Assembly: GCA_018700525.1 (NCBI GenBank)
Contig: JABITN010000213.1
Span: 1 to 36,262 of the forward strand
Direction of reading: 5' to 3'
DNA length: 36,262 nucleotides
Source: Opitutales bacterium
GTDB lineage: Bacteria > Verrucomicrobiota > Verrucomicrobiia > Opitutales > Opitutaceae
Both the position numbers and the translations under genes were made by a program. This document shows positions 1 to 36,262 of the stretch, piece by piece. The notes below the pieces were generated by a model. The model saw only the letters and a list, made by a program, of their open reading frames with translations. It was not told the origin of the DNA and did not search any database. Within the stretch, counting starts at the first letter, position 1. Every line of letters starts with the position of its first letter.

Positions 1-105
1 AAACAACTTGAGTTCAGACAGTGGAAACTGCCTTCTTTCAAGAAGTCCTATCAACTCCTGCCCGACCGCTCCGGTCGCACCTACAATGCCTACTTTGTAA
101 CCCAT
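1..105 (-). CDS. asd: aspartate-semialdehyde dehydrogenase, N-terminal 35 residues (cut by window edge)
   Basis: The minus strand reads ATG at 105 and runs open to the window edge, giving 35 residues that begin MGYKVGIVGATGAVGQE. This is the N-terminal NADP-binding strand and glycine-rich loop (GATGAVGQ) typical of aspartate-semialdehyde dehydrogenase, which reduces aspartyl phosphate to aspartate semialdehyde in the cytoplasm on the way to diaminopimelate, lysine, methionine and threonine. The following stretch LLERRQFPLSELKLF fits the family helix and the next strand. It is divergent from the L,D-transpeptidase gene with only 52 bases between the two start codons. N-acetyl-glutamyl-phosphate reductase shares the fold, but GATGAVGQE followed by RxFP fits Asd better. 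The rest of the gene is outside the window. Confidence 0.85.
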   Translation of the reverse strand, partial: MGYKVGIVGATGAVGQELIGLLERRQFPLSELKLF

Positions 106-119
106 TATCTTTTAACGCT

Positions 120-142
120 AACCGCACCGTATCGATGCGGTT
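120..142. promoter_or_regulatory. inverted repeat in the divergent asd / L,D-transpeptidase spacer
   Basis: AACCGCA at 120-126 and TGCGGTT at 136-142 form a perfect 7-base inverted repeat around a 9-base loop. It sits in the 52-base spacer between two divergent start codons (105 and 158), so it cannot be a terminator of either gene. It could be an operator for a dimeric regulator or a leader hairpin of the rightward transcript. No -35/-10 pair is obvious beside it. Confidence 0.35.
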
Positions 143-157
143 TCCAACAACAAACAA

Positions 158-694
158 ATGTCCTTGGATTTAAATCAGCTGTACACGCATAAGATAGAAG
201 CCCTGAAAATCAAGCCCTCAGCGCGACGATTGCTTGTATCGATTACCGGCCAAAAAACGGATCTCATCGAAAATGACTGCCCTCTACAAACCTTCTCCGT
301 GTCCACCAGCCTAAAGCCTCCGTCTAACCTCCAAGACTCGGAAGGCACTCCTTCCGGCTTGCATCGAATCGCCGAGAAGATCGGGACAGATGCCCCCATT
401 GGCGAAGTCTTCAAAGGCCGCGTCAGCATCGGAAAACGCTACCACCAACTGAGTGCAGAGGAACAGCGCCCCAACCTCATCACGACACGTATCCTCTGGC
501 TCGAAGGCCTCGAACCTGGCATCAACCAAGGCGACAACTGCGACAGCTACCAGCGCTACATCTACTTCCACGGCACGAACCATGAAGACAAAATAGGCCA
601 GCCATCGAGCGGCGGCTGTATCCAACTCCTCAATCAAGAAATGACCGAACTTTTCGACCTCATCGAAATCGGCGACCACGTCTTTATAGAATAA
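158..694 (+). CDS. L,D-transpeptidase (YkuD) catalytic domain protein
   Basis: This 178-residue protein has the YkuD fold signature in its C-terminal half: YFHGT with His138 followed by SSGGC with the catalytic Cys154. L,D-transpeptidases use this Cys/His pair to make 3-3 cross-links in peptidoglycan or to attach proteins to it, outside the cytoplasmic membrane. Two things are odd. The usual Arg two residues after the Cys (SHGCIR) is Gln156 here (GGCIQL). There is also no recognisable signal peptide or lipobox, although the enzyme should act in the periplasm. The N-terminal 65 residues match no domain I recognise. The start at 158 has no Shine-Dalgarno sequence but an A/C-rich leader, as elsewhere in the window. 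It is followed 40 bases later by the helicase gene, probably by coincidence of location rather than function. Confidence 0.85.
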   Translation: MSLDLNQLYTHKIEALKIKPSARRLLVSITGQKTDLIENDCPLQTFSVSTSLKPPSNLQDSEGTPSGLHRIAEKIGTDAPIGEVFKGRVSIGKRYHQLSAEEQRPNLITTRILWLEGLEPGINQGDNCDSYQRYIYFHGTNHEDKIGQPSSGGCIQLLNQEMTELFDLIEIGDHVFIE

Positions 695-734
695 GCTCGA
701 CCCGCACCCCCAAAGAAATCCTCTTCACTACAAG

Positions 735-2831
735 ATGATCTCCCCCAATGAAGGCAATGAAAGCGCCGCTTCATCCGTCAACCTGACGGATTTAGTCGCC
801 AAGGTCTTCAAACCTGGAGGATGGCTGCAAGAAGCGCTTTCCCTAGAGCATCGCCCCGAGCAAGATACGATGGCGACCACCGTCAGCCAATCGATGTCTC
901 GCGACCAGGCGCTCATTTTCGAAGCAGGCACCGGAGTCGGCAAAAGCCTAGCCTACCTCATCCCTGGCATCATTCACTCCATAGAGTCGAAACGCCCCGC
1001 AGTAATTTCTTCGAATACCATCGCCCTCCAAGAGCAGATCCAACAAAAAGACCTCCCGATCTGCCGCGAACTCTTTCAAGCGATCCCCGAGCTGAACGCC
1101 TACGCCGACTTCAAGTCGACTCTCCTTGTCGGCAAAGGCAACTACCTGTGCCCAACGCGCTTGGGCAACGCTATCGCCAACAAAACCGAGCTATTTCCCA
1201 ACGACGAACTTGAAGAGCTCCAACGAATCGCCGCATGGTCCCAAACAACCCAAAACGGCCTTCGCCAAGAGCTCAATCCAACCCCAAACTGGGACGTCTG
1301 GGAAATGGTCAACGCCGAAGGCTCAGCCTGCAATCGAAAGAATTGCAGCCCTGACACTTGCCACTACCAACGTGCCCGCGCCGAGATGCGCAAAGCCCAG
1401 GTCGTAATCGTCAACCACAGCCTGCTCTTCGCCCTCCTCAACGCCGGAGGGCTCTCGCCCAACGCCAAAGGCATTCTTTTGCCGGACGATTTTCTCGTCA
1501 TCGATGAAGCCCACACCACTGCGGAAGTCGCCACCGAATACTTCGGGGCCCGTATCAGTTCCTACGGCTTGGACCGCCAACTCAAAGCTCTCTTCAACCC
1601 GAAACGCAAATCGGGCATCGTCCGAAAGTTCGCTCACACTAAACAGCTCCAAACCATCATCGACGCTCAAGAAGCGTCTCAGGAATTCTTCGGTTATATA
1701 ACGGCCACTCGGCTTGAAAAACGCCCCATCTCCCGGATCTCGGAACAAGATTGGTGCGAGCCTACTATCGTCTCACCCCTTAAAGCCGTGGTCGAAGTCG
1801 TGGACAGCATCCTCGCCAAAGTCGAAGACGGAGCCATGCACGACGAGCTCAAAGACCAACGGAACCGATTGCACTCCTCCTACGCCGGCATCCGGCGCTT
1901 TATCGCACTCGCCGAAGAAGACCACGTCCACTGGCTAGAACGCAGCGGTCGCCGCAACCAAATCGTCACTCTTCGCACCGCCCCAATCGACATCGCCCCC
2001 TATCTAAAAGAGGAACTCTTCAGCAAGGAAATCTCGGTCACTCTCACCAGTGCCACCCTTTCCATCGCCCAGCGAATGGAACCCTTCCAACGAAAAGTCG
2101 GTGCCCTCGCCGAAGAAGCATATCGCGTCGAATCCCCTTTCGACTACGAAAAGAATACCCGTATTTACATCGCCAGCGACATCCCCGCTCCTTCCAGAGA
2201 AGACGCCCGCTTGGCCATGGACGCCCTTATCGATTACATCGACTACTGCGTTAAAAACGTATCCGGCGGTTCCCTCGTCCTTTTCACTTCCTACTCCGAT
2301 CTTCGCAAAGCCGGAGACGCCCTTGAAACCGAATTCGCCACAGCTGGACGCCCCTTCTTCGCCCAAGGACAAGGCCTCTCCCGCTCCGAAATGTCCCAAG
2401 AATTTCGAGACGCAGGCAACGGCGTCCTTTTCGGCACCGACAGCTTTTGGACCGGCGTCGACGTCCCCGGAGCTGCCTTGTCCCAAGTGATCGTCACCCG
2501 CCTTCCCTTCGACGTGCCCACCCATCCGATTACCGAAGCCAAAGCCGAACGCATCAAAGAAAACGGAGGCAATCCCTTCGGAGACCTCACACTCCCCGAA
2601 GCACTTGTCAAATTCCGTCAAGGCATCGGACGCCTCATTCGCAAAAAAGACGACAGAGGCATCATTACCGTCCTCGATTCGCGCATCCTCCAAAAAAGCT
2701 ACGGACGCCAATTCCTCCAAAGCCTACCCAAATCGAAATTCATCCGCATCAATCGAGGCGATCGTGACGAACGCTTCTGCGACATTGAAGACACTCCTCC
2801 CGCGCAACGCAATAGACCTCCGAGAGCCTAA
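735..2831 (+). CDS. DinG/XPD-family ATP-dependent DNA helicase with Fe-S cluster
   Basis: This 698-residue superfamily 2 helicase has Walker A AGTGVGKS at residues 64-71, the DEAH box at 257-260 and motif VI QGIGRLIR at about 629-636. Four cysteines between motifs I and II (139, 199, 204, 209; context NYLCP and SACNRKNCSPDTC) match the 4Fe-4S domain of XPD/DinG helicases. These are 5'-to-3' helicases that open R-loops, forked DNA and other structures during repair and replication-transcription conflicts. Length and domain order fit DinG; no N-terminal exonuclease domain is present, unlike Gram-positive DinG. The start at 735 is the first ATG of the frame, 13 residues before the first family-like segment (VAKVFKPGG). 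The TPR gene follows after 20 bases and may be co-transcribed. YoaA is the main alternative name within the same family. Confidence 0.93.
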   Translation: MISPNEGNESAASSVNLTDLVAKVFKPGGWLQEALSLEHRPEQDTMATTVSQSMSRDQALIFEAGTGVGKSLAYLIPGIIHSIESKRPAVISSNTIALQEQIQQKDLPICRELFQAIPELNAYADFKSTLLVGKGNYLCPTRLGNAIANKTELFPNDELEELQRIAAWSQTTQNGLRQELNPTPNWDVWEMVNAEGSACNRKNCSPDTCHYQRARAEMRKAQVVIVNHSLLFALLNAGGLSPNAKGILLPDDFLVIDEAHTTAEVATEYFGARISSYGLDRQLKALFNPKRKSGIVRKFAHTKQLQTIIDAQEASQEFFGYITATRLEKRPISRISEQDWCEPTIVSPLKAVVEVVDSILAKVEDGAMHDELKDQRNRLHSSYAGIRRFIALAEEDHVHWLERSGRRNQIVTLRTAPIDIAPYLKEELFSKEISVTLTSATLSIAQRMEPFQRKVGALAEEAYRVESPFDYEKNTRIYIASDIPAPSREDARLAMDALIDYIDYCVKNVSGGSLVLFTSYSDLRKAGDALETEFATAGRPFFAQGQGLSRSEMSQEFRDAGNGVLFGTDSFWTGVDVPGAALSQVIVTRLPFDVPTHPITEAKAERIKENGGNPFGDLTLPEALVKFRQGIGRLIRKKDDRGIITVLDSRILQKSYGRQFLQSLPKSKFIRINRGDRDERFCDIEDTPPAQRNRPPRA

Positions 2832-2851
2832 CGGTCCTTTTCCAACAAACC

Positions 2852-3154
2852 ATGAAATCCGAACGATTCCAAAAACTCGTCGAGGCCAATCCCGACAACG
2901 AACTTTTTCGCTTTTCTCTAGGCCAAGCCCTCATGGAAGAAAAACAAGAAGCCCCCGCAATTGAAGCCTTCGACCAATGCCTCGCGAAAAAGCCCGATTG
3001 GATGGTCGCATCGATCTTCAAAGGGAAATGCCTTCTCACTCTAAAGCAAAACGACGAAGCCAAAGCAGAACTCCAAAAAGCCCTCCAACTTGCCATCGAC
3101 CAACACCACGAAGACCCCGAAGTCGAAGTCCGCAAACTCCTTTCCACCCTCTAG
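2852..3154 (+). CDS. small tetratricopeptide-repeat protein
   Basis: The 100-residue product is almost entirely helical and carries about two TPR-like units: residues 12-45 (NPDNELFRFSLGQALMEE onward, with the G-x-A pattern) and 46-82 (KPDWMVASIFKGKCLLTL onward). TPR pairs form a concave surface that binds peptides; a protein this short probably acts as an adaptor or a chaperone-like partner. No signal peptide, so it should be cytoplasmic. It lies 20 bases after the helicase gene in the same direction, which suggests one transcript, but no functional link to the helicase is known to me. The ATG at 2852 follows the leader CCAACAAACC. Confidence 0.75.
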   Translation: MKSERFQKLVEANPDNELFRFSLGQALMEEKQEAPAIEAFDQCLAKKPDWMVASIFKGKCLLTLKQNDEAKAELQKALQLAIDQHHEDPEVEVRKLLSTL

Positions 3155-3293
3155 AAATTCAGGTCCGGTCTCGATAGCCGACCAAGTCACATAATCTAGA
3201 GATGCCCCAAAGCTGCAATCCTGCCAGATTTCGCTAATCGAAACTTGACTTGACTTAGATCCGAGCCAGCTTTTGCTCCCTTCTTATACGGTT

Positions 3294-3368
3294 GCCAGGG
3301 TAGCTCAGTGGTAGAGCAGGAGACTCATAAGCTCTTGGTCGGCAGTTCAAGTCTGCCCCTTGGCACCA
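3294..3368 (+). tRNA. tRNA-Met (anticodon CAT), elongator type
   Basis: The 75-base gene folds completely by eye: acceptor GCCAGGG/CCTTGGC (one G-T pair), D arm GCTC/GAGC with loop AGTGGTA, anticodon loop CTCATAA with CAT at 34-36 (3326-3328), variable loop TGGTC, T arm GGCAG/CTGCC with loop TTCAAGT, discriminator A and encoded CCA at 3366-3368. A normal G1-C72 pair argues against initiator tRNA. The anticodon stem is imperfect: GGAGA against GCTCT leaves an A31-G39 mismatch and a G27-T43 wobble. A CAT anticodon could also belong to lysidine-modified tRNA-Ile2. A TTATAC hexamer at 3284-3289 lies too close to be an ordinary -10 box unless the transcript has almost no leader. Confidence 0.95.
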
Positions 3369-3370
3369 TA

Positions 3371-3392
3371 TTTCGTTACTCGTGGAACGAAA
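3371..3392 (+). other. hairpin just after the tRNA gene
   Basis: TTTCGTT (3371-3377) and AACGAAA (3386-3392) form a perfect 7-base stem with an 8-base loop two bases after the tRNA CCA end. No T-run follows, so it is a weak terminator candidate at best; it may guide 3' processing. The rest of the spacer to 3498 shows nothing convincing. Confidence 0.3.
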
Positions 3393-3498
3393 CACGAAGA
3401 CTGTATCAGTGCCTTAAAAAGAAGCAGAAGCCACAACTTCTCGAATCAATTGAATTGAAGCGTGATGCCGCTCCTCGCAATCAATACTCTTTCGTTTC

Positions 3499-5100
3499 CT
3501 AAAACCGCACTTCCCTCGGCCTGCACCAATAAGCCAGTCCGGTAATTAACGCCAAGATAGCCCAACTACACGCGACGAACCAGTCACCATGCTCGGTATA
3601 GAAAGTCTTCTTGCCCTTCCAGCGTTTGTCTCGATCGACTTCCCAGGTCGTTCCACCGGAAAACCAAATCTTCCCATTTTCGTCCAAGAGTTCTTCGCGT
3701 ACGTTTCCGAACTCGTCGATCCAGCCAGTCCACCCGTCATTCCCAACTCGAAATACAACGCGCCGATTTTCAACCGCCCTCAACACCGAATGGGCCATAT
3801 GTTGAAACGAAGCCCCACTTTGCCCGTACCAAGCGCTATTAGTCGCCACGAACAAGACCGCCGCGCCTTCCAGGACTGACTCACGAGCCAATGAGGGGAA
3901 CACATCTTCATAGCAAATCAATGATCCTATCTTGATCGTCCGACTAGGCATTGAGAGCGGCAACAGGGCCGGCTTATCGCCCGAATACAAATCGCCTTCG
4001 ATCGGTACGATCTTCTCGATCCACGGCCAGAATTTGCGCAATGGTATATACTCGCCGAAAGGCACCAAATGCCGCTTCGAATAATACTCTGGATACATTC
4101 CCCACTTTGGCCGAATCATAAAAACGCTATTGCGCCAGACTTCATCCGACTCGGCCGCCAGAGCCCCCGCGAAAATCGGCGTATCAATCTCAGTCGCCAA
4201 TCGCTCCGCCCAAGTCTGCATCGAAACGTCCCCTTTTATAGGATACGGCAATGTCGCTTCAGGCCAAAACATGACATCGGGTTTCATCGAAGCCAATCGT
4301 AACGTGTTTCGTTCAATTTGCTTCAAAATATCCAGTCCTTTGGCATTGTCCCATTTTTCATCCTGCGGAATCGCAGGCTGCATTGCTGCGGCCCGAAACA
4401 AAGGCTCGCGATCTTGACCGGAAATGTGACGCGTCTGCAAAAACGTCATGCTGACGAAAACCAGCAGGGCCAAATAGAATTCTGGACAAACTCGCTTCGA
4501 GCGGATTCGTGAATACTCAACGATTCGCACCCCGTATGCCGCGACCCCGGCATTCAGCAAAACCAAGCAAAACGAAATTCCCCATGCTCCAAAGAACACT
4601 GCGCTTTGAAGCATAATCGGCCGACTCCATTGGCTGGCCGACAAGGGCAACCAAGGAAACCCCGTAAATACCCAACCTCGGAAATGTTCGAGAATCACCC
4701 ACAAAGCCGCCGTTCCAAGGGCAAATGGAACGCCCATCCAGACTTCGCGTTTCAGTAGCTTTCGGCTCAACCAAGCCGTTCCGAGACACCACAGGACAAA
4801 ATGAAGCGCGACAATACCTGAAAGTAGAATCAATCCAAGCCAAGTTACATGCCGCAACCAAAAGATCAATACGACCCACGATGCCCATCCAATCGCTAAA
4901 CCTGCCCAAGCCACCTGCTTATACGACGGCTCCATTCGCAGCCACAAGAGAACTGGGATCAACAGTACAAAACCGGCCTCCGGGATATCGAACGGTGGAA
5001 ATGCCACAATTGTGCCAATCGTCGTAAAAACAACCGCACACACTTGAGCTATCGCCATACGATTTCGGGAGAACCAATTCGAAATATCGCTAATCAACAT
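3499..5100 (-). CDS. lnt: apolipoprotein N-acyltransferase
   Basis: Lnt transfers an acyl chain from phospholipid to the N-terminal cysteine of lipoproteins, the last step of lipoprotein maturation in the inner membrane. The protein has an N-terminal block of membrane segments and a C-terminal nitrilase domain. The nitrilase catalytic triad is visible: Glu in [10 protein letters not shown] (residue 281), Lys in [11 protein letters not shown] (342) and Cys in LICYEDVFP (396), with spacings like the E. coli enzyme's E267/K335/C387. A last hydrophobic segment precedes the C-terminus. The frame is open further upstream, to a GTG at 5214 (571 residues). I chose the ATG at 5100 (533 residues) because the family begins just before the first membrane segment ([18 protein letters not shown]) and because this leaves 155 bases to the divergent gene at 5256. 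An ATG at 5058 is a third option. Confidence 0.9.
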
Positions 5101-5255
5101 TCGCCGCCAAGGCAGGCCCAATTCCTCTTCGTGAGCAATCAAAAATACAACAAGCCATTTCGAGACCTGAGTTCCTACTATCGAAATAGATTGATAAAAC
5201 AATCCCATCAACACCCAGCCCTTGACGGTTTCGCGACAACAGATACATCTAGATC

Positions 5256-5492
5256 ATGGCAACCTACATTTATGAAACGATTCCCTCATCGGAATCCGAG
5301 GAGCCGATTCGATTTGAAGTTAAGCAAAGCATGAACGACGACGCGCTCACACTCCACCCGGACTCGGGAGCTCCCGTGAAACGCGTCATCACAGGCGGAT
5401 ACGGTTTCAATGTGAACGGTAACGAAGCATCAACACCGATGCCATCCGCAGGATCTAGCTGCTGCCAAAGCGGCGGCTGCGGCTGCGGCTAA
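5256..5492 (+). CDS. FmdB-like small protein lacking the zinc-ribbon cysteines
   Basis: The 78-residue product keeps the FmdB/CxxC_CxxC_SSSS framework: it starts MATYIYE, has RFEVKQSM in the middle and GAPVKRVITGGYGF where FmdB proteins have CGGPVRRLISGGxGF. Both zinc-binding CxxC pairs are gone: the first is replaced by IPSSES and the second by HPDSG. Instead the C-terminus is a Gly/Cys tail (SSCCQSGGCGCG) with five cysteines, which could bind metal in another way. FmdB-type proteins are called putative regulators, but their function is mostly unproven. The DUF3524 glycosyltransferase starts 23 bases downstream in the same direction, so the two are probably co-transcribed. The ATG at 5256 follows a leader without Shine-Dalgarno sequence. 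Confidence 0.7.
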   Translation: MATYIYETIPSSESEEPIRFEVKQSMNDDALTLHPDSGAPVKRVITGGYGFNVNGNEASTPMPSAGSSCCQSGGCGCG

Positions 5493-5515
5493 CATTTGTT
5501 TCAAGAATCTGCTCC

Positions 5516-6655
5516 ATGCGAATCTGCCTCATCGAGCCGTTCTATACCGGTTCTCACAAACGCTGGGCAGACGAGCTCGCCAGTCGATCTCGCCACGAAA
5601 TCGATATTCTCTCGCTTCCAGGACGTCACTGGAAATGGCGAATGCACGGAGCTGCCATTACCCTAGCCCGCGAGTTCTCTTCAAAAAACCAACGCTACGA
5701 TCTCATTCTCGCAAGCGACATGCTCGACCTAACGGTCTTCCTTTCCTTGCTTCGACGGGAAATCTCCCAGACCCCAGTCGCTCTTTATTTCCACGAGAAC
5801 CAATTGCTTTATCCATGGTCGCCGCGCGATGCCGACACGAAGAAAGGTCGCGACCTGCACTACGCATTCATCAATTACACAAGCGCCCTGGCAGCCGATA
5901 AACTCTTCTTCAACTCAGACTATCACCGCACCGCCTTCCTCGCTGCTATTCCGGAATTCCTGACGCGTTATCCCGATTTCGAAAACAAAGAAACCGTTCC
6001 TCAACTCGAAGCCAAAAGCCAAACTCTCTGGCTTGGAATGGATCTAAAAGCCTTCGATACCCACCATTGCCCAAACAGAGGAACTCAATCCGAGCGCCCC
6101 CTCATTGTTTGGAATCACCGATGGGAATACGACAAGAACCCGATTGGTTTTTTTCGCATTCTTTATCACCTAATGGAACGCGGCATCGACTTCGACCTCG
6201 CCCTCCTGGGCGAAAGCTTCGAAGAAGCGCCTCCGTACTTCGTCGAAGCAAGAGAGCGATTAGGCAGTCGAATCGTTCACTACGGAATTGCAGAACAATT
6301 TTCAGACTACGCAACTTGGTTATGGAAAGCCGACATAGCGCTCGTCACCTCCAATCAAGATTTCTTCGGAGGCAGCGTGGTCGAAGCCATCTACTGCGGT
6401 TGTCACTCGATATTACCAAACCGATTAGCGTATCCAAATCACATAAACATTTCGCAGAACCAATCAAATTTCTACAAATCGGAATCCGATGCTGTAGACC
6501 TTTTGGAGCAATGGATTAAAAGTAAAGCCTGGAAGAAACCTTCAACGCTAAACGAACCCGTCAATCGATACGATTGGTCCAATCTGATCGCAAGCTACGA
6601 TACGGAATTTAAATCCCTCGCGATGCCCGCAAGGCAGATTTATCCGTCAATCTAA
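5516..6655 (+). CDS. DUF3524 glycosyltransferase, tRNA-queuosine alpha-mannosyltransferase family
   Basis: The 379-residue protein begins MRICLIEPFYTGSHKRW and continues with LPGRHWKWRMHGAAI, the hallmark of the DUF3524 N-terminal domain (about residues 2-170). The C-terminal half is a GT-B/GT4 domain with the acidic nucleotide-sugar motif FFGGSVVEAIYCG, where the first Glu is residue 290. The animal member of this family, GTDC1/QTMAN, mannosylates queuosine at position 34 of tRNA-Asp. The bacterial role is an inference: either the same modification or transfer of a sugar to another acceptor. It is soluble, with no signal peptide. It follows the FmdB-like gene by 23 bases. Its stop codon overlaps the end of the convergent peptidase remnant. 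No queuosine synthesis gene is in the window. Confidence 0.8.
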   Translation: MRICLIEPFYTGSHKRWADELASRSRHEIDILSLPGRHWKWRMHGAAITLAREFSSKNQRYDLILASDMLDLTVFLSLLRREISQTPVALYFHENQLLYPWSPRDADTKKGRDLHYAFINYTSALAADKLFFNSDYHRTAFLAAIPEFLTRYPDFENKETVPQLEAKSQTLWLGMDLKAFDTHHCPNRGTQSERPLIVWNHRWEYDKNPIGFFRILYHLMERGIDFDLALLGESFEEAPPYFVEARERLGSRIVHYGIAEQFSDYATWLWKADIALVTSNQDFFGGSVVEAIYCGCHSILPNRLAYPNHINISQNQSNFYKSESDAVDLLEQWIKSKAWKKPSTLNEPVNRYDWSNLIASYDTEFKSLAMPARQIYPSI

Positions 6656-6897
6656 CCGCTCGTCTCGATGAGGTGCGCATTATACATTTTTTCAATAATG
6701 CATCCGTACTTTAAGTACATATAACCTCCAACGCCCCAATGAACACCCCGTAAATTTCTAAATACGAAAGTTACGTCTTCCAACTTTCCTGTCGGGCAAC
6801 GATACCCGACCAGTGTGACGGCATGACCATAACCCGGTCGTGGCTTTTGATTCTCTAGATAAGCCGCTTTTAGGATAGCACGGTAATACGGCCAATA
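6652..6897 (-). pseudogene. remnant of a papain-family (C1) cysteine peptidase, C-terminal part only
   Basis: Reading the minus strand from 6897 gives 81 codons ending in TAG at 6654-6652. They contain the C-terminal signature of C1 peptidases: GYGHAVTLVGYR, where His is the catalytic residue, then VFRN, where Asn is the third catalytic residue, then HWGVGGYMYL, the usual WG-x-x-GY segment. The normal RNSWG is degraded to RNLRG. The frame is closed upstream by a TAA at 6898-6900 and has no usable start; the half with the catalytic Cys is missing. The bases upstream (6901-7056) hold further stops in all minus-strand frames. It is therefore a decayed gene fragment, tail to tail with the glycosyltransferase gene. 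A C1 member with an unusual active-site tail is less likely because the enzyme half is absent. Confidence 0.7.
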
Positions 6898-7014
6898 TTA
6901 TGGAACAAGACAACTAACTGAATTGGTAGGGTCCTATCTCTAAAATCCTATTTTCGATTCTCGGCAAAAACCCGAAGTGCTATTACACCTAACTCGAAAA
7001 TTACGCGTATAGCA

Positions 7015-7027
7015 AAAATGATTCTAC
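7015..7027 (-). promoter_or_regulatory. recurring intergenic motif, copy 1
   Basis: On the minus strand this reads GTAGAATCATTTT. The same 13 bases recur at 9924-9936, and with one change at 11317-11329; all three lie upstream of minus-strand reading frames. TAGAAT is close to a -10 hexamer, but no clear -35 box stands 16-18 bases before it. This copy is 118 bases upstream of the C1 peptidase remnant and could be its old promoter. Confidence 0.3.
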
Positions 7028-7056
7028 ACTTCGGACACAACACGGCCAAACTCTTC

Positions 7057-8331
7057 CTAATCTAAATCGATGATCGACGCGTACTCCGGATCGTAGAGTC
7101 GCTTGTGAATGCGCAACGCCTGACCATCGGTCAAGTTAGCCAGGAAATCTCGAGCTACCAATCGCTTCCGCCTATAGTCCTTTCCAGCCGCCTTCATTAA
7201 AGCTGCAGCTTTTTCAGGCAAAATACGCGACTGTGGCCGATCGGTCGAAAAATAGGAATCGTCCAAAGCTCGGAAAAGATCTTCGAGAACCCTATCGCCT
7301 TTGTAATCCATCTGTTGCAGAGGGGCAGAACGGAAAATCAAATCTAAAGCCACGCGTTTGTAAAACTTGGCAACCCGCTTAGCTTGAGGGTCGATCGCAA
7401 GTTTGAACGCATATCGATTCGTAGCGCTCGCTAGGGCGCTCTTTCGAGGAACCAATCGACAAGAACTAATAAATTGTCCGATTTTCGCTCCGAATACCGC
7501 TTCCAGTCGATCCCTTCTGATATCCGCTATAAACGATTCGAACAATGGTTGCGTCTCCGCATCAAGTCCCTCCCGCGACGCCCAACGTTCCAGTCGTTCC
7601 AAAGTCAGAAAACCCGCCCGAACCCCGTCTACGATGTCATTGATGCAGTACGCTGTATCGTCCGACCAATCCATTATTTGACACTCGATACTCGAAATTC
7701 CGTCAAATGCTTCTTCGCTCTGCGGGCCTACCAAAGACGAATCAGCGCTGTGAGCGAAATCTCGATACTCTCGCTGAAAATCGTAAAGAAAGTGATTCTT
7801 AGGATTATCCCGCTCGGACATCGTGGACTTGTATTTCAGAATCCCATCGAGAAATGCCCGCGTAGGCGACATTCCCGTCTGACGTCCAACCGATTGATAC
7901 AGAGTATCCGTTATGAGGCGCAGGGTCTGAGCATTTCCTTCGAAACCATCGATGTCCTTGAAAAGGCGATGCAAAGTTCGCTCACCGCCATGCCCGAAAG
8001 GCGGATGCCCTAAATCATGACTCAGACAACACGCTTCTACTAAATCCGAATCGACAAAAAAGCCATCACTGAGATACTCGGAGTCCTTTTGCAAGAAATG
8101 GCAAATCGACCGTCCGATCTGAGCAACCTCAATCGAATGAGTCAGGCGAGTCCGATAAAAGTCGTATTCTCCAGATAAATACACCTGCGTTTTCGACTGC
8201 AACTTTCGAAACGCCGCCGAATGGATAATTCGATCTCGGTCCAATTGAAAAGGGGTCCTATAATCCTGCGGCCGAGAACCGCCCGAAAAGGGTTCGAAAT
8301 CGTAATCGTTATAAAAGGCGTTCGTCGGCAT
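7057..8331 (-). CDS. deoxyguanosinetriphosphate triphosphohydrolase-like HD protein (dGTPase family)
   Basis: dGTPase-family enzymes hydrolyse dNTPs to the nucleoside and tripolyphosphate, controlling nucleotide pools. The 424-residue product has the family opening (YRTPFQLDRDRIIHSAAFRKLQSKTQV; residues 25-50) and the HD-domain metal ligands: His65 in THSIEVAQIGR, His105-Asp106 in CCLSHDLGHPPFGHGGE, and an Asp in IMDWSDDTAY (about 221-225). The glycine-rich GHGGE segment is characteristic of the Dgt subfamily. The length is nearer the shorter Dgt-like type than the roughly 505-residue E. coli Dgt, so the preferred substrate may differ. The ATG at 8331 follows glyA by 35 bases on the same strand, so the two may be co-transcribed. 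Cytoplasmic, no signal peptide. Confidence 0.9.
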   Translation of the reverse strand: MPTNAFYNDYDFEPFSGGSRPQDYRTPFQLDRDRIIHSAAFRKLQSKTQVYLSGEYDFYRTRLTHSIEVAQIGRSICHFLQKDSEYLSDGFFVDSDLVEACCLSHDLGHPPFGHGGERTLHRLFKDIDGFEGNAQTLRLITDTLYQSVGRQTGMSPTRAFLDGILKYKSTMSERDNPKNHFLYDFQREYRDFAHSADSSLVGPQSEEAFDGISSIECQIMDWSDDTAYCINDIVDGVRAGFLTLERLERWASREGLDAETQPLFESFIADIRRDRLEAVFGAKIGQFISSCRLVPRKSALASATNRYAFKLAIDPQAKRVAKFYKRVALDLIFRSAPLQQMDYKGDRVLEDLFRALDDSYFSTDRPQSRILPEKAAALMKAAGKDYRRKRLVARDFLANLTDGQALRIHKRLYDPEYASIIDLD

Positions 8332-8366
8332 CGATTATCAGCTCGCAAATTGGAGAAGAGCCCTCC

Positions 8367-9896
8367 TTAAGAGCCGAAGTGACTCTTCAGGAATTCCAAA
8401 TCCAATTCGGGATACAGTACGAACGTTTCCAATAATGCCATTACGCGGCGTTTACCTTCTTCGACCACCCCTTCGGCGATATCGTACTTCACCTTACTCT
8501 GCTGACCAGTATTCTTCCCTTTATTCAAAATCTTTGGCGTCGTATTCGATAGGATCAGTTTGAAGATCGCGGCAATTTCCTTCATCTGCTCCACGCCCAT
8601 TCCAAGCGAAGTGACTGCAGGCGAGCCAACACGCAAACCACTCGTATAGTGAGGCCCATTCACATCGAATGGTAGAGAATTTCGGTTCAACGTAATCCCG
8701 CATTCGCGCACAGCAGCCTCGGCTTGGCGACCGTTCAGGCCGAAACCGGTCACGTCGATCAACAACAAGTGATTGTCCGAACCGCCCGTACAGATTTTCA
8801 ACCCCTCGTCGATCATCGCCTGAGCCATTGTTTTGGAATTCTCGACGACCTTAGCCGCGTAGTCCTTAAATTCCGGCTCGTTCGCTTCTTTGAAAGCGAC
8901 CGCTTTTGCCGCCATAACGTGAGGTAACGGACCGCCTATCACGAGCGGACAACCCTTATCCACAAACTCGGCAAACTCCTTCTTGCACAAAACAATGCCG
9001 CCGCGAGGACCGCGCAGAGTCTTGTGAGTCGTAGTCGTCACGACATCGGCATAGGGCATCGGGTTGTAGTCGCCTTCGAAAACATCGCCCGCAACCAATC
9101 CAGCAAAGTGAGCCATATCGACCATAAACACCGCGCCAACTTTGTCCGCGATTTCCTTCATGCGACGGAAATTAACTTTGCGTGGGTACGCACTATAGCC
9201 AGCCAATAGAATCAACGGCTTAACCTCTTCGGCCTGCTTCTCGAGCTCATCGTAATCGAGCAAACCCGTCTCTCTGCTCACCGAATAATTGTATGCATCG
9301 AAAAACTGGGCCGATATGTTGAACCGATACCCGTGGGTCAAGTGGCCACCAGAGTAATAGTCCAAGCCCAGCATACGCTGATTACCCATCGCCGCACGGA
9401 CCTTATTCCAATCTTCCCGCGACATATTCGCCGGATTGGTCTGCCCCATTTCCTCCAAAAGCGGCGTACCCACTCTCGCTTGGAGAATCGCCCAAAACGC
9501 TATCAAGTTCGCATCCGCCCCAGAGTGAGGCTGAACGTAGGCGTGCTCCGCTCTGAAAAGCTTACAAGCCTGAGCGCAAGTTTCGCTCTCAATATCGTCG
9601 ATATTGTCGCAACCCGCATAATAACGCGAGCCCGCAAACCCTTCGGCATACTTATCCGTGAGCAAATTGCCCATAGCCGCTTGCGTGTTTAGCGAAGTGA
9701 AATTTTCAGAAGCTATCAACTTGAGATTGCTGCGTTGATCCTCCAGTTCTTTGACAATCGAAGCCGCAATTGGAGCATTGACCGCCGCAACTTGTTGCAA
9801 GCTCGCAACATAGCCAAGCATCGCTGCATTTGTGTCCCCAAGCGAACGTGAAGACAAGTACTCCGAGAGGGGTGATGACGTTTGTGTGTCAGACAT
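8367..9896 (-). CDS. glyA: serine hydroxymethyltransferase, long (chlamydial-type) form
   Basis: This PLP enzyme interconverts serine and glycine with transfer of a one-carbon unit to tetrahydrofolate. Recognisable blocks in the 509 residues are LIASENFTS (60-68), DKYAEGFAGSRYYAGCDNID (81-100), PHSGADANL (123-131), GGHLTHG (183-189), MVDMAHFAGLVAG with the PLP-binding Asp (259-270) and VTTTTHKTLRGPRGG with the Schiff-base Lys292. It is about 90 residues longer than the usual bacterial enzyme. The extra length comes from the N-terminal 45 residues and an insertion at about 142-180 (GTPLLEEMGQTNPANMSRED region). That architecture resembles the chlamydial enzymes. The ATG at 9896 is 28 bases downstream of the GTAGAATC motif; no glycine riboswitch is visible in the leader. 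Confidence 0.95.
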   Translation of the reverse strand: MSDTQTSSPLSEYLSSRSLGDTNAAMLGYVASLQQVAAVNAPIAASIVKELEDQRSNLKLIASENFTSLNTQAAMGNLLTDKYAEGFAGSRYYAGCDNIDDIESETCAQACKLFRAEHAYVQPHSGADANLIAFWAILQARVGTPLLEEMGQTNPANMSREDWNKVRAAMGNQRMLGLDYYSGGHLTHGYRFNISAQFFDAYNYSVSRETGLLDYDELEKQAEEVKPLILLAGYSAYPRKVNFRRMKEIADKVGAVFMVDMAHFAGLVAGDVFEGDYNPMPYADVVTTTTHKTLRGPRGGIVLCKKEFAEFVDKGCPLVIGGPLPHVMAAKAVAFKEANEPEFKDYAAKVVENSKTMAQAMIDEGLKICTGGSDNHLLLIDVTGFGLNGRQAEAAVRECGITLNRNSLPFDVNGPHYTSGLRVGSPAVTSLGMGVEQMKEIAAIFKLILSNTTPKILNKGKNTGQQSKVKYDIAEGVVEEGKRRVMALLETFVLYPELDLEFLKSHFGS

Positions 9897-9923
9897 TTTG
9901 GAAGCTTTTGAATGTGAATGATG

Positions 9924-9936
9924 AAAATGATTCTAC
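9924..9936 (-). promoter_or_regulatory. recurring intergenic motif, copy 2, just upstream of glyA
   Basis: The minus strand reads GTAGAATCATTTT, identical to 7015-7027, 27 bases before the glyA start. TAGAAT may act as a -10 element. The only -35-like hexamer nearby (TTGACT, about 100 bases further upstream) is too far away to pair with it. Confidence 0.35.
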
Positions 9937-10168
9937 CCAGGCGCACGATAGAATCGCGAAGCTTCCTAGCGGTCGATCCCGCCTTTATCGCCAGTCGCGA
10001 AGACGCCAAGATGAGAAAGCGAATGCTCGAGAGAAGTCAACAGTCGACATTTCATTTCTAAACAAAATTCTCTCGCCCTATCATTGGAAGCGACCGATCT
10101 CCGAGCGGCCATTAATCCTTGAGGCTTCTGAAAGATGACATCGTTCAGCAGGGCCCACCTCCACCAAA

Positions 10169-11248
10169 TTATTTCGAATCCCTACCTATGAGCGATCCCC
10201 AGTAATTCGCAAACACCAGATGCTGACGCGCATCCTCCTGGGCAACGTTCCAAACAGGCGACGCCAGAGAATCAATATCCACCATTCCAAAAGCGTCAAT
10301 CGGACTAATCGGCCCCCCGACCGCTCGAGCGATCGTCTTATCGAGCCACTGATTCAATCGCTCCAACCGCGCCGCATCGTCGCGCAATAGAAGATAAGCC
10401 GCTTCCCAATCGACAATCGACTCGAGAATGTCGCCGCTCAATTGCCCGCCCCACAACCAATACGCCCCGTCGTTCGCCCAGTTTTTGAGTTCAACCCACT
10501 GCTCCTCGCTCATCGAATTCAACGGATTGACGAATCGAATTTTCGAACCTATCGCAGAGACCGATTCGAAATTCACGAGAGGAGGCCGTGCCCATGCAGT
10601 AGCCAATGTATGAATGAGAGCGTCGAAACGATCACTCTTCCGATCGACGGAATTTGCCACGACCGGACGATCCAACTCGATTGCATTCGGGGCCCCTAGC
10701 TTATCGGTCAACGCCAAGATTCGCGACTGCATATCAAGGATGTTCGTAGCGAATGCCCATGAAATCGTGTCTTGATCGGACTGCGTGCCGGTCGGCCAAT
10801 TCGCCGCAACCGCCGTTTCCCAATCGCCAGGATTCTCCAAATAATAATCCGGATTGCCCGTGTATATTCGAAGCAGCTCCAAAATTCCCGACCGGCGAAG
10901 CTTTTTGTCCGGCTCAGCCATTCCATAAGCGATCAACGGAATCGAAACCGCCCGATCCTTCGCCTTGAAAGCGGTAAGCATGAAACGATCAGGAGCGACC
11001 TTCAACCCACTCGCCACGTAGGAAAGCTCCTGGATGCATTTTTCGCAACTCAAACTATACACGAGGATCCGATCGGGGATCACGCTCGCCTCTCCACCCG
11101 GAGCCAGCCAATCCATCGAATACGCCAACAATGGCTGCACCGGAAGAACGATCGATTGCTCGGATTGAGCATTTACCCATAATCCGGATACAATTAATAA
11201 AATAGCGGAAATGCCCAAGGCCCTGGTAGAAAATCGAGTTTTCAACAT
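10169..11248 (-). CDS. secreted protein of unknown function with a CxxC motif
   Basis: I do not recognise this protein. The chosen start (ATG at 11248) gives 359 residues that begin with a basic region and a hydrophobic segment (LGISAILLIVSGLWVNAQ), a signal peptide with likely cleavage after VNA. Soon after it comes ILVYSLSCEKCIQELSYVA, a beta-strand followed by C68-E-K-C71 and a helix, which resembles a thioredoxin-fold active site. The remainder is a mixed alpha/beta region rich in Trp with no known motif. An upstream in-frame ATG at 11269 would add seven residues and put more charge before the signal. The gene stands alone on the minus strand: 272 bases before glyA and divergent from the small membrane protein at 11388. 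A redox or disulfide role in the periplasm is only a guess. Confidence 0.65.
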   Translation of the reverse strand: MLKTRFSTRALGISAILLIVSGLWVNAQSEQSIVLPVQPLLAYSMDWLAPGGEASVIPDRILVYSLSCEKCIQELSYVASGLKVAPDRFMLTAFKAKDRAVSIPLIAYGMAEPDKKLRRSGILELLRIYTGNPDYYLENPGDWETAVAANWPTGTQSDQDTISWAFATNILDMQSRILALTDKLGAPNAIELDRPVVANSVDRKSDRFDALIHTLATAWARPPLVNFESVSAIGSKIRFVNPLNSMSEEQWVELKNWANDGAYWLWGGQLSGDILESIVDWEAAYLLLRDDAARLERLNQWLDKTIARAVGGPISPIDAFGMVDIDSLASPVWNVAQEDARQHLVFANYWGSLIGRDSK

Positions 11249-11316
11249 ACCCCGGCACTGAAGCCGCATAAGTCCGCGAGCGCAAATCAGAAATCACGGC
11301 GAGGCCGGCGAGTCTC

Positions 11317-11329
11317 AAAACGATTCTAC
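11317..11329 (-). promoter_or_regulatory. recurring intergenic motif, copy 3
   Basis: GTAGAATCGTTTT on the minus strand, one base different from the copies at 7015 and 9924. It lies 68 bases upstream of the 11248 start. A TTGTCA hexamer stands 20 bases before TAGAAT, a longer spacer than usual for a sigma-70 promoter. Confidence 0.35.
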
Positions 11330-11387
11330 TCTATCGTTACCCTCTAATTGACAATCCCTCCAAAATCCTCAAAACACATATCCACTC

Positions 11388-11606
11388 ATGAAACTCACTT
11401 CACGTCTCTTCATCATTCTTTTCTTATTCGCCGCGAAAACAGCCGCTCACCCGACCGTTCTGCCCCATTCCCACCCGCACACAGACGAAGCCGGCGCTCT
11501 TAACTCCGCTCTTGCGATAGGCGGTCTCGCCCTCATAGCCGGATTCGCTTGGTTCGCCAACTGGAAGCTCGCCAAATCAGCCAAGAAGAAGCGTTCCGAC
11601 CGCTAG
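11388..11606 (+). CDS. small histidine-rich single-pass membrane protein
   Basis: This 72-residue protein of unknown function has an N-terminal signal-like segment (LFIILFLFAAKTAA), then an exposed His-rich stretch (HPTVLPHSHPHTDE, five His in 14 residues), a membrane segment (LNSALAIGGLALIAGFAWFA) and a basic tail (KLAKSAKKKRSDR). The His cluster would face the periplasm if the first segment is cleaved and the tail stays inside; metal binding is possible but unproven. The ThuA gene follows after 26 bases, so they probably share a transcript. A TTGACA hexamer at 11348-11353 may be a -35 box, but the -10 region is poor. Confidence 0.55.
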   Translation: MKLTSRLFIILFLFAAKTAAHPTVLPHSHPHTDEAGALNSALAIGGLALIAGFAWFANWKLAKSAKKKRSDR

Positions 11607-11632
11607 CTCATTTTTATCGACCAGCTCGACCT

Positions 11633-12583
11633 ATGGAAAACGTACTATTCAAGACCCTTCTGGTATCGATCGCAGCGATCTTCGTCTCTAGCCTAAGCTT
11701 CGCCGGCAAAGCCAAAGTCCTCCTCGTCGCCGGTAAGAAAAGCCACGGATACAATGCTCATGAGCACAATGCAGGATCTCTCCTGCTAGCGAAGATGCTC
11801 AACGAAAGCGGTCTGGAAATCAACGCTTCCGTTTATTACAATGAGGAAAATCCAGGCTGGCCCACCGACAAGAAACTTCTCAAAGGAATCGATTCCGTTG
11901 TTATCTATTGCGACGGCGGACAACGCCACGTAGCCAACAATCATGTAGGGGCTATCGACGCCCTGCAAGCCAAAGGCGTAGGGGTAGGTTGCCTCCACTA
12001 TGGAGTCGAAACGGTCGACGGCGAAGCGGGCGACGCTTTCCTTCGCTGGATGGGCGGCTACTACCAGCTCTATAAATCCGTCAATCCGCATTGGACTCCA
12101 CACTTCGAAACGTTCCCCGATCACCCCGTTGCCAATGGTGTCAACCCTTTCGGCATTAACGACGAGTGGTACTTCAACATGCGTTTCCGCAAAGATATGA
12201 AAGGCGTCACCCCTATCCTTTCCGCCGTTCCGCCACTCGATGTAATTCCCGAAAAAGACCATCACCACAACTCCACCCCAGACGCCCGTGCCGCCGTTGC
12301 TCGAGGCACTCTTCAGCACGTAATGTGGGTATCGGAAAACGAAGATGGCAGCCGCGGGTTCGGATTCACTGGCGGTCACTTTCACGACAACTGGCTGGAC
12401 GACAATTTCCGAAAAGTTGTGCTCAACGCAATCTGCTGGATCTCGGACGTAAAAATTCCCGCCGATGGCGTCGCCTCCAAAGCTCCAACGCTCGAAGAGC
12501 TTAAGCAAAATCAAGATTACCCGGAGGATCTCTCCAAAATTCGAGCGGACAAATACGCCCCCGAAATAAATTGGAAGCGATAG
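11633..12583 (+). CDS. secreted ThuA-domain protein
   Basis: The 316-residue protein starts with a signal peptide (MENVLFKTLLVSIAAIFVSSLSFAG) followed by KAKVLLVAGKKSHGYNAHEH, the first strand and loop of the ThuA fold, which is related to class I glutamine amidotransferases. Further family features are VVIYCDGG, GVGVGCLHYGVE (the nucleophile-elbow-like segment, with Cys) and FTGGHFHDNW near the end. ThuA was named from trehalose utilisation in rhizobia; in planctomycetes and verrucomicrobia many secreted paralogues occur beside oxidoreductases and cytochrome proteins, probably acting on modified sugars. The frame is open upstream to a TTG at 11549, but that overlaps the previous gene and would bury the signal peptide, so the ATG at 11633 was chosen. 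The last 35 residues are charged and unstructured-looking. Confidence 0.85.
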   Translation: MENVLFKTLLVSIAAIFVSSLSFAGKAKVLLVAGKKSHGYNAHEHNAGSLLLAKMLNESGLEINASVYYNEENPGWPTDKKLLKGIDSVVIYCDGGQRHVANNHVGAIDALQAKGVGVGCLHYGVETVDGEAGDAFLRWMGGYYQLYKSVNPHWTPHFETFPDHPVANGVNPFGINDEWYFNMRFRKDMKGVTPILSAVPPLDVIPEKDHHHNSTPDARAAVARGTLQHVMWVSENEDGSRGFGFTGGHFHDNWLDDNFRKVVLNAICWISDVKIPADGVASKAPTLEELKQNQDYPEDLSKIRADKYAPEINWKR

Positions 12584-12608
12584 CCGCTCCTTTTGACCAT
12601 TCGAGTTC

Positions 12609-12622
12609 TTGATTTAAATCAA
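12609..12622. promoter_or_regulatory. perfect FNR/CRP-family binding palindrome
   Basis: TTGATTTAAATCAA is a perfect 14-base palindrome and matches the FNR/ANR consensus TTGAT-N4-ATCAA exactly. It lies in the 143-base spacer after the ThuA gene and 104 bases before the start of the monoheme protein at 12727, the expected place for an activator or repressor site of that gene. No convincing -10 box is seen at the usual distance. Confidence 0.55.
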
Positions 12623-12726
12623 ACCTTTCCAATTGACGGCTTGAACCACCGCCACACGCCAATAGAAGGCCGATTCATTCGCATTGCTCGTCCATTCGCG
12701 AGCGATGCCCTGACTCTTCCATTTAA

Positions 12727-13974
12727 ATGAGACTCCTAACCTTCGCCTTCATCGTTCTCGTCTGCCTTCAGGTAACATTCGCTCAGAAATTCTACGAGCT
12801 TGAGCCGATTAACTACAGCAAGAGCGAAGCCGAGGACGCCATAACCGACTACTTCTCAAGCCCTGAGAATATCGAAGCCTGGAAGAGCGAAGGCGACAAG
12901 GGTTACCTCGCCAACTTTTTAGAAGCCTTCGAGATCCCCGCAGCCTCCCAAGTTCTGGTGTTCTCAAAAACTAGCCTCCAAGTAGAACGTATCTTTCCCA
13001 ACAGTCCGCGGGCCATCTACTACAACGACGACATCTACGTCGGCTGGGTTCCTTACAGTGACATGCTAGAGATATCCGTATCCAGCCCCAAGACTGGAAC
13101 CAATTTCTACTCGCTCAAACCCGTCGACGGAAAGCCCAAACTCACGCGCCAAACGCACGACTGCCTGCGCTGCCACGGAGGATCATTCACCCGCGACGTC
13201 CCTGGCCACCTTGTCCGCTCCGTTTACCCCGATTTCGAAGGCCAGCCAATATTCAAAGCCGGCACCCATTTCACAGACCAGACCACTCCTCTTGAAAACC
13301 GCTGGGGCGGATGGCTCGTCTCCCGCTCGCCGATGGACCATATGGGAAACACAATCTTCAAAGAAACTGACCGAGGAGCCGACCAAGGAAGACCGTTTAC
13401 GATAAAAGACGTCCCGAACATCGACTACCCAGGAAAAGGCAGCGATATCGTGTCTCTCCTAATCCTCGGACACCAAACCCAATTACACACTCTGATGGCC
13501 GACCTCACCATCAAAACGCGACGCGCTCTGCACGACCAAAAGATCATGGACGAGCTCCTCCAACGCGACGAGCCCCTATCCGACTCCACCCGAAGCCGTA
13601 TCAAGCACGCCGCCGACAAGGTTCTCAAATGCATGTTCTTCATCGAAGAAATCGATCTCCCGAAGATCGATATGGCGGGCTCCGTATTTTCCAAGAACTT
13701 CACCCAGCGCAGCCCCAAAGACAGCCAAGACCGTTCCCTCTTCGAACTGCAGATGGATGGGCGCATGCTTCGCTACCCATTCAGCTATTTAATCTACTCC
13801 GACACCTTCAACAACCTGCCGCCCGAAGCCCTCAACTACATCTGGGCCGAAATTGAACGGATCTTGGCGCCAACTGAACGGCGCGAAGGATACGAACGCC
13901 TTTCCCGGCGAAATAAAATCACTATCAAGGAAATCCTTCTTGAAACCCACCCCTCCCCCAAGAAGTATTGGTGA
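12727..13974 (+). CDS. secreted monoheme c-type cytochrome-like protein of unknown function
   Basis: The 415-residue product has a signal peptide (MRLLTFAFIVLVCLQVTFAQ) and one heme c attachment motif, C146-L-R-C149-H150, within THDCLRCHGG. The surrounding sequence (RQTHDCLRCHGGSFTRDVPG) sits in the middle of the protein, not in a small separate cytochrome domain. The flanking regions show no other known motif; His and Met residues after the motif (for example SPMDHMGN) could supply the sixth heme ligand. Similar proteins with a single central CxxCH occur in planctomycetes and verrucomicrobia, but I know of no proven function. The FNR-type palindrome upstream suggests control by oxygen or nitrogen oxides. 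The C-terminal 130 residues are helical and charged. It appears to be transcribed alone. Confidence 0.7.
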   Translation: MRLLTFAFIVLVCLQVTFAQKFYELEPINYSKSEAEDAITDYFSSPENIEAWKSEGDKGYLANFLEAFEIPAASQVLVFSKTSLQVERIFPNSPRAIYYNDDIYVGWVPYSDMLEISVSSPKTGTNFYSLKPVDGKPKLTRQTHDCLRCHGGSFTRDVPGHLVRSVYPDFEGQPIFKAGTHFTDQTTPLENRWGGWLVSRSPMDHMGNTIFKETDRGADQGRPFTIKDVPNIDYPGKGSDIVSLLILGHQTQLHTLMADLTIKTRRALHDQKIMDELLQRDEPLSDSTRSRIKHAADKVLKCMFFIEEIDLPKIDMAGSVFSKNFTQRSPKDSQDRSLFELQMDGRMLRYPFSYLIYSDTFNNLPPEALNYIWAEIERILAPTERREGYERLSRRNKITIKEILLETHPSPKKYW

Positions 13975-14173
13975 CATAGAACGCGAAACCAAAACCCGGG
14001 CAACCGCCCTATAATGGATCTTCGCCGAGATACCCATATTTCCTTTTGCCCCTAACGCCCTTTTTAAGAGCCCCTCGAAAACCCATGCCCGAATTGTACA
14101 ATGGATTGCCTAATCAATACAAGATGGTTAACCCTTTTCAGTATATCCTCTAGAAATACCTAAATACTCTCTT

Positions 14174-15202
14174 ATGAATTATCCCAAACTCCATAACGCA
14201 ATGTGGCCCGGCCTCGTAGGCAAGGGCGGTGACGAACCCGGTGCAGAACCGCCAATTAGCCTCGACCGCATGCTCGAATTAACCGCAGGCGCAGACGTCG
14301 ATGGACAAAAATTCGAAGGCATCGACTACTTTCTCTTTCACCCTCACACCGATCCTGACGCCAGCGAAGACGAACTTAAGGCCATTGCCGACAAGATCGC
14401 CGGACATGGTTTCACCGTTGGATCGCTCGTAGCGCCAATCTGGCCAGGCACGGTTGGCGACGCAGCCATGGGCACCGAGGAACAGCAAGGGAAGTTCCTC
14501 ACCGCCATCGAAAAAGCCTGCCGCATTGCGAAAATCTTCAATGAACACGGCGTACGCCAATACGGTTGCATCCGGATAGACTCGGCTTCCGGGGTCGAAG
14601 ACTGGCATAAAGATCCAACCACCAATACCCAGCGTATCGCCGACACGTTCAAAAAAGCCGCTCAAATAGCAGCCGACAATGGCGAACGCCTCGCTGCCGA
14701 AGGCGAAATCTGCTGGGCTGGTATGCACTCCTGGAAGGATATGCTCAATTTGCTTGAAGCAGTCGGAATGCCCGAATCACTCGGCTTCCAGTGCGACCTC
14801 GCCCACACATACCTTTACCTTCTAGGCTATAATGCACCAGAGCATGCGCTGCTAAAAGAAGGTTACAGCCAAGAAGAATTCGACGACGCCTACAAGACGA
14901 TGGCCGACGCTCTACGCCCTTGGACTATAGACTTCCACGTTGCCCAAAACGATGGCAGCGTACACGGCACTGGCTCGCACGACAAGACCGGCAAGCATTG
15001 CCCAGCCGACGATCCGAATGGCAAACTAGACATTGTGAAATGCTCCGGCTACTGGCTCGAAGGCGCAGCCGAACGCGGCATCAAACATATCTGCTGGGAT
15101 GGATGCATGTTCCCCAACGACATGCTCGAGACGCAAGCCACCTGGAACACGATTCTCAAATCAATGATCGACGTTCGCGACGCTCACGGCTGGAACGCGT
15201 AA
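14174..15202 (+). CDS. xylose-isomerase-like TIM-barrel protein (sugar isomerase/epimerase family)
   Basis: The 342 residues form an AP_endonuc_2/xylose-isomerase-like barrel: [11 protein letters not shown] near the start, then [24 protein letters not shown] (metal-ligand Glu), [17 protein letters not shown] (Asp/His ligands), [12 protein letters not shown] and [12 protein letters not shown] towards the end. Such enzymes use a divalent metal to isomerise or epimerise sugars and related keto compounds in the cytoplasm. There is no signal peptide. The next gene, also a TIM-barrel isomerase, follows after 71 bases and the pair ends in a terminator at 16121, so they form one unit. The exact substrate cannot be read from the sequence; the region's sugar-acting genes suggest an oxidised hexose or keto-sugar. 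The ATG at 14174 is preceded by an A/T-rich leader. Confidence 0.8.
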
Positions 15203-15273
15203 AAACCTTTTAGATCAAGGGGCGAGTTTCAAACGAAGCCCGCCCCAATCTTTAACCCAAATACCGAAAAATT

Positions 15274-16095
15274 ATGGCTAACATATCTCTTGGCGCAGAA
15301 GTCTACACATGGTTCATGCGCGAAACCGGAGCCGCCTACGACAACAAGCTCGGTCACATGATCGAAATGGTCGAGAAAGCCGGCTTCGAAGGCATCGAAC
15401 CGATGCATTTCTGGATGGGCGACCTAACCGACCCAGCAAAGCTCGCCGACAAACTCGCCCAGCACAACGTCAAGCTCGCCGGCATCGCTCTAGTCCTCGA
15501 CTGGAACAATCCCGAAGAAACTGACGACGAACGCAAGCAAGCAGACAGCGTTATCGAGACCTTGAAGCTGTTCCCCGAAACGCCTCTCTGTACCGTGCAA
15601 ATGCCAAACGGCCGCCACGAACTCGAGCAACGCCGCCTCAACCTCGTCGCCAACGTTAACGCCGTTTCACGCCGGGCCCACGACGCAGGCCTCAAATGCT
15701 CCTTCCACCCAAATTCTCCCGATAGCTCCATCAACCGAACCGAAGAAGACTACGCAGTCATCCTCAACGGCCTCGATGCCAGCGTCACCGGATGGACACC
15801 CGACGTCGGCCATATTGTCAACGGTGGCATGGATCCCCTCACCAAGATGAAAGAGTTCAGCTCCCTCATTAACCACGTCCACTACAAGGACTGGGACGGC
15901 AATCCAGAGTGGGCTCTCATGGGCGAAGGCAAAGTCGATTTCATTGGCATCACCCAATGGCTCGCCGACCAAAACTTCGACGGATGGATTATCTGCGAAG
16001 ACGAAGCCGACAAAGCGATCGAAGATCCCGATGGCGTCACTCTCCACGACGGCGAGTACTGCCAAAAGAATCTCATGCCGATCATCAAAGGCTAA
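15274..16095 (+). CDS. sugar phosphate isomerase/epimerase-like TIM-barrel protein
   Basis: The 273-residue protein is of the compact IolE/hydroxypyruvate-isomerase-like type. Visible barrel elements are KAGFEGIEPMHFWMGD (strand and first Glu), CSFHPNSPDSSI (His), TGWTPDVGHIVNGG (Asp and His metal ligands), INHVHYKDWDG (His/Asp) and GWIICEDEADKA (C-terminal Glu). That ligand set (E, D/H, H, E) fits a metal-dependent isomerase or epimerase. It follows the other TIM-barrel gene by 71 bases, and a strong rho-independent terminator starts 26 bases after its stop, so this is the last gene of the unit. Cytoplasmic. The two proteins are different subfamilies and may act consecutively on one sugar; the substrate is not known. 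Confidence 0.8.
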   Translation: MANISLGAEVYTWFMRETGAAYDNKLGHMIEMVEKAGFEGIEPMHFWMGDLTDPAKLADKLAQHNVKLAGIALVLDWNNPEETDDERKQADSVIETLKLFPETPLCTVQMPNGRHELEQRRLNLVANVNAVSRRAHDAGLKCSFHPNSPDSSINRTEEDYAVILNGLDASVTGWTPDVGHIVNGGMDPLTKMKEFSSLINHVHYKDWDGNPEWALMGEGKVDFIGITQWLADQNFDGWIICEDEADKAIEDPDGVTLHDGEYCQKNLMPIIKG

Positions 16096-16120
16096 CGATT
16101 CCAACAAACCAATTTTCCCA

Positions 16121-16151
16121 AGCCTCGCAGCGAATGCTGCGAGGCTTTTTT
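16121..16151 (+). terminator. rho-independent terminator after the TIM-barrel pair
   Basis: AGCCTCGCAGC (16121-16131) and GCTGCGAGGCT (16136-16146) form a perfect 11-base, GC-rich stem closed by the tetraloop GAAT, followed by a run of T to 16151. This is the clearest intrinsic terminator of the window. Confidence 0.92.
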
Positions 16152-16216
16152 ATAATCCCGAACAAACTCCATCCCAGGCAATCAATCACCCCTCTCGTTT
16201 CGTCCCACTCCAACAC

Positions 16217-16279
16217 ATGAACAACATCAAAGAAATCAATCGCCTCGCTTCCCCCGCCCCCATGCCTCGCCTAGCATAA
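16217..16279 (+). pseudogene. probable detached N-terminus of the beta-propeller gene
   Basis: An ATG at 16217 opens a 20-codon frame (MNNIKEINRLASPAPMPRLA) that ends at TAA 16277-16279. Just after it, the next gene's frame reads NENLWMGS, which looks like the first propeller strand. If about 14 bases (or any number leaving remainder 2 on division by 3) were restored near 16276, the two parts would join as one protein with a natural start. See the entry at 16293. Confidence 0.5.
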
Positions 16280-16292
16280 CGAAAACCTTTGG

Positions 16293-16853
16293 ATGGGGTC
16301 CATGACCAACAATACCGTTCATCAGATCGATCCCAACACGGGAGAATACACCTGGGAAACACCAGCGCCAGGCACACCTTTTGGCATAACCTCCGTCGGC
16401 GATGAGCTGCGCGTCCTTTGCGGCGAAACTGAAGAAGACTATCGAATCATCCGTCGCCTAGTTCCGAGCGAAGGCTTCGATACCAACTTCAAGCTGCCTT
16501 GCCCCCAAGACACTGGATCTCAACTCAGTTTCAACGGCCAGCAACTCCACGTCAGCCAATGGTACAATAAAGTCGTCGTCGCAATCGACCACAATGGAAA
16601 CGTCCAAAAGTCCTACGAATCGCCCCACGGCATCGCCGGACAAGTCATCGTCGACAATCGTATTTATCTCATCACTACCGAGGCCGAGGAAACCAACGAT
16701 TACTTTCTAACTCGAATCGACGTAGATAGCGACACCGCCACCGACATCGCGAAAATCCCATTCCCAGCCCGATCTCTCGCCTTCGACGGCCAACACTTCT
16801 GGAGCAATCACCGAGCAGTCGACCAAATCGTCTGCTTCAAACATCCCGATTAA
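16293..16853 (+). CDS. beta-propeller-like protein, probably 5'-truncated by a frame break
   Basis: The 186 residues show repeated propeller-blade strands: NTVHQIDPNTGEYTWETPAPGT, LSFNGQQLHVSQWYNKVVVAID, GQVIVDNRIYLITTE and RSLAFDGQHFWSNHRAVDQIVCF, as in NHL/SMP-30/PQQ-like propellers. About four blades are present, fewer than a closed six- or seven-bladed ring, so it may pair or be shortened. The annotated ATG at 16293 is in mid-blade (NENLWMGSMTN reads through it), and the leader has no ribosome signal, so I doubt it is the natural start. The 20-codon frame at 16217 is the likely original N-terminus. No signal peptide in either version. The stop is followed within six bases by a dispersed repeat. 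Function unknown; it may bind a ligand or still be a decaying gene. Confidence 0.55.
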   Translation: MGSMTNNTVHQIDPNTGEYTWETPAPGTPFGITSVGDELRVLCGETEEDYRIIRRLVPSEGFDTNFKLPCPQDTGSQLSFNGQQLHVSQWYNKVVVAIDHNGNVQKSYESPHGIAGQVIVDNRIYLITTEAEETNDYFLTRIDVDSDTATDIAKIPFPARSLAFDGQHFWSNHRAVDQIVCFKHPD

Positions 16854-16858
16854 CCCCC

Positions 16859-16905
16859 GGGCGGGCGGCATCGTCGAAGATCCTGAGCCCGTCGAAGGAC
16901 TTCGC
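16859..16905 (+). repeat. dispersed hairpin repeat, copy 1, joined to a second repeat-like motif
   Basis: The segment GGGCGGGCGGCATCGTCGA (from 16859) aligns base by base with the repeats at 26605 and 19795. CGGGC (16862-16866, approximate) can pair with GCCCG at 16887-16891, enclosing ATC/GAT. It runs directly into CCTGAGCCCGTCGAAGGAC (16883-16900), the complement of a CCTTCGACGGGCTCAGG motif that is a common interspersed sequence in many bacterial genomes. It starts five bases after the propeller gene stop. Confidence 0.5.
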
Positions 16906-16908
16906 CGC

Positions 16909-17010
16909 TAATTTCTAAATACCTCGGGACTTGCCTCGGAGATTCATTGTTGGTGACGAAGGAACCAACCTTATTTGCCCGGAGGGCATCCTAGCTACTA
17001 ACAAGGAGCG
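16909..17010. repeat. hairpin-rich intergenic segment, probably a mobile-repeat remnant
   Basis: Within about 100 bases there are a direct repeat CCTCGG (16922-16927 and 16934-16939), a perfect hairpin GTTGGT/ACCAAC (16949-16954 and 16964-16969) and a tight hairpin GCCC-GGA-GGGC (16977-16987), then AAGGAG at 17003-17008. No gene is supported here: an 89-codon minus-strand frame (16915-17184) runs over the start of the SNF2 gene and looks spurious. The density of small palindromes resembles REP-type sequences. Confidence 0.4.
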
Positions 17011-17079
17011 GTGACTCACCCTATTCCAAAACCTTACGCTCGCCAGGCAACCGCTACTTCGCATTCTCATTCCTGGAAA

Positions 17080-19782
17080 ATGCCTGACGCCCTCCACATC
17101 TCTCCCCGCGGACATTTGCTGCTCTCTCCAGAAGCAGCAAGCGACCTTATCAGCGGTGATGCTGCCAAAAAAAAAGTTCTCCACGCCTTCACTCGCTCCA
17201 CCGCAGAAGGCCTCTTCACTCTGGGATCTCTACTCGACCACTCGGACGACCTTTCCTTGAACTACTGGAAAGATTTCTCCGTCCGTTTCCTCTCCAAACT
17301 CTGCCGAAAAAGTACCGTATTTAACGAATACCTATTCCCAATCGATCCACCTAGCGACGAAGAACTCGCGCTCATCGTCTCTGGTATTCCGCCTGCTATC
17401 GGCACTGAATACCTGAATACAACAATCCTCGCCACCCTATGGAGCGACCTTTCCAAATGGACAACCGACGCGCTTTCCGCAAGCGGCCTTTCCCTTTCCG
17501 ATTGGCTCAAGAATAAAGCCCCAAAATGGCACCAAGTAGGACGCGTCTGCTTCCACCTTGCTGAAAATCCCAATGATCCCAAATATCCTTTCGCTTTCAT
17601 GGCCACCTACGCTCCCTCAATCGCAAAAAGCGGGCGCGTCCAATTTCTTCCCCTTGGAAACGCTCTCCAAGAATACGCCGGAGCGAAAAACAAAGCCAAA
17701 CTCGTCGAACTCCTCGAACCTGTTCATCAAGCCTCCAAACAAATTCCATTCGTATTGGAGTTAGCGGATACCGGCGACATCTACCATCCACTCGCGTGGA
17801 CGCCCCAAGAAGCCTATGCCTTTCTCAGATCGATTCCCGATCTCGAAGAGAATGGCCTGCTCACGCGGGTCCCCAATTGGTGGCGAAATCGCAAACGCGC
17901 CCAAGCTTCTGTTTCCATCGGCGAATCCAATAAAAGCCTCCTCGGCATCAATTCTCTCCTTGAGTTCAAAGTCGACGTCGCTCTCGGCAACCGAAAACTA
18001 ACTCAAGAAGAAATCGATACCCTGCTCGCGGGTCAAGACGGCCTCATCGCTTTCAATGGCCAATGGATTGAAGTCGACAAAGCGAAGCTCCAGCAAGCCC
18101 TCGAACACTGGGAGAAAGTAGAAGAGCATGCAGCCAATGGCTCCATAACCTTCGCCCAAGGAATGCGACTCCTCGCTGGCGTTAGCCAAAATGCCGAACC
18201 CATCGATCACGCCGAAACCGACCGCGAAACCATCCGAAACTGGACCGCCATCAGCGCCGCCCCCTGGTTAGCCGATACCCTTACCCAACTCCGCTCCCCC
18301 CCAAAACCAAACACCCACCAAGCCCACCCCAATCTTCAGGGACAACTTCGCCCGTATCAACAAGATGGATTCGCCTGGTTAAATCTCCTCACCCAGCTCA
18401 AACTCGGAGCCTGCCTCGCCGACGACATGGGCCTAGGAAAAACCATCCAAGTCATCGCCCTCCTCCTCTCGCTAAAAGAAACCGTTCCTTCGAACCTTCA
18501 CCCCTCCCTCCTAGTTCTCCCTGCATCGCTGCTCGCTAACTGGAAAAGCGAATTCGAAAAATTCGCGCCTTCCTTGCGCCTCAAATTTATACATTCCTCA
18601 GAAACCAACAAAGCAGAACTCGACGCCCTAGCCAACGACCCCGAAAACCAAATTGCTCAAACCGATATCGCGCTCACTACCTACGGTATGCTTCTCCGTC
18701 AGAAGTGGATTCTGGATACGCAGTGGAATCTAGTGATTCTCGACGAGGCTCAAGCAATCAAAAACCCGAATACCCATCAAACCAGAGCGGTAAAATCGCT
18801 AAAAAGCCAATCACGGATTGCCCTAACTGGAACGCCCATAGAGAACCGTCTCTCTGATCTCTGGTCTCTCTTCGACTTCACCAACCCCGGACTCCTTGGC
18901 GATCTTCCCAACTTCCTCCAATATTCTGAATCGCCCAGCAATGGAACCCAAAACACCTACGTTCCCCTCAGAAAACTCGTATCCCCTTATATACTACGAC
19001 GCCTAAAGACCGATAAAACAGTCATCACCGATCTCCCCGAAAAGACCGAAGTCAACGCCTACAACAACCTCTCTCCCAAACAGGCGACTCTCTATCGAAA
19101 AGTCGTGCGCGAACTCGTCGCCAATCTAAAAACCACAGAAGATCTTAAACGAAGCGGACTCATCCTCACCACGCTCATCCGTCTAAAGCAAATCTGCAAC
19201 CACCCCAGCCAAGCGACAGGAGATAACAAATACACACCCACCGACAGTGGTAAATTCGAACGCCTACGCGAACTCTGCGAAGAAATAGCCGCCCGCCAAG
19301 AAAGAGTCCTCATTTTCACCCAATTCAGAGAAATCATCGATCCCATAGCCGACCACCTCGCCGACATCTTCAACCGCCCCGGTCTCACCCTCCACGGCGG
19401 CACGCCTGTCTCCCAGCGCAAACGCCTCGTCGACGCCTTCCAGCAAGAAAATGGCCCTCCCTTCCTCGTGCTCTCACTCAAAGCCGGCGGCTCCGGACTC
19501 ACCCTCACCGCTGCATCCCACGTTATCCACTTCGATCGCTGGTGGAATCCAGCCGTCGAAAATCAAGCCACCGACCGCGCCTTCCGAATCGGTCAGAAAC
19601 AAAACGTACTCGTCCACAAATTCATATCCCGCGGTACCATTGAAGAAAAAATCGACCGGATCATAGCTGACAAACGCTCGCTCAGCGACACTCTCCTCGA
19701 ATCCAACTCCGAGCTAAAACTCACCGAGCTAACCAACGAAGACCTCCTAAACCTAATATCCCTCGACATCACCCAAAGATAG
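17080..19782 (+). CDS. SNF2-family (Swi2/Snf2, HepA-like) DNA translocase
   Basis: The 900-residue protein has an N-terminal region of about 420 residues of the kind found in bacterial SNF2 proteins, then a full superfamily 2 motor: LRPYQQDGFAWL (Q-motif region), ADDMGLGKTIQ (Walker A, Lys454), LDEAQAIKN (motif II, Asp555), LTGTPIENRLSDLWSL (III), then VLIFTQF, and FDRWWNPAVENQATDRAFRIGQ (motifs V-VI, about 820). Such enzymes move along DNA and displace proteins, for example RNA polymerase. The frame extends upstream to a GTG at 17011, preceded by AAGGAG only two bases away. I prefer the ATG at 17080 because the extension is composed of the repeat-like segment and almost no gene here uses a Shine-Dalgarno sequence. 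A SWIM zinc-finger gene follows after 74 bases, a common pairing. Confidence 0.93.
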   Translation: MPDALHISPRGHLLLSPEAASDLISGDAAKKKVLHAFTRSTAEGLFTLGSLLDHSDDLSLNYWKDFSVRFLSKLCRKSTVFNEYLFPIDPPSDEELALIVSGIPPAIGTEYLNTTILATLWSDLSKWTTDALSASGLSLSDWLKNKAPKWHQVGRVCFHLAENPNDPKYPFAFMATYAPSIAKSGRVQFLPLGNALQEYAGAKNKAKLVELLEPVHQASKQIPFVLELADTGDIYHPLAWTPQEAYAFLRSIPDLEENGLLTRVPNWWRNRKRAQASVSIGESNKSLLGINSLLEFKVDVALGNRKLTQEEIDTLLAGQDGLIAFNGQWIEVDKAKLQQALEHWEKVEEHAANGSITFAQGMRLLAGVSQNAEPIDHAETDRETIRNWTAISAAPWLADTLTQLRSPPKPNTHQAHPNLQGQLRPYQQDGFAWLNLLTQLKLGACLADDMGLGKTIQVIALLLSLKETVPSNLHPSLLVLPASLLANWKSEFEKFAPSLRLKFIHSSETNKAELDALANDPENQIAQTDIALTTYGMLLRQKWILDTQWNLVILDEAQAIKNPNTHQTRAVKSLKSQSRIALTGTPIENRLSDLWSLFDFTNPGLLGDLPNFLQYSESPSNGTQNTYVPLRKLVSPYILRRLKTDKTVITDLPEKTEVNAYNNLSPKQATLYRKVVRELVANLKTTEDLKRSGLILTTLIRLKQICNHPSQATGDNKYTPTDSGKFERLRELCEEIAARQERVLIFTQFREIIDPIADHLADIFNRPGLTLHGGTPVSQRKRLVDAFQQENGPPFLVLSLKAGGSGLTLTAASHVIHFDRWWNPAVENQATDRAFRIGQKQNVLVHKFISRGTIEEKIDRIIADKRSLSDTLLESNSELKLTELTNEDLLNLISLDITQR

Positions 19783-19794
19783 GGAAGCATCAAT

Positions 19795-19828
19795 GGCAGG
19801 GTAACATTGCCGAATCCGCAGCAATCCC
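19795..19828 (+). repeat. dispersed hairpin repeat, copy 2
   Basis: GGCAGGGTAACATTGCCGAA begins this 34-base element, 12 bases after the SNF2 stop. ATTGC (19806-19810) pairs with GCAAT (19821-19825) and GGG (19799-19801) with CCC (19826-19828). It aligns with the repeat at 26605 at GG-AGGG, CAT-GCCGA and CCGCAGCA. Confidence 0.5.
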
Positions 19829-19856
19829 AAATCCTTCACCCTTTATACTTAAAAGA

Positions 19857-20648
19857 ATGCCCCACTACGACGACGATTCCCCTCGCTACATCACCGTCGC
19901 CGAACGCCAAGCCCACGCCGCAAAAAAAGTCACGGAACTCGAAGAACAAGGTCACACTCCTCAGCCAATCAAAGCCTTCCGAACCAAGAAGATCGCTCAA
20001 TCATTTTGGGGGCACGCCTGGTGCCGTCACCTTGAAAGCTACAGCGACTACGAAAGTCGCCTCCCACCCGGTCGCTCATACGTCCGCAACGGATTGGTCT
20101 GCCATCTCGAAATTAGATCCGGATGCATAGAAGCCTTCGTTAGCGGTTCCGAACTCTACCAAATTACGATCAACATCGATCAACTCTCATCGGAAAAATG
20201 GGGCGATCTCAAAAAACGCTGCTCCGGTAAAATCGGCAGCCTCATCGAACTACTCCAAGGCAAACTCTCCGACGAGGTCATGGCCCTCGTGACCCACCCC
20301 GAGCAAGGCCTTTTCCCCGATCCGCAAGAAATCCGACTCTCCTGCGATTGTCCCGACTACGCCGACCTTTGCAAGCACCTCGCTTCCGTCCTCTACGGTG
20401 TAGGAATCCGCCTCGACGACCAACCCGAACTCCTCTTTCTCCTTCGAGGTGTCGACCACGAAGAACTCACCGAAACCGATCTAAGCGACTCTATCCAGCA
20501 ACCCCTTACCAACGAGCGGCCCCGGATCGCTACGGACGATCTTTCCAACGTCTTCGGCATTGAAATCGGCCCCATCGATCCTCTTAAAACCTCAACCTCC
20601 GTCCCTCCCCCATCTTCGAAAACCAACAGGAAACGAGATACCCGCTAA
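19857..20648 (+). CDS. SWIM zinc-finger protein, partner of the SNF2 translocase
   Basis: The SWIM signature CxCxnCxH is seen as C163-D-C165-PDYADL-C172-K-H174 in the 263-residue protein, preceded by the ILSCDCP-type strand. SWIM fingers bind DNA or proteins and in bacteria are very often encoded next to SNF2 helicases, as here (74 bases downstream, same strand). The N-terminal part contains FWGHAWCRHLESYSDYESRLPPGRSYVRNG, typical of these partners, and the protein ends in a low-complexity Ser/Thr/Pro/Arg tail (TSTSVPPPSSKTNRKRDTR). No signal peptide; it is cytoplasmic. Together the two proteins are expected to act in chromosome or transcription-complex remodelling, but the biological role of the pair has not been settled. 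A dispersed hairpin repeat lies in the spacer. Confidence 0.88.
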   Translation: MPHYDDDSPRYITVAERQAHAAKKVTELEEQGHTPQPIKAFRTKKIAQSFWGHAWCRHLESYSDYESRLPPGRSYVRNGLVCHLEIRSGCIEAFVSGSELYQITINIDQLSSEKWGDLKKRCSGKIGSLIELLQGKLSDEVMALVTHPEQGLFPDPQEIRLSCDCPDYADLCKHLASVLYGVGIRLDDQPELLFLLRGVDHEELTETDLSDSIQQPLTNERPRIATDDLSNVFGIEIGPIDPLKTSTSVPPPSSKTNRKRDTR

Positions 20649-20712
20649 TCCAAAAAAACCTTCCACTTTCACCCGATTTCGCTCAGTTTGATACTTTCTC
20701 CAGCAACACACA

Positions 20713-21915
20713 ATGAACACACAAAAACCAGTTGCTCTCGCTTTCGCCATTAGCCTACTCTCCGGCATAATCACTCTTGCCGTTTCGCCCAAAGATTTGC
20801 CCGACGGATTCACCACATTGGAAATCGGAGACAGCGCTCCCGATTTCTCGCTGCCCGGAACGGATGGCAAACAGTACTCCCTCAAAGACTTCTCCGGCCC
20901 AGACATCCTAGTAGTGTATTTCACCGGTACGCATTGCCCGACTTCCCATGGAGCGATGGGACGCGTGAAACAATTCGTCAAAGACTTCGAAAAGGAAAGT
21001 TTTACGTTTATCGCGATCAATCCCAATCACTCTTCCGGCCTACGCCCCGACGAATTCGGGCACACCGATTACGACGAGACCTTCGCCGACTCGAAACGCT
21101 ACGCCGAAGACTACGAATGGACTTTCCCTTTTCTCTATGACGGGGAAAAGCAACTCACCGCCCGTTCCTACGGCTGCCTCGCCACTCCGCACGTATTCAT
21201 CTTCGATAAAGAACGAAAACTCCGCTACAACGGGCGCTTCGACGACTCCCGCTTCCCTGACCCCGCCACCGTCAAGCACCCCGACGCCCGCAATGCGATG
21301 GATGCCCTCCTAGCTGGAAATCCCGTTCCCGTCGAAACCACGCGCCCCCATGGCTGCTCAACCAAATGGAAAGAACGCAGTCAGCACGTAGTCGAAGAAG
21401 AAACGCAATGGCAGTCCATCGAAGCCACGATCGAAGAAATCGACGCGGCCGGAGTAGCCGCGCTCGCTAAGAACGGTACCGAAAAAGTGCGGCTCATTAA
21501 CGTCTGGGCAACCTGGTGCGTTCCCTGCGTCGAAGAGTTTCCCGACCTCACCGCCATCGCCCGCAAATTCAGCCGACGGGAATTCGAGCTCATCACTATC
21601 AGCCTCGACCAACCCACGCAGATCGGCAAAGCCAAAGCCTTCCTCGGCAAGCACCGGGCCATCATGAGCGATAAACTTCGCAAGTCCGTCCAAGCCGAAG
21701 GCAGGACCTCCAACAACTACCTTTACACAGGATCGAATATCGACGAACTAGCCGACGCCCTCGATCCAGAGTGGCCCGGCCCAGTACCCTACTCTGTTTT
21801 GATAAATCAATCCGGCAAAATCCTCTACCGAAAGCTTGGCAAGATCGACCCCGAAGTCGTGCGCAATGAGATTTTAGATACCTTAACGCGACACTACATG
21901 AATCCTGTCGAATAG
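20713..21915 (+). CDS. secreted protein with two thioredoxin-fold domains (peroxiredoxin-like and TlpA-like)
   Basis: A signal peptide (LAFAISLLSGIITLAVS) leads into a first redoxin domain, about residues 35-195: GDSAPDFSLPGTDGKQYSL and FTGTHCPTSHGAM, with a single Cys75 in the position of the peroxiredoxin/AhpC active site. A second domain (about 225-395) is TlpA/thioredoxin-like: INVWATWCVPCVEEFPDL, with C269-V-P-C272, then LITISLDQP. The second domain should carry reversible disulfide chemistry in the periplasm and may reduce the first or a partner such as apocytochrome c. Fused double redoxin proteins occur in planctomycetes and verrucomicrobia. The 400-residue length fits two complete domains. 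The gene lies 64 bases after the SWIM gene and 79 before the oxidoreductase; no clear operon. Confidence 0.82.
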   Translation: MNTQKPVALAFAISLLSGIITLAVSPKDLPDGFTTLEIGDSAPDFSLPGTDGKQYSLKDFSGPDILVVYFTGTHCPTSHGAMGRVKQFVKDFEKESFTFIAINPNHSSGLRPDEFGHTDYDETFADSKRYAEDYEWTFPFLYDGEKQLTARSYGCLATPHVFIFDKERKLRYNGRFDDSRFPDPATVKHPDARNAMDALLAGNPVPVETTRPHGCSTKWKERSQHVVEEETQWQSIEATIEEIDAAGVAALAKNGTEKVRLINVWATWCVPCVEEFPDLTAIARKFSRREFELITISLDQPTQIGKAKAFLGKHRAIMSDKLRKSVQAEGRTSNNYLYTGSNIDELADALDPEWPGPVPYSVLINQSGKILYRKLGKIDPEVVRNEILDTLTRHYMNPVE

Positions 21916-21994
21916 ATTTTCGCCAAAGTCTTCATTACCCTCTAGAAAACGAGGCTTACAACGGACGTCCTTGAAAAAAGATTAGTACACGATC

Positions 21995-23347
21995 ATGAAC
22001 TCAGTCAACCGTCGCCAATTCATCCAAAAGGCAGCTGCCCTCGGAGCAACATCAATACCCATGTTTTCTATCGGAAAACCAGGGCAGTCCGCAAATAGCA
22101 AAATCAACGTCGCCGTGGTGGGAGCTGGAGGCATGGGCGGCTATGCCTACCGTCGGGCAGGCTCGATGGAAAACTTAGTGGCCGTTTGCGATGTTGACTT
22201 CAGACGTGCCATCCAGGTCACAATAAAATACCCCAATGTCCCCCGCTTCAAAGACTTCCGAGTGATGCTCGACAAGATGGGCGACCAGATCGACGCGGTG
22301 GCAATATCGACTCCGGACCACACCCATTTCCCTGCGGCTATTGCTGCCATGGAGCGTGGCAAACACGTGTTTGTCCAAAAACCACTCGCCCACAACATCT
22401 GGCAATGCCGTACGCTGCAAAAGGCAGCGAAAAAGTATAATGTGATCACCCAGATGGGCAACCAAGGGCATACCATGGGCGGAATCCGTCGGATCAAGGA
22501 ATGGTATGACGCCGGTATAATCGGTGATGTTTCCGATGTAGTCACTTGGACCAACCGCCCGATTGGCCCGTGGTTCGTTCCGCCGAAGTCATTCGATCTA
22601 TCGAACGCCGCGGTGCCCAAGGAACTCGACTGGGATCTCTGGCAGGGACCGACCGCAGAGCGTCACTACAGCCCTGAATACGTGCCGGTCAAGTGGCGCG
22701 GCTGGTGGGACTACGGCTGCGGAGCGCTAGGTGATATCGGCTGCCACACTTTCGACGCTCCATTCTGGGTGCTGGGCTTGGGCATGCCGACCAAGGTCGA
22801 GGTGGAACGCCAGCAACCGCCCGACCCGGGTTACATCACGATGAGTTCCATCGTGACCTACCACTTCCCTGCCCGTGGCGATAAGCCGCCGGTGACAATG
22901 AAGTGGGTCGAGAGAGGCAACAAAGTGCCCAAGCCTGCCGGTTGGGAAAAAGACAAACCTCTGCCCGAAGAAGGAGGCATGTACATGACGGGCACCAAAG
23001 AAACCCTCTTCCATGCCGGTATGCGCCCAGCCAGTCCAGCGATCATTCCCACCAACCGCTTCATGGATATGCGCGAAGATCTGAGCAAGATTCCCCGTCT
23101 ACCCAGCGTAGGCGCCGGCCCCGTCGAGGAATGGTTCACCGCCATCAAGGGTGGGCCAGCACCTGGCTCGAATTTCGATTATGCGGCCCCGCTCAGCGAG
23201 ATGGTGCTACTCGGAGCCTTGGCCCAGCGCAGCGGCAAGACGATTGAGTGGGATGCAAAGAATATGAAAGTTAAGGGCCACCCAGAATTCGATACCTGGA
23301 TCAAAGAACCCGTCCGCAAGGGCTGGGAATACGGAGAAGACATTTAA
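21995..23347 (+). CDS. secreted Gfo/Idh/MocA-family oxidoreductase (Tat signal)
   Basis: The N-terminus NRRQFIQKAAALGATSIP is a twin-arginine (Tat) signal, so the enzyme is exported folded with its cofactor. Then follows VAVVGAGGMGGYAYRRA, the NAD(P)-binding loop (G43-x-G-x-x-G48), VAVCDVDFRRA, STPDHTHFPAA and FVQKPLAHNI, where the usual EKP is Q128-K129-P130. The C-terminal half is the GFO_IDH_MocA alpha/beta sheet with WWDYGCGALGDIGCHTFD. In this phylum secreted members act on sugars and glycosides, often making 3-keto derivatives, with the cofactor held tightly. The gene uses noticeably more G at third positions than its neighbours, which hints at a different history. The ATG at 21995 has no Shine-Dalgarno sequence. 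Substrate unknown. Confidence 0.88.
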   Translation: MNSVNRRQFIQKAAALGATSIPMFSIGKPGQSANSKINVAVVGAGGMGGYAYRRAGSMENLVAVCDVDFRRAIQVTIKYPNVPRFKDFRVMLDKMGDQIDAVAISTPDHTHFPAAIAAMERGKHVFVQKPLAHNIWQCRTLQKAAKKYNVITQMGNQGHTMGGIRRIKEWYDAGIIGDVSDVVTWTNRPIGPWFVPPKSFDLSNAAVPKELDWDLWQGPTAERHYSPEYVPVKWRGWWDYGCGALGDIGCHTFDAPFWVLGLGMPTKVEVERQQPPDPGYITMSSIVTYHFPARGDKPPVTMKWVERGNKVPKPAGWEKDKPLPEEGGMYMTGTKETLFHAGMRPASPAIIPTNRFMDMREDLSKIPRLPSVGAGPVEEWFTAIKGGPAPGSNFDYAAPLSEMVLLGALAQRSGKTIEWDAKNMKVKGHPEFDTWIKEPVRKGWEYGEDI

Positions 23348-23654
23348 ACCACGGTAGAGCCCGGCAACTCAGATTGAGCCAACTGATACTTCCCATCATA
23401 AAATGAGCGACGATTGACAAGAGCCTACCCTACCCAATGGAATTAATCGATTCTGGCGCGAACCGCATCGACGGAATGTCATGCGAGTCGCTACGGCCTA
23501 CACAGCAGTCGGTTAGTTGCTTATCCAAATTACGGCTACGCCTTTCGAACATAAGCCTGGCGACAACACTCTTTTCAATCAACGATCGCAATTTAAAGCA
23601 TTTCTAAACACCCCATTTTAGATGCTCTTTTCCTTTTCTTAAACCACCTTTCTT
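23348..23654. other. 307-base spacer before the malonate genes
   Basis: No gene is supported here. A TTGACA hexamer at 23414-23419 is a possible -35 box for the madL operon, but the matching -10 position (ATGGAA) is poor. The segment 23456-23500 (GAACCGCATCGACGGAATG) weakly resembles the hairpin repeats found elsewhere. The minus strand has a 40-codon frame in the same place with no recognisable product. Confidence 0.4.
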
Positions 23655-24059
23655 ATGAAGGGCAAACCCATCCATTATATGGCTATCTACGGCACCGCCC
23701 TGCTCTCGCTCTGTCTTCTCATCGGTATTTTTGTCGGTAAGCTTCTTGGCATCCTCATTGGAGTTAACACCAATGTAGGCGGCGTAGGCATCGCCATGAT
23801 TTTATTGATCTTCTTATCCGAGCGGCTGCAAAAATCCGGCCGACTAGAACCGCCCAGCGAGCGCGGTATCATCTTTTGGAGCGCCATCTACATTCCCATT
23901 GTAGTCGCCATGGCGGCCAGTCAGAACGTTCTCGCGGCTATCAAAGGAGGGCCTCTCGCCCTGGTAGCCGGAACGGCTTCCGTCCTCGTATGCTTCGCTC
24001 TCGTACCGCTGATTAGCCGAATTGGAGAAACGAGCTCAACCCCCGACTCGGAATTATGA
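23655..24059 (+). CDS. madL: malonate transporter subunit MadL
   Basis: MadL and MadM together form the sodium-dependent malonate uptake system first described in Malonomonas rubra. This 134-residue protein has the MadL features: YGTALLSLCLLIGIFVGKLLG, then GVNTNVGGVGIAMILLI, a membrane segment, the hydrophilic loop SERLQKSGRLEPPSERG and a third and fourth membrane segment. It starts at an ATG without Shine-Dalgarno sequence after a T/C-rich leader. Its stop codon overlaps the madM start by four bases (ATGA at 24056-24059), a sign of translational coupling, as expected for two subunits made in equal amounts. Length is normal for the family. Confidence 0.9.
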   Translation: MKGKPIHYMAIYGTALLSLCLLIGIFVGKLLGILIGVNTNVGGVGIAMILLIFLSERLQKSGRLEPPSERGIIFWSAIYIPIVVAMAASQNVLAAIKGGPLALVAGTASVLVCFALVPLISRIGETSSTPDSEL

Positions 24060-24826
24060 ATAACATTATAGACGTGCTCGAATCCGTACTTGCCAAGTAT
24101 GCACTCGTCACTGGATTTGTAGTAATCGGCGTTACTATTTGGGTGTCGTATGTTCTTTCCGATCGACTAACCAAAGGACGGCTTCACGGATCTGCCATAG
24201 CCATTTTCATCGGCCTCGTCCTCGCCTACTGCGGTGGGATCGCCACGGGAGGTTCGAAAGGCATTTCCGACATCAAAGCGCTCGCTGGCGTAGGCATCAT
24301 GGGAGGTGCCATGTTGCGAGACTTAGCCATCGTTGCCACCGCGTTCGGCGTCCGTATGGATGAATTTCGAAAAACCGGACTCAGCGGAATCCTCTCTCTT
24401 TTTGCCGGCGTTATCATTTCCTTTATTGTCGGAGCTACAATCGCCTACGCCTTCGGTTATCGAGACGCCGTTAGCATAACCACTATTGGGGGAGGAGCGG
24501 CAACTTTCATGGTGGGTCCCGTCACTGGATCGGCAATCGGAGCCAGCTCCGAAGTCATCGCCCTAAGCGTTGCGACTGGACTGGTCAAGTCTATCCTCGT
24601 CATGACCCTCACCCCTTTTCTCGCCAAATACATCGGTCTCGATAACCCCCGCTCCGCTTTGATCTTTGGCGGACTCATGGGAACCAACAGCGGGGTCGCG
24701 GGCGGACTCGCCGCCACCGACCCAAAACTCGTGCCCTACGGAGCTATGACCGCGACCTTCTATACGGGGCTGGGATGTCTACTTGGACCCTCTGTCATAT
24801 TTATCGCAATACGAGCACTTTTCTAG
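24056..24826 (+). CDS. madM: malonate transporter subunit MadM
   Basis: The 256-residue integral membrane protein has about eight hydrophobic segments and the MadM motifs: TGFVVIGVTIWVSYVLSDRL at the start, GGIATGGSKGISDIKALAGV, GIMGGAMLRDLAIVATAFGV and IGGGAATFMVGPVTGSAIGA. The conserved glycine-rich loops probably line the substrate and sodium path. It overlaps madL by four bases and is followed after 21 bases by an acyl-CoA synthetase, so uptake and activation are produced together. There is no signal peptide beyond the first membrane segment. Confidence 0.92.
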   Translation: MNNIIDVLESVLAKYALVTGFVVIGVTIWVSYVLSDRLTKGRLHGSAIAIFIGLVLAYCGGIATGGSKGISDIKALAGVGIMGGAMLRDLAIVATAFGVRMDEFRKTGLSGILSLFAGVIISFIVGATIAYAFGYRDAVSITTIGGGAATFMVGPVTGSAIGASSEVIALSVATGLVKSILVMTLTPFLAKYIGLDNPRSALIFGGLMGTNSGVAGGLAATDPKLVPYGAMTATFYTGLGCLLGPSVIFIAIRALF

Positions 24827-24847
24827 AAACACGAACCCCACAATATC

Positions 24848-26338
24848 ATGTCTAACGAACTTGAACTGATCAAACGAGCCGAGACTCGCAACAATACAAT
24901 CGCCATACGTTCGAAAGCCAGCGAACACACCTACGCAAATCTAGTCGATCGATCCGCCTCAATTGCATCCTCGATTCTCGGTGGCGAAGGTGACCTCGGC
25001 GAATCTCGTATCGCTTTTCTGGCTACTGAAGGCTACGACTATGTTTCAATCCAATGGGGAATCTGGCGAGCTGGTGGCGTAACCGTACCTCTATGCCTGT
25101 CCGCAGCCGAACCAGAGCTTGAATACACGCTTTCCAATTCCGGGACAAGCCAAGTAGTTACAACCCGAGAGCTGAGCCCCAAGCTCGAGGTCCTATGCGA
25201 GCGCCTAGATCTTCGATTGTCTATTTTCGAAGAAATGAACTCCGAAACCGCCAATGAGCTTCCCGATATATCCGTTAATCGGCGGGCTATGATTCTCTAC
25301 ACAAGCGGAACAACCAGTAAGCCAAAAGGAGTCGTAACCACCCACGCGAACATACAATCGCAAATCGAAACGCTCGTAGACGCCTGGGAATGGCAACCCA
25401 GCGATCGCATTCCCCTATTCCTACCCCTTCACCATATTCATGGGATCATAAACGTCCTATCCTGCGCTCTCTGGTCCGGAGCAACGATCGAGGCATTTCC
25501 AGGCTTTAAAACCGAGGCTATTTTAGATCGTGTTGCCGCAAGCGCCTACACCGTATTCATGGCTGTCCCGACAATCTACGTTAAACTCATCCAAAAGCTG
25601 GAAGCGCTTTCGAGGGACGATCGCGCTCCCATCATTCGCGGATTCGCAGACATGCGCCTGATGGTTTCCGGTTCGGCCGCGCTGCCAGCTAGCGTCCACG
25701 AACAATGGACGGCTTTGACGGGACAAAAACTTCTGGAACGCTACGGTATGACCGAAATCGGCATGGCCCTTTCCAATCCTTTTCATGGCGAGCGAAGGCC
25801 GGGTTCCGTTGGCCAGGCGCTTCCCCTCGTTCACGTACGGCTCGTATCTGAAAAGGGCGATCTCGTTACCTCCGAAGGCGAGCCAGGAGAAATCCAAGTT
25901 CGCGGCCCGGGAGTATTTGATGAGTACTGGAATAAACCGGAAGTGACTGCTGAGTCCTTCGACCATGGCTGGTTCCGCACGGGGGACATGGCCGTGCTAG
26001 AAACCAATTACTACCGAATCATGGGCCGGCTGTCCGTCGACATTATAAAGAGCGGTGGATACAAATTGTCCGCGCTTGAGATTGAAGCCACGCTCTTACA
26101 ATATCCCGAAATTCGCGAATGTGCTGTTATCGGAGTGGCCGATGACACTTGGGGAGAAGCCGTAGCAGCCGCGGTCGTTTTAGAAGAGAGCTCAACGCTC
26201 AATTTGGAAAACCTTCGATCCTGGTGCCGAGACAAGCTTTCCAATTACAAAATCCCACAACGCCTACTCGTCCTAGAAACCCTCCCCCGTAACGCCATGG
26301 GTAAGGTAACCAAGCCGGCAATCAAAGACCTGATCTAA
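24848..26338 (+). CDS. malonyl-CoA synthetase-like acyl-CoA ligase
   Basis: This 496-residue ANL-superfamily enzyme has the P-loop ILYTSGTTSKPKG (residues 149-161), LPLHHIHGI (192-200), the ERYGMTE adenylate motif at about 297, the GWFRTGD motif at about 379 and the C-terminal catalytic Lys486 in PRNAMGKVTK. The HHIHG segment at the acid-binding site and the length resemble MatB/ACSF3 malonyl-CoA synthetases (LPxFHxHG). Together with MadL and MadM directly upstream, malonate is the most likely substrate: ATP + malonate + CoA gives malonyl-CoA, AMP and pyrophosphate. No MatA or MdcA-type decarboxylase is nearby, so the malonyl-CoA may feed fatty acid or polyketide synthesis. A methylmalonate or other short dicarboxylate ligase cannot be excluded from motifs alone. 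Confidence 0.8.
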   Translation: MSNELELIKRAETRNNTIAIRSKASEHTYANLVDRSASIASSILGGEGDLGESRIAFLATEGYDYVSIQWGIWRAGGVTVPLCLSAAEPELEYTLSNSGTSQVVTTRELSPKLEVLCERLDLRLSIFEEMNSETANELPDISVNRRAMILYTSGTTSKPKGVVTTHANIQSQIETLVDAWEWQPSDRIPLFLPLHHIHGIINVLSCALWSGATIEAFPGFKTEAILDRVAASAYTVFMAVPTIYVKLIQKLEALSRDDRAPIIRGFADMRLMVSGSAALPASVHEQWTALTGQKLLERYGMTEIGMALSNPFHGERRPGSVGQALPLVHVRLVSEKGDLVTSEGEPGEIQVRGPGVFDEYWNKPEVTAESFDHGWFRTGDMAVLETNYYRIMGRLSVDIIKSGGYKLSALEIEATLLQYPEIRECAVIGVADDTWGEAVAAAVVLEESSTLNLENLRSWCRDKLSNYKIPQRLLVLETLPRNAMGKVTKPAIKDLI

Positions 26339-26440
26339 TCCAATACGCCGGAGCTCATTGTCACTTGCATCAGAAGTCTTTTCAATCGAACATCATACCC
26401 TCAAGCCCTTTCCCAACTCAGTCAATCAACACCCTTTACC

Positions 26441-26605
26441 ATAATTAAATCTACAGCCCTGTTAATCGTCTTCCTCACTTCGTTTCTCCCTTTATCAGCC
26501 AAAGAATCGATCAACGTTCTCATGTGGGACGAACGCCAACCGAGACAAGCGGAAGCATACTACAACTTTCTCGGCAACGCCTGCCACTGGCTAGGAGACG
26601 AATAG
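26441..26605 (+). pseudogene. 5' fragment of a secreted ThuA-family gene
   Basis: Reading from 26441 gives 54 codons ending in TAG at 26603-26605. They encode an intact-looking signal peptide (KSTALLIVFLTSFLPLSAKE) followed by INVLMWDERQPRQAEAYYNF, the first beta-strand and loop of ThuA-domain proteins in this phylum (VLIWDERQP-type). The position of the start codon is ATA, one base from ATG, and no ATG, GTG or TTG lies upstream in frame. The fragment stops after about one sixth of a normal ThuA protein, exactly where a dispersed hairpin repeat begins. It is a gene remnant that may once have led the sulfatase cluster. It is not the same gene as the intact ThuA at 11633. Confidence 0.65.
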
Positions 26606-26641
26606 GTAGGGCTGCATCGCCGAGGCCGCAGCAGAACTCCC
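26605..26641 (+). repeat. dispersed hairpin repeat, copy 3, at the break of the ThuA remnant
   Basis: GGTAGGGCTGCATCGCCGAG begins this 37-base element. GCTGC (26611-26615) pairs with GCAGC (26628-26632), and GGG (26609-26611) lies opposite CCC at 26639-26641. It aligns without gaps over its first 23 bases with the copy at 16859 and with the copy at 19795. The first base is the last base of the remnant's stop codon. Confidence 0.55.
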
Positions 26642-26672
26642 TATTTCACCCTTCACCCCTTCAACTACCCCC

Positions 26673-28238
26673 ATGAAACGGCTCCTTCTCCCCCTCTCTC
26701 TTTCCCTCCTTTTCTTATTCTCAGTACGCGCAGAGCAGCCGCCCAACATCCTCTTCATACTAGCCGACGACCTAGGCTACGGCGATGTCGCTTGCTACAA
26801 TCCCGAGTCCAAGGTGCCCACGCCAAACCTGGATCGAATGGCCTCCCAAGGCATGCGCTTCACCGATGCCCACAGTCCCTCCACCGTTTGCACCCCTACT
26901 CGCTATAGCATAATGACAGGCCAAATGGCCTTCCGCCTCAACTACCCAGGCGTTTTCACCGGCGTGGGTGGCCCTTGCTTGATAACCGAAGATCAACTGA
27001 CCCTCCCCGACATTTTGCGTCAAAAAGGCTACGAAACCGCATTGTTCGGAAAATGGCATATCGGCATGTCCTTCCTCGACAAAAACGGCAAAGTGATCGA
27101 CGTCAAAGAACGTCCTCAAGGCATCGACCCAAACATAAAGCTAAACCTTGAACTAGAGGCCGTCAAACGCGTCGACTACTCGCGCTCCGTACCCGATGCT
27201 CCAATACATCGAGGATTTGATCACTTTTTCGGAACCGTATGCTGCCCCACCACCGATTGGCTTTACGCCTACATGGACGGAGACATAATTCCCGTGCCTC
27301 CCACGAAAATCGTAGACAAGACGAAGCTGCCTAACCATGATTGGTCCTTCGACTGCCGCCCTGGCCTCGTCGCGCCAGACTTCGATCATGAGGAAGTCGA
27401 TATGGTCTTCCTTGATAAAAGCCTCAATTTCCTCGATCAACACAGTCGCAATAAACCGGATACGCCATTTTTTCTTTTCCACTCCTTGCAAGCAGTTCAC
27501 CTCCCCTCCTTTCCCGGAAAGGATTTTAAAGGAAAAACCAAAGCCGGCCCGCACGGAGATTTTATTTTCGAGTTCGATTACATCGTCGGCAAACTTCTCG
27601 ACAAGCTCGAAGCGCTAGGACTGGCAGAGGACACCCTCGTAATCGTTTCCAGCGACAATGGACCCGAAGTAGGCACCGTGATCAGCATGCGCGAGCAATA
27701 TCAACACGACGGAGCCAATCCCTGGCGTGGAGTGAAACGGGACAATTGGGAGGGGGGACATCGCGTTCCGATGATCGCTCGTTGGCTCGGAAAGGTGGAA
27801 GCCGGTTCAACCACCGACCAAACCGTTTGCCTAACCGACATCATGGCCACCTGTGCCGCGATAGCCGATGCCGAATTACCGAACAATGCCGCAGAAGACA
27901 GCTTCAACATTCTTCCTATCCTCCTTGGGGAAGCCACCGAGAATATTCGTGAATTCACCCTGCACCAAACGATCCGACTGGATCTCGCAATACGCAGTGG
28001 CGATTGGAAATACCTCGACCACAAAGGATCCGGCGGAAATCGCTATGAACGAGAAAACCTAAAACCATTCGCCCTACCGGACAACGCCCCCGACGCGCCA
28101 GGTCAACTCTACAATCTCGCTCAAGACCCCGGAGAAACCCACAACCTCTACTTCGAATACCCGGAAGTAGCGAAGAAGCTAAAATACCAACTCAAACAAT
28201 TCAAAACCACCGGCCGCAGCGCCCCAATACGCCGATGA
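26673..28238 (+). CDS. secreted S1-family sulfatase
   Basis: The 521-residue protein has a signal peptide (LLLPLSLSLLFLFSVRA) followed by NILFILADDLGYGDVACYN, the metal-binding double Asp of S1 sulfatases. The active site is C73-T-P-T-R77 in STVCTPTRYSIMTG, the CxPxR motif whose Cys is converted to formylglycine. GKWHIGMS (conserved Lys/His) and IVSSDNGPE (the second Asp-Asn metal pair) complete the catalytic centre. It cleaves sulfate esters, probably from sulfated polysaccharides or their fragments, in the periplasm or outside. Its TGA overlaps the ATG of the next sulfatase (28235-28238), so the two are translated as a pair. The maturation enzyme (FGE or anSME) is not in this window. The exact sulfatase subfamily cannot be read by eye. 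Confidence 0.93.
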   Translation: MKRLLLPLSLSLLFLFSVRAEQPPNILFILADDLGYGDVACYNPESKVPTPNLDRMASQGMRFTDAHSPSTVCTPTRYSIMTGQMAFRLNYPGVFTGVGGPCLITEDQLTLPDILRQKGYETALFGKWHIGMSFLDKNGKVIDVKERPQGIDPNIKLNLELEAVKRVDYSRSVPDAPIHRGFDHFFGTVCCPTTDWLYAYMDGDIIPVPPTKIVDKTKLPNHDWSFDCRPGLVAPDFDHEEVDMVFLDKSLNFLDQHSRNKPDTPFFLFHSLQAVHLPSFPGKDFKGKTKAGPHGDFIFEFDYIVGKLLDKLEALGLAEDTLVIVSSDNGPEVGTVISMREQYQHDGANPWRGVKRDNWEGGHRVPMIARWLGKVEAGSTTDQTVCLTDIMATCAAIADAELPNNAAEDSFNILPILLGEATENIREFTLHQTIRLDLAIRSGDWKYLDHKGSGGNRYERENLKPFALPDNAPDAPGQLYNLAQDPGETHNLYFEYPEVAKKLKYQLKQFKTTGRSAPIRR

Positions 28239-29854
28239 AAACCTCTCTCCTTCTCCCCCTCACTCTATCCCTCCTTCTCTCAATCACCCTTCACGCCGCT
28301 AAACGCCCCAACATCGTCTTCATCCTCGCCGACGATCTTGGAATCGGCGACACCAACATCTACGGCGGCGATCGCTGCCTAATCGAGACTCCCAACATCG
28401 ACAAACTCGCCCAAGGCGGTCTCAAATTCACCGATGCCCATGTCAGCGCCTCCGTCTGCGGTCCGACTCGCAAAGCCATCATGAGCGGCCGCTATCCCTG
28501 GCGAGATACGCGTCACGATCGTGGCGGAGCGTGGGGATTCGCAGGACTTCTATTCGATCCCTCGATCACCTACACGCTGGGCGATATGTTCCGCGAAGCG
28601 GGCTACTCCACGAATTACATCGGTAAATGGCATTTGGGTACAGTCATGACTACAAAGGACGGGGAAGTTCAGGGAGAGGCCAATGTAGACTACAAACGCC
28701 CGCTCAAAGTGGGCCCTCCCCAATTCGGTTTCGATTACAGCTTCATCCTCCCCGGTTCGCTCGACATGTATCCGTACGCCTACGTTCGCAACAATGTGTG
28801 GCAAGGCAACATCGCAGCCCAAAAAGGTTGGAGCGCTTTCAATCGCGTCGGCCCATCCGAAAAGGACTTCGAAGACCATGAGGTACTTGAAACCTTTTTC
28901 GACGAAGCCGACGCGCTCATAGGCAAACAAAGCAGCCAAGATCCTTTCTTTCTCTTCCTAGCCCTAACCGCTCCCCACACACCCACCAGCCCCGGAGTGA
29001 AATGGCAGGGCAAAAGCAAGCTCGGCGTTTACGGCGACTTCGTCATGGAAGTGGACCACGCCGTGGAGCGCGTCGTAACAGCTCTCAAGAAACAAGGCCT
29101 CTACGACAACACGCTCATCCTTTTCTCATCCGACCACGGTCCGGCTTCCTACGCGGGCAATATACTCAAAGCCACTCCCGGACAGATTCACCAACTCGAA
29201 GAAAAAGGACACCACTCCAACGGTCTTCATCGCGGCTACAAATTCTCCGTGTACGAAGGAGGACTGCACGTACCGCTCATCGCTCATTGGCCAGGAACGA
29301 TTAAACCCGAAAGGACCAGCGATGCTCTCGTAGGACTCAATGACCTAATGGCTACTTTTGCGGATATCGCCGAAACCAAGATCGACCCTCAAAACGCCTC
29401 TGATTCCCTTAGTTTCGCAAATGTATTGAAAAACAACGGGGCAACCCCGCTACGCAAATCCCTCATCATGCAGTCGGCCATGGAAGTCTTCGTCGTACGT
29501 GATGGTCCATGGAAACTTTGCCTTGGCCCCGGCAGCGGCGCTAAAGGCATTCACGGAAACCGCCCCCTTCCCGAAGACGCATGGAAATCCGCCTGGAAAT
29601 CGTTCGATGGAAAGCCTAGCAGAGAAGCTTTCCAAAAAGCCCCCTTTGTCCAACTCTTTAATCTTAGCAACGACCCTCACGAAGACAACAATTTGGCCGG
29701 GAAACATCCGGAGCGTGTATCCAAAATGGTAGGCATGCTACAAAACGACATAAAACAAGGCCGCAGCACCCCCGGTCCAAAATTGAAAAACACGAAGAAC
29801 GTGGTCATCCACCAACGCCTCCTCGACTTCGTCCGCGAAACCATCTCCAAGTAG
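28235..29854 (+). CDS. secreted S1-family sulfatase, second of the pair
   Basis: A signal peptide (LLLPLTLSLLLSITLHA) leads into NIVFILADDLGIGDTNIYGG (metal Asp pair). The formylglycine motif is C75-G-P-T-R79 in SASVCGPTRKAIMSGRYPWR. GKWHLGT and LFSSDHGPAS supply the conserved Lys/His and Asp/His positions. The 539-residue product differs from the preceding sulfatase in motif context (CGPTR against CTPTR, DHGP against DNGP), so the two probably remove sulfate from different positions of one glycan. Translation is coupled by the four-base ATGA overlap. Both start with nearly the same nucleotide pattern (ATGAAA then CTCC-rich signal codons), suggesting an old duplication of the 5' end or similar signal constraints. 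Periplasmic or surface location. Confidence 0.93.
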   Translation: MKTSLLLPLTLSLLLSITLHAAKRPNIVFILADDLGIGDTNIYGGDRCLIETPNIDKLAQGGLKFTDAHVSASVCGPTRKAIMSGRYPWRDTRHDRGGAWGFAGLLFDPSITYTLGDMFREAGYSTNYIGKWHLGTVMTTKDGEVQGEANVDYKRPLKVGPPQFGFDYSFILPGSLDMYPYAYVRNNVWQGNIAAQKGWSAFNRVGPSEKDFEDHEVLETFFDEADALIGKQSSQDPFFLFLALTAPHTPTSPGVKWQGKSKLGVYGDFVMEVDHAVERVVTALKKQGLYDNTLILFSSDHGPASYAGNILKATPGQIHQLEEKGHHSNGLHRGYKFSVYEGGLHVPLIAHWPGTIKPERTSDALVGLNDLMATFADIAETKIDPQNASDSLSFANVLKNNGATPLRKSLIMQSAMEVFVVRDGPWKLCLGPGSGAKGIHGNRPLPEDAWKSAWKSFDGKPSREAFQKAPFVQLFNLSNDPHEDNNLAGKHPERVSKMVGMLQNDIKQGRSTPGPKLKNTKNVVIHQRLLDFVRETISK

Positions 29855-30239
29855 TGCAGCGCTTCAATCTGAATCAAAGCAGGCGTTCTATAATTCAAAC
29901 GCAAAGGACACCAAGATCGATCAGGAAGAGCATAAGAAGAGGTCCGCCCAATAGGGCGAAACAGATTCGATTCGAATTCCAAACCTATTCAGTACGGGTC
30001 TAATCCCCGTCGTTTGCAGCGGTTGTGTTTGCCAGAAACTACCTGCTTTCGCAACCAACCACTACCAAGCGAATTCTTCATAGCTTGAACTGACAAAACA
30101 TAAACGGTTCACGGAGGCATCCTTTTTCCTCAAAAGAACGGGGCCTCCATGCGAATAGATTGACTGGCTCTATACGTTTGACGAATAATCTAATTTCACC
30201 CTTACCGAGGCCGGTTGCGCCGGCAGACCATAGATCATC
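29855..30239. other. 385-base spacer between the sulfatases and the PSD1 gene
   Basis: No gene is supported. It holds a small inverted repeat ACGGG/CCCGT (about 29994-30010), a GGAGGC (30113-30118) to GCCTCC (30143-30148) pairing with a 24-base loop and no T-run, the promoter candidate at 30160-30189, and a GCCGG/CCGGC hairpin about 20 bases before the PSD1 start. The hairpins are too weak to call a terminator. Confidence 0.45.
30160..30189 (+). promoter_or_regulatory. candidate sigma-70-type promoter of the PSD1/DUF1501 pair
   Basis: TTGACT at 30160-30165 and AATAAT at 30184-30189 are separated by 18 bases and match the -35 and -10 consensus at five of six positions each. The expected start point would give a leader of about 45 bases before the ATG at 30240. 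Confidence 0.45.
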
Positions 30240-33200
30240 ATGTCTCGAACCATTATAGCTTCCGCAATAGCCTGCATTAGCGCCACTGTGTTCGCCGCGC
30301 CTCAAGCGCTATCCGATACAATGGAAACCGCTCAGGTCGCCGTCGACAAAATCGATCAAGTCGACTTCAACCGACATATCCGGCCGATTCTCTCCGACAA
30401 CTGTTACTACTGCCACGGTCCCGACAAGGAGCAGCGCGAGGCCGACTTACGACTCGATATTCGAGAAGAAGCGATCGAGGCCTTCGCTTTCGTTCCCGGC
30501 GATACGGAAGACGGCGAACTGCTTCACCGGATATTCAGCGACGATCCCGAAGAAATGATGCCCGCTCCCAAGTCCAACAAGGAGCTGTCGGATACGGAAA
30601 AATTCCTGCTTAAGCGCTGGATCGCCGAAGGCGCGGTCTATCAGAGCCACTGGGCATACGCTCCGATCGAACAACCGGCGCAACCCGGCATCGACGCGAT
30701 CGTGGAAAAACGACTGAACGAACAGAATCTGAACCCCTCTCCGGAGGCAGCGAAAAGCACTCTCATCCGGCGTGTTTCCTTGGATCTAATCGGACTGCCT
30801 CCCTCGCCCCAAGAAGTCGCAGCCTTTCTCAAGGACAAGAGCCCCCGAGCTTACGAGCGACTCGTAGACCGACTTCTGAGCTCGCGGCATTACGGAGAAA
30901 AGATGGCCATTCACTGGCTCGATGCGGTTCGCTACGCCGACACCGTAGGGTACCACGGCGACCAAGAACGCGACGCGACTCCTTATCGCGATTACGTGAT
31001 TCAATCTTTCAATAAAAACAAACCCTACGATCAATTTACCATCGAGCAGATCGCCGGCGACTTGCTGCCTGATCCTTCGATCGAGCAACTCGTCGCCGCC
31101 AGCTACAATCGATTGAACCAAATCAGTCGGGAGGGCGGTATCCAGGACAAGGAGTACCTCAAGAAATACCAGTCCGAGCGCGTGCGTACGACCGCAACGA
31201 ACTGGCTCGGCTCCACCATGGCCTGCGCCGAGTGCCACGACCACAAATTCGACCCCTTCACCACCAAGGATTTCTACAGCATGGCAGCTTTCTTCTCCGA
31301 TATCCTCGAGAAAGGCGCCTACACGGGCGATGGCGCCTACCAGGAAAGCATCGATGCCTACCTGACCGATGGCGAACGGCACGAAGGTTGGTTTGGCCCC
31401 GAAGTAACAGTACCCAACTACATCTTTCACGAGAACGCGGAACGCGTAGAGGGAATCATTCGCCAAAAAGAAAACGCCTTGGCGAAAGGTTCCTCCCAAG
31501 CTCGTAAGGAATACCAGACATGGCTGGCCATGCAGCGAGAACTAACGAAAAGAGAGTTTTCAACGTATTCTTCTTTCGACTACACCGATGAACACAACGA
31601 AACTACGAAAGCGGAATCGATTGACCTATCATCCTACCCATGGAGACTAGACGAAACCGCCGCCTTGAACTTCGAGGCCCGGATCGTAGGCGGGGGCGGT
31701 CGAGGCAGTCTCGGTATCGAGCTTACCTACGAAACCAATGGAAAAACGCTCAAAAAGGCCTACCACTTCGGCGACAATTTCGAGGGAGAATTGGATAAAC
31801 AATCGGACGCCCCGTCCGTTCAGCTAACGCCTCTCCTCTACAAGGGAGTATGGCACCCCATCCGTTTATCCGTCGACACGTTGGATCTCCCGAAGGACGC
31901 CAAACTCCTCTCCATTCTACCTCTCAAAGGCAACTCCGGAGGATTTCGGAATTTCCGACTAACCACGCTACGACAGGGCACGCAGCACGCTGAGCTCAGC
32001 GAGGAGAGCCAACAAGTCCTCGAAAAGATCTTGGCGAACAATGCAAGCCGGTCCGAACAAAACGAACTCAGACGGGAATTCTATATTCACTTATCCGATA
32101 CATTCTCTCTAGAGCGAGAGTCGATCGACGCGCTTAAAGACCAACTCTACGGGAAACGCTACGCTCCCTTGACCATCAGTGCCCAACCGCGCGAAGTAAA
32201 GGTACTCCCCCGCGGCAATTGGATGGACGAAAGCGGCGAAACAGTCCTTCCCTCCAGTCCCGCCTTTCTCCCCAACCCAATCGCCTCCGACGACGACCAA
32301 CGACTCAACCGACTGGACCTAGCGAAGTGGATCGTTCACCCGGAAAATCCGCTTACAGCTCGAACGTTCGCCAACCGAATCTGGGCCATGTATTTCGGGA
32401 ACGCTCTCTCCAGCGCGCCCGAGGACCTAGGCCACCAGGGAGAATACCCTCCCTACCCCGAACTACTAGACTTGCTGGCCGCCGAGTTTATCCAATCCGG
32501 ATGGGACGTCAAAGGCCTCGTCAAGCAGATCGTCTTGTCGAAGACCTACCGGCAGTCCAGCGACGCTTCGGACGAATTGTATGAGAAAGACCCCTATAAT
32601 CGCCTCCTAGCTCGTCAAAGTCCCGTACGTCTAACCGCCGAGATTATTCGCGACAATGCACTCAAGATCAGCGGCTTGCTCAATCCGAAAATCGGGGGCG
32701 AAAGTGCCCGTCCCTACCAACCCGGAGGACATTATCGAAATCTCAACTTCCCCAAAAGGGAGTACGAGCACGATACCGACGAAGGCCAATATAGACGCGG
32801 CGTCTACACCCACTGGCAGCGCACCTTCCTCCATCCCATGATGACCACCTTCGACGCTAGCGGGAGGGACGAATGCGTCGTTAAGCGAGATTTATCCAAT
32901 ACTCCCTTACAGGCATTAACGCTTCTCAACGATCCCACTCAAGTGGAGGCCGCTAAAGCCTTAGCCGAAATTCTCATCGAAAAGAAGAGCGATCGCCACC
33001 GCATCGAAACCGCATTCTCCTACGCCTTGGCTCGAAAGCCTTCGTCGACCGAATTCAACACTTTAGAAGCGTTTGTCAACCGAGAGCGACTCCGTTTCGA
33101 AAACGAGGAAAATCAATCTGAAGCCTTCCTTAAAGTCGGCCTAACGGATCCCAGCGCCAATGATTCCCCCGTCGAACTAGCGGCGCTCGCCAGCCTGAGC

Positions 33201-33242
33201 CGAGCGATTCTCAACCTTCACGAAACCATCACTCGGTATTGA
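30240..33242 (+). CDS. PSD1 and cytochrome c (DUF1549/DUF1553) domain protein
   Basis: The 1000-residue secreted protein has a short signal (IIASAIACISATVFAA), then the planctomycete-type cytochrome domain PSCyt1 with the heme motif C55-Y-Y-C58-H59 (ILSDNCYYCHGPD). Next comes the DUF1549 region with a second CxxCH, C329-A-E-C-H333 (ACAECHDHKFDPF), and the C-terminal DUF1553/PSD1 region (LDLAKWIVHPENPLTARTF, RMGNRIW-type segments and PLQALTLLNDP at about 885-895). A middle block (about 440-570) looks like a beta-sandwich carbohydrate- or ligand-binding insert. These large cytochromes are a hallmark of planctomycetes and verrucomicrobia; electron transfer or sugar oxidation is assumed, not proven. 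The DUF1501 partner follows after 21 bases, the standard pairing. Confidence 0.92.
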   Translation: MSRTIIASAIACISATVFAAPQALSDTMETAQVAVDKIDQVDFNRHIRPILSDNCYYCHGPDKEQREADLRLDIREEAIEAFAFVPGDTEDGELLHRIFSDDPEEMMPAPKSNKELSDTEKFLLKRWIAEGAVYQSHWAYAPIEQPAQPGIDAIVEKRLNEQNLNPSPEAAKSTLIRRVSLDLIGLPPSPQEVAAFLKDKSPRAYERLVDRLLSSRHYGEKMAIHWLDAVRYADTVGYHGDQERDATPYRDYVIQSFNKNKPYDQFTIEQIAGDLLPDPSIEQLVAASYNRLNQISREGGIQDKEYLKKYQSERVRTTATNWLGSTMACAECHDHKFDPFTTKDFYSMAAFFSDILEKGAYTGDGAYQESIDAYLTDGERHEGWFGPEVTVPNYIFHENAERVEGIIRQKENALAKGSSQARKEYQTWLAMQRELTKREFSTYSSFDYTDEHNETTKAESIDLSSYPWRLDETAALNFEARIVGGGGRGSLGIELTYETNGKTLKKAYHFGDNFEGELDKQSDAPSVQLTPLLYKGVWHPIRLSVDTLDLPKDAKLLSILPLKGNSGGFRNFRLTTLRQGTQHAELSEESQQVLEKILANNASRSEQNELRREFYIHLSDTFSLERESIDALKDQLYGKRYAPLTISAQPREVKVLPRGNWMDESGETVLPSSPAFLPNPIASDDDQRLNRLDLAKWIVHPENPLTARTFANRIWAMYFGNALSSAPEDLGHQGEYPPYPELLDLLAAEFIQSGWDVKGLVKQIVLSKTYRQSSDASDELYEKDPYNRLLARQSPVRLTAEIIRDNALKISGLLNPKIGGESARPYQPGGHYRNLNFPKREYEHDTDEGQYRRGVYTHWQRTFLHPMMTTFDASGRDECVVKRDLSNTPLQALTLLNDPTQVEAAKALAEILIEKKSDRHRIETAFSYALARKPSSTEFNTLEAFVNRERLRFENEENQSEAFLKVGLTDPSANDSPVELAALASLSRAILNLHETITRY

Positions 33243-33263
33243 TTCCTTCCAACGCCCACCGTT

Positions 33264-34691
33264 ATGTCTTCATTTTCCAATTACCTCGCCGAAATCAATC
33301 GCCGGTCCTTCCTGAAAAAATCGCTTTCAAGCTTGGGGGTCGTCGCGCTAGGAGACCTCTTGAGCACCGATTCGATTGGCAGCCAAGGCGACATCCCCGC
33401 TAGTTTCGAAGGATTGCACCACCCCGCGAAGGTCAAGCGCATCATCCATCTGTGCATGGCAGGAGGGCCCTCCCACCTGGAAACGTTCGACTACAAACCT
33501 GCCCTGGAAAAAGGTCACGGCGAAGCGATGCCCGAGTCCTTCACCGCGGGAGAGCAAATCGCCCAGCTCCAGGGCACCGAGCTCAAAGTCAAAGGCCCCA
33601 CCTTCCCATTCTCCCGATATGGAAAAAGCGGCATGGAGATCTCCGACCGGTTTCCACACATCGGAGGTATAGCCGACGACATCGCCGTGATTCGCTCCAT
33701 GTATACCGAACAGATCAACCACGACCCCGCTCACACGTTCATGAATACGGGGTCCATCATTCCCGGTCGTCCGAGCATGGGAGCTTGGACGCACTACGGC
33801 CTGGGCAGCCTTTCGAATGACCTTCCTGGATACGTAGTGCTCACTTCCGAAGGCGGCGGCCAAGCCCAGCCAATCTCCGCCCGCCAATGGCACAATGGAT
33901 TTCTGCCGAGTAAACACCAAGGCGTCGAACTACAGTCGAAGGGAGACCCCGTTTACTATGTAGGCAATCCCGACGGGATCAGCCGGGACTCTCAAGGAGA
34001 CCTTGTGGAAACGATCAATACATTGAATGGCCATCTCGCCACCAATCGACACGATCCGGAGATCGCCACCCGCATCGCCCAATACGAACTCGCCTATCAG
34101 ATGCAGGCCTCCGTGCCCGACCTCGCGGACTTTTCCCAAGAGCCGCAACACGTGCTCGATCTCTACGGTTGCGAGCCAGGCGATGGTTCCTATGCGTCGA
34201 ATTGCCTCATGGCGCGACGGCTCGCCGAACGCGGCGTGCGCTTCATCCAGCTCTATCATCGCGGCTGGGATCATCACAGCAATTTGGAAAAAAACTTCAT
34301 ATCCACTTCCTCCCTCACAGACCAGCCTACCGCTGCCCTTATTAAAGATCTCAAGATGCGGGGCATGCTCGATGAAACGCTCATCATCTGGGGAGGCGAG
34401 TTCGGTCGCACCCCCATGAGCCAAGGCAATGCAGGCGACGGGCGCGATCATCACATAAAGGGATTCTCCATCTTTCTAGCAGGCGGGGGTATTAAAGGAG
34501 GCACCGTTTATGGTTCGACCGATGAATTTGGATACGCGGCCGAAGAAAACCCAACAGCCGTCCATGACCTTCATGCGACCATGCTGCACCTACTCGGGAT
34601 CGATCACAAACGCCTTACCTACAAATTCCAGGGGCGCGATTTTCGACTTACGGACGTCCACGGACATGTCATCGAAAAAATACTTTCCTAG
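33264..34691 (+). CDS. DUF1501 protein with Tat signal, partner of PSD1
   Basis: DUF1501 proteins are related to the alkaline-phosphatase/sulfatase fold and are almost always encoded directly after a DUF1549/DUF1553 cytochrome, as here (21 bases). The 475-residue product starts INRRSFLKKSLSSLGVVALG, a Tat signal with R13-R14, followed by RIIHLCMAGGPSHLETFDYKP, the metal-binding-like start of the domain. Further family segments are RSMYTEQINHDPAHTFMNTG, YVVLTSEGG, LYHRGWDHHSNL and IIWGGEFGRTPMSQG near the end. Export through Tat implies folding with a cofactor or metal before secretion. Its enzymatic activity is not established in the literature I know. The gene closes the two-gene unit; no strong terminator is seen after it. 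Confidence 0.93.
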   Translation: MSSFSNYLAEINRRSFLKKSLSSLGVVALGDLLSTDSIGSQGDIPASFEGLHHPAKVKRIIHLCMAGGPSHLETFDYKPALEKGHGEAMPESFTAGEQIAQLQGTELKVKGPTFPFSRYGKSGMEISDRFPHIGGIADDIAVIRSMYTEQINHDPAHTFMNTGSIIPGRPSMGAWTHYGLGSLSNDLPGYVVLTSEGGGQAQPISARQWHNGFLPSKHQGVELQSKGDPVYYVGNPDGISRDSQGDLVETINTLNGHLATNRHDPEIATRIAQYELAYQMQASVPDLADFSQEPQHVLDLYGCEPGDGSYASNCLMARRLAERGVRFIQLYHRGWDHHSNLEKNFISTSSLTDQPTAALIKDLKMRGMLDETLIIWGGEFGRTPMSQGNAGDGRDHHIKGFSIFLAGGGIKGGTVYGSTDEFGYAAEENPTAVHDLHATMLHLLGIDHKRLTYKFQGRDFRLTDVHGHVIEKILS

Positions 34692-34958
34692 TTTATTGAA
34701 TACGACTTGATCGATCAGCTCGAAGAGATCTCATTTTACCAGAAAAGATTCGCTCAGCACCAATTCTACTATCAAATCCTGAAAGCCAGCACTTTCCCCT
34801 CTCCCTCGAAACAGGCCATCATATAGGTCCCAGAAAGATCCGTGCGCGTAACTTCAAAAGGAAATCGAGCCCGCATGATCCTAAATACGCCCCAAACCTA
34901 CTAAAAGAAGCCGAATATCCCCTCTCCTATTCGCATAACTCACAAAAACCACAGTTCA
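34692..34958. other. 267-base spacer before the Dabb gene
   Basis: No gene or clear promoter was found. The minus strand has a 41-codon open stretch ending at about 34770 that reads like protein (FPFEVTRTDLSGTYMMACF) but has no recognisable family and no start signal; open stretches of this length are expected by chance. Confidence 0.3.
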
Positions 34959-35255
34959 ATGGTCAGACATTACGGAGTATTTAAATTCAAACCGGAAATA
35001 TCCGAATCTCAAATAGACGATTGCTTCAACGCCATGAAAGGTATGGTAGGAAGAATTCCTGGCCTGCAAGATATGGAACATGGCCCCTACGAGAGTTCCG
35101 AAGGTATGAACGAAGACTTCACTCACGGTTTCCTGATGACCTTCGATTCACCTGAATCGCGCGATGCTTATCTGCCCCACCCAATCCACGAAGCGGTCAA
35201 GGACATCGTTGTTCCATGCCTCGAAAGAGTAATCGTTTTCGATTTCGCAGTCTAA
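34959..35255 (+). CDS. Dabb (stress-responsive alpha/beta barrel) domain protein
   Basis: The 98-residue protein is one Dabb domain: it starts MVRHYGVFKFKPEISESQID (the typical H-x-V-x-F-K beta-strand and helix start), continues with the MKGMVGRIPGLQDMEHGP segment and THGFLMTFDSPESRDAYLPHPIHEAVKDIV, and ends in a final strand VIVFDFAV. Dabb dimers form a ferredoxin-like barrel; members range from stress-induced plant proteins to small enzymes such as olivetolic acid cyclase. In this phylum they often precede DUF1080 and dehydrogenase genes. There is no signal peptide, so it is cytoplasmic. The DUF1080 gene follows after 21 bases. The specific role is unknown. Confidence 0.88.
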   Translation: MVRHYGVFKFKPEISESQIDDCFNAMKGMVGRIPGLQDMEHGPYESSEGMNEDFTHGFLMTFDSPESRDAYLPHPIHEAVKDIVVPCLERVIVFDFAV

Positions 35256-35276
35256 ACTCCAAACAACAGAATTCCT

Positions 35277-35918
35277 ATGCAAATTGCCCTGAAATCAATC
35301 TCCCTGCTTTTCCTAGCTTCCATGTCATTGATCGCTAGCGAACCCGGAAAAACCACTTCCCTGTTCGATGGACAAACTCTCGAAGGGTGGAAAACCGTTC
35401 GGACCGGAGATTCCAAGTTCTGGTCAGTCATCGACGGCGTCATCACTGGCGGAGATGCAATCCAGAAAATCCCTCACAATTCGTTTCTTCAAACTGTAAA
35501 AGAATTCGAAGACTTTGAGTTTCGCTGCCTCTTTCGCATTTCAGGCGATCCGTCCACCGGATTGATCAACAGCGGCATCCAATATCGTTCTTCCTCCAAC
35601 GGAAAACACATGATCGGCTACCAAGCAGATATCGGAAACCGCTACTGGGGCGACATCTACGACGAGCACCGGCGGAATAAAGCGCTGCTCAAAGGCGAGT
35701 TCGCCACCCTTAATAAAATCCTCAATCCCATGGGGTGGAACAGCTACATAATCCGCTGCAAGGGAAACCACCACGAAACCTACATAAACGGAGTCAAAGT
35801 TGCGGACTACATCGAAGAAGACCCTTCCATTCCAACCAAGGGAGTATTCGGTATTCAGTTACACAGCGGCGGCAACTGCAAAGTCGAATTCAGCGATATC
35901 ACCATCACGGAATTCTAA
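35277..35918 (+). CDS. secreted DUF1080 (3-keto-disaccharide hydrolase-like) protein
   Basis: After a signal peptide (ISLLFLASMSLIAS) the 213-residue protein has the DUF1080 start TTSLFDGQTLEGWKT (residues 26-40). Then come WSVIDGVITGG, EFRCLFRISGDPSTGLINSGIQYRS, MIGYQADIG, GWNSYIIRCKGNHHETYINGVKVADYIE and GVFGIQLHSGG, a jelly-roll (concanavalin-like) beta-sandwich. Members of this family have been assigned as hydrolases of 3-keto-glycosides, which would act after a Gfo/Idh/MocA or related oxidase has made the 3-keto sugar. A single DUF1080 domain of normal length is present. It is 21 bases after the Dabb gene and 37 bases before the PVC-type dehydrogenase, so the three form an operon. Confidence 0.9.
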   Translation: MQIALKSISLLFLASMSLIASEPGKTTSLFDGQTLEGWKTVRTGDSKFWSVIDGVITGGDAIQKIPHNSFLQTVKEFEDFEFRCLFRISGDPSTGLINSGIQYRSSSNGKHMIGYQADIGNRYWGDIYDEHRRNKALLKGEFATLNKILNPMGWNSYIIRCKGNHHETYINGVKVADYIEEDPSIPTKGVFGIQLHSGGNCKVEFSDITITEF

Positions 35919-35955
35919 AAGCCGGAATCGCTCCCAACTTCAAAAAACACTTCCC

Positions 35956-36262
35956 ATGAAAAAACAGTTTCTTCCGATTCTACTTCTATACTTATTCGCA
36001 ATTCCCCTACAGGCGAAAAAAACCCACTCCTTCCGCACTGAGGTTCAAACACCCGAAGAACAATTAGCGGGGTTCGAGCTTCCGGACGGATTCGTCATCG
36101 AACTGGTGGCGAGCGAACGAGATGGAATAATCAACCCCATCGATCTCGCCTTTGACGATGCCGGACGCCTCTGGACGCAGACCGCAACGATGTATCCACT
36201 AGATCCTGCAATGGACATCGAATGGGGAGACCTCCTTAAGTTGATGGACAACCCCGAAGCCC
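35956..36262 (+). CDS. PVC-type membrane-bound dehydrogenase, N-terminal part (cut by window edge)
   Basis: An ATG at 35956 opens a frame that runs to the window end (102 codons). It starts with a signal peptide (FLPILLLYLFAIPLQA), then TPEEQLAGFELPDGFVIELVAS and INPIDLAFDDAGRLWTQTATMY, the first blade of the sorbosone/glucose-dehydrogenase-like beta-propeller in large PVC-type heme-binding dehydrogenases. The expected HEAT-like and CxxCH cytochrome regions would lie beyond the window. It is 37 bases after DUF1080 and belongs to that operon. Confidence 0.85.
   Translation, partial: MKKQFLPILLLYLFAIPLQAKKTHSFRTEVQTPEEQLAGFELPDGFVIELVASERDGIINPIDLAFDDAGRLWTQTATMYPLDPAMDIEWGDLLKLMDNPEA

Follow-up and report, generated by a model that had tools for sequence, protein, structure and literature searches.

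In this work, we analyzed a stretch of 36,262 nucleotides from an Opitutales bacterium (hereafter the window) and found that one of its genes encodes a further member of a known family, that of animal QTMAN (GTDC1). The role of this family in bacteria is putative, and in Chloroflexota its members stand in an unexpected genomic setting of the queuine-salvage type. The likeliest function of the family is the glycosylation of queuosine (Q) in tRNA. The animal enzyme was reportedly named QTMAN in a Cell paper of 2023.

A bacterial gene of the QTMAN family

The window gene is an intact, full-length open reading frame with an ATG start (Table 1). Residues 2-175 of its product matched the QTMAN_N profile PF12038 from end to end (1.2e-61, 207.8 bits against a cut-off of 25; profile positions 1-168 of 168), and both stretches that an initial annotation of this DNA had read as the DUF3524 hallmark, EPFYTGSHKRW and HWKWRMHGAAI, are present in the reading frame. 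The same profile had no match in any of the 14 control genomes, including that of E. coli, which has Q genes, so that the match is not a general glycosyltransferase signal and the full-length family membership claimed in that annotation is confirmed. The family has this single match in the own genome. In the C-terminal half of the protein, PF00534 was detected under its cut-off (1.9e-4, 21.5 bits against 26.4), and it was found in 49 of the 51 aligned members (E 0.001). The closest relative among the matches listed belongs to an Opitutaceae MAG (L017, 86-87% identity). Across 373 codons the two genes differ at 40, 25 and 148 first, second and third codon positions; 120 of the codon changes are synonymous and 53 non-synonymous, and this pattern is that of a conserved protein. 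No NCBIfam model matched the window protein, no solved structure was matched by phmmer at 0.01, and no PHROGs family matched it. A phage or plasmid origin was considered and rejected, as the protein was unmatched in 50,697 phage and 72,556 plasmid records (1e-5); among viral contigs there was a lone partial 32% match, to query residues 236-308.

Table 1. Features of the window at and around the QTMAN-family gene
Feature	Position	Strand	Basis
L,D-transpeptidase-like protein	158-694
helicase	735-2831
TPR protein	2852-3154
apolipoprotein N-acyltransferase	3499-5214	-
FmdB-like small protein, 78 aa, Cys-rich C-terminus	5256-5492	+	TIGR02605 below cut-off, no Pfam match
predicted tRNA-queuosine glycosyltransferase, QTMAN family, 379 aa	5516-6655	+	PF12038, GT-B model, codon-position bias relative to L017
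QTMAN_N domain (presumed acceptor side); S13 H14, W39-W41-R42, HENQ93-96	5519-6040	+	PF12038
C-terminal GT-B (group 1) domain, presumed nucleotide-sugar side	6083-6622	+	PF00534 (weak), fold, family profile
HD-domain protein	7057-8331	-

An AlphaFold2 model of the window protein, built on a 51-sequence alignment (pLDDT 93.3, pTM 0.91), shows a GT-B fold that spans residues 1-373, with VIA-align and Foldseek in agreement. The nearest solved folds in VIA-align were group-1 enzymes, namely sucrose-phosphate synthase (Z 31.6), MshA (Z 29.6) and BshA (Z 29.4); GDP-Man-bound PimB' and PimA aligned to the model with Z 26.1 and 25.9, respectively. In addition, the sequence profile of the family matched group-1 glycosyltransferases in the C-terminal half, including PimA (4n9w, 0.0014; 2gej, 0.0015). 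The GT-B fold, as modelled, does not choose among GDP-, UDP- and ADP-sugars.

Residues S13, H14, R42, H93, E94, Q96, P100 and N133 in the first half of the protein, and W199, R202, D206, K207, G232, G257, Y265 and G285 further on, are identical in 76 of 76 aligned members. By analogy with GT4 enzymes, we take R202 and K207 to hold the donor phosphates. The initial annotation had described a GT-B half with a complete donor motif: the fold is clear, but the motif of the window protein is D282-x7-E290 and not E-x7-E. Among the 76 members, 42 have E and 34 have D at position 282. Seven members have another residue in place of E290 (six Q, one G), and these include three Desulfuromonadales and one Geomonas.

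Distribution and phylogeny

A genome scan returned at least 590 pattern matches, at least 572 of them relatives, in bacteria; the best 80 were retained as loci, with the reading frame recovered in 73. These best 80 loci belong to Opitutales and other Verrucomicrobiota, Desulfuromonadales, Bacteroidota, Balneolota, KSB1, Marinimicrobia, Chloroflexota, Planctomycetota, one Bacillota isolate and others. In the own phylum, 15 of 288 genomes carry the family, each with one match, and the genome of the window is among these 15; in Chloroflexota the carriers number 27 of 251 genomes. It is thus both common and scattered in bacteria.

In an unrooted tree, drawn with a root for display only and without the fragment or odd rows G550 and G544, the window clade lies nearest to sequences of Bacteroidota and Balneolota, apart from 12 other rows of the own phylum that form a separate clade (support 99/89). 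This placement suggests horizontal transfer. Near the donor site the window subfamily reads WNHRWEYD and QDFFG; 11 of the 13 other own-phylum rows have W[AV]xRWE there, mostly with HEFFG.

Co-occurrence with the genes of queuosine synthesis

The own genome contains one TGT, which scores over the TIGR00430 equivalog cut-off and has the preQ1-type pocket GGVSVG, together with QueA and QueG; QueH was not found by profile search. The host thus has tgt and a source of Q, its genome encoding the late steps of the synthesis. We extended the comparison to a broad set of 65 carriers from several phyla, made up of the 15 own-phylum genomes and the genomes of 50 of the 80 loci. QueA was found in 64 of them, TGT in 61, QueG in 38 and QueH in 22, some of these matches being pieces at contig ends; either QueG or QueH was present in 60, and all three steps in 56. 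The presence of tgt and queG or queH in genomes with the gene, which the initial annotation had proposed to look for, is thus seen in the own genome and in most of the broad set; having tgt, queA and queG, this organism is not among the carriers lacking tgt or queuosine altogether that were named there as counter-evidence. The sugar-modified queuosine expected there is plausible in this organism, given the firm family assignment and the three genes, as a prediction from family membership. The interpretation in the initial annotation is thus supported in part.

The misses in the broad set were G289 for QueA, and G119, G294, G309 and G310 for TGT. In G289 the TGT lies in pieces across two contigs, so that an assembly gap is likely for the missing queA, and in G294 QueA is a 35-residue piece at a contig end. 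G119, rated 100% complete, is a standing exception: it has queA and queG and no TGT match, there is no TGT beside either gene (surroundings L174 and L175), and its QTMAN relative (L016, G119:C121:24948-28466) is the most divergent one, with 27% identity and an end branch of 3.87. The association with tgt is thus family-wide, with exceptions. As a separate observation, QueG and QueH were never found together in the 65 carriers (38 and 22, overlap 0), and five had neither.

Co-occurrence within the own phylum was dropped as evidence because queA is near universal there (278 of 288 genomes), and for the same reason we used the Chloroflexota, in which queA is patchy. Their 251 genomes comprise 163 with QueA, 202 with TGT and 64 with Q_salvage (PF10343). 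Nine of the Chloroflexota carriers have TGT and QueA and 18 have TGT only, with no TGT-less carrier; the non-carriers divide into 149 with both, 26 with TGT only, 5 with QueA only and 44 with neither. Consequently, TGT is present in 27/27 carriers versus 175/224 non-carriers (p 0.0035), and none of the 49 TGT-less genomes carries the family. The relation to QueA is negative: it is less frequent among carriers (9/27) than among non-carriers (154/224, p 0.0005), and this argues against a simple tie between the family and Q synthesis. Among the queA-less genomes, the family occurs in 18 of the 44 with TGT and in none of the 44 without it (p 8.5e-7, kinship ignored). Since 15 of the 17 queA-less Chloroflexota rows of the tree fall into one clade (support 100/98), about three lineages underlie this small p-value. 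Four of the queA-less carriers (G455, G471, G502 and G574) are single contigs of 4.7-5.8 Mb, which makes an assembly gap an unlikely explanation for the missing queA there. In Chloroflexota, then, the family follows tgt and not Q synthesis.

TGT pockets of the Chloroflexota carriers

In the part of PMC6165067 that was available, QTRT1 is described as having a glycine at the place of bacterial Val233, a valine that would interfere with the cyclopentene of queuine, and the available part of PMC11570991 gives GG[LS][AS]G as the typical motif of queuine-salvaging bacterial TGTs. Pockets were read for six of the 18 queA-less carriers (G398, G582, G502, G566, G534 and G389), with one pocket, that of the best-scoring TGT, read in genomes with several matches; all six have GGSLG, one position off the published motif (L for A or S). 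In the nine queA-bearing Chloroflexota carriers the pocket is GGLSVG or GGLAVG (9/9). Judged by their residues, the pockets of the six TGTs read look queuine-type. The QTMAN sequence of G455 groups with that of G389. In each of the six TGTs (L099-L104), SGGFQVFSL is also followed by an insert of about 20 residues.

The same GGSLG pocket is found in the three TGT genes that were retrieved from a position beside a Q_salvage gene, in G545, G577 and G489 (L146-L148). These are queA-bearing Chloroflexota that do not carry QTMAN, and the arrangement of their genes suggests parallel routes of Q synthesis and queuine salvage. In the queA-less non-carriers, of which 14 of 26 were read, the pocket is GGLAG in nine and has Val or Ile in five; queuine-type pockets thus occur in queA-less genomes without the family as well, and salvage does not imply a QTMAN gene. 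Furthermore, Q_salvage is present in just 2 of the 27 Chloroflexota carriers, so that uptake of queuine itself would be required in most of those without queA.

Proposed function and alternative explanations

Taken together, the defining domain of a Q mannosyltransferase, the company of tgt with few exceptions and the persistence of the family where Q could only be salvaged point towards an action on Q in tRNA. We consider it probable that the window gene encodes a retaining GT-B glycosyltransferase that joins a single hexose to the cyclopentenediol of Q34 in a Q-tRNA; the hexose is most likely alpha-mannose, with GDP-mannose as the donor. The own organism would build Q on the tRNA with Tgt (of the preQ1 type), QueA and QueG, and the window enzyme would act last, after these three. 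The acceptor, the mannose, the identity of the tRNA (Asp in animals) and any decoding effect are predictions, and mannose, taken from the animal enzyme alone, is our best guess for the sugar. It is rather unlikely, and still worth weighing, that the acceptor is the same and the product is glucosyl-, galactosyl- or another hexosyl-Q, or that another hydroxyl or tRNA is used, perhaps more than one of the four Q-tRNAs. The donor-site stretches of the window subfamily, which are unlike those of most other own-phylum rows, would fit such a difference, as would the use of UDP-, ADP- and GDP-sugars by the structural neighbours. Yet R202, D206, K207, G285 and the N-terminal HE-Q core do not vary in the 76 rows, and the animal enzyme attaches mannose (PMC12518689), GDP-mannose transfer being cited in PMC8654956, both as far as the accessible text of these papers goes.

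It seems to us improbable that the acceptor is something other than queuosine, the enzyme being an ordinary GT-B glycosyltransferase for envelope components or small molecules whose association with tgt is a matter of descent. Many envelope and small-molecule enzymes do have the same fold, four of the 65 carriers are without a TGT match, and most of the queA-less cases come from one clade. The genomic surroundings could be read in the same direction: by tblastn, no homologue of tgt, queA, queG, queH or Q_salvage was found near QTMAN in 88 sequences (the 80 loci, 7 further flanks and the window), with flank lengths that differ and single-sequence queries that may miss distant homologues. An operon with Q genes was rejected on these grounds, and the statement of the initial annotation that the gene lacks known queuosine genes as partners is borne out within the 88 sequences. 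Besides, in G471 and G455, both single-contig Chloroflexota, the opposite strand carries a sugar-nucleotidyltransferase-like gene at a distance of about 1 kb from QTMAN (L167:6336-7310 and L168:6187-7161); PF00483 and many NCBIfam models match this gene, the NCBIfam models listed all scoring below their cut-offs, and these matches do not tell the sugar. Against this explanation stand the TGT in every Chloroflexota carrier and the lack of the family in all 49 TGT-less genomes of that phylum, the queuine-type TGT kept by the queA-less carriers read, and the single family match in each of the 15 own-phylum carriers. Nor is envelope-sugar synthesis represented among the seven annotated recurrent neighbour clusters, which are an alpha/beta hydrolase (17 loci), PrsW-like, SpoIIE, TyrRS, SmpB, D-Tyr-tRNA deacylase and MazG; TyrRS and SmpB near a few QTMAN copies may hint at translation. 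We regard as about equally improbable an enzyme that acts on free queuosine or queuine, or on a TGT-dependent derivative (epoxyqueuosine, glutamyl-Q), instead of mature Q in tRNA. The five carriers of 65 without QueG and QueH by these profiles would suit it, but all five may reflect assembly gaps or other reductases, and the accessible part of PMC12518689 presents the animal homologue as a mannosyltransferase of Q-tRNA.

Relation to known systems

The glycosylation of queuosine in tRNA, our preferred reading, is modelled on animal QTMAN, the alpha-mannosyltransferase of tRNA-Asp queuosine. The window protein resembles it in PF12038 over its whole length, in GT-B architecture and in a tgt-bearing host, as judged through the Pfam model; it differs in the D-x7-E donor motif and in a bacterial host with its own Q synthesis (queA, queG). 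The animal layout, with tgt and QTMAN and without queA, is shared by the queA-less Chloroflexota carriers. With actinobacterial PimA and PimB', the protein has in common the fold and a weak profile match in the C-terminal half, whereas its N-terminal half lies outside that match and identity in the structural alignments is 14-18%. PimA and PimB' act on lipid acceptors.

Queuine salvage by bacteria whose genomes have tgt only, such as Chlamydia trachomatis (PMC11570991), resembles the setting of those queA-less Chloroflexota carriers whose pockets were read: queA is absent, and the TGT pocket contains no valine. The accessible portion of that paper mentions no sugar transferase. The own organism, with queA and a preQ1-type TGT, is unlike this salvage type. 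Mannosyl-queuosine (manQ) is presented, in the available text of PMC12518689 and PMC8654956, as a nucleoside of animals or higher vertebrates whose purpose is debated. The glycoRNA detected by lectins in E. coli (PMC12873605, seen in part) is a different claim from manQ. No report of bacterial mannosyl-queuosine or of a bacterial QTMAN member was found in the literature searched, most subscription papers lying outside it, and the accessible text of these three articles reports no bacterial manQ.

Sugar-decorated queuosine may thus not be an animal speciality. We tentatively suggest, with slightly more doubt than belief, that glycosylated Q is old and widespread in bacteria and that one Chloroflexota lineage runs the animal route of queuine uptake, queuine-type TGT and sugar, without Q synthesis. 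If true, the animal pathway has a counterpart in free-living bacteria. If many bacteria make manQ or a near relative of it, its function could be approached by simple genetics, and one could ask where the animal enzyme came from. The queA-less Chloroflexota carriers provide the sharp case, in which sugar-modified Q should appear only when queuine is supplied.

Surroundings of the gene in the window

The small FmdB-like reading frame ends 23 bases upstream of the QTMAN gene (Table 1). It reaches 21.3 bits with TIGR02605, below the cut-off of 31.3, has no Pfam match and no CxxC, i.e. no zinc ribbon; as FmdB membership was taken to mean TIGR02605 over the cut-off together with CxxC pairs, we call it FmdB-like only. 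The pairing with an FmdB-like protein pointed out in the initial annotation stands as far as adjacency goes: such a gene lies upstream in seven of seven window-clade loci (the window, L017, L018, L012, L019, L068 and L083), 7 to 192 bases ahead of the start of the QTMAN match. In the clustering of recurrent neighbours, the FmdB-like protein fell into a cluster of five loci, the window included, and did not recur more widely. Being present throughout the clade and not recurring more widely, the FmdB-like gene looks like a feature of the lineage; perhaps it is co-transcribed with the QTMAN gene. Its product ends in the Cys-rich tail CCQSGGCGCG, which is conserved in the window clade. Elsewhere in the window, the reading frame at 10169-11269 (- strand) has no Pfam match, and the 415-aa reading frame at 12727-13974, likewise without one, contains a CxxCH motif (CLRCHGG) and possibly encodes a haem protein.
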